From NCBI RefSeq assembly GCF_023078835.1, contig NZ_CP090898.1, positions 1,242,045 through 1,306,044 of the forward strand: DNA of 64,000 nt, written 5' to 3'. Of the stretch, positions 1 through 64,000 are shown piece after piece; the stretch's first letter is position 1; each line of letters opens with the position of its first letter. Under the pieces are notes generated by a model. The model ran no database searches and was not told where the DNA came from. It saw only the letters and a program-made list of their open reading frames with translations. Position numbers and translations under genes: made by a program. The DNA is from Synechococcus sp. NB0720_010 (GTDB lineage: Bacteria; Cyanobacteriota; Cyanobacteriia; PCC-6307; Cyanobiaceae).

Positions 1-716
1 TTGGTGCTGAAACGACGGTGATAGACCGCGAAACTGACCGCGAAGCGTTCATCGCGAAGGTCCCCGTAGTAGGCGGAGAGGACCTCCGAGCGGACCATGC
101 CCTTGTAGACAACCGTCCGGCTGCTCAAGGACGCGAAGTAAAGGTCGCTTGGGACGGCACCCCAGACACTGCGCGCACGATCGCCGCAGCGGCGCCGCAG
201 GCGGAACAGCAGGGCCTCGAGGGCGTCACCATCGCAATCGGCAGCGAGCAGCCACTGCTCAATCACTGGAGCCGTGCCGCGGGCCAGAGGACCCAAGACG
301 CTGGGGTCCACGGGAACGCTGCGCCAGCCCAGGCTGCGCAGTCCCAGGGCCTGGGCTTCCTCATCGCAAAAGGCCTTGGCTTGATCGCGCTTGCCCGCCT
401 CGGCAGGCAGGAACACCATGCCCAAACCACGGGTTGCAGCTGAGGCGGCGGCAGCTTCAGGCCAAACCGCCTCGAGATAGGTCCAGGGGATGCCGCAGAG
501 CACACCAGCGCCATCGCCGGAATCGCCATCGCCGCCGCAGCCTCCGCGGTGCTCCATGCAGTCCAGACCGCGCAGGGCCTGCTTCAGGACCCAGTGGCTG
601 GTCTCACCTTTGAGGTTCGCCAGAAAACCAACGCCGCAGGCATCCTTCTCGCCGGCCACCTCTGCCGGGGCGGGGCTGTCGCAATGGGGCCAAACAGGAC
701 GAGAAGACAGCGGCAT
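1..716 (-). CDS. gltS: Ferredoxin-dependent glutamate synthase, N-terminal part (partial at window edge)
   Basis: This is the first 238 residues of a large glutamate synthase; the gene continues past base 1. The ATG is at 716. After a propeptide of about 26 residues comes EKDACGVGFLANLKG, whose Cys is the expected N-terminal nucleophile of the class II glutamine amidotransferase domain after processing. Family signatures follow: MEHRGG, DGDSGDGAG and, near the edge, YHRRFST. The enzyme transfers the glutamine amide nitrogen to 2-oxoglutarate to give two glutamates, with electrons from photosynthetic ferredoxin in cyanobacteria (GOGAT step of ammonium assimilation). The FMN and Fe-S domains lie outside the window, so ferredoxin rather than NADPH dependence is inferred from the cyanobacterial context. 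Confidence 0.93.
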   Translation of the reverse strand, partial: MPLSSRPVWPHCDSPAPAEVAGEKDACGVGFLANLKGETSHWVLKQALRGLDCMEHRGGCGGDGDSGDGAGVLCGIPWTYLEAVWPEAAAASAATRGLGMVFLPAEAGKRDQAKAFCDEEAQALGLRSLGWRSVPVDPSVLGPLARGTAPVIEQWLLAADCDGDALEALLFRLRRRCGDRARSVWGAVPSDLYFASLSSRTVVYKGMVRSEVLSAYYGDLRDERFAVSFAVYHRRFST

Positions 717-817
717 AGCCCAGCGACAACAGGTCTATCGGTAGTAACGAAGCAGCCGGGTCGACCGAACGGAAGGCGACGGATCGCCCTAAACCTCGGT
801 CCCGCTGCGAGCTACTG

Positions 818-847
818 AATCTAAAAGCTGGACCACCTGCAACTCAA
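818..847 (-). promoter_or_regulatory. Candidate promoter of the glutamate synthase gene
   Basis: Read on the minus strand, TTGAGT (842-847) and TAGATT (818-823) are separated by 18 bases, each matching the sigma-70 consensus in four of six positions. This would give a 5' leader of roughly 95 bases before the ATG at 716. I found no NtcA-type GTA-N8-TAC site and no glnA-type glutamine riboswitch core in the leader by eye. Position is predicted only. Confidence 0.35.
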
Positions 848-906
848 GCAAGTGCTGGCGGACCGCTCCAAGGTCGCTAGCGTTTCGAGACTGAGCGGGC
901 TGCTTC

Positions 907-2661
907 ATGGCTTTGATGCCCGTCCTGGCAGCCCTGCATCCCGGGATCCCGCTCATTCCACCGCCTCCGCCACCGGCCGAGGTGAGACCGATCCGGCAGG
1001 CGGAAGGGTCACTGATTCGCGCCAACGGACGCACGCAACCAGCCCGCTGGCGCATCGAACGGGGCGAGCTCTGGCTCACCCTCGAATTCCTGGAGAACCA
1101 GCTCGGCGTCCAGCGCTCCAGCGGAGAGCGGGGCATGCTGCAACTGGAATGGTTTGGCAGCGAAATCAGCCTTCCCGCCAGGCGACAACAGAGCCTGGGG
1201 GATGAGGTCGCTGTTCCAGTCAGCGACCTGCTGCGCCGCGTCGGCGTGAGCTTTGAGCCCTTCGGGAAAAACGAACTGAACCTGGAGCTCCCGGTTCGCC
1301 CCCTAGAAGCGATCCGCGCCAGGGACAACGGCATCAGCGGCCGGCGCGTGGTCCTTGACCTCAAGGCCCCGGCGCTGGTGCGCAGCGATGACGGCCAACT
1401 GGCCATCAGTGCCGAAGGCAACCCAGAGCAACTACGGCAACTGGCAGGGCTGGGGCTGAAACCCCGTCAAGAGAACGGCTGGCTTCAGCTGGAGGCCAAA
1501 GGGGAACGCCTAACCCTGGGCCGGCCTTGGCGCCTGGTCCTCGACCTGCCCAGCGACACCGCACTCACCAGCCTCAATCGCCCGAGCGGCACCAGCCCCA
1601 ACACCGCCCTTGCGACCCTGCAGCGCCAGGGGCTAGCCCTCAATCGAACGGTGGACCGCATCGGCAACCGCCAGGTCCTGATCAACAGCGTCCAGCTCGA
1701 TCCACGCCGAGTCCCGGTCGACTTGCGCCCGCTCAACCGAAGCAACGGGATGAAGGGCCTCAGCAGCCTCAGTCAGCTGGCCCGCAATGAATCGGCCCTG
1801 ATCGCCATTAATGGCGGCTTTTTCAATCGCGTGAACCGGCTTCCCCTGGGGGCGCTGAAGGACAACGGCCAGTGGCTCTCAGGACCGATCCTGAATCGGG
1901 GGGCCGTGGGCTGGGGCGATGGTGAACTTCCCCAGTTCGATCGACTCAGGCTTCAGGAGAGCGTGCTCGATCCACGCCAACGGCGCTGGTCGCTGATCAG
2001 CCTGAACAGCGGCTACGTCCAGAAGGGACTGGCCCGCTACACCGAAGCCTGGGGTCCGCGCTATCAGCCGTTAACCGGCCAAGAACTGGGGTTCGTGCTC
2101 CGCAATGGCGTTGTGCAACAGCGCATCGAGGGCATTCCCCAACCCGGGGTCCCCTTACGCGCCGGGGATGAACTGTTGGTGGCCCGCGGCGGGGTTCAGG
2201 TCGACTGGCAGCCGGGAGAACGCCTCGTGCTCAGCAGCCGATCGACTTCCGTCGTTGGGGACAAACCCTTTGTGGTCGGCGGTGGCCCGCTGCTGCTGCG
2301 CTCTGGGCTGGTGGCCCTCAACGGCCAAGCGGAGGGATTCAGCCCTGGCTTCATCCGTCAGGGCGCCCCAAGAACCGTGATCGCCAGCGACGGACGTCAG
2401 CTGTGGCTGATCACCCTGCAGGGGGTCAATAACGCCGGACCGACCTTGATGGAAACGGCGTTACTCCTGAAACAGCGCGGCCTCAAGGAGGCGCTGAACC
2501 TCGATGGAGGCAGCTCCACCGGCCTGGTTCTGGCGGATGTCCAAACCGTGAAAGGACGGGGCATCGCTGGTTCGGTCCACAACGGCATTGGCTTGATCCC
2601 CCGCGCACCGATGCCACGGCCCAACCGTCCGCCGGCGCGGCTGGCCTCCAGCCCGCCCTGA
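907..2661 (+). CDS. Phosphodiester glycosidase (DUF2233/NAGPA) domain protein
   Basis: 584 residues. The C-terminal half carries the hallmarks of the phosphodiester glycosidase family: AINGGFFNR around residue 300, and NLDGGSST followed by HNGIGL near residues 535-565. The N-terminal half (about residues 30-220) resembles repeated AMIN/copper-amine-oxidase-like beta domains seen in secreted cell-wall proteins, with Pro-rich IPPPPPP after the first 17 residues. An in-frame stop at 892 fixes ATG 907 as the earliest possible start. The short hydrophobic N-terminus could be a weak signal peptide, so an envelope location is likely but not proven. Family members cleave sugar-phosphodiester links in polysaccharides; the substrate here is unknown. 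Divergent from glutamate synthase, upstream of an IscA-like gene. Confidence 0.8.
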   Translation: MALMPVLAALHPGIPLIPPPPPPAEVRPIRQAEGSLIRANGRTQPARWRIERGELWLTLEFLENQLGVQRSSGERGMLQLEWFGSEISLPARRQQSLGDEVAVPVSDLLRRVGVSFEPFGKNELNLELPVRPLEAIRARDNGISGRRVVLDLKAPALVRSDDGQLAISAEGNPEQLRQLAGLGLKPRQENGWLQLEAKGERLTLGRPWRLVLDLPSDTALTSLNRPSGTSPNTALATLQRQGLALNRTVDRIGNRQVLINSVQLDPRRVPVDLRPLNRSNGMKGLSSLSQLARNESALIAINGGFFNRVNRLPLGALKDNGQWLSGPILNRGAVGWGDGELPQFDRLRLQESVLDPRQRRWSLISLNSGYVQKGLARYTEAWGPRYQPLTGQELGFVLRNGVVQQRIEGIPQPGVPLRAGDELLVARGGVQVDWQPGERLVLSSRSTSVVGDKPFVVGGGPLLLRSGLVALNGQAEGFSPGFIRQGAPRTVIASDGRQLWLITLQGVNNAGPTLMETALLLKQRGLKEALNLDGGSSTGLVLADVQTVKGRGIAGSVHNGIGLIPRAPMPRPNRPPARLASSPP

Positions 2662-2692
2662 CACACTGGGTCGACCCAGCCTTTTCTTTGCC

Positions 2693-3061
2693 ATGCCCAA
2701 GGGCCAAGGCATGCAACTCACCGCAGCGGCTGCCGCAGAGCTCGGCCGCCAAGCGGCCGTCGCCGGCACCCCGGGGATGATGCACCTTGACCTGGTGGAT
2801 GGCACCTGCGAGCGCTGGGTGATTCGCATTCGTCCGGGCCGTCTGGCCGGAGTTCCCGTGGCACGCGCCGACGGGATCACTCTGTTTGCCCCCGGCGACC
2901 AGGGCGAGCGACTCAACACCCTCGAGCTCGACTATCGAGGTGACCTCAGCGGGGGCGGGTTCTTGATCCGCACCGGCCGAGAGCACCGCGTTTGCGCTTG
3001 TGGTGCGGCCTTTGGCCCCGCTGACGAACCCGCTCTGGGTGGCAGCACCTCGACAAAGTAA
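2693..3061 (+). CDS. IscA/SufA-like (A-type carrier) family protein
   Basis: 122 residues. The start MPKGQGMQLTAAAAAEL and the later CACGAAFGP resemble the A-type iron-sulfur carrier fold (HesB/IscA/SufA), in which a distal Cys and a C-terminal Cys-x-Cys bind iron or a cluster. Cys is present in DGTCERW, near the usual first ligand, and in CAC, so all three ligands can be proposed. A 13-residue tail follows that is not typical. Starts 31 bases after the preceding gene and ends 69 bases before rpsL. Likely role is Fe-S cluster delivery; this is a family-level assignment only. Confidence 0.7.
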   Translation: MPKGQGMQLTAAAAAELGRQAAVAGTPGMMHLDLVDGTCERWVIRIRPGRLAGVPVARADGITLFAPGDQGERLNTLELDYRGDLSGGGFLIRTGREHRVCACGAAFGPADEPALGGSTSTK

Positions 3062-3080
3062 TGTGGCGGATTGTCGAAAC

Positions 3081-3096
3081 GGTCGGCTCTCCGACC
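3081..3096 (+). other. Perfect 6-bp hairpin in the rpsL leader
   Basis: GGTCGG, loop CTCT, CCGACC, 35 bases before the rpsL start codon. There is no T-run after it, so it is probably not an intrinsic terminator. It could be a leader structure of the str operon transcript or chance in GC-rich DNA. Confidence 0.3.
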
Positions 3097-3130
3097 TCGC
3101 TTCCGGCCCCTCGAAAACTCCCGGCCCTCG

Positions 3131-3505
3131 ATGCCCACGATTCAGCAGCTGATCCGCAGTGAGCGGACGCGCCTTACCCGCAAGACCAAGTCGCCCGCAC
3201 TGCGCTCCTGCCCTGAGCGCCGTGGTGTCTGCACCCGCGTGTACACCTCAACCCCGAAGAAGCCGAACTCGGCTCTGCGGAAGGTGGCCCGTGTGCGCCT
3301 GACCTCCGGCTTTGAGGTGACCGCCTATATCCCCGGTATCGGCCACAACCTGCAGGAACACTCCGTGGTGATGATCCGCGGCGGTCGTGTGAAGGACCTG
3401 CCCGGTGTCCGCTACCACATCATTCGCGGCACCCTCGACACCGCGGGTGTGAAGGACCGTCGTCAGTCCCGCTCCAAGTACGGCGCCAAAACCCCCAAGG
3501 ATTGA
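3131..3505 (+). CDS. rpsL: 30S ribosomal protein S12
   Basis: 124 residues beginning [12 protein letters not shown]; the frame is open upstream to a TTG at 3071 but S12 homology begins at this ATG. Contains the universally conserved decoding-site stretch [17 protein letters not shown] and the [10 protein letters not shown] segment, with Lys and Pro at the positions where streptomycin-resistance mutations occur (KKPNS and PGVR). S12 sits at the decoding centre of the small subunit. First gene of the str operon rpsL-rpsG-fusA-tuf-rpsJ. The C-terminal KYGAKTPKD is typical of cyanobacterial and plastid S12. Confidence 0.99.
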
Positions 3506-3547
3506 TTTCCTTTCGACGTTCGTTTCTGACTTCCTCCCCTTAGCTCT

Positions 3548-4018
3548 ATGTCACGCCGCAACGCCGCCGAGAAGCGCCCGGTTCTTCCCGATCCCCAGTT
3601 CAACAGCCGTCTGGCAACCATGATGGTTGCCCGTCTGATGAAGCACGGCAAGAAGTCCACCGCTCAGCGGATTCTTTCCGACGCCTTCACGCTGATCAAC
3701 GAGCGGACCGGCAGTGACGCCCTCGAGCTGTTCGAAACCGCGGTGAAGAACGCCACTCCCCTCGTGGAAGTGCGTGCCCGCCGCGTCGGTGGTGCCACCT
3801 ACCAGGTGCCCATGGAAGTCCGTCAGGAGCGTGGCACCGCCATGGCCCTGCGCTGGCTCGTGAATTTCTCGCGCGCCCGCAACGGCCGGAGCATGGCCCA
3901 GAAGCTGGCCGGCGAACTGATGGATGCCGCCAACGAAGCTGGCAGCGCCGTTCGCAAGCGCGAAGAGACCCACAAGATGGCCGAAGCCAACAAGGCCTTC
4001 GCTCACTACCGCTACTAA
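3548..4018 (+). CDS. rpsG: 30S ribosomal protein S7
   Basis: 156 residues, the usual bacterial length. [18 protein letters not shown] at the start, [30 protein letters not shown] and ALRWLV are S7 family signatures. S7 nucleates assembly of the 3' major domain of 16S rRNA and contacts tRNA at the exit site. 42 bases after rpsL and 89 bases before fusA. In E. coli S7 represses str operon translation; no equivalent site was tested here. Confidence 0.99.
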
Positions 4019-4107
4019 GCGGAACTGCGGCATCTCAGGTCGGATGTGACCGACTTGTAGAGTGACGCCCGCTTTTTTGTCGATTCCACCCTCCGGAGAC
4101 CTGCCCC

Positions 4108-6183
<2,076 letters not shown>

Positions 6184-6222
6184 TCTTTTCCCTACCCATT
6201 TACCCCCCGATTCTTTTTCATC

Positions 6223-7422
6223 ATGGCTCGCGAGAAGTTCGAAAGGAATAAGCCCCACGTCAACATCGGCACCATCGGCCACGTTGACCACGGCAAGACC
6301 ACCCTCACCGCCGCCATCACCAACGTGCTGGCCAAGAAGGGTCAGGCCAAAGTTCAGAACTACGCCGACATCGACGGTGCTCCCGAAGAGCGTGAGCGCG
6401 GTATCACCATCAACACCGCCCACGTTGAGTACGAGACCGCCGGTCGTCACTACGCCCACGTGGACTGCCCTGGTCACGCGGACTATGTGAAGAACATGAT
6501 CACCGGTGCTGCCCAGATGGACGGCGCCATCCTGGTGGTGGCAGCCACCGACGGCCCCATGGCCCAAACCAAGGAGCACATCCTCCTGGCCAAGCAGGTG
6601 GGCGTTCCCGCTCTGGTGGTTGCACTGAACAAGTGCGACATGGTCGACGACGAGGAAATCCTCGAGCTCGTCGAGATGGAAGTGCGTGAACTGCTCAGCA
6701 GCTACGACTTCCCCGGCGACGACATCCCCGTGGTGAAGGTCTCCGGCCTCAAGGCGATCGAAGGCGAAGCCGACTGGGAAGCCAAGATCGACGAGCTGAT
6801 GGACGCCGTTGACACCGCGATCCCCGAGCCCGAGCGCGAAATCGACAAGCCCTTCCTGATGGCTGTCGAAGACGTCTTCTCCATCACCGGTCGCGGCACC
6901 GTGGCCACTGGCCGCATCGAGCGCGGTGTGGTCAAGGTGGGTGAAACCGTCCAGATTGTGGGTATCAAGGACACCCGCGAAACGACCGTCACCGGCGTGG
7001 AGATGTTCCGCAAGCTCCTCGACGAGGGCATGGCTGGCGACAACGTGGGTCTCCTGCTGCGCGGCATCCAGAAGGAAGACATCGAGCGCGGCATGGTGCT
7101 CGTGAAGCCCGGCTCCATCACCCCTCACACCAAGTTCGAGGGTGAGGTCTACGTGCTGAAGAAGGAAGAAGGCGGCCGCCACACCCCCTTCTTTGCTGGC
7201 TATCGCCCGCAGTTCTACATCCGTACGACCGACGTGACCGGTCAAATCACCGCTTTCACCGCCGACGACGGCTCCAACGTGGAAATGGTGATGCCCGGTG
7301 ACCGCATCAAGATGACCGGCGAGCTGATCTGCCCCGTCGCCATCGAGCAAGGCATGCGCTTCGCTATCCGCGAAGGCGGCCGCACCATCGGTGCTGGCGT
7401 GGTCTCCAAGATCATCGCCTGA
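6223..7422 (+). CDS. tuf: Elongation factor Tu
   Basis: 399 residues. [14 protein letters not shown] (P-loop), [13 protein letters not shown] (switch I), [20 protein letters not shown] and [10 protein letters not shown] (G4) define EF-Tu; domains II and III follow with [10 protein letters not shown] and [13 protein letters not shown]. It delivers aminoacyl-tRNA to the ribosome. 39 bases after fusA, in the standard cyanobacterial order. Strong codon bias toward C-ending codons, as expected for a highly expressed gene. Confidence 0.99.
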
Positions 7423-7431
7423 TCTAGGGTT

Positions 7432-7458
7432 GAGGGGTGGAGCTCGTCTCCACCCCTC
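7432..7458 (+). other. Perfect 11-bp hairpin between tuf and rpsJ
   Basis: GAGGGGTGGAG (7432-7442), loop CTCGT, CTCCACCCCTC (7448-7458), starting 9 bases after the tuf stop. No T-run follows, so it is not a classical intrinsic terminator. It may protect the 3' end of tuf mRNA, act as a processing site, or reduce read-through into rpsJ. Confidence 0.5.
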
Positions 7459-7589
7459 TCTCACGCACCTCGACAATCCAGCTGCTTTGGGTTTGTTCCG
7501 GTTCCCGGCACCCAGCGCTTCCCTTCCTGTGCCTTGTCCCGCAAGGATCAAGCCAGAACCGTTGAACGCTTAACGACGTCAGACACTCC

Positions 7590-7910
7590 ATGTCCACCGC
7601 TATCGCCCAGCAGAAGATCCGCATCCGCCTGAAGGCTTTTGACCGCCGCATGCTGGATCTGTCCTGCGAAAAAATCATCGAAACGGCTGATCACACCGCT
7701 GCAACTGCGATCGGTCCGATTCCCCTGCCCACCAAGCGCAAGATCTATTGCGTGCTGCGCTCGCCCCACGTGGACAAGGATTCCCGTGAGCACTTCGAGA
7801 CCCGCACCCACCGCCGGATTATCGATATCTACAGCCCCTCGGCGAAGACCATCGACGCTCTGATGAAGCTCGACCTGCCCAGCGGCGTCGACATCGAAGT
7901 CAAGCTCTGA
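7590..7910 (+). CDS. rpsJ: 30S ribosomal protein S10
   Basis: 106 residues with the S10 pattern [43 protein letters not shown] and [13 protein letters not shown]. Besides its place in the 30S head, S10 (NusE) takes part in transcription antitermination. It is separated from tuf by 167 bases including a perfect hairpin and is followed by a strong terminator, so it ends the str operon here, as in other cyanobacteria where S10 follows tuf instead of leading the S10 operon. Confidence 0.99.
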
Positions 7911-7935
7911 TTCCTCGCTTTGCAGCTGGATCCCC

Positions 7936-7962
7936 AAAACCCGCCTCAGGGCGGGTTTTTTT
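7936..7962 (+). terminator. Intrinsic terminator of the str operon
   Basis: AAAACCCGCC (7936-7945), loop TCAG, GGCGGGTTTT (7950-7959) followed by more T residues: a perfect 10-bp stem 25 bases after the rpsJ stop. Confidence 0.9.
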
Positions 7963-8034
7963 GTGTGTTCGATCCACACGAGAGTGAATCATCGCTGCCT
8001 AGGATTCGCCCTCCTCAGGCAGAAGTGCAACGAC

Positions 8035-8706
8035 GTGACGCAACTGGCCGTGAGAGAACTACCGCTGTTCCCGCTGCCGGATGTGGTGCTCTTCCCCCAG
8101 GAGGTGCTGCCGTTGCACATCTTTGAGCCGCGCTACCGCATGATGCTGCGCACGGTTCTGGAGAGTGACCGGCGCTTTGGGGTGGTCCGCTGGGACCCCC
8201 AGGAAGGCACGATGGCCAGCGTGGGCTGTTGCGCTGAGATCCTGCAGTGCCAAACCCAGGACGACGACCGCAGCTACATCGTCACGATGGGACAGCAGCG
8301 CTTCAGGTTGCTGGAGGTGGTGCGCGAAGCCCCCTTCAAGGTCGGCCTGGTGAGCTGGATTGAGGACGAGCAGCCCGAGGACCACAGCGGGCTTCAGGAA
8401 CTCTCCGGAGAGGTCAGCAGTGCCCTCAAGGACGTGGTGGAACTGACCGGCAAGCTGATGGGAAAACCCACCAGCCTCCCCAGCGACCTTCCGGACCTGC
8501 CCAGGGAGCTCTCCTATTGGATCGGCTCCCACCTGGGTGGTCCCGTGGCTGATCAACAGCAGGCCCTGCTGGAGATCACGAACACCGAAGAGCGGCTGCG
8601 TCAGGAATTCGAACTGCTGGATGAGACCCGGCGTCAGCTGGCCGCTCGAACGGTCCTGGAGTCGACCCTGCGCGACCTGAAGACGGGCGAGAGCGAGGAG
8701 GACTGA
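8035..8706 (+). CDS. LON peptidase substrate-binding (LON-N) domain protein
   Basis: 223 residues from a GTG (MTQLAVRELPLFPLP). The frame is open back to 7963, but that start would overlap the terminator region and family similarity begins at RELPLFPLPDVVLFPQEVLPLHIFEPRYR, the typical N-terminal signature of the Lon substrate-binding domain. There is no AAA+ or protease domain, so this is a stand-alone LON-N protein of unknown partner. The C-terminal third (from about residue 165) is helical and charged. Stop is one base from the start of the next gene, so the two are probably translated together. Confidence 0.85.
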   Translation: MTQLAVRELPLFPLPDVVLFPQEVLPLHIFEPRYRMMLRTVLESDRRFGVVRWDPQEGTMASVGCCAEILQCQTQDDDRSYIVTMGQQRFRLLEVVREAPFKVGLVSWIEDEQPEDHSGLQELSGEVSSALKDVVELTGKLMGKPTSLPSDLPDLPRELSYWIGSHLGGPVADQQQALLEITNTEERLRQEFELLDETRRQLAARTVLESTLRDLKTGESEED

Positions 8707-8707
8707 G

Positions 8708-9694
8708 ATGCCCACCCCTGCCGTTTTGGCGCTGCTCAGCCCCTGGGCGAGCGGCCTGATGCTGGCGGCCGCCGTGGCAGCGGTCCTGTTACTCATTGGC
8801 CTGGCGATTTGGTCAGCGCGCGATCGGGCCTTCGAGAGCACCGCCAGCGTGGCGGAGGCCTACGACCGCTGGACCGACGACCAACTGCTGGAGCGGCTTT
8901 GGGGCGACCACGTCCACCTCGGGCACTACGGCTCTCCGCCAGAAACCCGGGACTTTCGGGCCGCCAAGGCTGACTTTGTCCACGAACTGGCGCGTTGGAG
9001 CGGGCTGGATCAGCTGCCCAAAGGCAGCACCGTCCTGGATGTCGGCTGCGGCATCGGTGGCAGTGCCCGGATCCTGGCCCGCGACTACGGCCTGAACGTG
9101 CTCGGCATCAGCATCAGCCCAGGCCAAATTCAACGGGCGCAGGAGCTCACCCCAGAGGGCCTGAGCTGCCGCTTCGCGGTGATGGATGCCCTCGATCTTC
9201 AACTAGAAAACGGCAGCTTTGATGCGGTCTGGAGCGTGGAAGCAGGCCCTCACATGCCTGATAAGCAGCGCTACGCCGATGAACTGCTGCGGGTGCTCAA
9301 ACCCGGTGGTCTCTTGGCCGTGGCCGACTGGAACCGCCGCGATCCGGAGGTCAAACCCCTCAACCGCAAGGAGCGCTGGGTGATGCACCAGCTCCTGGTG
9401 CAGTGGGCCCACCCGGAATTCGCCAGCATCCCGGGTTTTCGGCGCAACCTCGAGCAAAGCCCCTGGAGCAGCGGCGCCCTCGTGGAGACCGGCGACTGGA
9501 GCCGCGAGACCCTGCCCTCCTGGATTGAATCCATCCTCGAAGGAGTGCGCAGGCCCAAAGCAGTCCTCGGCCTGGGTCCTAAAGCTGTGCTGATGGGGCT
9601 GCGTGAGTCACCCACCCTGCTGCTGATGCATTGGGGCTTCGCCACCGGAATGATGCAGTTCGGTGTCTTCCGAACCCGCAAACCGGCGGCCTAG
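8708..9694 (+). CDS. 2-methyl-6-phytyl-1,4-benzoquinol methyltransferase-like protein
   Basis: 328 residues. One N-terminal membrane segment (about residues 8-36) is followed by a class I SAM methyltransferase: VLDVGCGIGGSARILA (motif I), FDAVWSVEAGPHMPDK and LLRVLKPGGLLAVADWN. The WGDHVHLGHYG and GPHMPDK stretches closely match, from memory, the Synechocystis Sll0418 enzyme, which methylates 2-methyl-6-phytylbenzoquinol (tocopherol) and related prenylquinols. Membrane anchoring fits a lipophilic quinol substrate. Its 3' end overlaps the convergent pheA by 4 bases. Confidence 0.85.
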   Translation: MPTPAVLALLSPWASGLMLAAAVAAVLLLIGLAIWSARDRAFESTASVAEAYDRWTDDQLLERLWGDHVHLGHYGSPPETRDFRAAKADFVHELARWSGLDQLPKGSTVLDVGCGIGGSARILARDYGLNVLGISISPGQIQRAQELTPEGLSCRFAVMDALDLQLENGSFDAVWSVEAGPHMPDKQRYADELLRVLKPGGLLAVADWNRRDPEVKPLNRKERWVMHQLLVQWAHPEFASIPGFRRNLEQSPWSSGALVETGDWSRETLPSWIESILEGVRRPKAVLGLGPKAVLMGLRESPTLLLMHWGFATGMMQFGVFRTRKPAA

Positions 9695-10515
9695 AGCTGG
9701 GTCATCGGATAGGCCCCAAACACCGCCAGGTGCTCGCATAGGGGCTTGAGCTCCTCCATGGCCTGTTGCAGCGGTTCGGGTCCGCTGGGCAGTTCCAGGT
9801 CCACAAAAAAGATGTACTCGCCCATCTCCCGCTTGGAGGGGCGGGACTCAATGCGGCTCATGTTCAGGTCCCGATGGGCAAAGCAAGCCAGGGCCTTGAG
9901 CAGAGCACCGGGTTGGTTCGCCTGGAGTGAGAAGGCCAAGCTGGCCAGCTCGCCATGCCAGTTGCGCTCGCCCTGACGCAGCAGCAAAAAGCGGGTGCAG
10001 TTGCCTGCCACATCGTTAATGGGATAGGCCAACTCCTTGAGGTCGTGCTCCTTGGCGGCCTGCTGGGACGCGATGGCCGCACGGAAGTGACTGCCGGCCA
10101 CCATGCGGGCCGCCTCTGCGGTCGAGCTCGTGGGCAGCTGCAGGGCATTGGGCAGGTTGGTGCTCAGCCAGAGGCTGCACTGCGCCAGGGCCTGGGGATG
10201 GGAGAGGACTTCGCTGACCCCCTCCACGCTGCCGCTGCCGACCAGGGCATGGCGAATCGGCAACACCACCGCCCGGGAGATCTCGAGTTCTGGGTGCTCC
10301 CAGAGCGCATCCAAACAGGCCGTGACACCGCCCTCGACGGAGTTCTCGACGGGGACCACCGCGGCATCCACCCGACCGGCGGCAAGGGCCTGAATCACTG
10401 CACGAATTCCGGTCTGGGGCAGCAGTTCAGGCGCCTCCCACTGCTCGAGCTTGGCGAAGGCCTGGGCCGCCTGCTCCCCATAGGTGCCCACCGGACCAAG
10501 AAAAGCAATGCGCAT
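9691..10515 (-). CDS. pheA: Prephenate dehydratase
   Basis: 274 residues, the size of a monofunctional enzyme. N-terminal dehydratase domain: FLGPVGTYGEQAA, VPVENSVEGGV and NCTRFLLL; a C-terminal ACT domain contains the ESRPSKREMGEYIFFVDLE motif that binds phenylalanine for feedback inhibition. It converts prephenate to phenylpyruvate in phenylalanine biosynthesis. No chorismate mutase domain is fused. ATG at 10515 is 52 bases from the divergent DUF1997 gene. Confidence 0.96.
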   Translation of the reverse strand: MRIAFLGPVGTYGEQAAQAFAKLEQWEAPELLPQTGIRAVIQALAAGRVDAAVVPVENSVEGGVTACLDALWEHPELEISRAVVLPIRHALVGSGSVEGVSEVLSHPQALAQCSLWLSTNLPNALQLPTSSTAEAARMVAGSHFRAAIASQQAAKEHDLKELAYPINDVAGNCTRFLLLRQGERNWHGELASLAFSLQANQPGALLKALACFAHRDLNMSRIESRPSKREMGEYIFFVDLELPSGPEPLQQAMEELKPLCEHLAVFGAYPMTQL

Positions 10516-10567
10516 GGGGCTGATCGGGCCGTGCTCGATAGGATCATGCCGCCCCGGCCGCCTTTTG

Positions 10568-11095
10568 ATGCCCCTGGCCTTCAGTGCCAGCCAAGCGTTG
10601 CAGTTGCCGGTGCAGCAGAACGCTGAGCGTCTGGGTGCCTACCTGGACGATGAAGAGCAGGTGATTGAAGCCCTGCTCGAGGCCCAGCAACTCAGCAAGA
10701 TCGCTCCTGGGCGCTACCGCTACACGGTGACCAAGCTGCAGGTCTTCCAACTGCAGATTCAACCGGTGGTGGACCTGGTGGCGCGGCGGAGCCCCAACCG
10801 GATCGAACTGGAGGCCATCGACTGCCAGCTCGAAGGCCTCGGGGTCGTCGATGATTTCCAACTCAGCCTGGGCTCCTGGCTGGAGGCCCGCGGCGGTGAG
10901 TTGGTCGGGGAGGCCAGCCTGGCCGTCAGTGTCAGCCAACCCAGCCTGTTGAAGCTGATCCCCACCAAAGTCCTGGAGGCCACGGGGCGCTCACTGCTCG
11001 CGGGCATCCTGCTGGGGATCAAAACCCGGGTGGGACAGCAACTGATCAACGACTTTCAGCGCTGGTGCAAGCAGCACGCCAGCGTCGAGGCCTAG
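10568..11095 (+). CDS. DUF1997 family protein
   Basis: 175 residues from ATG 10568 ([20 protein letters not shown]). The frame is open upstream to 10484, but that would run through the pheA start, so the inner ATG is preferred. Residues 20-165 match the DUF1997 family of cyanobacteria and plastids ([54 protein letters not shown]). No signal peptide or catalytic motif is visible; function unknown. Its end overlaps convergent rnhB by 4 bases. Confidence 0.75.
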
Positions 11096-11667
11096 GCCGC
11101 CAAGACCTTGCGCAGAAAACTGCGGCGATGCAGCTGCGTTGGCCCAAGGGAGAGGACGGCGGCGCGGTGTTGGGCGGTTCCATAGCCAGCGTGGCGCTCG
11201 AAGCCATAGCCGGGATAGCGCTGCGCGAGCCGGACCAGTAGGGCATCCCGCGCCTGCTTGGCCAGGACGCTGGCCGCCGCAATCTCCAGGTGCGCGCTGT
11301 CCCCGCGCACGACGGTCTCCTGGGAGCCGGACCACAGGCGCAGGGGCAGGTTGCCATCCACCAGGACGTGATCTGGGGCCGGGGAGCCCAGACGCTGCAG
11401 GGCCCGCAGCATGGCCCGTTCAGTGGCACTGCGAATCCCGAAGCCATCGACTTCCTGGGCCGAGGCCTGGCCCAGGGCCCAGGACTCGGCCTGCTCCAGG
11501 ATCAAAGGGACCAGCTGCGAGCGGCGCTTGGCGGAAAGGGCCTTGCTGTCGGTCAGTCCAGCCGCCGAGAGGGTCTCCCGGGCTGCATCGCTCAACACGA
11601 CGGCACCGGCGAAGACGGGGCCAAACCAACAGCCCCGTCCCACTTCATCGACCCCAGCGATCCGCAT
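11092..11667 (-). CDS. rnhB: Ribonuclease HII
   Basis: 191 residues. Opens with [22 protein letters not shown], the DEVGRG motif with two of the catalytic acids; [21 protein letters not shown] and [17 protein letters not shown] complete the RNase HII pattern. It cleaves RNA in RNA-DNA hybrids and single ribonucleotides in DNA. It lies 14 bases after rne on the same strand, so the two are very likely one transcript. GLTDSKAL is the conserved substrate-binding stretch. Confidence 0.96.
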
Positions 11668-11681
11668 CGCCCGCTTTGGGC

Positions 11682-13721
11682 TCAGTCGCTCGCCGAGGAA
11701 CGGCGGCGGCGACGGCGGGGCTCACCGTTGTCGTCGACCTCCTCCACAACAGGAACAGCAACCACCGAGGCTGCAGCAACAGGGGCCTCTTCGGTGACCG
11801 CAACCGCACTGCTGCGGGTGCGCGTCCGAGTGCGGCCAGCGCGGGCCGGAGCCTCGTCTGCGGGAGCGGGTGAAGCCGCGGAATCAACGATCGCCACCGC
11901 CGGCAGTGGGGCCTCAGTGATCGCCACTTCTGTAATCGAGACCGTCGGCAGGGGTGTGATCGCCACACCCGTGGGTTCGGCCTGGGCGACAGCCACCGGA
12001 GCGGGTGTCGCGCCATGGCCGTTGCTGTTGGCAGTACTTCCGCCGCGACCGCGGCGGCGGCGGCGGGGACCGGCGGCGGCCAACTGCTGACGGGCCTCCT
12101 CGAGGACCGCCTCGGCGTCTTGACCTGGACGCACCACCCGCACCAACAGGTTGTCGGGATTGGGGGCGGGATCCAAGAGCAGGGCTGGGTTCAGACCCAA
12201 CCAGCCGTAGACCAACTCCTGCTCAGGCTCCATCGGCACAGCGACCAATTCAGGCTCAGGCCGGCGGTTATGGCCTTCCGAGCTGGCGGCAGCAGAACTC
12301 TCAGCCTGGCCGGTGGCCAGCGAGGCGCTGTCCTCGTAGGCCGCCACCACCTCGCCCTCGGAGCCGCGGCCACCGCGACCACGTCCGCGGCGGCGGCCAC
12401 CACTACCGCTCTCCAGTGCCGCCGGGGTTGAGGCTTCAGCACGGGCCGAGGCGGCCGAGCGAACCAAGCCGGAGACGCTGGCCAGGGGCTGGAGGGTGTC
12501 CTGTCCAGGCAGCACCACCACATGACCCAGACCGCCGCAACTGGGGCAGGCCCGGCCAAACAGCTCATAAATGTTCTGCCCCTGGCGCTTGCGGGTGAGT
12601 TCCACCAGGCCCAGTTCGCTGATCTGGGCGATCTGGGGACGGGCCGAATCGGAGCGCACCTCAGAGGTGAAGTGCTCCAGTAGCTGGAGCTGATCGCGCC
12701 TGGACTCCATATCGATGAAGTCGATGATCACGACACCACCGATGTTGCGCAGCTTCAGTTGGCGCGCAATTTCTGTCGCCGCCTCATAGTTGGTCCAGAG
12801 CACCGTCTCGCGGGCATTGGCCGAGCGGGTGAAGGAACCCGAGTTGACGTCAATGACGGTCAGGGCCTCGGTCGGCTCGATGATCACGTAACCGCCCGAG
12901 GGCAGATCCACCCGGGGCTTCAGGGCATCGCGAATCGCCGCATTGACCTTGTAGTGCTCAAGGATTTCGGTGGGCTCGCTGTGATGCTCCACCAGCACCT
13001 GCTGATGGTCACTACCCAAGAAGGTGTTGACCCGGGCGACCGCGTCGGGCGCGTCCACCACGATCCGCGCCAGCTCAGGGGTGTAGTGATCGCGCAGGAT
13101 GCGATGGATGAAGTCGTCATCCCGGTTGAGCAGCACCGGGGGCGTCGCTGCCTCAGCGGCCGTCTGAATGGCCTCCCACTGGCGCAGCAGCGCCTCAAGA
13201 TCGTCAATGAGCTGCTCTTCGCTGATGCCCTCCGCTTCGGTTCGGATCAGCAGACCAGCCCCAGGGGGCTTGATCAGGACGCCAAGGGCACGGAGGCGAT
13301 TGCGCTCACTCTCAGCAGTGATCCGGCGCGAAATATTGACCCCTTGGCCGTGGGGCTGCAGCACCAAGAAACGACCCGGCAGGGTGAGATTTCCGGTCAG
13401 ACGGGGCCCTTTGGTGCCCGTGGGCTCCTTCATCACCTGAACCAGCACCTTCTGGCGGGGCTCGAGCAATTCCGTGATGCCAACGGTGCCCTTCTTCAGG
13501 CGAAGGGGACCGAGGTCGGTGACATGAATAAAGCCGTTCTTCTCGCCCTCTCCGATGTTGACGAAGGCCGCGTCAATGCCGGGCAGGACGTTCTCGATCG
13601 TCCCGAGATACACGTCGCCGATTTGGTAGCGACCCTGTGCGACGACAAGCTCGTCAACACGCTCATCGGTGAGAACAGCGGCAATCCGCAGTTGCTCGGC
13701 GATGACGATCTGCTGGGGCAT
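11682..13721 (-). CDS. rne: Ribonuclease E/G
   Basis: 679 residues. Residues about 35-115 form the S1 domain ([23 protein letters not shown] in part). The catalytic core has [10 protein letters not shown] and VIIDFIDM, matching the two metal-binding Asp of E. coli RNase E, and CPSCGGLG is the zinc-link region. The remaining C-terminal 270 residues are low complexity, with Arg/Gly tracts ([20 protein letters not shown]). The extreme C-terminus contains RRRRRRSSA (residues 669-677), the nonapeptide known to recruit polynucleotide phosphorylase in cyanobacteria. The enzyme starts mRNA decay and processes rRNA and tRNA. Co-oriented with rnhB and preceded by a long gene-free leader. Confidence 0.96.
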
Positions 13722-14126
13722 GGAAGGTCAGGAGATGACCTGCGCAGGGCAGGAGGGGATAAGAAATGACGAACCCAACGCAGCGCGTTGGCCTGAGACA
13801 GAGATCTGATCGCGGCATCGCCGATGCCGGGTGACTCCTGCCCGTGGGATGTGAAAAAAGCTCAGAGCGCGACGCCGAGGCTGAGGCTGCGGCGAAAGGT
13901 GGGGCGTTCAACCATCGAGGCTGAACACGAAAGAGTTGCGGGTGCCAATTGGTGCCCGTCTGAACAGCGCCGCCTGGAGCGACTTTCAGGAAGGGAAACT
14001 CGTGAAAGCTGCTGAGGAAGTTCCGATCGCTCTTAGCCAACATCGGCTGGCCGGGCGAGGGAGAGATCAATCAACCGACTTCGGTCAATCATCTGCCGTC
14101 CTGAACGCAAGCTAGCACGGTTGATT
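13722..14126 (-). promoter_or_regulatory. Gene-free rne upstream region, likely long 5' leader
   Basis: 405 bases with no supported gene. On the minus strand an extended -10 (TGCTAGCTT, hexamer at 14109-14114) lies just after the upstream radical SAM gene and would give an rne leader of about 380 bases. Long leaders used for autoregulation by RNase E itself are known for rne in E. coli and reported in cyanobacteria. Small inverted repeats occur, for example ACCGA/TCGGT near 14076 and the palindrome CCAATTGG near 13948. Function here is inferred from position and length. Confidence 0.5.
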
Positions 14127-16790
14127 TCAAGAGCCAGAAGGGCTTTGCAGCAGTAACGAACGCCGCCGCAAACCGACCATGGCCAGCGGCAAAGCCAAGC
14201 TGGTTGAGAACCACTGCTGCAGCTGTTCCGGCTTCAAACTGCGGCCTGCAGGATCGACCACCGCGCTGTACTGGAGCTCCTGAAGATCCGGGTCCTCAGC
14301 CGAGCGGGGACGCCGTTCAACCTGCTGGAGATAGGGCCGCAAATCCCGCTGCCTCGCTCGACCTTTCTTATCGGTGTCCTCCCAAATCCAGGACTCCTGA
14401 GCCAGCAGTTGGGAGACCGCCTCGTCCCACACCTCGGGAGCAGCCATGGCATGGCCCTGCTCGACGCGCCACTGCACAGCCCAGGTCGCACCCGAGAGCT
14501 CCTGGGACAAGCTTGAGCCGAAGACCTCCACGGGGTAGACCTCCAGCAGCGCAAACCCAGGGGGAAGTTGGCGTTGCAACTGCTGGCGGGCGTGCTCAGG
14601 ATCGAGCGTGGCCGTGAACTCGATATCCATCCATTCCCCATCGGCCTCGGCGCCCAGGGGGAGAGCCAAGGCAAATTGCACCCGAGGCAGGGGATGGAAG
14701 CCCCCGGTGAAGCTCGCCGGCAAACGCGAACGGCGTAGGGCCCGCTCCATCAGGCGCACCAAATCCAGGTGACTCAGCAGGGCCAAGGACCCTGTTTTGG
14801 CAAAGCGGAAGCGCAGGCGCTGCACACGCTCACTGGCGGGAGGCCGCTGGGGGCTCGGCTCAGGAATCTGCGGAGGGGCCACCACCACGTTGTGCCCCAA
14901 CTCGGGGCCACAGACACCGCAGCTGCTGCAGCCCTCAAAGGAGCAGTCCGGCACCACCGCAGCAGCCAGGGCATTGCGCAGGTCCTCGGCCAGCCAGGTT
15001 TTCTCGACCCCTGAATCAATGTGGTCCCAGGGCAGGGGCTGAGCGCAGAAGGCCGCCAGATCACTGGGGTCCATGCCCTCAGCGGAACTCCACTCCCCCA
15101 TCTCAAGCTCGCGGTAGCGCCCGCCCAGATCGGCCGCCTCAATCGCATCGGTCCAGGCCTGATAGGTGCGATCCGCCGCTTCAAACCAGGCATCCAACCC
15201 GGCCCCGGCGCGCCAGGCCGCCTCAATCACGGGCGCGAGGCGCCGGTCCCCCCGCCCGACAAAGTCCTCCATCGCCGAGAGGCGCACATCGGTGAAATTC
15301 GTCTTCAGCCCGCGCAGTTGGCGCAGGGCCTCCCGCAAGAGCTGCTGCCGGCGAACAAATTCAGCCGTGCTGACGCTGTGCCACTGGAAGGGGGTGTGGG
15401 GCTTGGGGGTGAAATTGCTGATGGTGAGGTTGAGCTCCAACCGCCCCAGATCACGGCACTGCTGTTGCAAGGAGCGGCAGGTCTCCGCAATGCCCAGGAC
15501 GTCGGAATCGGTCTCCCCCGGCAGGCCGATCATGAAATAGAGCTTGACCTTGCGATAGCCGCTCTCCATCGCGGTGCGGATCCCCCGCAGCAGCTCGGCG
15601 TCGGTCAGGCCCTTGTTGACGATGTCCCGCAGGCGCTGGGTGCCGGCCTCGGGCGCAAAGGTCAAGCCCGCCTTGCGGGTCCCGCCCAGGATGTGGGCGA
15701 TGTTCTCGTCGAAGCGGTCGACCCGCTGACTGGGCAGGGTCAAGGTGACGTTCTTATCGGCGAGGCGGTTGCGCAGCTCCACCCCCACCGCCGGCAGGGC
15801 CAGGTAGTCCGAGCAGCTCAGGGAGAGCAAGGAGAAATCGGAATAGCCCGTGCGCTCCATGCCTGTTTCGATGGCCTCCACCACGGCCTGTGGTTCCACG
15901 TCCCGGGCAGGACGGGTGAGCATCCCTGGCTGGCAGAAGCGGCAGCCCCGCGTACAGCCGCGGCGAATCTCCACGGTGAGGCGGTCGTGAACCGTCTCGA
16001 TATGGGGCACCAAACCCATGGCGTAGTGGGGCATGGGCGTCGCGGTGCGGCGCATCACCCGCTTGGGGACCCCGGGATGCAGCGGCTGCTGGCTCACCCC
16101 GTCGGGGCCAGGTCCATAGAGGGAGGGGACATAGACCCCTGGCACCTGGGCCAGATCCAACAGCAGCGCGCGGCGACTGAGGCCCGCAGCCTTGGCCTCC
16201 GCGACCACTAGGCCGAGCTCGGGGAGGACCTCCTCGCCGTCCCCCAGGACAATGAAATCGAAAAAGGCGGCGAAGGGCTCGGGGTTACTGGTGGCGGTGG
16301 GGCCGCCGGCAAAAATCAACGGCGGGGCCTCTGGATCGCCCAGGGGGAGATCACCGCGATCGGCCGCCCGCACAGGGACCTGGGCCAACTCCAACATCGC
16401 CAGGATGTTGGTGGCGCCGAGTTCGTAACTCAGCGAGAAGCCGAGAATGTCGAAGGCGGGCAGCGGCCGGCGGCTTTCCACCGCGAAGAGGGGCTGCCCC
16501 CGCTCACGCAAACGCTGGGCGAGATCCGGGCCCGGCAGGTAACTGCGGTCACACAGCTGACCCGGAACGCTGTTGAGGATCGAATAGAGAATGATGTGGC
16601 CGGTGTTGCTCGAGCCGACCTCGTAGATCTCGGGATAAGTCAGGGCCCAGCGCACGTCGGCGGCCGGCCAGACCTGATCCCAGTCCCGCTCCTGCACCCC
16701 CAACTCGTTGCCGAGATACCGGCCTGGCTTGGCGATGCTGCGATCCACCAGGGCGTCGAAATCCACCGGTGCATCGAAAACGGCGGTCAC
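14127..16790 (-). CDS. Radical SAM protein fused to DUF2344 (TIGR03960-type)
   Basis: 887 residues from GTG 16790. The frame is open to an ATG at 16874, but that leaves only 26 bases to the divergent dapL, and family similarity begins near KPGRYLGNELG. Order: N-terminal region with a possible cobalamin-binding-like fold, radical SAM core with RRGCTRGCRFCQPGM (CxxxCxxC for the 4Fe-4S cluster), and from about residue 680 a DUF2344 domain (RFRFAKTGSLALLSHLDLVRLMERA). The two parts are separate genes in some bacteria and often lie next to rne/rng, as here. A Cys cluster CSFEGCSSCGVCG precedes DUF2344. The reaction is not established; RNA modification is a reasonable guess from the neighbour. Confidence 0.88.
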   Translation of the reverse strand: MTAVFDAPVDFDALVDRSIAKPGRYLGNELGVQERDWDQVWPAADVRWALTYPEIYEVGSSNTGHIILYSILNSVPGQLCDRSYLPGPDLAQRLRERGQPLFAVESRRPLPAFDILGFSLSYELGATNILAMLELAQVPVRAADRGDLPLGDPEAPPLIFAGGPTATSNPEPFAAFFDFIVLGDGEEVLPELGLVVAEAKAAGLSRRALLLDLAQVPGVYVPSLYGPGPDGVSQQPLHPGVPKRVMRRTATPMPHYAMGLVPHIETVHDRLTVEIRRGCTRGCRFCQPGMLTRPARDVEPQAVVEAIETGMERTGYSDFSLLSLSCSDYLALPAVGVELRNRLADKNVTLTLPSQRVDRFDENIAHILGGTRKAGLTFAPEAGTQRLRDIVNKGLTDAELLRGIRTAMESGYRKVKLYFMIGLPGETDSDVLGIAETCRSLQQQCRDLGRLELNLTISNFTPKPHTPFQWHSVSTAEFVRRQQLLREALRQLRGLKTNFTDVRLSAMEDFVGRGDRRLAPVIEAAWRAGAGLDAWFEAADRTYQAWTDAIEAADLGGRYRELEMGEWSSAEGMDPSDLAAFCAQPLPWDHIDSGVEKTWLAEDLRNALAAAVVPDCSFEGCSSCGVCGPELGHNVVVAPPQIPEPSPQRPPASERVQRLRFRFAKTGSLALLSHLDLVRLMERALRRSRLPASFTGGFHPLPRVQFALALPLGAEADGEWMDIEFTATLDPEHARQQLQRQLPPGFALLEVYPVEVFGSSLSQELSGATWAVQWRVEQGHAMAAPEVWDEAVSQLLAQESWIWEDTDKKGRARQRDLRPYLQQVERRPRSAEDPDLQELQYSAVVDPAGRSLKPEQLQQWFSTSLALPLAMVGLRRRSLLLQSPSGS

Positions 16791-16900
16791 AACAGCAGGC
16801 CCTGCACTGACTCGATCGTATGCAGAGGCACCCCAGGGGAGCCCCCTCCGCATAGGACAATCCGGCCAGTACAACCGGGTCCGCGCGACCCTTCGCTGAG

Positions 16901-18151
16901 ATGGCCCAGGTCAACGGCAACTACCTCAAGCTCAAAGCGGGCTACCTCTTCCCTGAAATCGCACGTCGCGTCAAAGCTTTCAGCGAAGCGAACCCCAACG
17001 CTCCGATCATTCGCCTGGGCATTGGCGATGTCACCGAGCCCCTGCCCCAGGCCTGCCGCGATGCCATGAAGGCGGCCATCGACGAGATGGGAACCCGGGA
17101 GGGCTTCCATGGCTACGGCCCCGAGCAGGGCTACGCCTGGCTGCGCGAGAAGATCGCTACCCATGATTTCCAGGCCCGCGGCTGCGAGATCAGCGCCGAG
17201 GAGATCTTTGTCTCTGACGGCTCGAAGTGCGATAGCTCGAACATCCTCGACATCCTGGGCACCGGCAACCGCATTGCCGTCACCGATCCCGTCTACCCGG
17301 TGTACGTCGACAGCAACGTCATGGCGGGCCGCACGGGCGATGCCGATGACGCGGGCCAGTACGGCGGCCTGACCTACCTGCCCATCAGCGCCGACAACGG
17401 CTTCAGCGCCCAGATCCCCAGCGAGAAGGTGGATCTGATCTACCTCTGCTTCCCCAATAACCCCACGGGGGCGGTGGCAACGAAGGAGCAGCTCAAGGCC
17501 TGGGTGGACTACGCCCGCGCCAACGATGCCCTGATCCTGTTTGACGCGGCCTATGAGGCCTTCATCCAGGACCCCTCGCTGCCTCACTCCATCTACGAGA
17601 TCGAGGGGGCCCGGGACTGCGCCATCGAGTTCCGCTCCTTCTCCAAGAACGCCGGTTTCACCGGCACCCGCTGCGCCCTGACCGTGGTGCCCCGTGGCCT
17701 AATGGGCACGGCCGCCAATGGCGAGAAGGTGGAACTCTGGGGCCTCTGGAACCGCCGCCAGTGCACCAAGTTCAACGGTGTCAGCTACATCGTTCAACGC
17801 GGCGCCGAAGCGGTCTATTCCGCGGACGGCCAAGCCCAGGTCAAAGGGCTGATCAGCTTCTACATGGAGAACGCCGCGATCATTCGCCGCGAACTCAGCG
17901 ATGCAGGCCTGACGGTCTACGGCGGCGAGCAGGCTCCCTATGTCTGGATCAAGACCCCGGCCGGCGTGGACTCCTGGGGCTTCTTCGATCTGCTCTTGAG
18001 CCAAGCCAACGTGGTCGGCACCCCCGGCAGTGGTTTTGGTGCCGCGGGCGAAGGCTATTTCCGTCTTTCGGCCTTCAACAGCCGCGAGAACGTCAACGAA
18101 GCCATGCGCCGGATCAAGGCCGCCCTCGCCCCTGCTGCCGCTGCGGCCTGA
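16901..18151 (+). CDS. dapL: LL-diaminopimelate aminotransferase
   Basis: 416 residues, about the family length. [20 protein letters not shown] is the typical N-terminus of this fold-type I PLP enzyme, and [12 protein letters not shown] (about residue 250) carries the PLP-binding Lys. [16 protein letters not shown] and DAAYEAF are further family motifs. It converts tetrahydrodipicolinate directly to LL-diaminopimelate, the lysine and peptidoglycan route of cyanobacteria and plants. Divergent from the radical SAM gene and 45 bases upstream of clpS. Confidence 0.96.
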
Positions 18152-18196
18152 GGCGCTGACTAAAGTCCCTACCTCGTCATACCGGAGCTGATCAGG

Positions 18197-18517
18197 ATGA
18201 TCCGATCAACTCAGGCGCCTGGCCGCGAGAGCGGCGGCGCCGCTGTGATGGAAAAAGCGCCGGAGCGGGTGCGCAAACCCTCGCCCCGCTACAAGGTGCT
18301 GCTCCACAACGACCCGGTGAACACCATGGAATACGTGGTGACCACCCTGCGGCAGGTGGTGCCCTCCCTGAGTGAGCAGGACGCCATCGCCGTGATGATG
18401 GAGGCCCACAACACCGGCGTGGGCCTGGTGATCGTCTGCGATATCGAGCCGGCGGAGTTCTACAGCGAAACCCTGAAGGCCAAGGGTCTCTCCAGCACGA
18501 TCGAGCCCGAAGACTGA
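18197..18517 (+). CDS. clpS: ATP-dependent Clp protease adaptor ClpS
   Basis: 106 residues. YKVLLHNDPVNTMEYVVTTL and MMEAHNTGVGLVIVC form the ClpS fold; NDPVNTMEYV corresponds to the N-degron pocket motif (NDDxTPMEFV in E. coli), with the second Asp replaced by Pro, a cyanobacterial form. ClpS hands N-degron substrates to ClpA/ClpC. The first 25 residues are a variable extension. The TGA shares its A with the ATG of the next gene, so the two genes are translationally coupled. Confidence 0.93.
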   Translation: MIRSTQAPGRESGGAAVMEKAPERVRKPSPRYKVLLHNDPVNTMEYVVTTLRQVVPSLSEQDAIAVMMEAHNTGVGLVIVCDIEPAEFYSETLKAKGLSSTIEPED

Positions 18518-19332
18518 TGCAGTCCCCCACCAGATCAACGTTGCACTGGTGGGGGACGCTGCTCTACGTCCCGGTCCTCTACGGATTGGGTTGGCTCAGC
18601 TCGCGGCCGCTGGCGCTGGTCTTCCCCCAATGGCGCCCTGACCAGGTGGACCTGGCTGGGGTGGTGGTTTCGCTGCTGCTACTGCTACTGACCCTGCCTT
18701 GGCGCTTGCGCCGCAGCTGGGGTGTCGACCATCCCTGGCAACAGCTCGGGGTTGTGGTGCGTCCCACCGCGGGCCTTCGCGCCTTCCTTCGCGGGCTGCT
18801 CAAGGCCGCTGGGCTGCTGTTCGGTGTGGTGGTGGTCCTGCTGCTCAGCGGCCAGAGCCAATGGCAGGGACAACTCACGGCCGGCCAAGTGCTCAACGCC
18901 ATCGCCCTGCTGCTCGGGGTGGGATTCGCCGAGGAGTTGCTCTTTCGTGGTTGGCTCTGGGGCGAATTGGAGCTGCTGGGGGGCCGGCAACGGGCCATCG
19001 GGCTCCAGGCCGCGTTCTTTGCCCTGGTGCATCCCTGGTACCAGCTGCCCCCCATCGAAGCCATCGCCCTGTTGGTGGGACTGGTGCTACTGGGCCTCGC
19101 CTTAGCGCTGCAAAGACGCGCCGATCAAGGGGCACTCTGGGGATCCATTGGCCTACACGGCGGCTTAGTCGGGGGCTGGTTTGCGCTTCAGGCCGGACTG
19201 ATCAGCCTGCCGGCAACCGCACCCGTTTGGCTGCTGGGTCCAGGTGGCGCCAATCCCAACCCGATCGGAGGCCTGCTGGGTTGGGCCGGACTGGCGGGGT
19301 TGATCGTGGTGCGCCGTCGCTGGTGGCGCTGA
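18517..19332 (+). CDS. CPBP family intramembrane metalloprotease
   Basis: 271 residues, strongly hydrophobic with about seven membrane segments. GFAEELLFRGWLWGELE has the EExxxR motif of CPBP (CaaX-protease/bacteriocin-processing/Abi) glutamic proteases; FFALVH and IGLHGG supply the conserved His positions. Overlaps clpS by one base and ends 1 base before the convergent radical SAM gene. A link between ClpS-dependent turnover and membrane proteolysis is only suggested by the coupling. Confidence 0.87.
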   Translation: MQSPTRSTLHWWGTLLYVPVLYGLGWLSSRPLALVFPQWRPDQVDLAGVVVSLLLLLLTLPWRLRRSWGVDHPWQQLGVVVRPTAGLRAFLRGLLKAAGLLFGVVVVLLLSGQSQWQGQLTAGQVLNAIALLLGVGFAEELLFRGWLWGELELLGGRQRAIGLQAAFFALVHPWYQLPPIEAIALLVGLVLLGLALALQRRADQGALWGSIGLHGGLVGGWFALQAGLISLPATAPVWLLGPGGANPNPIGGLLGWAGLAGLIVVRRRWWR

Positions 19333-19333
19333 T

Positions 19334-20920
19334 CTAACGGGTCGCCGTTGCCAAGGCCTTTCGCCCCTCGACCGGAGCGCGCAACGCCTCCTCCAGTGGA
19401 GCCGTGCCGTAATCACGCTCCAAGAGATCAATCACCGTGCGACCAAAGTCGGCGGGATTGCGCTCAAACGCCTCCAGGCAAATGCGCCCAAAGGTGCTGC
19501 CCATCGGTTCGGGGTTCCAGAGGAGTTGCCGCGCCGTCCAGGGAAGCATGCTCATCGGGTTGTAGCCCGGCTTGATCAGGCCCTGATCAAAGCCGTACTG
19601 CTCCAGGTGCGTGTGGGGTTGCAAGCCAATGAAAAAGATCGCGGGCTCAACCTTGTCGGCACCAAAAATGCGCTCCAGCTCGCGGTGGTAGGCAACGGTC
19701 TGACGAATCGTCTCCGGACGCTCGTCGATGACGTTGAAGGAGTAGTTCACCGAGACGTGCTCCTTGAAGCCAGCCTCGGCCAAGAGGCGACAGTTCTCAA
19801 GCACGGTGCGGAGGTTGTAGCCCATCCGCATCTTGCGCACGAGCTCCTGGGACCCCGAGGTAATGCCGATCTCGAAGTAGTCCATGCCGGTGTCGACCAT
19901 CAGCTGGGCCAGCTCGGCGTCGAGGTTGTCGGCTCGGATGTAGGCCGCCCAGCGGATGTCCGTCCAGCCCTGGGCCTTTACCGCCCGCAGAAGCTCCTTG
20001 GCATCGTCGATGTAGCGGCGCGCCGGGATGAATTGCGCATCGGTGAACCAGAAGCCGCGCACCCCACGCCGATAGAGCTGATGCATCTCGGCGATGACCT
20101 CCTCGACGGGATTGACCCGGACGGCCTTGCCCTCCACCACCGTGTAGACGCAGTAGCAGCAGTTGTGGGGGCAGCCCCGCTTGGTCTGAACGCCGACGTA
20201 GAAGTCGCCCCCATCGAGATACCAATCCAGCTGGGGCCAAATCGAGGCGATGTAGTCGTAGTCGCAGGCCGTCTTCTCCATGCCGGAGGGCTGCTCATGA
20301 ATCAGACCGGGCCGAGGCGCTTCACCCGCCAGAAAACAGCGCTCGCCCTCGAGGGACTCCCCACGCAGGAGCTTCTCGAGCAAGGGCTCTCCTTCGCCAA
20401 CGGAGACCACGGTGCCCCGGGGTAGCCGTTTGCCGAGCTGTTCGTAGAAGACGCTGACCGCGCCTCCGCCCAAGACCGCCTGGGCCTCTGGGTGATGACG
20501 GCGCGCGCGCTTCAGGCCACGGCGGACCAAGCGCAAATTGCGCCAGAGCTCCCCGTAAAAGGAGGCCATCAAACGCAACCCGCCAAAGGCACCGCGCAGA
20601 CGGCGAACGGGATTCAGGGCGTAGAAGACCTCAAAGGAGTTCTGCAGAGGGTTGCCCCCGCGACCATCCACCGGGGCATAGATCTGAATGTCCCGCCAGG
20701 AAAAGACCAGAACGGTGGGCCGGAAGCTCTCGATCCGCTCCAGCAGCACCGCCTCGACATCCAGCAGGGGGACAGCAGCCAGATCAAGGATCTGCTGGGC
20801 CAGTCCGGGGAATTGTTTGTGCAGATGATCGGCCAGATACACCGGGCCAATCGGGAAAATCGGATTGCAGGGGAGCCGCACGAGCAACACCCGCTGATCA
20901 GCTGGCGGTAGTGGTCTCAA
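19334..20920 (-). CDS. B12-binding-type radical SAM protein (possible PSII high-light acclimation family)
   Basis: About 528 residues if the TTG at 20920 is used (LRPLPPADQRVLLVRLP). The frame is open to 21088, but that overlaps cofG, which ends at 20949; the start is uncertain. N-terminal region (RVLLVRLPCNPIFPIGPVYLA, VLVFSWRDIQIY, VLGGGAVSVF) resembles a cobalamin-binding domain, followed by a radical SAM core with KRGCPHNCCYCVY (CxxxCxxC). I recall the name 'photosystem II high light acclimation radical SAM protein' for this cyanobacterial family; the biochemical reaction is unknown to me. It lies in tandem with cofG, 1 kb from psbA. Confidence 0.75.
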   Translation of the reverse strand: MRPLPPADQRVLLVRLPCNPIFPIGPVYLADHLHKQFPGLAQQILDLAAVPLLDVEAVLLERIESFRPTVLVFSWRDIQIYAPVDGRGGNPLQNSFEVFYALNPVRRLRGAFGGLRLMASFYGELWRNLRLVRRGLKRARRHHPEAQAVLGGGAVSVFYEQLGKRLPRGTVVSVGEGEPLLEKLLRGESLEGERCFLAGEAPRPGLIHEQPSGMEKTACDYDYIASIWPQLDWYLDGGDFYVGVQTKRGCPHNCCYCVYTVVEGKAVRVNPVEEVIAEMHQLYRRGVRGFWFTDAQFIPARRYIDDAKELLRAVKAQGWTDIRWAAYIRADNLDAELAQLMVDTGMDYFEIGITSGSQELVRKMRMGYNLRTVLENCRLLAEAGFKEHVSVNYSFNVIDERPETIRQTVAYHRELERIFGADKVEPAIFFIGLQPHTHLEQYGFDQGLIKPGYNPMSMLPWTARQLLWNPEPMGSTFGRICLEAFERNPADFGRTVIDLLERDYGTAPLEEALRAPVEGRKALATATR

Positions 20921-20948
20921 GCTGCGACGCCCATGGCGAAGTTGGACG

Positions 20949-21953
20949 CTAACAAGCAGCTGTTGTCCAACGTTGTTGGAGGGTTTCGTCGATCCGCTCG
21001 ACCCTCTCCCGCAGAGCAGGCGGCAATCGACGCCACCAGTGCTGATGCGTGCAGGTGCGCGGTTTGAGTTGCCAGCCAGAGGCCTCAAGCACCGCGCGCA
21101 GCTGGCTGATCGCCGGTTGGGGATAGGCGGGATTAATCACGTCCTCCAGATCGATCCCGCCGAGGTCATCGATGCCAGCAGCCAAGGCAGAGGGCAGGGA
21201 CGCCAAAGGCCAGAGATTGGGTGGCGTCTGCAGGTGCACCTCCTGCGGCAAGAGGGACCGGGCATCGGCGATCAACTCCAGGAGATCCCCTTGCTCGGAT
21301 TCGCTCAGAACAACCGCTGAATCACCATCGGGTCGCCAGGGCTGAAGGATCACTTCCTGCAGGTGCCCCCAGCGCAACTGGAGATCCCGCAGCAGCTCCA
21401 AGGCCCTGATGCGATCAGCGCGGCTTTCGCCCACGCCCAACAGCAGCCCCGTGGTGAAAGGGATACCCAAGCGTCCTGCCTGCTCGAGTTGAGCCAGGCG
21501 AACCTCCAGACGCTTGCTGGGGGCGCGGGCATGCAGGGGCTCATAGGCAGGACCGAGCCCCTCCAACATCAAGCCCATCGAGGGATTGCTCCGGCCAAGG
21601 CGCGCCATTTCCTGACAGCTCAGGGGACCCGCATTCGTGTGGGGAAGCCGGCCCTGATCCAGGGCGAGCTGGCTGAGCTGCAGCAGACGGCTGAACCAGG
21701 CAGCGCGGCCCGCTGATCCAGGCGCCTCTTCACCGCTCAACAGCAACACCTCAGCAGCGGCGGGACGCTCACGCAGCTGCAGCAGGGCCTCCTCAGCCGT
21801 GAGTGGTACAGCCAGTGCTGGGGAGACGCGAAAACTGCAGTAGCCGCAGCGGTTGAAGCAGCCGCGGGTCGGAACCAACGTGACGCTGGGACTCCAGGTG
21901 ACGACGGCCTCAGCAGGCACGGAACGCGCAGCGACAAGCGGGACTGATGCCAC
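20949..21953 (-). CDS. cofG: 7,8-didemethyl-8-hydroxy-5-deazariboflavin synthase subunit CofG
   Basis: 334 residues. TRGCFNRCGYCSFR is the CxxxCxxC radical SAM motif in the CofG context, followed by LLLSGEEAPG, HTNAGPLSCQEM and FTTGLLLGVGES. With CofH it joins a tyrosine-derived group to the ribityl-diaminouracil intermediate to make F0, the 5-deazaflavin used in cyanobacteria as antenna chromophore of DNA photolyase. No cofH is in this window. Downstream, 28 bases away, lies a second radical SAM gene, probably cotranscribed; upstream the psbA promoter points the other way. Confidence 0.92.
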   Translation of the reverse strand: MASVPLVAARSVPAEAVVTWSPSVTLVPTRGCFNRCGYCSFRVSPALAVPLTAEEALLQLRERPAAAEVLLLSGEEAPGSAGRAAWFSRLLQLSQLALDQGRLPHTNAGPLSCQEMARLGRSNPSMGLMLEGLGPAYEPLHARAPSKRLEVRLAQLEQAGRLGIPFTTGLLLGVGESRADRIRALELLRDLQLRWGHLQEVILQPWRPDGDSAVVLSESEQGDLLELIADARSLLPQEVHLQTPPNLWPLASLPSALAAGIDDLGGIDLEDVINPAYPQPAISQLRAVLEASGWQLKPRTCTHQHWWRRLPPALRERVERIDETLQQRWTTAAC

Positions 21954-22025
21954 CGATTAGCAGGACTTGGGGGCCGGAAAGCCTGAGAAGGCGTTAACGC
22001 GTCGCAATGTCGCGCAAACATCCGT

Positions 22026-22031
22026 TACATT
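22026..22031 (+). promoter_or_regulatory. psbA: Candidate -10 element of psbA
   Basis: TACATT matches TATAAT in four of six positions and would place the transcript start near 22040, giving a leader of about 70 bases before ATG 22110. The -35 candidate (TCGCAA about 18 bases upstream) is poor, so the promoter is tentative. The whole 156-base gap between divergent cofG and psbA must hold both promoters. Confidence 0.35.
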
Positions 22032-22109
22032 GGGTATGGCAGGGCGGGTTACCGACCTGTCCTTCCCTAACCGCCAAGCGTTCGCGCCCGGCACTTCTTT
22101 CCCGTACTC

Positions 22110-23189
22110 ATGACGACCACCCTCCAGCAGCGCCAAGGCGCTTCTGCGTGGAACCAGTTCTGCGAGTGGGTCACCAGCACCGACAACCGCCTCTATGTGG
22201 GTTGGTTCGGCGTTCTGATGATTCCCTGCCTGCTGGCCGCCACCATCTGCTTCATCGTTGCGTTCATCGCAGCACCCCCCGTCGACATCGACGGCATCCG
22301 TGAGCCTGTTGCTGGCTCCCTGATCTACGGAAACAACATCATCTCTGGTGCTGTTATCCCCTCCAGCAACGCCATCGGCCTGCACTTCTATCCCATCTGG
22401 GAAGCCGCCAGCCTCGACGAGTGGCTGTACAACGGTGGTCCTTTCCAGCTGGTTGTTTTCCACTTCCTCATCGGCATCTACGCCTACATGGGTCGTGAGT
22501 GGGAACTCTCCTACCGCCTCGGCATGCGCCCCTGGATCTGCGTTGCTTACAGCGCACCCGTGGCTGCTGCTTCCGCTGTGTTCCTGGTGTATCCCTTCGG
22601 TCAGGGCTCCTTCTCGGACGCCATGCCCCTCGGCATCTCCGGCACCTTCAACTACATGCTGGTGTTCCAGGCTGAGCACAACATCCTGATGCACCCCTTC
22701 CACATGCTTGGTGTGGCTGGTGTCTTCGGTGGTTCCCTGTTCTCCGCCATGCACGGCTCCCTGGTGACCTCCTCCCTGGTGCGTGAAACCACCGAGAGCG
22801 AGTCCCAGAACTACGGCTACAAGTTCGGCCAAGAGGAAGAGACCTACAACATCGTGGCTGCCCACGGTTACTTCGGTCGCCTGATCTTCCAATACGCCTC
22901 CTTCAACAACAGCCGCAGCCTTCACTTCTTCCTGGCTGCCTGGCCCGTCGTTGGCATCTGGTTCACCGCCCTGGGCGTCAGCACCATGGCCTTCAACCTG
23001 AACGGCTTCAACTTCAACCAGTCGATCCTGGATTCCCAGGGTCGTGTGCTGAACACCTGGGCTGACGTGCTGAACCGCGCCAACCTCGGTATGGAAGTGA
23101 TGCACGAGCGCAACGCTCACAACTTCCCCCTCGACCTGGCTGCAGCTGAGTCCACCCCCGTGGCTCTGACCGCACCCGCCATCGGCTGA
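22110..23189 (+). CDS. psbA: Photosystem II reaction-centre protein D1, D1:2 (Glu130) type
   Basis: 359 residues. All cofactor ligands expected for D1 are in place: His118, Tyr126, Tyr161, Asp170, Glu189, His198, His215, His272, His332, Glu333, Asp342 and the processing site after Ala344 (DLAAAEST). Residue 130 is Glu (MGREWELS). In cyanobacteria Glu130 marks the high-light D1:2 form and Gln130 the low-light D1:1 form, because residue 130 hydrogen-bonds the primary pheophytin acceptor. D1 carries P680, pheophytin and QB and ligates the Mn4CaO5 cluster. Codon use is strongly biased toward C and T endings, as in tuf. Picocyanobacteria usually have more psbA copies elsewhere. Confidence 0.99.
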
Positions 23190-23209
23190 GGTTGATCCTC
23201 AAACCAAAA

Positions 23210-23229
23210 GGTTCAATCTCGGTTGAACC
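23210..23229 (+). other. Hairpin in the psbA 3' region
   Basis: GGTTCAA, loop TCTCGG, TTGAACC: a perfect 7-bp stem 20 bases after the psbA stop and just before the terminator. It may stabilise the psbA mRNA 3' end. Confidence 0.45.
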
Positions 23230-23231
23230 AG

Positions 23232-23258
23232 AAGCCCCCTCGCAAGAGGGGGCTTTTT
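23232..23258 (+). terminator. Intrinsic terminator of psbA
   Basis: AAGCCCCCTC (23232-23241), GNRA-type loop GCAA, GAGGGGGCTT (23246-23255), then TTT. The stem is a perfect 10 bp. On the other strand the stem would sit just after the nth stop (23272), so it could serve nth weakly as well. Confidence 0.92.
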
Positions 23259-23271
23259 GTTGGGGGGGGCG

Positions 23272-23943
23272 CTAGGCCTTGGTCCAGGTCACAGGCCTGC
23301 GGCGGTTGGGATAGAGCTCCTGACAGAGGGGACAGACCCGCCCATCACAACCACGAGCCGTGCAGAACTCCCTGCCATAAAAAATGATCTGCAGGTGAAG
23401 CTTGTTCCAGGCGTCCTTGGGGAACAGCCGCTTGAGATCCGTTTCAGTGCGAGCCACGCTGACGCCACTGCTCAAGCCCCAGCGCTGAGCCAAGCGGTGG
23501 ATGTGGGTGTCCACGGGAAAAGCCGGGACCCCGAAGGCTTGAGCCATCACCACACTGGCGGTCTTATGGCCCACCCCCGGCAGCGCCTCGAGGGCTGAAA
23601 AACTGGCGGGGACCTCACCCCCATGGCGCTCCAGCAGGAGCTCCGCGAGACGCTTGACATTGCGAGCCTTGGTTTTCGCCAAGCCCAGCTGCCGGATGTA
23701 GTCCAGGATTTCGGACTCAGGCAGCGCCGCCATGGCCTGGGGTGTTGCTCCAGCGGCAAAGAGGGCTGGCGTCACCTCGTTGACCTTCTTATCCGTGCAC
23801 TGGGCACTGAGTAGGACCGCGATCAACAGGGTGAAGGGATCGCTGTGGTCCAACGGGATCGGCGTCTCGGGGTAATGCTCCTCAAGGCGCTGCATGATCA
23901 GCGCCGCGCGCTCCTGCTTCCTCAAGACCGAACGCTGCTGCAA
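23272..23943 (-). CDS. nth: Endonuclease III
   Basis: 223 residues. HhH motif [12 protein letters not shown] with the catalytic Lys, followed by [14 protein letters not shown] with the catalytic Asp: a bifunctional glycosylase/AP lyase acting on oxidised pyrimidines. [19 protein letters not shown] is the standard N-terminal signature. The C-terminal Cys cluster reads [14 protein letters not shown], that is C-x4-C-x4-C-x2-C, not the C-x6-C-x2-C-x5-C of E. coli Nth. Four Cys are still available for a 4Fe-4S cluster. Convergent with psbA, divergent from aroC (41-base gap). Confidence 0.93.
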
Positions 23944-23984
23944 CCAAAGCCCAGTTTGTAGGCTCGCACCAGCGCACTCAGCCC

Positions 23985-25073
23985 ATGGGAAGCAGCTTCG
24001 GCGATCTCTTCCGCATCAGCACCTTCGGCGAATCCCACGGCGGCGGGGTTGGCGTGATTGTGGAGGGTTGTCCGCCGCGACTGGAACTCGACCTCGAGGC
24101 GATCCAAGCCGAGCTGGATCGACGCAAACCAGGCCAAAGCAAGATCACAACCCCCCGCAAAGAAGACGATCGGGTGGAAGTCCTCAGTGGTCTGCTCGAT
24201 GGGGTCACCCTCGGCACCCCGATCGCAATGGTGGTGCGCAACAAAGACCAGCGTCCCCAGGACTACAAGGAGATGGAGGTGGCCTTCCGCCCCTCCCACG
24301 CCGATGCCACCTACCAAGCGAAATACGGCATCCAGGCCCGTAGTGGTGGCGGGCGCGCCTCAGCGCGGGAGACGATCGGTCGGGTCGCCGCTGGGGCCAT
24401 CGCCAAGCAGCTGCTGAGCAAAGCCCACGGCACAGAAGTGGTGGCCTGGGTCAAACGCATTCATGACATCGAGGCCGAGATCGATCCAGCAGCGGTGACC
24501 CTTGAGGCCGTCGAAAGCAACATCGTGCGCTGCCCCAATGCCGCTGTTGCGGAGCGGATGATCGAGCGGATCGAAGCCATCGGGCGGGAAGGGGACTCCT
24601 GCGGTGGCGTGATCGAGTGTGTGGTTCGCGGCGTACCCGCCGGCTTGGGCATGCCCGTCTTCGACAAGCTTGAGGCCGATCTGGCCAAGGCGGTGATGTC
24701 CCTACCGGCCACCAAAGGCTTTGAGATCGGCTCCGGATTTGCCGGAACCTTGCTCAAGGGCAGCGAACACAACGATGCGTTCTTGCCCACTGGAGATGGC
24801 AGCCTGCACACCGCCACCAACAACTCTGGCGGAATTCAGGGGGGGATCAGCAACGGCGAGGCGATCGTGATCCGTGTGGCCTTCAAGCCAACGGCCACGA
24901 TCCGCAAGGCCCAACAAACGATCAATGCCCGGGGTGAGGCCACGACCCTGGAAGCAAAAGGTCGGCACGACCCCTGCGTGTTGCCCAGGGCCGTACCGAT
25001 GGTGGAGGCGATGGTCGCCCTTGTGCTGGCTGATCACCTGCTGCGGCAGCAGGGTCAGTGCAGCCTCTGGTGA
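23985..25073 (+). CDS. aroC: Chorismate synthase
   Basis: 362 residues. [69 protein letters not shown] and [18 protein letters not shown] are the successive chorismate synthase signatures. It converts EPSP to chorismate with reduced FMN. Together with pheA in this window it belongs to aromatic amino acid, quinone and tocopherol supply. Ends 7 bases before the convergent H1-like gene. Confidence 0.97.
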
Positions 25074-25080
25074 GAGCGGA

Positions 25081-25740
25081 TCAACGCAGGCTGGTCAGCT
25101 GAGCAGCGCCGTTGTTGCCGTTGGTCGAGGGTGCGGAACCCAAACGGCCGACGGCCTTCGCCATACGCTTCGCCACTGAGCCACCGCGGGTGGCCCCGGT
25201 CTTCTTCACCGGGTTGCGTGCTGCTTTTTTAGCGACCGGCTTGGCCTTGGGCGCAACCTTGGATTTCGCAGCAGCGGCAGGCTTGGCCTTCGCGGCAGTG
25301 CTCGCAGCTTTCTTCGGAGCTGCTTTCTTCACCGCTGTGGCTTTCGCCGCAGGCTTGGCCTTGGCGGCAGCGCGCTTGGTGGTGGTTGCCGATGCCTTTT
25401 TGGCAGCGGTCTTCTTGGGGGCGGCTTTCTTGGGCGCCGCTTTACTGATGGTGCTGCGGCTGCGGTGGCTCAGGATCAGAGCCCATTCCGCATCCGAGAG
25501 GTTCGCGGGCTTGGCGCCATGGGCATTGGCGAGCTTGGCCGCTTTCTCAATGTCGGAAATGAGGTTTTTCCAAGAGGTCGCGAAACGCTTGTCGGATTGC
25601 GACTTAGCTCCGCTTTCAACCAGGGTCTCGACGACCCCAGCTGCAGAGACCTTCTTGCGGCGGCGATTGAAAATCTCCTTTTGGAGCTGAGCGATCAGAG
25701 CATCAGCTTTATCGCTCAACTTGATGGTGAGTTGAGACAT
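25081..25740 (-). CDS. Histone H1-like Lys/Ala-rich protein
   Basis: 219 residues in two parts. Residues 1-100 are globular (MSQLTIKLSDKADALIAQL..., FNRRRKKVSAAGVVETLVESG) and may hold a short coiled or ribbon-helix-like fold. Residues about 100-195 are an almost pure Lys/Ala/Pro tail with AAPKKAAPKK, AAAKAKPAAK and similar repeats, like eukaryotic H1 and bacterial H1-like proteins such as HctB, AlgP or BpH. A tail of this kind binds DNA or RNA through charge. I do not recognise a named cyanobacterial gene. It sits between aroC (convergent) and the KDPG-aldolase-family gene (same strand, 39-base gap). A nucleoid-associated role is inferred. Confidence 0.75.
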   Translation of the reverse strand: MSQLTIKLSDKADALIAQLQKEIFNRRRKKVSAAGVVETLVESGAKSQSDKRFATSWKNLISDIEKAAKLANAHGAKPANLSDAEWALILSHRSRSTISKAAPKKAAPKKTAAKKASATTTKRAAAKAKPAAKATAVKKAAPKKAASTAAKAKPAAAAKSKVAPKAKPVAKKAARNPVKKTGATRGGSVAKRMAKAVGRLGSAPSTNGNNGAAQLTSLR

Positions 25741-25779
25741 AGGTCGAAAGACGTCTATCCCATGAGTAACACTCTGGAC

Positions 25780-26478
25780 TCAACCTGACAACAAGTCGCC
25801 ATTGGCGCGCTGCTCGAGCCATGCCAGCAGCGCCGTCAACCCTGGCCGCAATTGCAGGGGTTGCTGTGGGCCTTGAGACGTCTCAAACAAGCTCCCTCCC
25901 AAGGCCACCGCATCGACTCCGGACTCCAACCAGAGACGTGCATCCAGGGCTGACAACCCTCCTGCCGCAATGCAATAGGGCAATGGCGACAGGGGTCCTG
26001 CAAGCGAGTTCCAATAGCTCGCACCCAGACTGCTGGCCGGGAAAAGCTTCACTGCGGGCGCACCCAAGGCCTGGGCCCGTGCCACTTCCGACGGGGTGTA
26101 GACACCAGGAATCAAGGTGATCCTGGCCTGTTGCGCTTTCGCCAAAAGCTCAGGCTCAAGGATGGGCGAGACGACATAGTCCAAACCGGCGGATTGAGCC
26201 GCCGCCAATCCTTTCAGGCATCGCACCGACGCAGCACCCAGGCGCAGTGACGGAAAAGACTGGCGCAGCTCCATCGCCAACTCAACCCAGGCGGGAGTGA
26301 GAGCAACCGCCAGCTCGACATGGCGCAGACCTGCTTCAACAAGGAGGTTCAGTTGGTGCTGGGCCTGCTGAAGCTCAGAAACACGAAGCACCGCCAGCAC
26401 AGGCTGGCGGTGCAATCCCCTGAGAAGCCCAGAGGGATCTGAGGCGAGGACCTCAGACGTATTCAGCAACTCGGACAT
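25780..26478 (-). CDS. eda: KDPG / 4-hydroxy-2-oxoglutarate aldolase family protein
   Basis: 232 residues. Class I aldolase features: QPVLAVLRV, HVELAVALTPAW (Glu equivalent to catalytic Glu45), PGVYTPSEVARAQALG and VKLFPASSLG with the Schiff-base Lys, then CIAAGGLS and VDAVALGGSLF. This matches KDPG aldolase of the Entner-Doudoroff pathway and related oxo-acid aldolases; the true substrate cannot be read from sequence. The start overlaps the end of ftsH by 26 bases, so it is probably translated from the ftsH message. Confidence 0.85.
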   Translation of the reverse strand: MSELLNTSEVLASDPSGLLRGLHRQPVLAVLRVSELQQAQHQLNLLVEAGLRHVELAVALTPAWVELAMELRQSFPSLRLGAASVRCLKGLAAAQSAGLDYVVSPILEPELLAKAQQARITLIPGVYTPSEVARAQALGAPAVKLFPASSLGASYWNSLAGPLSPLPYCIAAGGLSALDARLWLESGVDAVALGGSLFETSQGPQQPLQLRPGLTALLAWLEQRANGDLLSG

Positions 26479-28297
26479 CGCTGCGGATCAACAGCTCCTG
26501 CAGATCCTCAGCATCCACCGTCTCGCGCTCAACGAGCATCTCAGCGAGCTCATCAAGAACGCTGCGGTTTCCATTGAGAACGGCGATCGCCCGCTTGTAG
26601 GCCTCTGCCACCAGCAAGCTGACCTCTTCATCGATCGCAGCGGCAGTGTCTTCCGAGAAGTCACGCTCAGCTGCGATGTCACGGCCGAGGAACATGCCGC
26701 CCTGGCTGCGACCCAGGGCCACAGGACCAAGGCGATCGCTCATGCCAAAGCGCGTGACCATCTGACGGGCCACCCGAGCCACCTGCTGGAGGTCGTTGGA
26801 GGCGCCGGTGGTGACTTCGTCTTCGCCATAGACGATCTCTTCGGCAACCCGGCCACCCAGGGCAACAGCCATCTGGTTCTGGAGATAGGCGCGGGAGTAC
26901 AGACCGGACTCCATGCGCTCTTCACTGGGGGTGAAGAAGGTCAGACCACCAGCGTTACCGCGGGGAATGATCGAGATCTTCTGCACCGGGTCGTAGTCGG
27001 GCATCAGGGCGCCAACCAAGGCGTGACCCGCCTCGTGATAGGCCACAAGGCGCTTGCGCTTCTCGCTCATCACCCGGTCCTTCTTCTCAGGACCAGCCAT
27101 GACCCGCTCAATCGCATCATTCACCTCGTCCATGGAGACTTCGGTGAGCTGACGGCGAGCCGCCAGGATCGCGGCTTCGTTGAGGAGGTTGGCGAGATCG
27201 GCGCCGGTGTAGCCAGGGGTCCGGCGGGCGATCTTGTCGAGATCAACGTCCTTAGACAGGGTCTTGCCGCGGGCATGGACCCCAAGGATCTGCAGACGAC
27301 CGGCGTAGTCCGGGCGATCGACGACCACCTGGCGATCGAAACGACCGGGACGCATCAGTGCTGCGTCCAGAACGTCAGGGCGGTTGGTTGCCGCGACGAT
27401 GATGATGCCGGTGTTGCCCTCAAAGCCATCCATCTCCGTCAGGAGCTGGTTGAGGGTTTGTTCACGCTCGTCATTGCCACCGCCGAGACCAGCGCCGCGT
27501 TGACGACCGACAGCGTCGATCTCGTCGATGAAGACGATGCAAGGGGCGTTCTTCTTGGCCTGCTCAAACAGGTCACGGACGCGGCTGGCGCCCACACCAA
27601 CGAACATCTCGACGAACTCCGAACCGGAGATCGAGAAGAAGGGGACACCGGCCTCGCCGGCAACGGCCTTCGCCAGAAGGGTCTTACCGGTACCGGGAGG
27701 ACCCACAAGCAGGACACCTTTGGGGATCTTCGCGCCGACGGCGGTAAAGCGGTCGGGGTTCTTGAGGAAGTCGACGACCTCGGTCAACTCGAGCTTGGCG
27801 CCTTCAATGCCGGCCACATCACCAAAGGTGACCTGGGTCTCGGGCTCCATCTGAACCCGGGCCTTGCTCTTGCCGAAGTTCATCGCGGGGTTGCCGCCAC
27901 CGCCCTGGGCGCGGCGCAGCAGGAAGAACAGGCCACCCAGCAGCAGCAGGGGGAAAATCAGGGAACCAATGGCCTGCTGCCAAGCCTGGGGCTGACGGGA
28001 GGGCTCAACGGCGATATCGACCTTGTGACCTTCCAGGAGCTTCAGCAGGTCCTTGTCAGGAGCGAGGTTGACCACGGCGCGCTGGCCGTCGTTCTCCACC
28101 ACCTGGGCCGTGCCCCGATCGGGAGCGATCAGCACCCGGGAGACCTCGTTGGCTTCAACGGCTTCCACGAAGTCGCTGTAGCGGAGGGTGCGCGGCGCAT
28201 TGGCGGGATCAGGACGATCCAGGAAGGCCGTACCCACGGCGATCACCACTACGGCTAGGAGGACGTAAAGCCCCGCATTGCGCCAGCGCTTCTTCAC
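26453..28297 (-). CDS. ftsH: ATP-dependent zinc metalloprotease FtsH
   Basis: 614 residues. Two N-terminal membrane segments (about 7-25 and 108-126) flank a lumenal domain; then AAA+ with [19 protein letters not shown] (Walker A), [13 protein letters not shown] (Walker B), [18 protein letters not shown] (SRH), and the protease with HEAGH zinc ligands. Length and the [20 protein letters not shown] stretch fit the thylakoid FtsH group (FtsH2/FtsH3 of Synechocystis) that removes damaged D1. Which paralogue this is cannot be settled without a tree. Upstream on the same strand lie sat and psbO. Confidence 0.97.
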
Positions 28298-28346
28298 TTG
28301 CTTCTCCGCTTGTTCGAGGACAGTGATTAAGGAATGTTAACCGGAC

Positions 28347-29516
28347 TCAGGCTGCTGAACGCAGAACCTCGACAACGCTCTTGAAGGCGAACCATTCGGG
28401 GATTTCCTCACCGCCCCGCAGCATCTGGCGGAACTGGGTGCCGCTGAGCTTGCGGATGTGCAGACCGCGGGCATCGGCGTGCTCGGCCGTCACATAGCCC
28501 TCTTCCTCGGTGTAGACGAGGTTCAAGGACGGCACAGTCTCCATGCCCAGTTCAGGAGCGTTCTCACGGGCGAAGTCCTGGGCCTGATACGGGCCATAGA
28601 AGTCCTCACCGCTGATGGAGGACTTACAGCCAGCCATGTCGCGGCCAATGATGAAGTGGGTGCAGCCGTAGTTCTTGCGGATGATCATGTGCTGCAGCGC
28701 CTCCCGGGGCCCAGCCATGTGCATCGAGTAGGGGAGGTAGGCCCAACGGATGCGGGGGTTGTTCACCTCAGCCGCCAGGCGCTCATAGGTCTGGAAGCGA
28801 ACAGCACCGGGGATGTCGTCGTCCTGGGTCGGTCCGCAGGTGGGGTGCACCAGGACCACGCCCTGATCGCTCACGTTGGTGGCATCAAGAGCCCGGGTGA
28901 AGAGCTCGTAGTGGGCGCGGTGGATCGGGTTACGGCACTGGAAGGCCACGACGTCCTGGCCCTCAGGCAGGTTGGCGCGCACCTCAGCCGGGGTTTTGCA
29001 GGGGAAGACACGCTCAGGCAGCTCCAGGCCTTGAATCGAGCCACCCAGGTAGAAGCGACCGCGCTCGGTGGCGATCATCTTCACGGCAGGGTGCTCCAGG
29101 GAGGAGGTGCCGTAGCAGCCGACGGCTTCACGAGCCTTGTCCGGCTCCCACTTGCTCTCGACCGTCATCACCGCCAGCTCTTGACCGCGATAGGTCAGCA
29201 GCAGCTTTTGGCCGACGGCGATGTCATCGCGATCGGTATCCATCACGATCGGCAGGCCAAAGAGAAGGCCGCTGGTGGTGCGGTTCTTCTCCACCACCGA
29301 GAGATAGTCGTCCTGGTGCATGAAGCCGCGCAGCGGCGAGAAGCCACCCACCATCAGCAGCTCGACGTCGCAGGCATTGCGATCGGAGCACTCGACCACG
29401 TGATCCACGCCGGCCTTGAGCGCATCACGCTGATCGGCAGGCACCCGCAGGTCCACAAGGGTGCCGCCGTGGGGAGCGATCAAACCCGAACGGGTTGCTG
29501 CAGCTGCGGAGGTCAT
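28347..29516 (-). CDS. sat: Sulfate adenylyltransferase (ATP sulfurylase)
   Basis: 389 residues from ATG 29516; a TTG seven codons earlier is less likely. FQCRNPIHRAHYELFTRAL contains the QxRNPxHxxH nucleotide-binding motif, and GRDMAGCKSS the second conserved loop. No APS kinase domain is fused, so this is the monofunctional assimilatory type. It activates sulfate with ATP to APS for cysteine synthesis. Lies between psbO and ftsH, separated from psbO by a strong terminator, so it needs its own promoter in the 112-base gap. Confidence 0.96.
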   Translation of the reverse strand: MTSAAAATRSGLIAPHGGTLVDLRVPADQRDALKAGVDHVVECSDRNACDVELLMVGGFSPLRGFMHQDDYLSVVEKNRTTSGLLFGLPIVMDTDRDDIAVGQKLLLTYRGQELAVMTVESKWEPDKAREAVGCYGTSSLEHPAVKMIATERGRFYLGGSIQGLELPERVFPCKTPAEVRANLPEGQDVVAFQCRNPIHRAHYELFTRALDATNVSDQGVVLVHPTCGPTQDDDIPGAVRFQTYERLAAEVNNPRIRWAYLPYSMHMAGPREALQHMIIRKNYGCTHFIIGRDMAGCKSSISGEDFYGPYQAQDFARENAPELGMETVPSLNLVYTEEEGYVTAEHADARGLHIRKLSGTQFRQMLRGGEEIPEWFAFKSVVEVLRSAA

Positions 29517-29573
29517 GGCGGCGAGGGATGGATCCAATGCCGGCGATTCTCCCAGAGCACTCGGGAAACCATG

Positions 29574-29599
29574 AAAAAGGGGGCTCCGAAGAGCCCCCT
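29574..29599 (-). terminator. Intrinsic terminator of psbO
   Basis: On the minus strand AGGGGGCTC, loop TTCG, GAGCCCCCT followed by TTTT: a perfect 9-bp stem with a stable UUCG loop, 30 bases after the psbO stop. Confidence 0.92.
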
Positions 29600-29628
29600 A
29601 ATCAAAGGTTCTGAGACCGGGAAGGGGA

Positions 29629-30450
29629 TCAGGCCTTCTCGAGGCGGCCGTAGAGCTGACCAACGATCTTGACGTCGACAGGGTCATGGCTGCCCATGTC
29701 GGTGTCAGAGGGCTGAACAGCGGTGAAGACGCCTGCGAACTCACCGGTGGAAGCATCCACCTTGGTGATGGAGAGGTTCATCTCACCGGTGCCGTCGATG
29801 TAGCGCTTGCTGTTCTCACGGGCCAGCTCATCGTCCTGACCGTTCAGAGCAATCAGACCTTGGGCGTACTGAACACCGGTGGTCAGTGCACGACCCTTGG
29901 GATCGAGGAAGTTGGAAGTGCGGTAGCTGGGAACGCGATAAGCACCGTTGAGGTCGGTGCTGGTGCTGATGGCGGCGCCATCAGCGGTGGCGTCGAGCTC
30001 CTTGGAGGAGAAGGTGAAAGGCACTTCCTCACCACCGGGCAGCAGCACGGTGACGATCTGGAAGTCGATGCCGCCGAGCTCCTTGAAGTTGATGCCGTTA
30101 CCGGTCACGGCCAGATCGCCGTAGACCTGATCGAGGCTGGTGGTGAAACGGGTCAGGATCTTGGTGGCCACGAACTGGGCCTCCTGACGCTTGTTGGCGG
30201 GCTCGCCCTTCACGTACACCTCAGCGGGGTGCATGCAGACCTCGCGCAGCTGGTACTTGGTGTTGCTGTCGAGGGGGATGGACCCGCGGGCGGAGTCAGG
30301 AAGGGTCGGGCAGTCGTTGGCCAGACCGGTGTTGTGGATGTCGTCGTAGGTCAGATCAGCCCGATCAATAGCCTTCGCGCCGCCACTGCAAGCGGTCACG
30401 AGGGTCAAACAAAGGGCCAGCACGACGGCCAGCAAAGGACGGAAACGCAT
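29629..30450 (-). CDS. psbO: Photosystem II manganese-stabilising protein PsbO
   Basis: 273 residues. N-terminal signal sequence with a lipobox-like VTAC (residues 18-21), so a lipid-anchored lumenal form is possible. Mature part: IDRADLTYDDIHNTGLANDCP, LREVCMHPAEVYVKGEP (the two Cys of the conserved disulfide), GGIDFQIVTVLLPGGEEVPF and a C-terminal KIVGQLYGRLE. PsbO stabilises the Mn4CaO5 cluster on the lumenal face of PSII. Monocistronic, with a candidate promoter at 30507-30512 and terminator at 29574-29599. Confidence 0.98.
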   Translation of the reverse strand: MRFRPLLAVVLALCLTLVTACSGGAKAIDRADLTYDDIHNTGLANDCPTLPDSARGSIPLDSNTKYQLREVCMHPAEVYVKGEPANKRQEAQFVATKILTRFTTSLDQVYGDLAVTGNGINFKELGGIDFQIVTVLLPGGEEVPFTFSSKELDATADGAAISTSTDLNGAYRVPSYRTSNFLDPKGRALTTGVQYAQGLIALNGQDDELARENSKRYIDGTGEMNLSITKVDASTGEFAGVFTAVQPSDTDMGSHDPVDVKIVGQLYGRLEKA

Positions 30451-30506
30451 GGGGAGAAACCGGTCTGGCGGGGAAAACCTCAGGGATTGGGGTACGCCCG
30501 ATCGGG

Positions 30507-30512
30507 ATACTA
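30507..30512 (-). promoter_or_regulatory. psbO: Candidate -10 element of psbO
   Basis: TAGTAT on the minus strand, about 57 bases upstream of the psbO ATG; preceded by CCGG and no clear -35. A GATACT on the plus strand overlaps it and could serve the divergent small gene. Both are predictions by eye. Confidence 0.35.
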
Positions 30513-30592
30513 CCGGTGCAAAACGCCCATTCCGCGTACCATGTCGCGGCTCTCAACAACCTGTATGCGAGAGCGGCCGATTGAATTCCTTT

Positions 30593-30931
30593 ATGAGCGA
30601 CGCGAGCACCACCACACAGATCGACGAGAGCCTGGTCCGAGGCGACTGGGAAGCCCGCCTGAGCTCAGAGCTGGAGAGCCTCGAAGAGCTGGCCGCCGAG
30701 GTGGATGGTGAAGCACAGGCCCTTCTCCTGCTGCTGCGCCGGCTCGAGGAGCTGCACCGCACGATTCAGGACGGTGCCTTCCGCTCCAGCCTCCCTTCTG
30801 ATCGCGGCGAGCTCTTCAACCTGCTGAAGGGCATGGAGAAAAGCGGCGGCTGGCCCTACATCCCCCGCCTGCAGCTCCGCACCTTTATGGATCTGCTTCA
30901 GAACGACGACGATTCAGCCATGGCCGCCTGA
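30593..30931 (+). CDS. Conserved hypothetical protein, acidic, helical
   Basis: 112 residues from ATG 30593 (MSDASTTTQIDESLVRGDWE). Acidic and helix-rich: ELESLEELAAEVDGEAQALLLLLRRLEELHR suggests a coiled-coil hairpin, followed by GELFNLLKGMEKSGGWPYIPRL. No signal peptide, membrane segment or known motif. Divergent from psbO and overlapping the 3' end of convergent coaBC by 18 bases. I do not recognise the family; a lineage-specific picocyanobacterial protein is likely. Confidence 0.7.
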   Translation: MSDASTTTQIDESLVRGDWEARLSSELESLEELAAEVDGEAQALLLLLRRLEELHRTIQDGAFRSSLPSDRGELFNLLKGMEKSGGWPYIPRLQLRTFMDLLQNDDDSAMAA

Positions 30932-32167
30932 ACAGGCCGCCAGAGCGGTCAGCAGCCGATGCGCCAAGGCGAGCTTGCCCATCGGTTCAACCCGCTGAAC
31001 CGCCTCACCAGGGCCAAGGATCCAGCCCTCATTGGTCAGGTCACCAAATCCTGCTCCCGGCCGATCAATCGGGTTCGCGAAGAGCAGATCGCATCCCTTG
31101 CGAGCCCACTTGGCCTGGGCCTGAGGCAGCACGTCTCCAGTGTGGGCCGCGAAGCCGAGGATCCCTTGCCCAGCCGGACGGCGCTCGACCAGTCCCCGCA
31201 GAACATCCGGGATGGGCTCCCAACCCGCCTCCATCGCCAGCGCTAGGTCCTGCTTGTCGGGTTTGTGGCTGAAGCGTTGCTTCGGGCGGTGGTCCGCAAC
31301 AGCCGCGGCCATCGCAATCGCATCGGCCTTGGGCTGAAGCGCCTCGAGGGACGCCTGCAGCTCCGCTCCGGTCTCAATCGGATGGCAGTGCAGGCCCTCG
31401 AGCCAAGCCGGCTCGAGCTGGAGGGGCCCATGCACCAGATCCACCTCAGCCCCGCGCAGACGAGCGGCCTGGGCAAGCAGGACCCCCATGCGACCGCTGC
31501 TGGGATTCGTGATGCAACGGGCCGGATCAAACCACTCGCGGGTGGGGCCAGCACTCACCAGCAGCCGGCGTCCCTGCCAATCGCGCTGCCAACCCCAGAG
31601 CGCCAGCGACTCCAGCGCCAGCAGCAGGGATTCAGGCTCGGCCATCCGCCCAGCCCCTTCGCGATCACAGGCCAGCAGTCCAGCGCCGGGCCCCAAGGGC
31701 AAGACCCGCTCGAAGTCCTGGAGGTTTTGCCAATTGCGGCTGACCCCCGGTGAAGACCACATGGCTGTATTCATCGCCGCAGCCGCCAGGACTGGCGCTT
31801 CCGTGGCCAGCAGCAGAGAGGCCAGGAGGGTGTCGCCCAGCCCGTAGACCCAGCGGCCCAGGCTGGTGGCCGACAACGGGGCCAGCAGCACCAGCTCTGC
31901 CCACTCGGCCAACTCCACATGCAGCGGGCGGGCGGCGGTGTGACTCCACTGGTCGGCGTCCAGATAGCAGCGCTGACGGCTGAGGCTGGCCAGGGCCACC
32001 GGACTGACCAGTTGCGCAGCGCTGGGGGTCAGGACACAACGCACCTCGGCGCCGCGCTTGGCCAAAGCACTGACCACCAGCGGGAGCTTGACCGCGGCGA
32101 TGCTGCCGCTGATCCCGACCAGAACGCGACGCCCCTTGAGGGGATCAGCCAAGGACTCAGTCCTCAT
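30914..32167 (-). CDS. coaBC: Bifunctional phosphopantothenoylcysteine decarboxylase / phosphopantothenate-cysteine ligase
   Basis: 417 residues from ATG 32167. CoaC half (1-185): VGISGSIAAVKLPLVV for FMN binding, PLHVELAEWAELVLLAPLSATSLGRW with the catalytic His, AAAMNTAMW and LLACDREGAGRMAEP with the catalytic Cys. CoaB half (from about 195): LLVSAGPTREWFDPARCITNPSSGRMG for CTP binding and AAVADHRP. It performs two steps of coenzyme A synthesis. The start overlaps the DUF2555 gene by 11 bases. Confidence 0.95.
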   Translation of the reverse strand: MRTESLADPLKGRRVLVGISGSIAAVKLPLVVSALAKRGAEVRCVLTPSAAQLVSPVALASLSRQRCYLDADQWSHTAARPLHVELAEWAELVLLAPLSATSLGRWVYGLGDTLLASLLLATEAPVLAAAAMNTAMWSSPGVSRNWQNLQDFERVLPLGPGAGLLACDREGAGRMAEPESLLLALESLALWGWQRDWQGRRLLVSAGPTREWFDPARCITNPSSGRMGVLLAQAARLRGAEVDLVHGPLQLEPAWLEGLHCHPIETGAELQASLEALQPKADAIAMAAAVADHRPKQRFSHKPDKQDLALAMEAGWEPIPDVLRGLVERRPAGQGILGFAAHTGDVLPQAQAKWARKGCDLLFANPIDRPGAGFGDLTNEGWILGPGEAVQRVEPMGKLALAHRLLTALAACSGGHG

Positions 32168-32372
32168 CGAAAGGCTCTTGATCCACCAGGTGCACGTAGG
32201 GCCGCGCCAACTCCGGACGGTGAATGGCGATGGCACGGAGCAGGTGCCAATCGTTCAAGGCCGCAAACGGACTGGGGTAGTCGTCCTGATCCAAACGTCG
32301 CCCCAGTTCCTCCATCGAGGCCTCGGTCTGGGCAGCGATCAACTCAGGGGTGATGGAAGGGGAAGCGGTCAT
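32157..32372 (-). CDS. DUF2555 family protein
   Basis: 71 residues. TEASMEELGRRLDQDDYPSPFAALNDWHLLRAIAIHRPEL matches the small DUF2555 family of cyanobacteria. No membrane segment; acidic C-terminus (EPFDED). It overlaps coaBC by 11 bases and is probably cotranscribed. Function unknown. Confidence 0.75.
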   Translation of the reverse strand: MTASPSITPELIAAQTEASMEELGRRLDQDDYPSPFAALNDWHLLRAIAIHRPELARPYVHLVDQEPFDED

Positions 32373-32426
32373 GGCCGTTGAAGACTGATAAGTTCTGGCC
32401 AGGACAAGGATTCTTCCTGGTCTTTA

Positions 32427-32499
32427 GGGGAATTAGCTCAGCTGGTAGAGCGCTGCGATCGCACCGCAGAGGTCAGGGGTTCGAGTCCCCTATTCTCCA
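32427..32499 (+). tRNA. tRNA-Ala (anticodon CGC)
   Basis: 73 bases without encoded CCA. Acceptor GGGGAAT/ATTCTCC with the G3-U70 wobble pair that is the main alanine identity element; D-arm GCTC/GAGC, anticodon stem CTGCG/CGCAG with loop ATCGCAC (anticodon 32460-32462), T-arm AGGGG/CCCCT with TTCGAGT. Discriminator A. It reads GCG, frequent in this GC-rich genome. Confidence 0.95.
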
Positions 32500-32531
32500 T
32501 CCACCCTTGAAGTCCCTGTGCGGATCTGGCC

Positions 32532-32693
32532 ATGAACTGGAAACCAGAAGCAGAGGCCAAGCTCAAGGAGATCCCTTTTTTTGTGCGCCCAGCCGCCCGC
32601 AAACGGATTGAAGGGATGGCCAACGAGGCTGGACTGGATGTGATCGACGAAGCCTTTTTCGAGGACGCCAAGGCCAAGTTCGGCCAGAAATAG
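32532..32693 (+). CDS. PCP_red domain mini-protein (protochlorophyllide reductase C-terminal-like)
   Basis: 53 residues: MNWKPEAEAKLKEIPFF, then VRPAARKRIEGMANEAG, ending in KAKFGQK. This is the PCP_red (57-kD subunit) domain otherwise found at the C-terminus of ChlB/BchB of light-independent protochlorophyllide reductase, where it closes over the substrate. Stand-alone copies occur in cyanobacteria. It begins 33 bases after tRNA-Ala, on the same strand. No ChlL/ChlN/ChlB gene is nearby, so its partner is unknown. Confidence 0.85.
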   Translation: MNWKPEAEAKLKEIPFFVRPAARKRIEGMANEAGLDVIDEAFFEDAKAKFGQK

Positions 32694-32796
32694 GGCCGCG
32701 ATCCACCCTTGTGGGGTTTGACGGGCTGGCTGCGGCCAAGTCTCTGCTAAAGGGCGATGGGGTAAAAGGGTTTAGCTTTCGAGACCTTTCCCGCTC

Positions 32797-32997
32797 ATGT
32801 CGCAGTCGAAGCGCGAGCAAGTGGTGAGCCACCTGCGTTACATCCGCCAAGAACTGCGCGAGATGCATCAAGGCGTGATGGAAGACGGTCTCCTGCCTGA
32901 AGCCGGCGAGGTGCGGGGCGTGATGGCCCAGATGGAGGCACTGCTGGAACTGCTGGAAGGCAAGGGCAGCCGCAAAGCCAAAGATGCCGACAGCTGA
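32797..32997 (+). CDS. Small conserved hypothetical protein
   Basis: 66 residues: MSQSKREQVVSHLRYIRQE, LREMHQGVMEDGLLPEAGEV, MAQMEALLELLEGKGSRKA. Two amphipathic helices and a basic tail; no membrane segment. 103 bases after the PCP_red gene and followed by a strong terminator, so it ends a short transcription unit. I do not recognise a named family. Confidence 0.7.
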   Translation: MSQSKREQVVSHLRYIRQELREMHQGVMEDGLLPEAGEVRGVMAQMEALLELLEGKGSRKAKDADS

Positions 32998-33014
32998 AGT
33001 CAGCTGATCCACTC

Positions 33015-33039
33015 AGCCCGGGTATCCCCGGGCTTTTTT
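33015..33039 (+). terminator. Intrinsic terminator after the 66-residue ORF
   Basis: AGCCCGGG, loop TATC, CCCGGGCT followed by TTTTT: perfect 8-bp stem, 17 bases after the stop at 32997. Confidence 0.9.
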
Positions 33040-33191
33040 AATGCCCCTGCGGTAAACCTCAAGGCAACCCGCCCGCACCGACTCCCCTGACCCTGACGCC
33101 CCCACCTCAGCGCACCAGGCTGCAGCGCAACCTGGGTGGAGCCTGGCCGCGCCTAGAGCGCTGGGCGAGCAATCCCTGGCGACGGCTCTCG

Positions 33192-33434
33192 GTGCTGCTG
33201 ATCGTGCTGCTGAGCACCTTCTTCCTGGGGAATGCCATCGCCACCCTCACCGGGGCGCGCTCCTTTCTGGATCCCCCAGCTGCCCTGCTCTGCGTCTTGG
33301 CAATCGAAGCCGCGATTCGCCTGAGGGGCCCACTGCTGCGGAACACCAGCAACCGTTTGGGTCTACAGCTCTTGGACATGAGCCGGGTGGGGTTTTGCTA
33401 TGGCCTGCTGCTGGAAGGCTTCAAGCTGCTCTGA
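33192..33434 (+). CDS. Ycf20-like (DUF565) protein; true start probably upstream
   Basis: The only standard start gives 80 residues (GTG 33192). FFLGNAIATLTGARSFLDPPAALLCVLAIEAA and SRVGFCYGLLLEGFKLL are Ycf20/DUF565 signatures, with two to three membrane segments. However, the same frame is open back to 33042 and translates upstream of 33192 as TRLQRNLGGAWPRLERWASNPWRRLS, which resembles the conserved N-terminus of this family (NPWRRLS). No ATG, GTG or TTG exists in that stretch; CTG codons at 33087, 33093 and 33120 do. The native start is therefore probably non-canonical. In algae and plants Ycf20 proteins are linked to non-photochemical quenching. Convergent with pyrB. Confidence 0.75.
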   Translation: MLLIVLLSTFFLGNAIATLTGARSFLDPPAALLCVLAIEAAIRLRGPLLRNTSNRLGLQLLDMSRVGFCYGLLLEGFKLL

Positions 33435-33435
33435 G

Positions 33436-34449
33436 CTAGCCGGCGGCCAGGAGATAGAGCAGGGCCATCCGAATCGGGATGCCGTTGGTGACCTGCTCCT
33501 CCACCAGACAGAGCGCCGGGTCATCCAACAGAGCACCACTCATCTCGACCCCACGGTTGACCGGACCGGGATGAAGCACAGGAATCTTGCCCTGCAGGCG
33601 CCCATGGGTGAGGCCAAAACGGCGGTGGTAACTCTCCAGGCTGGTGAGCAGGTTTTGGTTCATCCGCTCCTTCTGCAGGCGCAGGGTCATCACGGCATCG
33701 GCGCCGACCAAGGCCTGATCGAGATCGCGCTCGATCCGGATGCGGCCCCGTTTGGCGACTGGGTCGCTGGCCTGCCCTGGCGGCGGGGCGTCCACGAACT
33801 GCTCAAAGGCCTGCGGCAGCAGGGTGGCGGGCCCGCAGAGCACCACCTCGGCGCCGCAGGCGGTCAGGGCCCAGAGATTGGAGCGGGCCACACGGGAATG
33901 GAGGATGTCGCCGACAATCACAATCCGCCGGCCCCGCAGCGCTTCAGGCGTTGGGCTCTCGGGGTTGAACTGACGCGCCAGGGAGAACAGGTCCAGCAGT
34001 CCCTGGCTGGGATGGCTGTGCAGGCCGTCTCCACCGTTTAAGACCGCCACGCGATCACCGCTGAGGTCAAGGTCGTGGGCCAACGAGGCGGGAATCCCGG
34101 TGCAGCGGTGACGCACCACCAGCAAGTCAGCTCCCATGGCCACATAGGTGCGCACCGTGTCGAGCAGGCTCTCCCCTTTGCTGAGGGAACTGGAGGAGGG
34201 AGAGAAGCTCTGGACATCCGCCGACAACCGTTTGGCCGCCAGCTCGAAGCTGCTGCGGGTGCGGGTGCTGGGCTCAAAAAACAGGGTGGTGACGAGCTTG
34301 CCCTGCAGGGCTGGCAGCTTGCGGGCGCCACTGGTGGGCATCGCCCGAAACCGCTGGGCCAGCTCTAAAACAGTGGTGTAGTCCTCAAGCGAGAAGGCCG
34401 CCAGATCCAGCACATGGCGGTGGGTCCAGTCGCTCAAGGTCTGAGGCAA
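33436..34449 (-). CDS. pyrB: Aspartate carbamoyltransferase catalytic subunit
   Basis: 337 residues. [19 protein letters not shown] is the carbamoyl-phosphate-binding STRTR motif; [10 protein letters not shown] and [11 protein letters not shown] bind aspartate. First committed step of pyrimidine synthesis. The final [18 protein letters not shown] is typical of the class without regulatory subunit. Starts 14 bases after the end of the DNA glycosylase gene on the same strand; its 3' end is 1 base from the Ycf20 stop. Confidence 0.97.
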
Positions 34450-34463
34450 GCGTCAACAGCAGG

Positions 34464-35090
34464 CTAGAAGCCCGCGACGCAAGAGGCCACGTCCCAGGCC
34501 TCAGCCAAGGGCGGACTGCGATCTCCCTTGGCACGTCGACTGATGCTGCGGCTGCTGCGGAGGTACCAGCGCCAAGGCCAGTCCTGCCCCTGACTGATGC
34601 CGATGCGGGTGGTTTGAACCAACTCCGCGTGACTGAGCTCTGGCAACCGAGGGGCCAGCCAAAGCCCCTGCGCAGGGCTGCTGGGGCAGCAGTCATGGCT
34701 GCGGTCCAGGCCAAAGCGACGAGCCAGCAGGGCCGGACCCGCGGCAATCCGCTCCGGCTCCCCCGGCATCGCTAGGGCACGCAGCAGAACGCCGTTGGCC
34801 CAGTCAGCCCTGTGGGTCACCACATTCACGCAGTGGTGAATGCCATAGCTCACATAGACGTAAAAACGCCCTGGCTCACCGAAGAGCGTTTCGTTGCTTG
34901 GGGAGCGGCGGCGGAAGCCGTGGCATGCGGGGTCGTCCTGGGAATACGCCTCGGTTTCCACCACCACACCCCAAAGCAAGCTGCCGTGCTCTTGGCATTT
35001 CACCAGCAGGCAACCGATGAGGTCGGGGGCGACCAGCTCGGCGGGGCGGGCGAAGAAGGCTTGGGGGAGCGCTGGGGGGTGCTTCGGCAT
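34464..35090 (-). CDS. 3-methyladenine DNA glycosylase (AAG/MPG family)
   Basis: 208 residues. [33 protein letters not shown] has the catalytic Glu (VETEAY) and metal-free AAG fold signature; [18 protein letters not shown] and GVLLRAL follow. It excises alkylated and deaminated purines. On the same strand as pyrB, 14 bases apart, so likely one transcript. Confidence 0.92.
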
Positions 35091-35185
35091 CGCCGCCTCC
35101 AGGCAGGCAGGTCACAGTTAACCGACCCTGCGCTGCGCGCGAAAGCCGCGGACGCCAGAATCAGCCCATCGGCTCAGCCCCGGCG

Positions 35186-35323
35186 ATGCACACCGAAGGA
35201 TTCACCCTGGCGACGGTCTTGATTGGCGGCAGCGGGCTATTTGTCTTGGCCACCTTGTTCTTCGGAACCAAGGGCGGCTACTACGACACGGACAAGTACG
35301 ACGGCAACGGCACCGCACACTGA
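35186..35323 (+). CDS. Small single-pass membrane protein
   Basis: 45 residues: MHTEGFTLATVLIGGSGLFVL, then ATLFFGTKGGYYDTDKYD and a GNGTAH tail. One membrane helix (about residues 7-26), then a conserved-looking, Tyr/Asp/Gly-rich tail. The size and build are those of small subunits of thylakoid complexes (PSII, NDH-1, cytochrome b6f), but I cannot match it to a named subunit. It lies alone between a DNA glycosylase (divergent) and the creatininase gene, 47 bases upstream of the latter. Confidence 0.65.
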   Translation: MHTEGFTLATVLIGGSGLFVLATLFFGTKGGYYDTDKYDGNGTAH

Positions 35324-35370
35324 CGCGGCCGAGATCTAGGGATACTGAAGCGATCTCACGCCTCACCCCC

Positions 35371-36147
35371 GTGACTGCTCACTGCACCGAAGACATCCGA
35401 CTGCAGCTGCGGAGCTGGCCTGAAGTAGAGGCCTATCTGACCCAGAACAAAGGGGTGATCATTCCCCTGGGCTCCACCGAGCAGCACGGACCCACCGGAG
35501 CCATCGGCACCGACGCCCTCACCGCCGAAGCCGTGGCCCTGGAGGTCGGACGGCGCCTAGGAGTGCTGGTCACCCCGGCCCAGGCCTTCGGTATGGCGGA
35601 GCACCATCTGGGCTTTGCTGGGACCATGAGCCTGCAGCCCTCCACCCTGCTGGCGGTGCTGCATGACCTGATCCTCTCCTTGGCCCGCCACGGGTTTGAG
35701 CGGATCTACGTGATCAATGGCCATGGCGGAAACATCGCCACCTGCAAGGCAGCCTTTGCCCAGGCCTACGGCACCGCTGTCGCCCGCGGACTGCCCAATG
35801 CCGCTCGACTGCGCTGCAAGCTGGCCAACTGGTTTATGACCTCAGAGGCCATGGGCCTGGCCAGAGAGCTCTACGGGGACAAGGAAGGCCACCACGCCAC
35901 CCCCAGTGAAATAGCCATCACCCTGGCGCTCGAGCCCAGCCTGGAGAGCAAGCAACAACCGTTGCCCGACCCAGCACCCGCCGGACCAATTCACAGCCCC
36001 GAGGACTTCCGCCGCCGCCACCCCGATGGCCGCATGGGCTCCCATCCCTCCTTGGCCACTGCAGAGGACGGCCGCCGCTTTTTGGACGTGGCCGCGACGG
36101 GGCTGGTGGCTGATCTGGAGCGCTTTTTAAGCGAGTCGGCCAGCTAG
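35371..36147 (+). CDS. Creatininase family amidohydrolase-like protein
   Basis: 258 residues from GTG 35371. IIPLGSTEQHGPTGAIGTDAL, INGHGGN and KEGHHATPSEIA carry the Glu, His and Asp ligands of the two-metal site in creatinine amidohydrolases and the related FAPy/MftE/ArfB group. The actual substrate is unlikely to be creatinine; in other organisms relatives act in flavin/5-deazaflavin degradation steps and peptide maturation. It is followed 9 bases later by gatC and is probably cotranscribed with it. Confidence 0.88.
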   Translation: MTAHCTEDIRLQLRSWPEVEAYLTQNKGVIIPLGSTEQHGPTGAIGTDALTAEAVALEVGRRLGVLVTPAQAFGMAEHHLGFAGTMSLQPSTLLAVLHDLILSLARHGFERIYVINGHGGNIATCKAAFAQAYGTAVARGLPNAARLRCKLANWFMTSEAMGLARELYGDKEGHHATPSEIAITLALEPSLESKQQPLPDPAPAGPIHSPEDFRRRHPDGRMGSHPSLATAEDGRRFLDVAATGLVADLERFLSESAS

Positions 36148-36156
36148 GTTCACCCC

Positions 36157-36450
36157 ATGAGCAACATCAGTGCCGACGACGTCCGCAAGGTGGCCAAGCT
36201 GGCTCGCCTGGATCTGCCCGAAGACAAGATCGCGACCTACACCGGTCAGCTCGAGCGGATTCTCGATTACGTCGACCACCTGCAGGCCGTCGATACCGAT
36301 GGCGTTCCCGCCACCACCCGGGCTGTCGAAGTGGTCAACGTGACGCGCGAAGACACCGTTGTTGCGACCGACGTGCGGGAGCAACTGCTCAACGAAGCAC
36401 CTCTGCGCGAAGGCGACTTCTTCAGGGTTCCCAAAATCCTGGCTGAGTGA
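36157..36450 (+). CDS. gatC: Asp-tRNA(Asn)/Glu-tRNA(Gln) amidotransferase subunit C
   Basis: 97 residues. [38 protein letters not shown] and [13 protein letters not shown] are the GatC pattern. GatC stabilises the GatA-GatB complex that converts Glu-tRNA(Gln) to Gln-tRNA(Gln), needed in cyanobacteria, which lack GlnRS. Ends 3 bases before the convergent crtR stop. Confidence 0.95.
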
Positions 36451-36453
36451 ATC

Positions 36454-37479
36454 TCAGCGCCTGGGCGAGACAGCCGTGCGGTGGAGCAGAGCCACCACGT
36501 GGCGCCTTGCCCTGAAGGACGGCAGCAGTCCTGCAATCGGACGAAGTTTGCTGCGGCGGCGGCGGTGACTGCGCACGCCCAGAACGATGTCGTAGAGGAA
36601 GTTCGTTAAATCGCTCTTGGTTTCAAACAAACCGAGGCGCTGAGGCGAGCCCTTGGCATCCAGGATTGGCTTGGTGGCGTGATAAGCCGGCCGATACTCA
36701 AACCAGGGAATTGAAGGCCATAGGTGATGAACCAAGTGATAGTTCTGACCCATGATCAGCCAATTCATTAAACGCCCCGGATAGACCCTGGCGTTGTGCC
36801 AACGGTTGCGGGACGAGAAGGGGCGGTGGGGGAGGTAATCAAAGAACAAGCCCAGGGTCACCCCGACCATCAGGGCTGGCGCGAACCAGACATTGAAGAT
36901 GAAATCAATGAAGCCATATTTGATCCCAGCTAGCACAATCGCGAAGAAGATTCCCCGGGCAATCCCCCACTCAAGAAGCTCATGTCCGCGCCAAAGCTTG
37001 CGCTGGAAAAAGAAGTACTCGTGATAGAAAAAACGGGGCGCAATCAGCCAAAGCGGACCGAAGGTGCTGACGATGTGATCCGGATCATTCTTCGGATCAT
37101 TCACATGGGCGTGGTGCTGCAAGTGCACCCGGGTGAAGACAGGAAAGCTGAAGCCCAACAGCATTGCGGCCCCATGCCCCATGAAGGCATTCCAGAAGCG
37201 ACTGGGGTGCGCCGCGTTGTGGCAAGCGTCGTGAATGACCGTGCCTTCGAGATGCAGGGCGAGAAAACCCGTGGCCAGAAGCACAGGCAGGGGCCAACCC
37301 CAGAGGAACCAGCCCGCGATGCTCAACGCCGCAAGGGCATATCCCCCGAGGAACAGACCCACCGTTGGGTTCCAGGGCGCCGGGGGATCGAGGTATTCCC
37401 GAGGCACTGCGCTGACGGAAGCACGCACCTCTTGGCGTCCAAGCTCTTGCAACTCAGATGGGGCCAAGGTTTGCGTCAT
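36454..37479 (-). CDS. crtR: Beta-carotene hydroxylase CrtR
   Basis: 341 residues, integral membrane di-iron fatty-acid-hydroxylase/desaturase fold. Histidine boxes: HDACHNAAH, HLQHHAHVNDP and HHLWPSIPWFEY. The pattern is that of CrtR, which makes zeaxanthin from beta-carotene, rather than of an acyl-lipid desaturase. Zeaxanthin is the main xanthophyll of picocyanobacteria. The C-terminal 60 residues are very Arg-rich (SHRRRRSKLRP, RARRHVVALLHR) and may be non-conserved. Preceded on the same strand by tRNA-Leu, 47 bases upstream. Confidence 0.92.
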   Translation of the reverse strand: MTQTLAPSELQELGRQEVRASVSAVPREYLDPPAPWNPTVGLFLGGYALAALSIAGWFLWGWPLPVLLATGFLALHLEGTVIHDACHNAAHPSRFWNAFMGHGAAMLLGFSFPVFTRVHLQHHAHVNDPKNDPDHIVSTFGPLWLIAPRFFYHEYFFFQRKLWRGHELLEWGIARGIFFAIVLAGIKYGFIDFIFNVWFAPALMVGVTLGLFFDYLPHRPFSSRNRWHNARVYPGRLMNWLIMGQNYHLVHHLWPSIPWFEYRPAYHATKPILDAKGSPQRLGLFETKSDLTNFLYDIVLGVRSHRRRRSKLRPIAGLLPSFRARRHVVALLHRTAVSPRR

Positions 37480-37526
37480 TCCTACTGAATAAGGGCCAGC
37501 TTAGAAAAACCGACCTCTCGAACGGA

Positions 37527-37608
37527 TGCCCACCGGGGGACTTGAACCCCCACGACCGAAGCCACTGGTACCTAAAACCAGCGCGTCTACCAATTCCGCC
37601 AGGTGGGC
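37527..37608 (-). tRNA. tRNA-Leu (anticodon UAG)
   Basis: 82 bases on the minus strand with a long variable arm (class II). Acceptor GCCCACC/GGTGGGC, anticodon arm CTGGT-TTTAGGT-ACCAG (anticodon TAG), variable arm GGCTTCGGTC, T-loop GTTCAAGTCC, discriminator A. No CCA encoded. Confidence 0.97.
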
Positions 37609-37659
37609 AGGCGACGACTGTAGAGAGCGGCCCAGAATGGGGTCAACGCCTCAATTCCG

Positions 37660-38217
37660 ATGCTGGCCACCCTTGGCGGAACCCTTGCCCTGCTGGTGGG
37701 CCTGACGGTGATGCTGCTGCCGCTGCTCGCCACCGAGCTCAGTCGCCCCCGCGATGCCGCCTGGGGGGCTGTGGTTCTGCTGCTGGGGCTGACCCTGGTC
37801 ACCAGCGCGGACCGGCTGACGGGCTCCCCGATGCTGGCCGTGCTCTGCGGAGGCCTACTCATTGCCCGCCTCGGCAGCGAGGTCCTGCAAAGCCGTTGGC
37901 GCATGCTCAGCCTCGAGGAACAGCAGCGCATCGCGTCCATCGAGCGCTGGCAAACCAGCCTGAGAGAACTCTTCAGCAGCAGCACCCAGGCCGCGTCGGT
38001 CCTGAACGAAACGGGTGGATCGCTCCTGAACGCTTTCAAAGGCGGGCCCAAACCGGGCAAGAGCAGCAAGCGCTGGGTTCGCGCCGAAACCGAGAACGCT
38101 CCTGAACCCCCTTCCGCTGTTGAGCCCACCATCGAACCCACTGTTGAGCCCACCGTGGTGGCTTCCTTTGATGAGGTGGAGGAGCTGATCGAGGCCTCCA
38201 GCCCCCAAGCGGGATAA
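37660..38217 (+). CDS. Ycf66 family protein
   Basis: 185 residues. Three membrane segments in the first 70 residues (MLATLGGTLALLVGLTVMLL, AAWGAVVLLLGLTLVTSADR, SPMLAVLCGGLLIARLGSE) followed by QSRWRMLSLEEQQRI, which fits Ycf66 of cyanobacteria and plastids. The C-terminal 60 residues are a variable tail with a Pro/Glu repeat (VEPTIEPTVEPTV). Function unknown. Ends 24 bases before ileS. Confidence 0.85.
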   Translation: MLATLGGTLALLVGLTVMLLPLLATELSRPRDAAWGAVVLLLGLTLVTSADRLTGSPMLAVLCGGLLIARLGSEVLQSRWRMLSLEEQQRIASIERWQTSLRELFSSSTQAASVLNETGGSLLNAFKGGPKPGKSSKRWVRAETENAPEPPSAVEPTIEPTVEPTVVASFDEVEELIEASSPQAG

Positions 38218-38241
38218 TCGACCCTTGCTGCCCCAAGCGCT

Positions 38242-41196
38242 GTGACCGCCAGCACTGCTTCCGAGTCCTCCGCCAACGCCGGGCAGATTTCCTACAAGGA
38301 CACCCTGAACCTGCTGAAAACGCCCTTCAACATGAGGGCCAATTCACAGGTGCGCGAGCCCGAGATCCAGGCGTTCTGGGCTGAGCAGCAGCTCTATGAG
38401 CGCCTGAGCGAAGAGAACACAGGTCCCTGCTTCACCCTCCACGACGGGCCGCCCTACGCCAACGGCGCCCTGCACGTCGGGCACGCGCTGAACAAGATCC
38501 TCAAGGACATCATTAATAAGACCGCCCTGCTGCAGGGCAAGCGGGCTCGCTTCGTCCCCGGTTGGGACTGCCACGGCCTACCGATTGAGCTGAAGGTGCT
38601 GCAGGGGCTCAAGAGCAGCGAGCGGGCCGAGCTCACCCCCGTCAGCCTGCGCAAGAAGGCCCATGCCTACGCCCTCGAGCAGGTGAAAGGCCAGAAGGCT
38701 GGTTTCCGCCGCTGGGGCATCTGGGCCGACTGGAATCAGCCTTACCTGACCCTGCAGAAGGACTACGAGGCCGCCCAGATCGGGGTGTTCGGAGCCATGG
38801 TGCTGGCCGGTCACATCTACCGGGGCCTCAAGCCGGTCCACTGGAGCCCCAGCTCCCGTACGGCCCTCGCTGAAGCCGAGCTCGAGTACCCCGACGGCCA
38901 CAGCTCCCCCAGCGTGTTTGCCGCCTTCCCTGCTGTGGCACTCCCCAGCGAGCTGGCCGGCACCCTCGAGCAGGCGGGCCTGAGCCCCGCACAAGCCACG
39001 GCCAAAGGCGGCCTGGCTGTCGCCATCTGGACCACGACCCCCTGGACGCTGCCCGCCAACCTGGCGGTCTCCGTCAATGAACGGCTCGACTACGCCATCT
39101 GTGCCATTGAGGCCCAGGGCGACAACCCCGCACCAGCCGCCAGCCACCTGGTGGTGGCCGCCGAACTGCGGGAAAGACTGGAAACCAGCCTGGGCCTGAC
39201 CCTCAAACCCCTGGTCAGCGTCAAAGGGAGTGCCCTTGAAGGCCTGCAATACCGCCATCCCCTGCTGGAGCGCACCAGTCCGGTCGTGATCGGCGGTGAC
39301 TACATCACCACCGAAGCAGGCACCGGCCTGGTCCACACCGCCCCGGGCCATGGCGTCGACGACTTCAATACCGGCCGCAAGTACAAACTCCCGGTGCTTT
39401 GCCCGGTGGATGAGGCCGGAAACCTGACAGCAGAAGCCGGCCCCTTCGCCGGCACCAATGTCCTCAAAGACGCCAACCCGACGATCATCAGCGCCCTGGA
39501 AGAGACGGGCCTGCTGCTGAAGCAGGAGCGCTACGAGCACCGCTACCCCTACGACTGGCGCACCAAAAAGCCGACGATTTTCCGGGCCACCGAGCAGTGG
39601 TTCGCCTCGGTGGAGGGCTTCCGCCAGGCCGCCCTCGATGCCATTGCCCAGGTGGAGTGGCTACCGGCCAGTGGCCGTAACCGCATCGAAGCGATGGTGA
39701 GCGAGCGGGGGGACTGGTGCATCAGCCGTCAGCGCACCTGGGGTGTGCCGATTCCCGTCTTCTATCACCGTGAAACCGGTGAGGTGCTGCTCAACGAAGC
39801 CACCCTCAGCCACATCCAAGGGCTAATTGCCGAGCACGGCGCCGATGTCTGGTGGGAGCGCGACGAAGCCGGGCTCCTGCCTGAGACCTACGCCGCGGAA
39901 GCCAGCCAATGGCGCAAGGGCACCGACACGATGGATGTCTGGTTTGACTCCGGCTCCTCCTGGGCCGGCGTGCTCGGGGGCATCGAGGGCGCCAGCAGCC
40001 GCGCACCCCAACTGCACTACCCGGCTGATCTCTACCTCGAGGGCAGCGATCAACACCGCGGCTGGTTCCAAAGCAGCCTGCTCACCTCCGTTGCAGTTAA
40101 CGGACACGCCCCCTACAAGCGAGTGCTCACCCACGGCTTCACCCTCGATGAGAAAGGCCGCAAGATGAGCAAATCCCTCGGGAACGTCGTCGATCCAGCG
40201 GTGCTGGTCTCGGGCGGCAAGAACCAGAAGCAGGAACCGCCCTACGGCGCCGATGTCCTTCGGCTCTGGGTGAGTTCCGTCGACTACTCGGCCGACGTCC
40301 CCCTGGGCCCCGGCATCGTCAAACAGCTGGCGGACGTCTACCGCAAGGTGCGCAACACGGCGCGCTACCTGCTGGGCAACCTCCACGACTTTGACCCCAG
40401 CCAAGACGCCGTTCCCTACGAAGAGCTACCGCTGTTGGATCAGTGGATGCTGCAGCGCACCGCGTCCTTGATTGACAGCGTCAGCGGAGACTTCGAGCGC
40501 TACGAGTTCTACCGCTTCTTCCAGGCCCTACAGAACTTCTGCGTCGTCGATCTCTCGAACGTCTACCTGGACATCGCCAAGGATCGCCTTTACGTCAGCG
40601 GTGCCAACGACTTCCGCCGCCGCAGCTGTCAAACGGTTCTCGCGCTGGTGGTGGAGCGACTCGCGGGCTTGATCGCCCCAGTGCTGTGCCACATGGCAGA
40701 GGACATCTGGCAGAACTTGCCCTACTCCGTTGCCGAGACCTCAGTGTTTGAGCGGGGCTGGCCCACGGCACCCGAGCAATGGCGCAACAGTGCCCTTGAG
40801 CAACCGATGGCCCAGATCCTGGAGCTGCGCGCGCTGGTCAATCGGCAACTGGAAAGCTGCCGCAGCGCCGCCAAGCTGGGGGCCTCCTTGGAAGCGCAGG
40901 TTCAACTGAGCCTCGGCGAAGGGAGCGAGGCAACCCAGGCAGCCCTCACCTGGCTGGAGAACAGCGCCCACCCCAAGGTCGACAACCTGGCGGATTGGCT
41001 CCTGGTCTCGGCCTTGGAAATCGGCGGCTCAAACCCCGAAGGCGTGCTGGCCGAAGCCAGTGAGAACGGCATCACCGTCCAGATCCGCAAAGCGGCCGGT
41101 CAGAAGTGCGAGCGCTGCTGGCATTACGAGAGTGACATCGGCGAGCACCTCGCCCATCCGACCCTCTGCGGCCGCTGCGTCGAGGTTCTCTCTTAA
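38242..41196 (+). CDS. ileS: Isoleucyl-tRNA synthetase
   Basis: 984 residues from GTG 38242. Class I motifs: PYANGALHVGHALNK (HIGH) near residue 75 and GRKMSKSLGN (KMSKS) near residue 640; the CP1 editing domain lies between (TTTPWTLPANLAV, GTGLVHTAPGHG). C-terminal zinc-finger-like CERCWHYESDIG and CGRCVEVL, as in E. coli-type IleRS. Charges tRNA-Ile. Overlaps the next, convergent gene by 4 bases. Confidence 0.98.
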   Translation: MTASTASESSANAGQISYKDTLNLLKTPFNMRANSQVREPEIQAFWAEQQLYERLSEENTGPCFTLHDGPPYANGALHVGHALNKILKDIINKTALLQGKRARFVPGWDCHGLPIELKVLQGLKSSERAELTPVSLRKKAHAYALEQVKGQKAGFRRWGIWADWNQPYLTLQKDYEAAQIGVFGAMVLAGHIYRGLKPVHWSPSSRTALAEAELEYPDGHSSPSVFAAFPAVALPSELAGTLEQAGLSPAQATAKGGLAVAIWTTTPWTLPANLAVSVNERLDYAICAIEAQGDNPAPAASHLVVAAELRERLETSLGLTLKPLVSVKGSALEGLQYRHPLLERTSPVVIGGDYITTEAGTGLVHTAPGHGVDDFNTGRKYKLPVLCPVDEAGNLTAEAGPFAGTNVLKDANPTIISALEETGLLLKQERYEHRYPYDWRTKKPTIFRATEQWFASVEGFRQAALDAIAQVEWLPASGRNRIEAMVSERGDWCISRQRTWGVPIPVFYHRETGEVLLNEATLSHIQGLIAEHGADVWWERDEAGLLPETYAAEASQWRKGTDTMDVWFDSGSSWAGVLGGIEGASSRAPQLHYPADLYLEGSDQHRGWFQSSLLTSVAVNGHAPYKRVLTHGFTLDEKGRKMSKSLGNVVDPAVLVSGGKNQKQEPPYGADVLRLWVSSVDYSADVPLGPGIVKQLADVYRKVRNTARYLLGNLHDFDPSQDAVPYEELPLLDQWMLQRTASLIDSVSGDFERYEFYRFFQALQNFCVVDLSNVYLDIAKDRLYVSGANDFRRRSCQTVLALVVERLAGLIAPVLCHMAEDIWQNLPYSVAETSVFERGWPTAPEQWRNSALEQPMAQILELRALVNRQLESCRSAAKLGASLEAQVQLSLGEGSEATQAALTWLENSAHPKVDNLADWLLVSALEIGGSNPEGVLAEASENGITVQIRKAAGQKCERCWHYESDIGEHLAHPTLCGRCVEVLS

Positions 41197-41507
41197 AGCC
41201 AAGCGGATGGGTCGAGGTAAGTCTCGGCCCCGGAGACGCGTGAGAGGCACTGCTCGGCCTGTGGGTTGAGCGGGCCCTGCAGCAGTTCGGCCTGCTCGAT
41301 CCGTGCCGCCTCCGGCAGCAGTGGCTGATCAGGATCGAAATCCGTGGGATGGGAGACGCTGCTGGAGAAGCCACGGAAGATCAGCAGCTCAAACGGCTCC
41401 CATCCCTCATCCACCGGCCAAGCCCCCCGCAAACGCAGGACCCGATCAGCCCGGCTTCGGCTGATCTCCTCCAACTGCAGTAGCAGTTCAGCAACGCTGA
41501 TCGCCAT
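41193..41507 (-). CDS. Conserved hypothetical protein
   Basis: 104 residues. MAISVAELLLQLEEISRSR, EPFELLIFRGFSSSVSHPTDFDPDQPLLP and AELLQGPLNPQ suggest a small soluble alpha/beta protein. No catalytic motif recognised. It lies 18 bases after the DUF3177 gene, on the same strand, so the two may form one unit. Confidence 0.7.
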   Translation of the reverse strand: MAISVAELLLQLEEISRSRADRVLRLRGAWPVDEGWEPFELLIFRGFSSSVSHPTDFDPDQPLLPEAARIEQAELLQGPLNPQAEQCLSRVSGAETYLDPSAWL

Positions 41508-41525
41508 CGAAACGCCCCTACGCCC

Positions 41526-42143
41526 CTAGAAGCCGCCTGCGACCCGGCCCTGCTTGGGCAGGCGCACGATCAGCCATTGCAGAAGGCCAACGCCATAGGC
41601 CACGAGGGAGACGTAGCCGACAAAGGCAGCGATGGCCGCGGTCCAGCTGCCGCCAAAGACGAAATCAAAGAAACCGGCGACTCCGCCATGGAGATCATCG
41701 GGGGCCTCGAGCCAAACCCTGCAGATCGGACGGGTTAATCCGCCACCAACGCAGTTGAGGGCCACGGCACTCAAGGCCGCACCCAACAGACCGAAAAGCG
41801 TGAGACCCCAACGCCAGGCGCGCACGACAAAGGGCAAGGGGCGCCAGGGGGGCAAGTCCGCCAACTCCTCGTTGAGATCCACCCAGAACCAGACGCTGAT
41901 CACCACCAGCAGCTGGGAGAGAACCGCCAGCAGATAACCCAGGGGACGGTTGTCCGTCAGCAGCAGCACCGTGATCAGCAGCAGGCTGGCGACCTTCCAA
42001 TAGATCCCCATCAAGCGGGTGAGCGCCTGCTCCCGCTTCAATGCCGACCAAATCAGCAGCACCAGGGGCAACCCCAGGGCAAAAACCGCAGCCAAGCGGT
42101 AATCCAGCCAGACGAGGGTGCGATAGAGCAGCAGATCTGGCAC
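41526..42143 (-). CDS. DUF3177 family membrane protein
   Basis: 205 residues with about five or six membrane segments. LLYRTLVWLDYRLAAVFALGLPLVLLIWS, YWKVASLLLITVLLL and VISVWFWVDLNEELADLPPWRPL resemble the DUF3177 family of cyanobacteria. No signal peptide. Divergent from the FIST gene (50-base gap). Function unknown. Confidence 0.8.
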   Translation of the reverse strand: MPDLLLYRTLVWLDYRLAAVFALGLPLVLLIWSALKREQALTRLMGIYWKVASLLLITVLLLTDNRPLGYLLAVLSQLLVVISVWFWVDLNEELADLPPWRPLPFVVRAWRWGLTLFGLLGAALSAVALNCVGGGLTRPICRVWLEAPDDLHGGVAGFFDFVFGGSWTAAIAAFVGYVSLVAYGVGLLQWLIVRLPKQGRVAGGF

Positions 42144-42193
42144 TCAGCAACAGGCAGTCAGTGGTCATTATCCAGCGGCTGTAAGGTCCGCCG

Positions 42194-43468
42194 ATGGCTT
42201 GGACCGCTCGCCTCTCTTCGTTGTTGCCCTGGCGACAAGCGCCGCAGCAGGCGCAGTGCACCACGGCACTGAGCTGCGAACCCGCCCTCGAAGCCGCCAT
42301 CGCCGATCTGGCACAGCAGCTCAAACAGGCCGGTCAACGGGGTCCGGCGGACCTTGGTCTGGTCTTCTGCGCCAGCGCCTATGCCAGCGATCTGCAGCGG
42401 TTCATGCCCCTGCTGAAGCAGGCCATCGGAGCCCAGCACTGGCTGGGGTGCTGCGGCGGTGGCGTGGTCGGCACCAACACCGAGGGATTGGCCCAGGAGC
42501 TGGAACACCAGCCCGCCATCAGCGTGACCCTGCTCACCCTGCCCCAGACGCAGATCGAGCTCTTCAGCCTCAACAGCGATTCCTTGCCGGATCTCGACGG
42601 ATCCCGGCAGAGCTGGATCGACTGGGCCGGGGTCGACCCCAACGGCGGGCATTCCATGCTTCTGCTCCTGGATCCCACCTGTACGGCGATCAACGACGTC
42701 ATCAGCGGTTTGGACTTCGCCTACCCCGAGGCCCAAAAGATCGGAGGCATTGCAGGACAACACAGCGCCCAGCACGGCTCACTCTTGATCGGCAATGACG
42801 TCGTCGATGGTGCCGTTGGCTGTTTGATCAAAGGGGACTGGCGCCTTGATCCGGTTGTCGCTCAGGGCTGCAAGCCGATCGGCCCAGTCTTTGAAATTGA
42901 GCAGGCCGAACGCAACGTGCTGCTGCGTCTCAGCCATGACGGGGAAGCCGACACGCCTGTGGCCTGCCTGCAAACAATCCTCAAGGGCCTCTCCCCAGAG
43001 GAGAAGGAGCTCGTGCGGCACTCGCTGTTTTTAGGGGTGGCCAAAACCAACTTCCAGCTGCCCAGCGATGGCGCACCGGCATCAGGGCCAGCGGTCCTGG
43101 TCCGCAACCTGATCGGCGTCGACCCACGCACCGGTTCCGTGGCGGTGGCCGAGCGGCTGCGGGTGGGGCAGCAGGTGCAGTTTCAATTGCGGGACGCCGA
43201 GACCTCCAGACAGGAACAACAGCAACTCCTGGGGCAACAGCGAAGCCGCAACGCCGAGCCAATGGCCGCACTGCTCTTTGCCTGCCTGGGCCGAGGCGAG
43301 GGGCTCTACGGCGGCCCCAATGGCGATGTGGACGGTTGCCGTGAACAATTCCCTGATGTGCCCATCAGCGGTGCCTTCTGCAACGGCGAGATTGGCCCGG
43401 TCGCCGGTGCAACCCACCTGCATGGCTACACCGCCAGCTGGGGCTTTCTGGTGCCGAACACTCCCTGA
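42194..43468 (+). CDS. FIST domain protein
   Basis: 424 residues. FIST-N (about 40-220: GLVFCASAYASDLQRFMPLLKQ, WLGCCGGGVVGTN, KIGGIAGQ) and FIST-C (about 250-410: ALLFACLGRGEGLYG, FCNGEIGPVAG, LHGYTASWG). FIST domains are sensory input modules, sometimes thought to bind amino acids or other small ligands; here there is no fused output domain. The start codon fits well at 42194. Six bases upstream of trmB, so likely cotranscribed. Confidence 0.88.
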   Translation: MAWTARLSSLLPWRQAPQQAQCTTALSCEPALEAAIADLAQQLKQAGQRGPADLGLVFCASAYASDLQRFMPLLKQAIGAQHWLGCCGGGVVGTNTEGLAQELEHQPAISVTLLTLPQTQIELFSLNSDSLPDLDGSRQSWIDWAGVDPNGGHSMLLLLDPTCTAINDVISGLDFAYPEAQKIGGIAGQHSAQHGSLLIGNDVVDGAVGCLIKGDWRLDPVVAQGCKPIGPVFEIEQAERNVLLRLSHDGEADTPVACLQTILKGLSPEEKELVRHSLFLGVAKTNFQLPSDGAPASGPAVLVRNLIGVDPRTGSVAVAERLRVGQQVQFQLRDAETSRQEQQQLLGQQRSRNAEPMAALLFACLGRGEGLYGGPNGDVDGCREQFPDVPISGAFCNGEIGPVAGATHLHGYTASWGFLVPNTP

Positions 43469-43474
43469 CTTCCG

Positions 43475-44188
43475 ATGGTGCGCCAACACGTCAACCCGCT
43501 GAGCCGCTTCTTCCAGTTGCCGCTGGAGCTGCCCCCACCCCAGGAGCTGTTCTGCGATCCAGGCCGACCAGTGCACCTCGACATTGGCTGTGCTCGGGGC
43601 CGCTTTCTCCTGGCACTGGCCCAGCAGCAACCCGAGCTCAACCACCTGGGGGTCGAGATCCGGCGCGCCCTGGTGGCCGCAGCGGAAGCGGACCGTCAGC
43701 AGCTCGGCCTTGGCAATCTGCACTACCTCTTCTGCAACGCCAACATCAGCGTTGAGGGTTGGCTGACGGCATTGGCTCCGGGTCAGTTGGATCTGGTCTC
43801 CATCCAATTCCCCGATCCCTGGTTCAAAAAAAGGCACCACAAGCGACGGGTCCTGCAGCCTGCGCTGCTGCTGGCCATCGCCGCGGCCCTGGAGCCGGGT
43901 AAGCGGCTCTTTATGCAGAGCGACATTTTGGACGTCATCGAACCGATGGTCGCCGTCACCGAAGCGAGCGGCTGCTTCAGCCGACCGGCAATTGACGCCC
44001 GCCCCTGGCGGGCAACCAACCCCCTGCCCGTGCCAACCGAGCGGGAGACCTACGTCCTCGAGCAAGGGCTACCGGTCTACCGAGTGCTCTATGAACGCAA
44101 CGAAACGCCGTTGCCGAGCCTCCAAGAGCTGGAGCAACAGCTCGAAGCCGCCGATAATCCCGAGACATCAACCCACCCCTCGGCATGA
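43475..44188 (+). CDS. trmB: tRNA (guanine-N7)-methyltransferase
   Basis: 237 residues. [15 protein letters not shown] is the SAM-binding motif I, and [20 protein letters not shown] is the diagnostic TrmB stretch. [12 protein letters not shown] contains the motif near the catalytic Asp position. It makes m7G46 in tRNA. The C-terminal 30 residues (from [15 protein letters not shown]) are an extension. Its stop overlaps the next start (ATGA). Confidence 0.95.
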
Positions 44189-45492
44189 GCGCAGGATCGG
44201 CGCCATCCACCCCCTGGCTGTTGCGTTGGCAGGGGATCTTGGGCGACGCCAGCGAGGGGCCCCTGGGATCACGGTTGAGCCTGATCGCCGGAAGCGTGCT
44301 CTGCGTGCTGCTGGCCGCAATGCCCTTCGTCACGCGGGCAGGCCTCAGCCTGCTGATCCTCGCGTCGGGATTGCTCTGGCTGGTCTGGTCGCTCTGCCTC
44401 CCCGCCGGTCGCATCGGCCGCATCAGCGGTTGGCTCCTGCTGATGCTCGGCATCGCCGTTCTGGCCACAGGGTTTTCAACGGTCACCCCAGCCGCGTTCA
44501 AAGGTCTGCTGAAGCTGATCAGCTATCTGGGGGTCTACGCCCTACTGCGGCAGCTGCTCGAGCAGGCGCCGCTCTGGTGGGATCGGCTCGTGGCAGCCCT
44601 CTTGGGGGGTGAGCTGCTCAGCAGCGTCCTCGCCATACGGCAGCTCTATGGCGACACCAGTGAGCTGGCCCGCTGGGCCGATCCCAACTCCGTCGCCGAC
44701 GGAACGATCCGGGTCTACGGCCCTCTGGAGAACCCGAATCTGCTGGCGGGCTACCTGATCCCGATCCTGCCCATTGCCTTGATCGCTCTGCTGCGCTGGC
44801 GCTCATGGCCCCAGCGCCTCTTTGCCGCCAGTGCCCTGCTCTTGGGCTGTAGCGCCCTCTTCCTCAGCTACAGCCGGGGCGGCTGGCTTGGAATGGTGGC
44901 AGCCCTTGGGGCCGCGGTGCTGCTGCTGGTGCTGCGGCAAACGCGCCATTGGCCGCCCCTCTGGCGCCGCCTCTTCCCCTTGCTGCTGATCGCGGCAGCC
45001 GTCTGCGTGCTGGTGATCGCCGTGACGCAAATCGAGCCCCTACGGATCCGGGTCATGAGCCTCGCGGCAGGCCGCGGGGATAGCTCCAACAACTTCCGCA
45101 TCAACGTCTGGCTCGCCGCCATCGAGATGATCCAGGAGCGGCCCTGGCTGGGGATCGGCCCCGGCAACAGCGCCTTCAACCTGATTTATCCCCTCTATCA
45201 ACAGCCGAAGTTCAACGCCCTGAGCGCCTACTCGGTGCCGCTTGAGCTGCTGGTGGAAGGAGGCATCCCCAATCTCATCGCGGCCCTCGGCCTGCTCTTC
45301 GCCAGCCTCAGGGCTGGCCTGAGCCAACTCAAAGGCGAGTCCAACTGGGCCCTGCCGGCCCTGGCCGCGGTGGCCGCCATCGCTGGCCTCTGCGTCCAGG
45401 GCGCGACCGACACGATCTTCTTCCGGCCCGAAGTCCAACTCACCGGCTGGTTCTGCCTGGCAACCTTGAGTGCCAGCAGCAGCGATGGCTGA
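44185..45492 (+). CDS. ictB: IctB-family O-antigen-ligase-like membrane protein
   Basis: 435 residues, about ten membrane segments. [59 protein letters not shown] and [15 protein letters not shown] fit the Wzy_C/O-antigen ligase superfamily and its cyanobacterial IctB branch. IctB was first linked to inorganic carbon accumulation in Synechococcus PCC 7942, but the fold is that of a glycan ligase/polymerase, so the transporter label is doubtful. Four-base overlap with trmB and about 8-base overlap with the GlcNAc-kinase-like gene. Confidence 0.87.
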
Positions 45493-46444
45493 AGGGCAGC
45501 TGCTCGCTGGCTTTGATGCCGGACAAACCCACACCAGCTGCAAACTGGCTCGACTGACGAGCACGGGAGCGCTGATCCCCATCGCCCTGGGCCAGGGTCC
45601 GGGGGTTCGCCATCTGGCCGCACCAGGCGGTGAGGCCTGTTTCCAAGATGCTCTCCAAACGAGCCTGCGCGATGGGCTGATGCAGGCCGGGCTGGGCGGC
45701 GAGCAGCCCCTCGCCGCAGCCGGAGTGGGGGCCAGCGGCATTGAGAGGGGCAGCGCCGTCCAAAGCCAAGGGGAGGCATTGGCAGCAGCCGCCCTAAAGC
45801 TTCCCCAGCCCGCTGTTCAAGTCAGCGGTGATGAGCACACCGCCCTGCTGGGCGCCCATGGCGAAGCCGCTGGCGTGCTCGTCATCAGTGGCACGGGCTG
45901 CATTGCACTAGGGCAAACGAGCTCCGGGCACTGGCATCGCACGGGTGGCTGGGGCTGGCTGCTGGATGGGGCGGGCTCCGCGATGGATCTGGGCCGGGAC
46001 GGCTTAGCGATCAGCGTGCAGATGGCCGATGGACGGCTGAGCGAGACCTCCCTCAAGCACCAGCTCTGGCAAGCCCTCGGGGTCAGCACCCCGCAAGAGC
46101 TCAAGGCCGCCGTCGTAGCCGAAGGGTTTGGCGCGGCCGGCTTTGCCCGGCTAGCTCCCGTGGTGGACGCCTGCGCCGCAGGCGGCGATGACCACGCCCA
46201 ACGCATCGTTGAACGTTCAGCGCTGGCCCTCAGCCAGATGGTGCGCACCATTGCCTCCACCCTCGAGCTGCAAGCTCCGCGGGTCTGTTGCAGCGGCGGC
46301 GCGCTCACACACTTGGGGACACTGCGCCGCGCCTTCGCCGCGGACCTCGAGCAACGCTGCCCCGGTGCTGCCTTGGTGGCCCCCAAGGGCGATGCCTGTG
46401 ATGGCGCCCTGCAAATGGCCGTTCAGGCGGCGTTGAGGTGCTGA
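45485..46444 (+). CDS. BadF/BadG/BcrA ATPase, N-acetylglucosamine kinase-like
   Basis: 319 residues from ATG 45485; a GTG at 45470 would add five residues. ASKHA fold: LAGFDAGQTHTSCKL (phosphate 1), ISGTGCIALGQ (phosphate 2), GGWGWLLDGAGSAMDLGRDGL and CCSGGALTHLGTL (adenosine). The GGWGxxLxDxGSxxxxGxxG stretch is typical of GlcNAc/GlcN kinases of the BadF family, which return peptidoglycan or chitin sugars to metabolism. The end overlaps convergent glmM by 22 bases. Confidence 0.87.
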   Translation: MAEGQLLAGFDAGQTHTSCKLARLTSTGALIPIALGQGPGVRHLAAPGGEACFQDALQTSLRDGLMQAGLGGEQPLAAAGVGASGIERGSAVQSQGEALAAAALKLPQPAVQVSGDEHTALLGAHGEAAGVLVISGTGCIALGQTSSGHWHRTGGWGWLLDGAGSAMDLGRDGLAISVQMADGRLSETSLKHQLWQALGVSTPQELKAAVVAEGFGAAGFARLAPVVDACAAGGDDHAQRIVERSALALSQMVRTIASTLELQAPRVCCSGGALTHLGTLRRAFAADLEQRCPGAALVAPKGDACDGALQMAVQAALRC

Positions 46445-47799
46445 TCGGCGAGTTCCGCCAACTGGCGACTCCAATGGTCGACATCAGCCTGCTCAGCCGC
46501 CTCCACCATCACCCGAAGCAACGGCTCGGTACCGCTGGCCCGCACCAACACACGCCCAGTACCGTCCATCGCCGCTTCCGCAACCTGCACAGCCTCAAGC
46601 AGCGGCGCGCAGCTCTCCCAACCGGTGCGCCTGCTGCGATCCGGAACGGTGACATTCACCAGCTTCTGGGGATAGGGCTGGAAGCTGCCATCGAGCCAGT
46701 CGCTCAGGGAACCCCCCTGGGCCTGAATCAATCGCGCCACCTGCAGCGCCGTTAGCAGACCATCACCACTCATGCCGTGGCGGGCCGAGAGGATGTGACC
46801 GGATTGTTCACCGCCCAGGGACGCGCCGAGTTGCTCCATGGCGGCATGCACGTATTGATCACCGACGGCAGTGCGCTCCAGCACGCCACCTCGCGCTTGC
46901 CACGCACGCTCAAAGCCGAGGTTGCTCATCACCGTCGCGACGATCCGGTTGTCCGGAAGGGCCCCCTCGGCCATCAGGGCCAGGCCCCAGAGGTAGAGGA
47001 TCTGGTCACCATCGACGACCCGACCACGGCCATCGACCGCGAGCATCCGATCGGCATCGCCATCAAAGGCAAAACCCATGGCCGCCCCCTGGGCGATCAC
47101 CTCCGCCTGGAGAGCCTCGAGATGGGTGCTGCCGCAGCCCTGGTTAATCCGGGTCCCATCGGGCTGGCCATGGAGCACCGTGACCTCAGCGCCCAGCTCA
47201 CGAAAGACGCGTTCACCGCAGCTGGTCGCCGAACCCCAGCAAAGATCCAGCACCACCTTGGCGCCATCCAGCCGAGCTGAACCCACGCTCTCCAGCAGGC
47301 GTTGGCGGTAGTCGTTCAGCAGATCCGGGCGGTGCACAAGCCGTCCATTGGCACTGAAGCCGCCCAGCACATCGCCACTGCCATGCAGGCCCGCTTCGAT
47401 CTCGGCCTGCTGCTGCTTGGCCAACTTGGCCCCGCAGGCTCCAAAGACTTTGATGCCGTTGTCATGGGGCGGGTTATGGCTGGCCGACACCATCAGGCCG
47501 CCACTGGCTCCGAGCTGACGAATGGCGCCGGGAACGGCAGGCGTGGGACACAGGCCGATATCCAACACCTCACGGCCCGCTGCGGTCAGCCCAGCAGCCA
47601 AGGCGGCCACCAACATCGGTCCGCTACTGCGGGAATCCATTCCCAACACGACCGGACCACCGGCAGGGAGGACCCGACCGCACCAGTAGCCAACCTGCAG
47701 GGCCAGGGCGGGCGTGATCACCTGCCCAACCCGGCCGCGGATGCCATCGGTTCCAAAACTCGCCGTACCAGACGGGAATGGCGCCCCAAGCGGAGACAT
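46423..47799 (-). CDS. glmM: Phosphoglucosamine mutase
   Basis: 458 residues from ATG 47799. FGTDGIRGRVG opens the protein, GLMVSASHNPPHDNGIKVFG holds the phospho-Ser, FDGDADRMLAVD is the metal-binding loop, and VRASGTEPLLRVMVE the phosphate-binding loop; these are GlmM rather than PGM/PMM features. It interconverts GlcN-6-P and GlcN-1-P for UDP-GlcNAc synthesis. The open frame extends to 47871 but the inner ATG matches family starts. Overlaps the GlcNAc-kinase-like gene by 22 bases and diverges from the Slt gene. Confidence 0.95.
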   Translation of the reverse strand: MSPLGAPFPSGTASFGTDGIRGRVGQVITPALALQVGYWCGRVLPAGGPVVLGMDSRSSGPMLVAALAAGLTAAGREVLDIGLCPTPAVPGAIRQLGASGGLMVSASHNPPHDNGIKVFGACGAKLAKQQQAEIEAGLHGSGDVLGGFSANGRLVHRPDLLNDYRQRLLESVGSARLDGAKVVLDLCWGSATSCGERVFRELGAEVTVLHGQPDGTRINQGCGSTHLEALQAEVIAQGAAMGFAFDGDADRMLAVDGRGRVVDGDQILYLWGLALMAEGALPDNRIVATVMSNLGFERAWQARGGVLERTAVGDQYVHAAMEQLGASLGGEQSGHILSARHGMSGDGLLTALQVARLIQAQGGSLSDWLDGSFQPYPQKLVNVTVPDRSRRTGWESCAPLLEAVQVAEAAMDGTGRVLVRASGTEPLLRVMVEAAEQADVDHWSRQLAELADQHLNAA

Positions 47800-47896
47800 G
47801 GCGAGCTGATGGATCAAGGCTCGCGGCAGGTTACGCCGGGTTTGCGATGCAAGCGGAGCGCATCTCACCAAGAATGCGCAGAGTTATCCCACTGCT

Positions 47897-49912
47897 TTGG
47901 CCCAGCGCCCCCGTTCCGCTGAAGGACGCCAAAGCCTTCTGGGCACAGCACTGCTGGGTCTCTGCTGCCTGGGAACGGGCGTCGCCCTGGCTGCCGGACG
48001 GCAACTTCTGGTGCAGCTGGCTCCGCCCCTCACCCCCAACAGCAGCCCAGCCGAGCTGACCCGCAGCCGCAAACACAGCCTCGATCCAGACCGGCGAAGG
48101 GATGCGGCACTGCTGCTGAGCGCTCAAGCCAAGAGCAGCCCTGAGGATCGGCGCCATTGGCTCCAGGGCCAGGGCTGGGGCAACCGCGGCAGCAACAAGG
48201 TGCTGGCGGCGATCAGCCTCAAACGCGCGGCCCTCGCAGCCCAAGCGAGTGGACGTCCCCAGGAAGCCCAGGCCCTCTGGGCAGAACTGCTGCGGCGCTT
48301 TCCGCGGGAACCCGCCAGTGCCGATGCCCTCTATGCCCTGGGCCGGCAGCAACCCAAGTTGCGGCTGACGCTGCTGGAGCGCTTTGCCGCCCACCCGGCG
48401 GCCCTGGCGGCAGCCCTCGAAGCAGGCGATGCCCTGCACCTCGCCCGCTGGGGTGCCCGCTGGCCCGGAGCCGAAGCGCTCCTGCTGCAAACCTGCGAGA
48501 CCCGTGCCGCTGCGCTCAGCGCCGAAGACAAGCAGCTACTTGCCGCGGGGCTCGCGCAACTGGGACGGAGTGAAGCCGCCCTGCGCTGCCTTGGGGACAC
48601 GCCCGCCACAGCAGAACTACAGCTGCGCCTGGCTCAAACCCTGCTGCGGGGGAACCGCGCGCAACAAACGCAGGCCGAAGACTGGCTCTTGCGCATCGCC
48701 CAGAGCGAAGGCCCGCAGGGTGCAGAGGCAGCACGCCTCTTGGCGCAATCTCCGGCAGCAGGAGCGGTTGAACGGCTCCAACAACTGCCGCCAACCCTCC
48801 AGGACAGCGCCCCCGTGCAGGCTCGCCTTGCCGAAGCGGGACAGGTCGATCCGGCCACCGTGCTCAGCCGCTGGCCCAATGACCCAGCCAGCTGGGAACT
48901 CCAGTGGAGCGAGGCGCGCAAGGCCTTGCTGCACCGGGACTGGCGCCAAGCGAGTCGCTGGCTCAGCCAACTGGAGAGCGCCAACCTGCCCGCACCACTA
49001 GCGGCGCGCCAGTTGTTCTGGCGCGGCTGGAGTGCCCAGCAGCAGGGGGACCAGGCGAGCGCAGAGCAGTTCTGGCGGCAAACCCAAAGGAGCCAACCCC
49101 TGGGCTACTACAGCTGGCGGGCCAGCGAACGCCTGGGACAGTCCCACCAGGAACTCAGCAGCACAGAGCCGATTCAGCCCTGGCAACCCCTGACCAGTGG
49201 TGACACACGCATCGATGCCCTTTGGCAGCGGGGGCAGGCACTGGAGGCCTGGGAAAGCTGGCGCACCAAGCAAGGGGGCAGGTCCCCCAGCCGACCTGAG
49301 GAGTTTCTGATCGAAGGTCGACTGCGCACGGCAATCGGCGATGACTGGACCGGACTCGGACAACTCGAGCGGGCCAGCTTTCGCCTGCCCCAGATCGGCT
49401 GCCGGGGACAACTTGATCGGGAACGGCAGCTGCACCCCCGGCGTTTTGGCGCAGAACTGGGCACCGCCAGTGAAGCGACGGGTGTCGATCTCGCCCTCTT
49501 GCTGGCGGTCGCCAAGCAGGAATCCCGCTTCAGCCCAAGTGTGCGCTCAGGGGCTGGAGCCAGTGGCCTGCTGCAACTGATGCCAGCCACCGCCAGCGAA
49601 CTAGCGGGCGAACCCCTGGACCATCAGGCCCTGATCGATCCAGCCCGCAACGCAGCCCTGGGGGCGGCCTACCTCAAACAACTGCTCAGCAGCACCGGGG
49701 GCAACCTGTTCCAAACCATCGCCAGCTACAACGCTGGCCCCGGTGCCGTCGCCAGTTGGCTCAACTCTCGGGGCTTTGATCTGCAGCGCGAACCGGAGCT
49801 CTGGACCGAGGCCATCCCCTACCCCGAAACCCGGCTGTACACCAAAAAAGTGCTCGGCAACTACTGGAGTTATCGGCGGCTCGCAGAGAGCGCCGAGACC
49901 CTCTGCCGCTGA
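47897..49912 (+). CDS. Soluble lytic murein transglycosylase (Slt) family
   Basis: 671 residues if TTG 47897 is the start; no ATG or GTG is in frame before the hydrophobic N-terminus (LLGTALLGLCCLGTGVALAAG), a signal peptide or anchor. Residues 60-480 are Ala/Leu/Gln-rich helical repeats like the U-ring of Slt70 (TPR-like: RHWLQGQGWG, RRFPREPASADALYALG). The catalytic SLT domain starts near 525: LLLAVAKQESRFSPSVRSGAGASGLLQLMP, with catalytic Glu in QESRF, then ASYNAGPGAVASWL. It cleaves peptidoglycan glycan strands to anhydro-muropeptides. Confidence 0.93.
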   Translation: MAQRPRSAEGRQSLLGTALLGLCCLGTGVALAAGRQLLVQLAPPLTPNSSPAELTRSRKHSLDPDRRRDAALLLSAQAKSSPEDRRHWLQGQGWGNRGSNKVLAAISLKRAALAAQASGRPQEAQALWAELLRRFPREPASADALYALGRQQPKLRLTLLERFAAHPAALAAALEAGDALHLARWGARWPGAEALLLQTCETRAAALSAEDKQLLAAGLAQLGRSEAALRCLGDTPATAELQLRLAQTLLRGNRAQQTQAEDWLLRIAQSEGPQGAEAARLLAQSPAAGAVERLQQLPPTLQDSAPVQARLAEAGQVDPATVLSRWPNDPASWELQWSEARKALLHRDWRQASRWLSQLESANLPAPLAARQLFWRGWSAQQQGDQASAEQFWRQTQRSQPLGYYSWRASERLGQSHQELSSTEPIQPWQPLTSGDTRIDALWQRGQALEAWESWRTKQGGRSPSRPEEFLIEGRLRTAIGDDWTGLGQLERASFRLPQIGCRGQLDRERQLHPRRFGAELGTASEATGVDLALLLAVAKQESRFSPSVRSGAGASGLLQLMPATASELAGEPLDHQALIDPARNAALGAAYLKQLLSSTGGNLFQTIASYNAGPGAVASWLNSRGFDLQREPELWTEAIPYPETRLYTKKVLGNYWSYRRLAESAETLCR

Positions 49913-49921
49913 TGCCGGCCC

Positions 49922-50452
49922 CTAAGCAAAGACAAACCCGAGGTGGGCATAGAGGGAGCGGCCCACCAGGATTCCCGCCAGGACCCAACTGCAGAGCACA
50001 AAGGCTCCGAGCAGGGGCGCCGGTGCAATCCGAAGCCGGGTGAGATCAAGCCGGGCGAGCAAGACCGCCGAGGCCAAGACCAACACCTCAGAGAGCACCG
50101 CCAAGTGCAGGAGGTAAAGGCCCCCGGTGATCACCACCAGCAAGGTCACCACCAGGGTCAGCGCCTTACTGGCCGCCATCAACTGCGAGAGCTCCCGCAG
50201 AAGCAGATCGGGCATGGTGCAGAGCACCACCACCAGCAGCGCCTGCATGCACTGGAGCGGCCAGAACCAAGGGCCCGCGAACTCCTGCTGCACCGGCGTG
50301 CTGGCCTGGGTCAGCAACTGCGGAGACACATCAGCCCAGTGCAATCCCATGAAGGCGCTGACGGCAAAAAGCACCAGCAACATCGGTGCCCGCAGGGGCA
50401 GGACCAGGAAGCGAAGAACAGCAGTCACAGGGCGCATGGACAGGCGCATCAC
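49922..50452 (-). CDS. Conserved membrane protein of unknown function
   Basis: 176 residues with about five membrane segments (MLLVLFAVSAFMGLHW, LLVVVLCTMPDLLLREL, LTLVVTLLVVITGGLYLL, VLASAVLLARLDLTRLRI, LLGAFVLCSWVLAGILVG). No motif that I recognise. The start overlaps the 3' end of the NIL/ferredoxin gene by 4 bases, so the two are coupled and may act together at a membrane. Confidence 0.75.
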   Translation of the reverse strand: MMRLSMRPVTAVLRFLVLPLRAPMLLVLFAVSAFMGLHWADVSPQLLTQASTPVQQEFAGPWFWPLQCMQALLVVVLCTMPDLLLRELSQLMAASKALTLVVTLLVVITGGLYLLHLAVLSEVLVLASAVLLARLDLTRLRIAPAPLLGAFVLCSWVLAGILVGRSLYAHLGFVFA

Positions 50453-50877
50453 TGGGCAGCGCCCACAGCTTGATCCAACACCAGGGCGATCGCTTCAAAC
50501 GGACACGAGGGGATGCATTGCTCGCAGACCAGGCAGCGCTGCGCGTTGAACTCCAGTCGCCAGTGGGGAGCGGTGAAACTCAGGGCGCCACTCGGGCAAA
50601 CGCTGCTGCAGATGCCGCAGTCCACACAACGCTGGGGATCAATCGCGATCTCACCGGAGGCCCGGTTCAAGCCCAGACCTTGCCCCTCCAACCACTGCTC
50701 AGCGGCATCGAGATCATCGATGTCACCCGAGAGCTCCACCACCATTGTTCCGCTCTGGTTCGGAGCGATCTGCGCCCGCAGGATCTTGGCGGCGATATCA
50801 AATTCGACCGCCAGGCGATAGGTGATCGGCTGATGCACCGCCTCCCGCGGGAAGTGAAGGGTGATGCGGCGTTTCAA
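50449..50877 (-). CDS. NIL domain plus 2[4Fe-4S] ferredoxin protein
   Basis: 142 residues. Residues 1-75 are a NIL-type alpha/beta domain (RITLHFPREAVHQPITYRLAVEF, MVVELSGDIDDLDAAEQWL) as found at the end of methionine ABC transporter ATPases. Residues 82-125 hold two cluster motifs, CVDCGICSSVCPSGAL and CLVCEQCIPSCPFEAI. A soluble electron-transfer protein with a possible small-ligand sensor domain. Divergent from the TxlA gene and coupled to a membrane protein gene. Confidence 0.88.
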   Translation of the reverse strand: MKRRITLHFPREAVHQPITYRLAVEFDIAAKILRAQIAPNQSGTMVVELSGDIDDLDAAEQWLEGQGLGLNRASGEIAIDPQRCVDCGICSSVCPSGALSFTAPHWRLEFNAQRCLVCEQCIPSCPFEAIALVLDQAVGAAQ

Positions 50878-50961
50878 GGGCGCAACTCATCCACCGTCAG
50901 GGTATCGACGCGGAATGGGAACAGCCCTGGCAGATTGGCGCCAAGCATCAACACACCACCT

Positions 50962-51501
50962 GTGGACAGCAACACGGCAGCCCTGGGACGGCGCGAGCGC
51001 ATGCTGCTGGCTGCAGTGGCCGCCCTTCTGGCCCTAGGGCTCTTCCTTCTGCGCGGCGGGCTCTCACCGGCGGCGCCCCTGGAGAAGCTGGCCCGCCAGT
51101 CGCTGGAGCCCGCCGTTGCCCTCAGCAATGGCCGGCCCAGCGTGGTCGAGTTCTACGCGGACTGGTGTGAGGCCTGCCAAGCCATGGCCCCAGCGATGGA
51201 GAAAGTCGAGAGCCAACACCACGATCAACTCGATGTGGTGCTGCTGAACGTCGACAACCCCCGCTGGCAACCGGAGGTGGATCGCTACGACGTCAACGGC
51301 ATCCCGCAGCTGGAATTCTTCGATGCCAGTGGCACCCGCGTGGGCCGCGCCGTCGGCGCCCGCAGCCAAAGCGAATTGGAAGCCCTGACTGAAGCCTTGG
51401 TGGCAGGCACCCCCTTACCGGCCATGGCGGGTGTCGCCGAGACCAGCGTCCTGCCCCAAGTGGAGGCGACCACCATGGCAGGCCCCCGCAGCCACAGCTG
51501 A
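50962..51501 (+). CDS. txlA: TxlA/HCF164-like thioredoxin-fold protein
   Basis: 179 residues from GTG 50962 (a TTG at 50935 is also in frame). One N-terminal membrane anchor (LLAAVAALLALGLFLL), then a thioredoxin domain with VEFYADWCEACQAMAPAMEKVE, active site CEAC. The WCEACQxMAP context is that of cyanobacterial TxlA and plant HCF164, which hand reductant across the thylakoid membrane for cytochrome assembly. GIPQLEFFDASG supplies the cis-Pro. The C-terminal 35 residues are a variable Pro/Thr/Ala tail. Confidence 0.88.
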   Translation: MDSNTAALGRRERMLLAAVAALLALGLFLLRGGLSPAAPLEKLARQSLEPAVALSNGRPSVVEFYADWCEACQAMAPAMEKVESQHHDQLDVVLLNVDNPRWQPEVDRYDVNGIPQLEFFDASGTRVGRAVGARSQSELEALTEALVAGTPLPAMAGVAETSVLPQVEATTMAGPRSHS

Positions 51502-51555
51502 GTCCCCCAAAGCCCGTTACCCTGCAGCACCAGCTCCCCACGCCATCGCCCGCCC

Positions 51556-52278
51556 ATGAAACGCTTTCGGGTTGAGCTGATTGCAGCGACCCCCAACCCC
51601 CAGCAGTGCGTCTATGCAGGGATGCACCAGGACTACAGCGAAGGGTTTGTGGCGGCCGATCGCGCCGAGTGGCCCGATGAGACCAAGGCTGGCGAGATCT
51701 GCGTCAAACGTCTCCTAGCTGGTGAGCGCGGTCACTACGGTCCGCTGGAGCACGCCCAGATCGTGCTGAACGTGGGCTGGTTCCCCCACTCCGTGATGCA
51801 GCAGGCCCGCACCCACCGGGTGGGCGTGAGCTTTGACGTCCAATCCATGCGCTACACCGGCGAGCGCATCTGCCGGGCGGCCAACGGCGAGCTGGAACTC
51901 GAAGAGGTCTTCTACCTGCGCCCCGAAGGGCAGTACAGCGATCGGCAAGGCAAGAAGTACACCTACAGCGCAGACGAGCGCGCCAAGGATCTCGCCCTCT
52001 GCCAAGTCGCCGCCGAGCGCTATCGCGACATGCTCGCGGCGGGGTTCGCCGAGGAGCATGCCCGGGGCATCCTTCCCTTCGATTACCGCCAGCACTTCGT
52101 TGTGAGCTTCTCGCTGCGGGCGTTCCTGCACTTCATGGACCTGCGCGCCAAGCTCGATGCCCAGGAGGAAATCCGGGTGCTCTGCGATCTGATGTGGCCC
52201 CACCTCCAGGCCTGGGCCCCAGAGATCGCGGCTTGGTACGAGAAGACCCGCCTGCACAAGGCGCGCCTGGCCCCTTAG
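51556..52278 (+). CDS. thyX: FAD-dependent thymidylate synthase
   Basis: 240 residues. QQARTHRVGVSFDVQSMRYTGER is the position of the ThyX motif (RHRxxSxNExSxRY): here RHR is THR, and SxNE is changed, while the final SxRY is kept. FDYRQHFVVSFSLRAFLHFMDLR is the second typical motif. It makes dTMP from dUMP with methylene-THF and FADH2. Tail to tail with dcd, also a dUMP/dTMP supply gene, 3 bases apart. Confidence 0.94.
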   Translation: MKRFRVELIAATPNPQQCVYAGMHQDYSEGFVAADRAEWPDETKAGEICVKRLLAGERGHYGPLEHAQIVLNVGWFPHSVMQQARTHRVGVSFDVQSMRYTGERICRAANGELELEEVFYLRPEGQYSDRQGKKYTYSADERAKDLALCQVAAERYRDMLAAGFAEEHARGILPFDYRQHFVVSFSLRAFLHFMDLRAKLDAQEEIRVLCDLMWPHLQAWAPEIAAWYEKTRLHKARLAP

Positions 52279-52281
52279 GGC

Positions 52282-52875
52282 TCAGACCTTGGCCAAGGTG
52301 ACCCGCTCGGGCTGGTGCTGGTACTTGCCAGCCCGGTCCTTGTAGGTCGTCTCGCAGGGATCACCCTCGAAGAAGAGCAGCTGGCAAATGCCCTCATTGG
52401 CATAGATGCGGCAGTCCGCTCCGGAGGAATTGCTGAACTCCAGGGTCAGGTGACCTTCCCAACTGGCCTCAGCTGGGGTGGTGTTGACGATGATCCCCAG
52501 GCGGGCATAGGTGCTCTTGCCCAGGCAAATCACGGTGATGTTGGGAGGGACGCACATCTTCTCGAGCGCCACACCCAAGCCGTAGGAGTGGGCCGGGAGG
52601 ATGAAGTACGAGCCGTCCTCGTCCTCGTGCAGGGGCACCGGCTCCAGGTTGGCGGGGTTGAAGCGCTTGGGATTCATGATCGTTCCGGGGACGTGCCGGA
52701 AGATCAGGAACTCCTGCGGGGAGAGACGCAGGTCGTAGCCGTAGGACGAGCAGCCAAAGCTGAGGACGGGCTTTTCGCTGTTCTCCGGATCGAGATGGCG
52801 AACCAGCTGTGGCTGAAAGGGCTCGAGCATGCCCAAGGCGGCCTGCTCGTTGATCCAACGGTCGTTTTTGAGCAT
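52282..52875 (-). CDS. dcd: dCTP deaminase
   Basis: 197 residues. CLGKSTYARLGI (the GKSxxAR substrate loop), TTPAEASWEGHLTLEFSNSSG with the catalytic Glu, and SYGYDLRL identify dCTP deaminase of the trimeric dUTPase fold. It supplies dUTP for dTMP synthesis, matching the neighbouring thyX. The ATG overlaps the upstream CobO-like stop by one base (TGATG), so they are coupled. Confidence 0.96.
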   Translation of the reverse strand: MLKNDRWINEQAALGMLEPFQPQLVRHLDPENSEKPVLSFGCSSYGYDLRLSPQEFLIFRHVPGTIMNPKRFNPANLEPVPLHEDEDGSYFILPAHSYGLGVALEKMCVPPNITVICLGKSTYARLGIIVNTTPAEASWEGHLTLEFSNSSGADCRIYANEGICQLLFFEGDPCETTYKDRAGKYQHQPERVTLAKV

Positions 52876-53462
52876 CAGAAACCTCGGCGCAGCTGGGTGA
52901 CCTGATCGGCCATGGCCAACAGAGCGGTGGGCATGGAGGGCCCCGTCAGGATCACATCCAGGTGGGACGGCCGCTGCTCCAGGGCTGAAACGACCTCCGC
53001 CTCGGACAGGTAGCCCAATTCGACGGCCAGGCCCAACTCATCGAGCACCAACTGATCCAGCTGACCGCTCAGAAACTGCTCACGGGTGTACGCCCAGATC
53101 TCGCGCACAGCCTCGACATCGGCCTGGGAGGCCGGCACAGGCTCAGAGAGGCAACCCGCCACGGCTGGCCTCAGCCACTGAAGGCGGCCACAGAGCCACA
53201 CACTGCGCTCCAGACCCTGATCGACCCCACCTTTGAGGAATTGGCTCACCAGAACGCGGCTACCAAGCCCGGCACTGCGCAGGGCCTGACTGAACACCCC
53301 ACTGAAGCTGCCGCGGAAGGGAGCGGTGTGCACCTGGAGCTGACCCTCCTGCTGAGCTGCCAGGCGCACGCTGCGAGCGGGGGCCGACGCCGGGACCACA
53401 GCCAACGGACGCAGGTGTCCAGCACGGGGCGTGGCTGCAATGCTGGCCGTCATCGAGTGCAT
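52875..53462 (-). CDS. CobO-like P-loop family protein lacking a clear Walker A
   Basis: 195 residues from ATG 53462 (a longer frame reaches 53585). RSVRLAAQQEGQLQVHTAPFRGSFSGVFSQALRSA stands where cob(I)yrinic acid a,c-diamide adenosyltransferase has GNGKGKSTAA; the Gly-Lys-Ser is missing. Later segments fit CobO well: VLVSQFLKGGVDQG, LDQLVLDELGLAVELGYL, RPSHLDVILTGPSMPTALLAMADQVTQL. Either a degenerate paralogue or a different ATP-binding mode. Coupled to dcd, divergent from rph, with an inverted repeat at 53518-53533 in the shared promoter region. Confidence 0.8.
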   Translation of the reverse strand: MHSMTASIAATPRAGHLRPLAVVPASAPARSVRLAAQQEGQLQVHTAPFRGSFSGVFSQALRSAGLGSRVLVSQFLKGGVDQGLERSVWLCGRLQWLRPAVAGCLSEPVPASQADVEAVREIWAYTREQFLSGQLDQLVLDELGLAVELGYLSEAEVVSALEQRPSHLDVILTGPSMPTALLAMADQVTQLRRGF

Positions 53463-53517
53463 GGCTGCCGCTTGGGATCCTGAATGTAGCGGCGTTAGGC
53501 CGTCCGGCAAGCAACAA

Positions 53518-53533
53518 GCACTACCTGTAGTGC
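53518..53533. promoter_or_regulatory. Inverted repeat in the rph promoter region
   Basis: GCACTAC-CT-GTAGTGC: two 7-bp arms with perfect pairing around a 2-bp centre. It lies at about the -35 position of a candidate rph promoter (-10 TACCAT at 53542-53547) and between divergent cobO-like and rph genes, as a repressor or activator operator would. The sequence does not match the NtcA (GTA-N8-TAC) or cyanobacterial LexA pattern. Confidence 0.45.
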
Positions 53534-53570
53534 AAACACCCGTACCATCGAGGCACTGAGCCAGCCCGCG

Positions 53571-54305
53571 ATGAGCAGCACCCAACCCAGGCGGGACGGC
53601 CGCAGCGCAACGGACCTGCGCAGCACCCGCTTCGCTTGGGATCCGATGGGCTTCGCCCTGAGTTCCGTCACGGTGTACACGGGCAACACGGCTGTGATCT
53701 GCAGCGTTTGCTTAGAGGAGGGTGTTCCGAAGTGGCGTAAAGGCTCCGGCAAGGGCTGGCTGAGCGCCGACTACCGGCTGCTTCCCGCCAGCACCCCCAG
53801 CCGGCAGCCACGGGAGCTGATGAAGCTTTCCGGTCGGACCCAAGAAATCCAACGCCTCATCGCCCGCAGCCTCAGGGCCTGCCTTGATTTGGAGGTTCTG
53901 GGGGAGCGGACCCTGCAAATCGACTGTGACGTCCTCCAAGCCGATGCCGGCACCCGCACCGCCAGCATCACTGGAGCCTGGGCCGCCTTAGCCCTCGGCC
54001 TGCAACGCCTGGAGCAGCGCGGAGTGCTGGAACGATCGCCCCTGGTGGGGCAGGTGGCGGCGGTTTCCGTTGGCCTCGTGGATGGCGCCGCACTCCTCGA
54101 TCTCGACTACAGCGAGGACAGCCAAGCAGAGGTCGATCTGAACGTGGTGATGAATCAAGAGCAACATTTGCTCGAAATTCAAGGCACCGCGGAGGGCGCA
54201 CCCTTCAGTCGCCAACAGCTTTCCGGTCTGGTTGACCTAGCGGAAAGCGGCATCGATCAACTGATGCAGGCCCAGAAGCAGGCCTTGGCAGAGGCAGCAA
54301 ATTAG
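53571..54305 (+). CDS. rph: Ribonuclease PH
   Basis: 244 residues. RRDGRSATDLRSTRF at the N-terminus, GWLSADYRLLP, RELMKLSGRTQEIQRLIARSLR and LQIDCDVLQADAGTRTASITGAWAAL are RNase PH motifs; the DAD/ADAG region holds the catalytic acids and GTRTASITGA the phosphate-binding loop. It trims the 3' ends of tRNA precursors by phosphorolysis. NVVMNQEQHLLEIQGTAEG completes the fold. Confidence 0.95.
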   Translation: MSSTQPRRDGRSATDLRSTRFAWDPMGFALSSVTVYTGNTAVICSVCLEEGVPKWRKGSGKGWLSADYRLLPASTPSRQPRELMKLSGRTQEIQRLIARSLRACLDLEVLGERTLQIDCDVLQADAGTRTASITGAWAALALGLQRLEQRGVLERSPLVGQVAAVSVGLVDGAALLDLDYSEDSQAEVDLNVVMNQEQHLLEIQGTAEGAPFSRQQLSGLVDLAESGIDQLMQAQKQALAEAAN

Positions 54306-54369
54306 TTTCAATGGCTACAGGGCGGCCCTGGACTGATCCGTAGGTTCCAAGCAACTCAGTCGCGCTGAC

Positions 54370-55110
54370 ATGGTCGTGGCAACGCAAGGATTCAGCCGCT
54401 ACTCCCCTAGCCCTACGACCGGTACGTCAGTGATCGCACCGATCGCGGGCAGTCCGCTGCCACCCAATGCCACGCTTCTGGATGTCATCCGGGGCCTGAG
54501 CGGTAGCACCACCGAGATCGTTGAGCGGGGCAAAACAATCTTTTTCCCCGGCGACCCCGCCGAAAAGGTTTATCTGCTGAAGCGGGGTGCGGTCCGGCTC
54601 TCCAGGGTCTACGAATCCGGCGAGGAAATCACCGTGGCACTGCTGCGGGAGAACAGCCTGTTCGGTGTGCTGTCTCTACTCACGGGCCAGCGTTCAGACC
54701 GCTTCTATCACTCGATTGCCTTTACTCGCGTCGAGCTGGTGACGGCTCCCGCAACCTCCGTCCGCAAAGCGATCGAACAGGACCCGGCGGTTGGTCTATT
54801 GCTTCTTCAGGGTCTCTCCTCTCGGATTCTTCAAACCGAGACCATGATCGAAACCCTCACCCACCGCGACATGTCCTCGCGACTGGTGAGCTTCCTGCTG
54901 GTGCTCTGCCGCGACTTTGGAGTGCCCAGCAGCGAAGGGATCACGATCGACCTTCGCCTGTCCCACCAGGCCATTGCCGAAGCAATCGGATCGACCCGCG
55001 TCACGATCACCCGACTCTTGGGCGACCTCCGCAACGACGGGCTGGTGCAAATCGACCGCAAGAAGATCACCGTCTTCGATCCGTTGGCCCTCGCCAAACG
55101 CTTCAGCTAA
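54370..55110 (+). CDS. ntcA: Global nitrogen regulator NtcA
   Basis: 246 residues, CRP family. The effector domain runs from about residue 45 ([40 protein letters not shown]); NtcA binds 2-oxoglutarate there. The DNA-binding HTH near 195-215 is [21 protein letters not shown], a form strongly conserved in NtcA. The first 25 residues ([17 protein letters not shown]) are an extension relative to model strains of about 222-225 residues. It activates nitrogen assimilation genes by GTA-N8-TAC sites. I see no such site just upstream of this gene. Confidence 0.96.
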
Positions 55111-55185
55111 ACGGCTGAACTGGTGGCCGATCCCAGCTGCGTTCCAAGCCACCGCAACCGATACTGACCGTCGTCGCACAACGTC

Positions 55186-56367
55186 GTGTCCGGCTGGATC
55201 CTGATCCTGGCGTTGCTGATCCTCGGGGGAGTGCTCTCCACCCTGGGGGATCGCTTGGGATCCAAGGTCGGCAAGGCGCGGCTGAGCTTGTTCCGGTTGC
55301 GGCCCAAGAAAACCGCCGTAGTGATCACGGTGCTGACCGGCAGCTTGATCAGTGCCATCTCCCTTGGGCTGATGCTGCTCGTCAGTGATCGCTTGCGCAC
55401 GGGGCTCTTTGAACTCGATCAGATCGAACAGCGCCTACGGGACAGCCGCGATGCCCTGAGCTCAAGTCGCCAGGACCTGGCCCAAAGTCGCAACGCCCTG
55501 CGCAGCGCAGAGAACGAGCGCAGCGAGGCCCAACGCCAACTCAAGGTGGTGGCCGAGCAGGCCAGCCGGCTGCAGAAGGAACTGGCTCCCCTGATGGAGC
55601 AACGCAAACAACTGGAGGCCGAGCGCGACCGCCTCAGCCGTGACATCGCCGCGAAGGATTCCGATCTCCAGCGCAACCGCACTGAGCTCGCCAAGCTCAA
55701 CAGCAAGATCAAAAGCAGCAGCCAAGAGCTCGAGCGTCTCGAACGCAACCTGATTGCCCTACGTCAGGGTGATGTGGTGATCAGCAGTGGCCAAATCCTG
55801 GAGGTGGCCAAGGTGCGGATCGAGAAGCCCAGCCAGGCCCGAGACGTGATCCACGCCCTGCTGCAGCGCACGAATTTGAACGTTTACCAGCGCGTGCTGC
55901 CAGGCGAAACACCGAACCGTCAAATCCTGTTGGTGCCGCGCAGCGACATCAGCAAATTGGAGACCACCCTCAGCAAACGCGGCGAGTGGGTCGTGAGTCT
56001 GATCTCAGCGGCCAATGTGCTCAAAGGGGAGCGTCAGGTCGTGGCATTCCCGGATGTCAGACCCAACAAACGGGTGGTGCGTAGTGGAGAACAACTGGCC
56101 ACCACCGTGCTGGAGGCCGATGAGCGCTCCCCAGACCAGGTGCGTAGCCGTCTGAACCTCCTCCTCGCCGCAGCCTTTACCCGAGCCCAACGCCAAGGGG
56201 CCCTGGCCAACGGCCTGCAATTTGACCCGGCACGCCTCAATCAACTGGCTGAGGCCCTGGTCAACCGCCCCCTGGGCGAGACCGCCAAGCTCGAAGCCAT
56301 CTCCAGAGGCAACAGTGATCTGGCCGACCCGATTGCCGTGGACATTCGCTGGCAGCGCCCGCAATGA
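55186..56367 (+). CDS. DUF3084 family membrane-anchored coiled-coil protein
   Basis: 393 residues from GTG 55186. Two membrane segments (GWILILALLILGGVLSTLG; AVVITVLTGSLISAISLGLMLLV) flank the basic stretch RLRPKK. Residues 85-190 form a long coiled coil (QRLRDSRDALSSSRQDLAQSR, QLEAERDRLSRDIAAKDSDLQRNRTELAKLNSKIK). A C-terminal globular part follows (VYQRVLPGETPNRQILLVPRSDISKL). Known as DUF3084 in cyanobacteria. Its stop overlaps the RuvC-like gene by 4 bases, so they are coupled. Confidence 0.85.
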   Translation: MSGWILILALLILGGVLSTLGDRLGSKVGKARLSLFRLRPKKTAVVITVLTGSLISAISLGLMLLVSDRLRTGLFELDQIEQRLRDSRDALSSSRQDLAQSRNALRSAENERSEAQRQLKVVAEQASRLQKELAPLMEQRKQLEAERDRLSRDIAAKDSDLQRNRTELAKLNSKIKSSSQELERLERNLIALRQGDVVISSGQILEVAKVRIEKPSQARDVIHALLQRTNLNVYQRVLPGETPNRQILLVPRSDISKLETTLSKRGEWVVSLISAANVLKGERQVVAFPDVRPNKRVVRSGEQLATTVLEADERSPDQVRSRLNLLLAAAFTRAQRQGALANGLQFDPARLNQLAEALVNRPLGETAKLEAISRGNSDLADPIAVDIRWQRPQ

Positions 56368-56801
56368 CTTGGATCGGACTCGATCCCGGCCGCAGCAAAT
56401 GCGGCTTGGTGCGCTCTGACCACAGCACAGGCCAGATCGAGGTTGCCGCCGTGCTCTCCCCGGAAGAGTGCTTCAAGCAGATTGCGATCTGGCGAGAACG
56501 TCCGGGTCTTGAGGGTGTTGTGCTCGGCGATGGCACGGGCAGCAAGCACTGGCAGCGGCAACTCAACGACCTGGGCCTGGCTATCCAGCTCATCCCTGAA
56601 GCGGGAACCACCCTGGCCGCACGAGCCCGCTACTGGCAGCTGGAGCCCCCCAGGGGCTGGCGGCGAATGCTCCCCGAGGGCCTGAGGTTGCCCCCACGGG
56701 ACTACGACGATGTCGTGGCTCAACTGCTGCTGGAGCGCCATTGGAGAACGGAGCTCAAGCGGGAACCTGGCTTGGTCGTCTTGCGCCAGCTCGCTGCCTA
56801 A
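56364..56801 (+). CDS. RuvC/YqgF-fold resolvase-like protein
   Basis: 145 residues. WIGLDPGRSKCGLVRSD is the first RNase H-like acidic strand (DPGxxxxG), followed by GVVLGDGTGSKHWQRQL and PRDYDDVVAQLLLERHW, which could supply the later catalytic acids. It is close to small YqgF/RuvC-like proteins of cyanobacteria; the substrate is unknown. Coupled to DUF3084 by a 4-base overlap and ending 4 bases inside the convergent DUF3146 gene. Confidence 0.8.
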   Translation: MTWIGLDPGRSKCGLVRSDHSTGQIEVAAVLSPEECFKQIAIWRERPGLEGVVLGDGTGSKHWQRQLNDLGLAIQLIPEAGTTLAARARYWQLEPPRGWRRMLPEGLRLPPRDYDDVVAQLLLERHWRTELKREPGLVVLRQLAA

Positions 56802-57055
56802 AACCTGGCCCGCACGCTGAAGGCGTAGTCCCCACCCGCCTCCAGCTGGTAGTCGGTTTTCAACAGGAAGCGCAGCAACGCGTCCTGGATCAAGGCCCGG
56901 CCGAGGGAAGGTTCCACCTGCAGCTCGCCGCGGTCAAAGAACCAGGCGAACGTCCACTCGAACCCTCCAGCGCTGACCTCGCCCTCCAGCACCCGCTGGC
57001 TAAAGCTTTGGCGCAGCACCCGCAATTGCGCCGTTGTCGTGGGGAGGCGACTCAC
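56798..57055 (-). CDS. DUF3146 family protein
   Basis: 85 residues. SQRVLEGEVSAGGFEWTFAWFFDRGELQVEPSLGRALIQDALLRFL is the family pattern, a small beta-rich protein with no known function. It lies 6 bases after pth on the same strand, so it is probably the last gene of psbH-tatA-pth-DUF3146. Confidence 0.8.
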   Translation of the reverse strand: MSRLPTTTAQLRVLRQSFSQRVLEGEVSAGGFEWTFAWFFDRGELQVEPSLGRALIQDALLRFLLKTDYQLEAGGDYAFSVRARF

Positions 57056-57061
57056 GCGGAC

Positions 57062-57694
57062 TCAGGCAGTGGGTTGCTCGACCAGCTTGGCGGCAGAGGG
57101 AGCAACAAAACCGTTGAGCCTGTTACCAGCCCGCTCAAACCCCAGGCGCTGAATCAGATCCAGACCAGCCAAGACCTCATCGATGACCTCCTCGAGCACC
57201 GGCTGTTCGGCGACGGCAAAGCGGCCGAGGACGTGGCCGACAGTGCGCTGCTTACGCTCCACCGGATTCAAGGCCGGAGCGCCAATCCCGATGCGCAAGC
57301 GGGGGAACTCTTGGCCGCCGAGATGGGCAATGGTGCTGCGCAGACCGTTGTGGCCGCCAGCACCACCCGAGAGCCGCAGGCGCAAGCGACCGAGGGGGAG
57401 ATCCATGTCGTCCACCAGGATCAGCATCTGGTTGGGCTCGAAGCCAAACCAATCGAGCGCAGCACGAATCGAACGACCGCTGTCGTTCATGTAGGTCTGA
57501 GGCATCAACAGACGCAGGCGTTCAGCACCTTGTCCAACCTCCGCGGCGAGGGCGTGGAGCTTGGACTGCTGCTTAAAGCTGCTGTTTTGACGCTTGGCCA
57601 GCTGCTCCAGCGCCATAAATCCGACGTTGTGGCGGGTTCCGGCGTACTTCTCGCCCGGGTTCCCTAAACCAACAACAAGACTCAGGGGAGTCAT
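57062..57694 (-). CDS. pth: Peptidyl-tRNA hydrolase
   Basis: 210 residues from ATG 57694 (a TTG at 57706 would overlap tatA). LVVGLGNPGEKYAGTRHNVGF holds the catalytic His-containing RHNVG, PQTYMNDSG and ILVDDMDLPLGRLRLR with the key Asp follow, then GGAGGHNGLRST. It rescues peptidyl-tRNA released from stalled ribosomes. The 3' end is beside DUF3146, the 5' end beside tatA. Confidence 0.96.
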   Translation of the reverse strand: MTPLSLVVGLGNPGEKYAGTRHNVGFMALEQLAKRQNSSFKQQSKLHALAAEVGQGAERLRLLMPQTYMNDSGRSIRAALDWFGFEPNQMLILVDDMDLPLGRLRLRLSGGAGGHNGLRSTIAHLGGQEFPRLRIGIGAPALNPVERKQRTVGHVLGRFAVAEQPVLEEVIDEVLAGLDLIQRLGFERAGNRLNGFVAPSAAKLVEQPTA

Positions 57695-57702
57695 GGAGTC
57701 CT

Positions 57703-57954
57703 TCAACCGGCCGCTTGCTCGTCGTCGGCCTTGAGTTGAGGCTGGGGCTCAGTAGAAGCCTGGGTGACTTCCGCTTCCACCGTGTCGACCGCCTTTCGAA
57801 ACTCCTGCTCGAATTCCTTCGAGGCGGACTGAAAACCCTTCAGGGTTTTTCCAAGGGTGCGGCCTAATTCAGGTAGGCGCTTGGGACCGAACACCAAGAG
57901 ACCCACGGCGGCAATCACCGCCATCTCAGGCAATCCGATCCCAAACACGTTCAT
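57703..57954 (-). CDS. tatA: Sec-independent translocase protein TatA
   Basis: 83 residues. MNVFGIGLPEMAVIAAVGLLVFGPKRLPELGR is the short membrane helix plus FGPKxLPELGR hinge of TatA/TatB, then an amphipathic helix (LGKTLKGFQSASKEFEQEF) and an acidic tail. It builds the Tat pore that exports folded cofactor proteins. Four bases after psbH on the same strand. Confidence 0.94.
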   Translation of the reverse strand: MNVFGIGLPEMAVIAAVGLLVFGPKRLPELGRTLGKTLKGFQSASKEFEQEFRKAVDTVEAEVTQASTEPQPQLKADDEQAAG

Positions 57955-57958
57955 CGGA

Positions 57959-58159
57959 TCAGCCGATGCCGTTCCAGTTGACGGTGATGCCGTCGAGGAT
58001 CAGGGACTTGTTATACAGCTGGAGGATCACCAGCAGGAACACCAGGAACAGGGCCATGAACACGCCCATCACGGGGGTCGTGCCCCAGCCGGGCACAACC
58101 TTGCCGTACTCGGAGTTCAGGGGGCGAAGCAGATCTCCCAGGCGGGTGCGTTGAGCCAT
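57959..58159 (-). CDS. psbH: Photosystem II protein PsbH
   Basis: 66 residues from ATG 58159 ([21 protein letters not shown]). The frame is open to 58279, but PsbH homology begins at this Met. One membrane helix ([20 protein letters not shown]) and the C-terminal [18 protein letters not shown] are typical. PsbH assists QB function and PSII assembly. Divergent from psbN (86-base gap), a classical arrangement. Confidence 0.96.
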
Positions 58160-58245
58160 GTCGGGCTGTGCTCTCTGGCAAGGAGTAGGTCTCGTTACTG
58201 TAAGGGGCCTGGCCGCCTGAGCGGCTGGCCCCGTCGAGAGTTGTG

Positions 58246-58386
58246 ATGGAAACCACCTCCCCAGCCATATCCGTGGCACTGGCCGTCTTGGCTGTGCTGC
58301 TGGGCCTCACCGGCTTCGGGATCTACACCGCCTTTGGTCCTCCGTCGAAGCAGCTCAGCGACCCCTTTGACGACCACGACGACTAA
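58246..58386 (+). CDS. psbN: PsbN, photosystem II assembly factor
   Basis: 46 residues: one membrane helix (about 8-28, ending [12 protein letters not shown]) then [15 protein letters not shown], the highly conserved PsbN tail. Once taken for a PSII subunit, it is now regarded as an assembly/repair factor. Stop overlaps the convergent mannosidase gene by 4 bases. Confidence 0.96.
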
Positions 58387-61361
58387 ACCAGCTCTAATGC
58401 GACGACCTGCCAGGGCTTGAGCACAAGAGCTCCGCTCTGCCAGGTCTCAGCATTCCCCCGGCGCCAACGCCGTGGCGAGTCCAGCGTCCAGCTCTGTCGC
58501 TGAGGGCTGAGGTTCTGCAGCCTCAGCGCCAGCTGCCCTGGGCTTGAGCCGGGCCTGCAGCTGAGCACGCGGATCTGGGGATTGGCTGGACCGATGCCCT
58601 CCATCAAGTCGATCGGAGCGGAGACCTCTGCCTGCTGGGCCGCCTTTTGGGCCGGGCGAATCCATAGCGGTTCTCGAAAACGCTGCGCCAAACGAGGCAC
58701 CCCGGCCGACGCCCACCCGGCTGCACAAGGGACCAACGCGAGCCGAAGCCGTTGATGTCCGTTATCGGCCGAGGGGTCAGGCCAGGTGGGTGCTCTAAGC
58801 AAGGAGACCCCCAGCTGATCGGGGGTGGCGGAGACGCCCTGGGGCCCATCCAGCAGCACCGCCAGACCACCCGCTCCAGCCTTCGCCTGACTGGCCAGCC
58901 AACTGATGGCCGTCACTTCCCAGCGCGCCTGCTCCCTAGGCGTCAGGGCCTGGGCCGGCCGCTCGAGCACCCCCGCAGAGGTGTCCGCGGCATAGCGCTG
59001 AGCAACCTGCGCCAAGGGCAACTCCAGGCGCAAGAGCTCATGGTGCTGGCGCCAATCGACCGTCAAAGCCAGCTCCAGATACGGCGAGGCGGCCCGCAGC
59101 TGAATGTCGAGTCGAAGCGTGCTTTGGCCGCAGCGGCCGCGCATGACAAAGCGGCAACAGAGCGGTCCCTGCTCAACCAGTTCCGGTGCTCCCTGCCAGG
59201 TCAAGGGCAGTGGCTGCTCGCGGTATTCCGCCGCAATGTCCCAGGCATCCCAAAACTCGCCCTGATCACTCCAACGGCGCCATTGCAAAGGGCCTGAGAG
59301 TTGGGGCACACCATCGGCTCCCCAGAGCTGCTGAACGCCGTCCGCCCCGATCTCGACCCGCACCAAGCCATTGTCCAAGCACCAGTGCCCAGTGCTCGCC
59401 TCGCACACAATCGGGGCTGTGATTGCAGCCGCGGCCTGCGGCAGCCAATCCGCGCGCTCAAGGGGAAGCGCCTGAACAGTCGAATCCAAGGGGAGCTGAA
59501 CCCATGTCCCACCGGCTGACCGCGCCTGGCTGGGGAGCTGCTCCTGGGCCCCCTCGATGCACCAGGCGCCAGCGGGCAGGCGCAGGGTGACCCGCTCCGC
59601 AGGCTCGGGCTGGAGTTGTACCAGCCACCAAGGTTCATCTCCGCCGCGCGCGGGGAGCAGGGCCTGCAGCCCGTGGTCGCGCTGACGGGCGGCCAGGCGC
59701 CGCGCTTGGCGCCACTGCGGTTCCGCCTGCTCAAACACCTCAGGAATTGAGGTGCCCGGAAGGATGTCGTGGAACTGCTGAAACAGCAGCGTTCGCCAGT
59801 CCGCACCGGGCTGCTCGCTGCCTCGGAGGTGCAGCAGGGCCTGCACCCAATCGAGCTCCCGGAGCAGACGCTCCAGGGTTCGGTTGTGGCGCTTTTGATC
59901 CGGGCGGGTGGTTGCACAGCCGCGATGCAGTTCGAGATAGAGCTCGTCTCGCCAGACCGGCAATCGGCTCGCCAGTGGCTCCAGTCCCTCGAGATAACTG
60001 CGCAGGGTTCCGTGCTGCTGGGGGCAGGCCACGGGCTGCTGCTGCCAGAGGGCCAGCTGCTCCAGCATCTCCGCGGTTGGGCCACCGCCGTGGTCGCCAA
60101 CCCCCGGGAGCCATAGGGCCTGATCCACAGCCGTCGCCGCCTGCCACTGCTGGCGGTAGGTCTCCATCCCCTGGGGATCGCCGCCCGTACCGATGGGAGC
60201 CGTCGCCAGGGCCAACAGCTCCGAGCCGTCGGCGCTGCGCCAGCGAAACAGGCGATGGGGGAAAGGGTTGCTGCTGTTCCAGGCCAACTTGTGGGTGCAG
60301 AACCAACGCACTCCGCTCAGCTGGGCGATGGCAGGAAGCCCAGCTGCGAAGCCAAAACTGTCGGGCAACCAACAGAGCTCGTGTGTCCACTGGGGGAAGC
60401 GGCTGCGGCTGTAGGCCTGACCCTCCTCGAACTGCCGCAGCAGCGAGGGGACCCCAACCAAGACGCAATCGGTTTCCACCCAGGGGCCATTGACCGGCTC
60501 AAAACGACCCTCTGCCGCGGCCACTTGCAGGCGGGCAAAGAGCGCCGGACGGTGCTGCTCCATCCAGGCGTAGAGGGCCGGGGTGGAGTGGGCGAAGTGG
60601 AGCTCCGGAAAACGCTCCATCAACGTCAGGGCCGAATCGAAGGTGCGAATCGCCGCCTGCCAGGTATCCGCCACCGGCCAGAGCCAGGCCAGATCCAAGT
60701 GGGCGTGGCCCAAGAGATGGAAACCGCCCGGGGGGCGAGCCTGGGCCATCAGCGCCAAAACGTTGGGAAGGGCCCCCTCCTCGAGCTCTGGCTGCAACGC
60801 AGCCAAGGCGTCCCCAGCAAGACGCGAGGCGCCCAGAGACAGAGCTTCGGCCGCCAGCACCCCAGAAGGGTCAGCGGGATCCGTCGGCTCCTGCTCGAGC
60901 CGGCTGTGGATCAAGGCCCCGTCGTCATGCAGCGGGGAGCGCAGCCGCAGCTCCAGCTGCAATGGCTGGCCTTCCCACCAAGGGGACGGCAGGACCCAGC
61001 GGCAGGCGCTGTCGAACAGGTCGCCCTGGTGCACCAAGGCCCCATCCGCCCAGAGCTCCACGGCATCGGCCCACCAACAGAGGGCCAGACGGGCACGCCG
61101 ATCGCCGCGCTGAGCAACTTGCCAGGACTCAGGGCAGACCAGCTGCAGGCGCAGGCTGATCCATCTCCCGCCGCGCGGCCAGCACAGCAATCCACGTTGA
61201 TGCCAGTCGGGGCGGTGGCATGCACCCCAGGGGTCATCCAGGGCCAAAACGCTGTCTCCATCTGGCGCCTGCACGCTCCAGAGCGGCAGCAGGTCCCAAC
61301 GGGTTTGTGCCTGAAACGTTTCAATCCAGGAGCGAACAGCGCCCTCTGGCCCCTCTGACAT
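58383..61361 (-). CDS. Alpha-mannosidase, glycoside hydrolase family 38
   Basis: 992 residues. N-terminal beta domain (about 1-190), then the GH38 catalytic core: LLGHAHLDLAWLWP (metal-binding His-x-Asp), PVNGPWVETDC, ELCWLPDSFGF with the nucleophile Asp, and VGDHGGGPTAEM with a further metal-binding His. C-terminal GH38 beta domains follow (from about 640). Retaining, zinc-dependent hydrolysis of alpha-mannosides; no signal peptide is visible, so it acts in the cytoplasm, perhaps on glycan turnover or storage. It lies between psbN and psbI, which are small photosystem II genes of the same strand, and overlaps psbN by 4 bases. Confidence 0.93.
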   Translation of the reverse strand: MSEGPEGAVRSWIETFQAQTRWDLLPLWSVQAPDGDSVLALDDPWGACHRPDWHQRGLLCWPRGGRWISLRLQLVCPESWQVAQRGDRRARLALCWWADAVELWADGALVHQGDLFDSACRWVLPSPWWEGQPLQLELRLRSPLHDDGALIHSRLEQEPTDPADPSGVLAAEALSLGASRLAGDALAALQPELEEGALPNVLALMAQARPPGGFHLLGHAHLDLAWLWPVADTWQAAIRTFDSALTLMERFPELHFAHSTPALYAWMEQHRPALFARLQVAAAEGRFEPVNGPWVETDCVLVGVPSLLRQFEEGQAYSRSRFPQWTHELCWLPDSFGFAAGLPAIAQLSGVRWFCTHKLAWNSSNPFPHRLFRWRSADGSELLALATAPIGTGGDPQGMETYRQQWQAATAVDQALWLPGVGDHGGGPTAEMLEQLALWQQQPVACPQQHGTLRSYLEGLEPLASRLPVWRDELYLELHRGCATTRPDQKRHNRTLERLLRELDWVQALLHLRGSEQPGADWRTLLFQQFHDILPGTSIPEVFEQAEPQWRQARRLAARQRDHGLQALLPARGGDEPWWLVQLQPEPAERVTLRLPAGAWCIEGAQEQLPSQARSAGGTWVQLPLDSTVQALPLERADWLPQAAAAITAPIVCEASTGHWCLDNGLVRVEIGADGVQQLWGADGVPQLSGPLQWRRWSDQGEFWDAWDIAAEYREQPLPLTWQGAPELVEQGPLCCRFVMRGRCGQSTLRLDIQLRAASPYLELALTVDWRQHHELLRLELPLAQVAQRYAADTSAGVLERPAQALTPREQARWEVTAISWLASQAKAGAGGLAVLLDGPQGVSATPDQLGVSLLRAPTWPDPSADNGHQRLRLALVPCAAGWASAGVPRLAQRFREPLWIRPAQKAAQQAEVSAPIDLMEGIGPANPQIRVLSCRPGSSPGQLALRLQNLSPQRQSWTLDSPRRWRRGNAETWQSGALVLKPWQVVALELV

Positions 61362-61461
61362 CGGTCAACGCGTTCACGACCCATAGGATGATGCGGCTGC
61401 CGCCGGCTCGTTCAGGGCCCATTTGGCGCTTGTCACTCCCTGTCACCCGCCGGACAGACCC

Positions 61462-61581
61462 ATGCTTGCCCTCAAGATCTCGGTTTACTCGGTCGTTTTC
61501 TTCTTTATCGGGATCTTCGTTTTCGGCTTTCTGGCCAGCGATCCCAGCCGGACGCCGAGCCGCAAAGACCTGGAGGAGTGA
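61462..61581 (+). CDS. psbI: Photosystem II protein PsbI
   Basis: 39 residues. [20 protein letters not shown] (one membrane helix) then [19 protein letters not shown], very close to PsbI of other cyanobacteria. PsbI sits beside D1 and CP43 and binds early in PSII assembly. ATG 61462 is 100 bases from the divergent mannosidase start and 96 bases before the envelope gene. Confidence 0.97.
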
Positions 61582-61677
61582 TCCCCAGGCTGGCTGAGGT
61601 GGGCTGAACAACCGGCACCGCCTTGTCCTTTTTGACCCTGTGGCCGTGGCAAGATCGCGGCCCTGCGCAACTCCTTG

Positions 61678-64000
61678 GTGACTCAGCTCCGGAAGAGACT
61701 GATCCAGGGGGTTTCTGCATGTTCGATTGCTGTCACCGGCCTGGCGCCTTGTGGTGCTGCTTTGGCAGCCGAGCCAGCAGCGGTCACCCCTGTTTCAGCG
61801 CTCACCAAGGCCAGCACTGACCAATCCCCACCGGTGGTGATCAAGCTGCTCGCCAATGAGCAGGGCTTTGATCAACGCATCAATCGTTTCGTCGCGCGAG
61901 GCGACGTTCAAATTGACCTGGCAGGAGGCCGGGTCCTGGCGGATCGGCTGGAATACGAGACCGCAACCCGCACCCTGCTGCTGACCGGTCGTGTTCGCTT
62001 CCAGCGCGGTGAGCAGTACTTCCAGGCCAACAGCCTGCGCTACAGCCTGATCGAAAACAGCGGCGATGCCGATGCGGTCTACGGCGTCATCGACTTCGAC
62101 AGCAGCGACCTTGATCTAAATCTTGAGAAGGATCCCAGCGCTCCCCTTGATAACCGGAGCTACTGGCCAGTCGAGCAACCCACAGCGATTCCCCTCCCTA
62201 GCTACTGGAAAGATGCAAAAACAGATCGCATTGATCAGAGCTCACCTAAAAAGGGTCTCAAGACGAGCAACCAAGCCTGCGACTGGTCAAAGATCTCTCT
62301 GACATGCGATACCAACCCAAATAGCATTCTCCATCAGGGAGACTTCAACCCTGGAGTCTCGAAGCACTCCAAACAGAAGAGCACCACTGAAGCATGCCTG
62401 AATGGCAACAATGCAAGCTGCACACTTGAAACAGTCAACGCAACGCTAGCCAATACTCAAAGCCACCAACACCCGATCTATACTCCAGGTGAAATCTGGC
62501 TGACCGAAGAAAGTGATTATAAATCTTTCGACTACCAATTGGCGAAGGAATCAGCTGACGGCTTGGACCCCATTTCATTTAGGAAGAGCGACTACAAGTC
62601 GACGCTGTTCCTGACCTCAAGCCCATCAACTGTTATTACCGACCCCAATGGTCGCCTGATATCCATCAAAAGCCTTCAAGAGTCAACAGATGAGGTGGAA
62701 CGGGGCCTGGAACAACATCCAACCGAAGATTTTCTAGAAACCCCCACAGCCTTCTCTCCTGCGAACGACACTTCAGCTAGCTATGCAGCAGCAAGGACGA
62801 CGGTCGAATCCATAAAGATCGACGAGGTTCTTACGGCGCCTGCCCAGATTCAGCCAGAGGCAGAATCAATGGCATGCTCACCGCTGATACCCAAAGTGCC
62901 AAACTGGCACCCTTATCCGTTAGCGGTCACGGCCTGGGGGTTCGGACAGGCAATTGATGCCAACTTCGGCGACTCTTTCACATTTAATGGCCGCTGGCGG
63001 CCCGAAAACATCTGGGGCTTGAACTTCAACAAACGCCTAGTCGATGCAGGTCCGCTTGCCTTTGAATTTGACTCCAACGCCTTACTGCACAAGACAAGCT
63101 GGCAGCCTGGGGGTGAATTCAACAACAGCCAACCATTTGCCCCTCTTCCTCCACAAACTTTTGGGGAGTTCACCGCGGCACTCGGACTCAGAGCCTGGCT
63201 CCAACCCTGGCTGAGCTTGGGTTTTTTTGAAGGAGTCAGCTTGTTCACCAGCAATAGCCTGTACGAACAAACCTTCCGTCAGAATTACCAGACATTCCTG
63301 AATTACTTGGGCTTTGAGGTCGAGGCTTTGGTGAAGCCTCAGTGGTCTGTTGTCGGTCGCCTTCACCATCGCTCGGGAGCCTACGGAACCTATGGCGGTG
63401 TCAGCGAAGGCAGCAATGCCTACCTTCTTGGCATTCGCTACCGGTATGGACAGGACAAGCCAGCACAGATTGCACCCTCGATGCCCCCTGCCAAGGGCTG
63501 CTTGGGCGCTCCAGATGGGAATAAGACTAGAAAACAACCCTTATCCGATCAGCTCAATGCGGTTGCAACCTCCAGCCAAAAGGATGCAACTGGCTCCAGC
63601 CAACCGCCATCGCCACAACCTCCTTCTGAACGCTCTGCCTCAGATCTAGAAGCTGAACGGCATCAAGCAATTGCTGCTACATCGAATCAGCGTGTTCGCG
63701 ATGTCAGTTACGTAAGGAGCTTGAAAGTCGAGAGACGACAGGGAATCCCGCAACTTGGCAGGTCCTCCGAAGAAGAACAGTTCAGTGGCGCCAGACCAAT
63801 ACAGCTTTCTGGTTTTTATGGAGAGCAAAGACTGATCGAAGGAATGGTGAACCGCTGGAGATATCAAGCTGCTTCGATCAAGATCACCCCATCAGGATGG
63901 TCTGCCGACCGAGCTGCTTTTAGCAACGATCCCTTTACACCATCCCAGTCCTGGCTCGACCTCGAGTCTGTCAATGCGTTTCAGGAAAGTAGTGAGCGAA
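61678..64000 (+). CDS. Outer-membrane LptA/LptD-like (OstA/DUF3769) protein, partial at window edge
   Basis: At least 774 residues from GTG 61678 (TTG 61675 also possible); open to the last base. A signal peptide covers about residues 1-31 (cleavage near AALAAEP). Residues 50-142 form an OstA/LptA-like beta-jellyroll (RINRFVARGDVQIDLAGGRVLA, LLLTGRVRFQRGEQYFQA). Residues 143-400 are a polar, AT-richer linker with four Cys (near 201, 209, 239, 246). Residues 405-597 are aromatic/Gly-alternating barrel strands (WHPYPLAVTAWGFGQAID, GIRYRYG) with HHRSGAYGTYGGVSEG. A Ser/Pro/Gln-rich linker precedes a DUF3769/LptD-like start (VSYVRSLKVERRQGIPQLGR, AFSNDPFTPSQSWLD). Probably envelope lipid or LPS transport; exact role unproven. 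Confidence 0.8.
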   Translation, partial: MTQLRKRLIQGVSACSIAVTGLAPCGAALAAEPAAVTPVSALTKASTDQSPPVVIKLLANEQGFDQRINRFVARGDVQIDLAGGRVLADRLEYETATRTLLLTGRVRFQRGEQYFQANSLRYSLIENSGDADAVYGVIDFDSSDLDLNLEKDPSAPLDNRSYWPVEQPTAIPLPSYWKDAKTDRIDQSSPKKGLKTSNQACDWSKISLTCDTNPNSILHQGDFNPGVSKHSKQKSTTEACLNGNNASCTLETVNATLANTQSHQHPIYTPGEIWLTEESDYKSFDYQLAKESADGLDPISFRKSDYKSTLFLTSSPSTVITDPNGRLISIKSLQESTDEVERGLEQHPTEDFLETPTAFSPANDTSASYAAARTTVESIKIDEVLTAPAQIQPEAESMACSPLIPKVPNWHPYPLAVTAWGFGQAIDANFGDSFTFNGRWRPENIWGLNFNKRLVDAGPLAFEFDSNALLHKTSWQPGGEFNNSQPFAPLPPQTFGEFTAALGLRAWLQPWLSLGFFEGVSLFTSNSLYEQTFRQNYQTFLNYLGFEVEALVKPQWSVVGRLHHRSGAYGTYGGVSEGSNAYLLGIRYRYGQDKPAQIAPSMPPAKGCLGAPDGNKTRKQPLSDQLNAVATSSQKDATGSSQPPSPQPPSERSASDLEAERHQAIAATSNQRVRDVSYVRSLKVERRQGIPQLGRSSEEEQFSGARPIQLSGFYGEQRLIEGMVNRWRYQAASIKITPSGWSADRAAFSNDPFTPSQSWLDLESVNAFQESSER

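Follow-up and report, generated by a model that had tools for sequence, protein, structure and literature searches.

The gene described here encodes a histone-H1-like protein (HLP) of a picocyanobacterium, Synechococcus sp. NB0720_010, and is present in a single copy in that genome. It lies in a window of 64,000 nucleotides, the whole stretch of DNA that we analysed. HLP is a real gene under purifying selection, and this selection is strong on its conserved N-terminal domain (N-domain). With modest confidence, we favour the reading of HLP as a nucleoid-associated protein with an accessory role, specific to picocyanobacteria and acting like the tails of AlgP or HctB. We infer that HLP binds DNA, condenses it and has whatever effect on expression may follow. 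Picocyanobacteria rank among the major primary producers of the oceans; HLP, being clade-specific, highly conserved and equipped with an H1-type tail, is a direct candidate for a chromosome organiser among them. In open-licence PMC text we recognised no published description of HLP, or of a chromosome-organising protein of such type in picocyanobacteria.

Coding status and surroundings of the HLP gene

The initial annotation had placed a protein at 25081-25740, leaving its strand unnamed. A 219-aa ORF was recovered there, its N-terminal part free of repeats and its C-terminal part rich in Lys, Ala and Pro, and it is encoded on the minus strand (Table 1). The plus-strand reading of 25081-25740 contains a stop. 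The window holds 288 stop-free stretches of 100 aa or more, and we scored each on the 100 residues where it is most basic. HLP reached 71 K+A+P with 27 K, versus 41 K+A+P and 11 K for the runners-up. Changes in the N-domain among relatives are mostly synonymous and fall mainly on third codon positions. Comparison with WH7803 gave 15, 7 and 42 differences at codon positions 1, 2 and 3, respectively (dN 0.11, dS 1.4), and comparison with the nearest strain compared gave a dN of 0.005 and a dS of 0.28. The dN/dS ratio was 0.02-0.11 in 8 of 11 comparisons, two others being saturated and one having no value owing to an ambiguous base. A 192-aa antisense ORF (window 25112-25690, plus strand) crosses the HLP gene and is most likely a by-product of GC-rich Lys/Ala/Pro codons.

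Table 1. Positions of HLP, its parts and its neighbours in the window, and of the copy on contig L137 (contig coordinates).
Feature	Position	Strand	Remarks
HLP gene	25081..25740	-	219 aa; ATG at 25740; stop 25083-25081
Conserved N-domain, residues 1-93	25462..25740	-	conservation; AlphaFold2; net charge +6
Lys/Ala/Pro core of tail, residues 100-185	25186..25443	-	residue composition
Recurrent C-terminal motif GGSVAKRMAKAVGRL, residues 186-200	25141..25185	-	related forms end many, not all, relatives
TGTTAC, promoter-like extended -10 element	25766..25771	-	31 nt before HLP start codon
TTGTCA, -35-like hexamer	25786..25791	-	inside end of eda-like gene; by-eye reading
eda-like (KDPG aldolase-type) gene	25780..26478	-	upstream neighbour of HLP
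aroC	23985..25073	+	convergent neighbour, 7 nt from HLP stop
HLP copy on cyanophage contig L137	450-944	+	between capsid and psbA, beside 118-aa gene

The neighbours in the window are taken to be aroC and an eda-like gene. HLP adjoins eda and/or aroC in 117 of the loci L001-L119 (several of which are one contig met twice), the exceptions being the Prochlorococcus loci L095 and L099, and the gene order is sat-ftsH-eda-HLP-aroC wherever loci are long enough. A motif of the form TG[CTG]TA[ACG], picked after inspecting the sequences, occurs at -48 to -18 in 78 of the 85 different sequences upstream of HLP, with 75 at -30 to -32. Likewise, it occurs in 34 of 39 distinct upstream regions from a second set of 41 copies of low-light Prochlorococcus (the high-light and low-light labels of the Prochlorococcus genomes examined are assumed here and below). 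Control shuffles, which preserve base composition only, gave means of 6.1 and 3.8 and maxima of 13 and 9 for the 85 and 39 regions, respectively. Because this conserved element and a -35-like TTGTCA stand upstream, HLP probably has its own promoter, judging by sequence.

A conserved N-domain and a variable basic tail

AlphaFold2 predicts helices in the N-domain at residues 10-27, 35-43, 48-74 and 83-93 (mean pLDDT 66.4), and a second model built from a deeper alignment did not raise the confidence (mean pLDDT 62.7). Two stretches of the domain, SQSDKR[FY] and QLQKEIFNRRRKK, are nearly invariant. The first 102 loci yield 70 distinct N-domains, each sharing at least 82% identity with that of the window protein, and identity goes down to 69% in the low-light Prochlorococcus copies. 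In the alignments (A1, A2) the rows L005, L020 and L022 begin two codons before the start codon and end without the final two residues.

No Pfam or NCBIfam family scored above its cut-off on the N-domain (window protein; for Pfam, 31 aligned N-domains as well), and PDB sequences gave zero matches at E up to 10. PHROG 33917, a family of unknown function, matched residues 7-45 weakly (E 0.003). No recognised DNA-binding domain was found by Pfam, NCBIfam, PHROG or PDB sequences. Foldseek searches of PDB and BFVD with the first model returned no match with E below 0.001, and the best VIA-align match, a P450 (Z 4.2, rmsd 4.4, 52 residues), was set aside as unrelated. A clear non-DNA function of this domain, which the initial annotation had named as the finding that would overturn its proposal, did not turn up, and no family could be assigned.

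The tail (residues 94-219) has a net charge of +34 and zero acidic residues, and is presumably disordered. Its length had been put at almost 100 residues; 126 aa stand behind the conserved domain, and the Lys/Ala/Pro core takes up a part of these (Table 1). A high copy number of KAAPKK units was overstated, as there are only three occurrences, two of them overlapping, and TRF found only short 15-bp arrays of 2.1-2.7 copies. The expectation of a length-variable, fast tail behind a slow N-domain was upheld when tail lengths were compared across strains and relatives. Where strains share 99% of N-domain residues with the window protein, their tails measure 119, 119, 126 and 129 aa. Across 115 distinct complete proteins (the first 102 loci gave 78 and the second set 37, leaving out duplicates, sequences cut by contig ends, sequences with X and L083, whose tail is odd) tail length ranges from 39 to 273 aa (CV 0.49). 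Net charge, at +9 to +49 (CV 0.30), varies less than length, and acidic residues are absent from 55 of the 115 tails. The tails also vary in sequence: SSVAKRMAKAVSRL-like motifs close many freshwater tails, the tails of ~50-62 aa in oceanic Synechococcus have a high Arg content, and PRKARRAKR- or RPARRARK-like stretches terminate many tails of low-light Prochlorococcus.

The tail had been assigned to the H1/HctB type. Its composition is indeed like that of H1, AlgP and HctB, but membership of the HctB family is not supported: HC2 (PF07382) did not come up for the window protein at E up to 10, and in 4 of 10 other relatives scanned it reached 13.8-21.6 bits, below the curated 40-bit cut-off. 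A genome scan with HC2 gave matches at E up to 0.01 in 7 of 17 genomes, none above the cut-off, and the match in the window's own genome lies at another place than HLP. Weak HC2-like matches in other long ORFs of three HLP-negative genomes (G045, G055, G066) show that basic tails exist on other proteins too.

Like HctB/Hc2 of Chlamydia, which is reported to be a size-variable, DNA-binding protein of 165-237 aa (PMC2848022), HLP is lysine-rich, basic, size-variable and of similar length. Unlike HctB/Hc2, HLP has a separate conserved N-domain and stays below the HC2 cut-off. AlgP (AlgR3) and PhaF of Pseudomonas share with HLP a helical N-domain followed by a long, strain-variable Lys/Ala/Pro tail; in AlgP this is a disordered tail of 25 perfect KPAA repeats, and KPAA tails are reported to bind DNA (PMC9239181). 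A long, length-variable Lys/Ala/Pro tail of the AlgP/PhaF type is thus present in HLP, but with few regular repeats and weak KPAA regularity compared with AlgP, and the N-domain has no detectable sequence relation to those of AlgP and PhaF.

Distribution, multiplication and a structured 3' RNA element

A search of other cyanobacterial genomes found all convincing relatives in one GTDB family (f1), which we take to be the alpha-cyanobacteria, in agreement with the picocyanobacterial origin first proposed. The N-domain is present in 22 of 25 genomes of the window's genus, including 14 of 14 that are at least 90% complete; the three negative genomes are 68-83% complete. In the order survey, whose species are a draw and not a census, it occurs in 119 of 299 genomes (108 of the 260 more complete ones), and 119 of 119 belong to f1. 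The phylum survey, drawn in the same way, gave 33 of 386 genomes, all in f1 except one 18-bit match (G566; E 0.005, profile positions 43-79) that we judged to be due to chance, 386 genomes having been searched. Among named genomes, a scan brought 140 confirmed relatives, the best 80 of which come from Synechococcus, Cyanobium, Vulcanococcus, Prochlorococcus, unnamed cyanobacterial bins and one "Bifidobacterium" bin. The locus from this last bin (L055, CALPNT020000140.1), labelled Bifidobacterium breve, has the sat-ftsH-eda-HLP-aroC order of picocyanobacteria, and the label is presumably wrong. Several of the genomes surveyed are, we believe, known strains: G026 would be SS120, G031 and G033 MIT9301 and MIT9312, G042 MIT9211, G061 Cyanobium gracile PCC 6307, G094 NATL2A and G108 RCC307.

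The high-light Prochlorococcus examined lack HLP, and low-light ones carry it in multiplied form. We found aroC in nine HLP-negative genomes, two of which are presumably high-light Prochlorococcus. In eight of the nine an eda-like gene comes next after aroC with no HLP between them, and in the ninth (G053) the eda/aroC place is rearranged. In six multi-copy low-light genomes (G026, G027, G032, G071, G092, G139) HLP was not found beside aroC, and 2-4 copies stand at other places; another genome, G056, retains a broken copy at the ancestral place. Two or more N-domain matches occur in 30 of the 119 positive genomes of the order, and in at least two of them (G056, G304) a broken copy is among those counted.

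The recent duplication units consist of the promoter and the HLP gene and little else, with no recognised mobile element. In G032 the unit is a 574-nt perfect inverted repeat that begins at -84 and ends 1 nt beyond the stop codon (L124:5785-6358 and 8656-9229), and in G071 (L122/L123) it is 578 nt long, 99.5% identical, begins at -81 and ends 11 nt beyond the stop codon, the copies being ~0.5 Mb apart. The HLP pairs of G139 and G092 have longer, older common flanks. The idea that the duplicated unit is an insertion element found no support by eye: no common terminal sequence was seen at the ends of the two recent duplications. The simplest reading of the copies is duplication followed by gene conversion. 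Two small gene families, F1 and F2 (small ORFs in L120-L132), recur beside relocated copies, and F1 lies ~270-380 nt upstream of HLP on the same strand in L124, L127, L128 and L130.

Behind 14 of the 41 low-light copies read we found a three-way-junction fold, approximately GTCAG-CCG....CGG-GAGAGGTGCAATGCCTCTC-CTGAC, with a TGCAATG or TTCAATG loop (two sites each in L126, L167 and L171, one each in L128, L129, L132, L133, L158, L159, L161 and L162). A fifteenth text match, in L170, looked false. In the alignment of the 14 sequences, many of them close relatives and the same from which the structure was derived, 96.2% of pair cells are standard, versus 91.6 in shuffles and at most 48.1 in slid controls. 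Likewise, 15 cells carry changes on both sides, versus 5.2 in shuffles and at most 4 in slid controls. Four pairs change on both sides, and 47 of 500 shuffles attain that count as well; further pair types show no excess (4 versus 7.6 in shuffles). A covariance model, with 150 candidates scored per genome, gave 14 matches in 11 of 20 genomes. By positions compared by hand, 13 of these begin 0-14 nt behind an HLP stop, and the fourteenth, a weak one (G092, E 0.009), stands in a 3-kb locus that lacks HLP. The model found none in the other 9 genomes, which include that of the window and the multi-copy G032, G042 and G071. In the 12 loci scanned, the element drew no Rfam family at gathering score, and a permissive scan of one element's region brought up four implausible below-threshold matches, the best being to a trypanosome snoRNA model (25.9 bits, where the cut-off is 77). 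Since T-rich sequence follows many of the elements, they may be elaborate terminators; the conserved loop suggests something more than a terminator. Standing beside many low-light copies, the element offers a testable layer of control.

Candidate functions and a copy on a phage contig

In the nucleoid reading that we favour, the helical N-domain would provide specificity or self-association, perhaps through the two nearly invariant stretches, and the tail, free of acidic residues, would follow DNA by charge, a behaviour reported for the KPAA tails of AlgP/PhaF and for HctB. A tail so placed would let HLP bridge or condense the chromosome. This reading is consistent with a tail composition unique in the window, a charge steadier than the length, selection on the N-domain and a conserved promoter-like element. 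The reported DNA binding of KPAA tails (PMC9239181) and of the size-variable Hc2 (PMC2848022) counts for it as well. Against it stand the lack of a recognised DNA-binding domain and the empty fold searches; moreover, a basic tail could equally bind RNA, polyphosphate or other polyanions. HLP is not a core nucleoid protein, since lineages without it live well. HU, whose nucleoid role resembles the one proposed for HLP, is unrelated to it in sequence: HU (PF00216) has no Pfam match in HLP and is another gene in the window's genome. All 12 genomes tested, with HLP or without it, keep a separate HU gene, so HLP is accessory.

A rather unlikely alternative, in our view, is that HLP is a tether whose N-domain holds a polyphosphate granule or alpha-carboxysome and whose tail holds DNA, as proposed for AlgP and PhaF. 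Its restriction to the window's family, presumably the alpha-cyanobacteria, agrees with a carboxysome role, but HLP is absent from high-light Prochlorococcus and Cyanobium genomes that, we assume, make carboxysomes as well. Furthermore, the layout resembles that of AlgP, which has a helical N-domain and a disordered KPAA tail (PMC9239181), but Pfam scans at E up to 10, made with the window protein and with 31 aligned N-domains, showed no phasin family.

It is unlikely, in our judgement, that HLP is RNA-binding or ribosome-associated and perhaps controls its own message. The structured element just past the stop of low-light copies would suit such a role, and polycationic tails bind both RNA and DNA. 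However, neither the window protein nor the 10 relatives scanned matched an RNA-binding family above cut-off, and the window locus, with 7 nt to the end of aroC, leaves no room for the element, of which the model found none in that genome.

That HLP is a regulator or antitoxin of the ribbon-helix-helix (RHH) type with an added tail appears quite unlikely. By eye, residues 3-45 follow a strand-helix-helix order, and the two models place helices at 10-27 and 33/35-43/46; these are low-confidence monomer models, and Foldseek and VIA-align found nothing reliable for the first. No RHH family matched in the Pfam scans, and no neighbouring toxin gene was seen near HLP in the window's ORF list. A profile comparison by hhalign with 28 cyanobacterial RHH_1 (PF01402) segments scored 11.0, at residues 81-89, no better than 60 column shuffles (mean 10.4, maximum 20.1), a test made weak by the shallow HLP family alignment (Neff 1.5). 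Membership of the RHH family is not supported by these comparisons.

We consider it highly improbable that HLP positions cell bodies in alpha-cyanobacteria as a single-protein system, in which the N-domain grips an alpha-carboxysome or polyphosphate granule and the adjustable tail hangs that body on the nucleoid, replacing McdAB (not identified in the clade), with copy number increased in low-light Prochlorococcus and the gene acquired by a phage.

HLP was found on a single viral contig, L137 (IMG/VR, 5,668 bp), the same one in three scans of 2.9 million viral contigs that require exact short peptide matches first; tblastn against annotated phages (50,697 records) gave no match at E up to 1. 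The portal, scaffold, hli and psbA genes of L137 resemble those of T7-like cyanophages, with HLP in the opposite orientation to these, and the major capsid gene begins on the other side of HLP. Homology to P-SSP7 at 287-326 and 1466-1591 tightly flanks an insert of HLP and the 118-aa gene, so that HLP is bracketed by phage DNA. Going by the sequence of this one contig, in which an assembly error is possible, HLP may be a phage-carried copy. In a tree of 285 bases, whose class labels come from regular expressions and are rough, the phage HLP falls among low-light Prochlorococcus copies, with support below 0.8 for its exact place. If HLP is truly phage-borne, phages can gain from it. The minus strand of L137 also carries, at 1527-1582, a match of 57.9 bits to the Glutamine-II riboswitch family (Rfam RF01704), behind the phage psbA and before the 118-aa gene.
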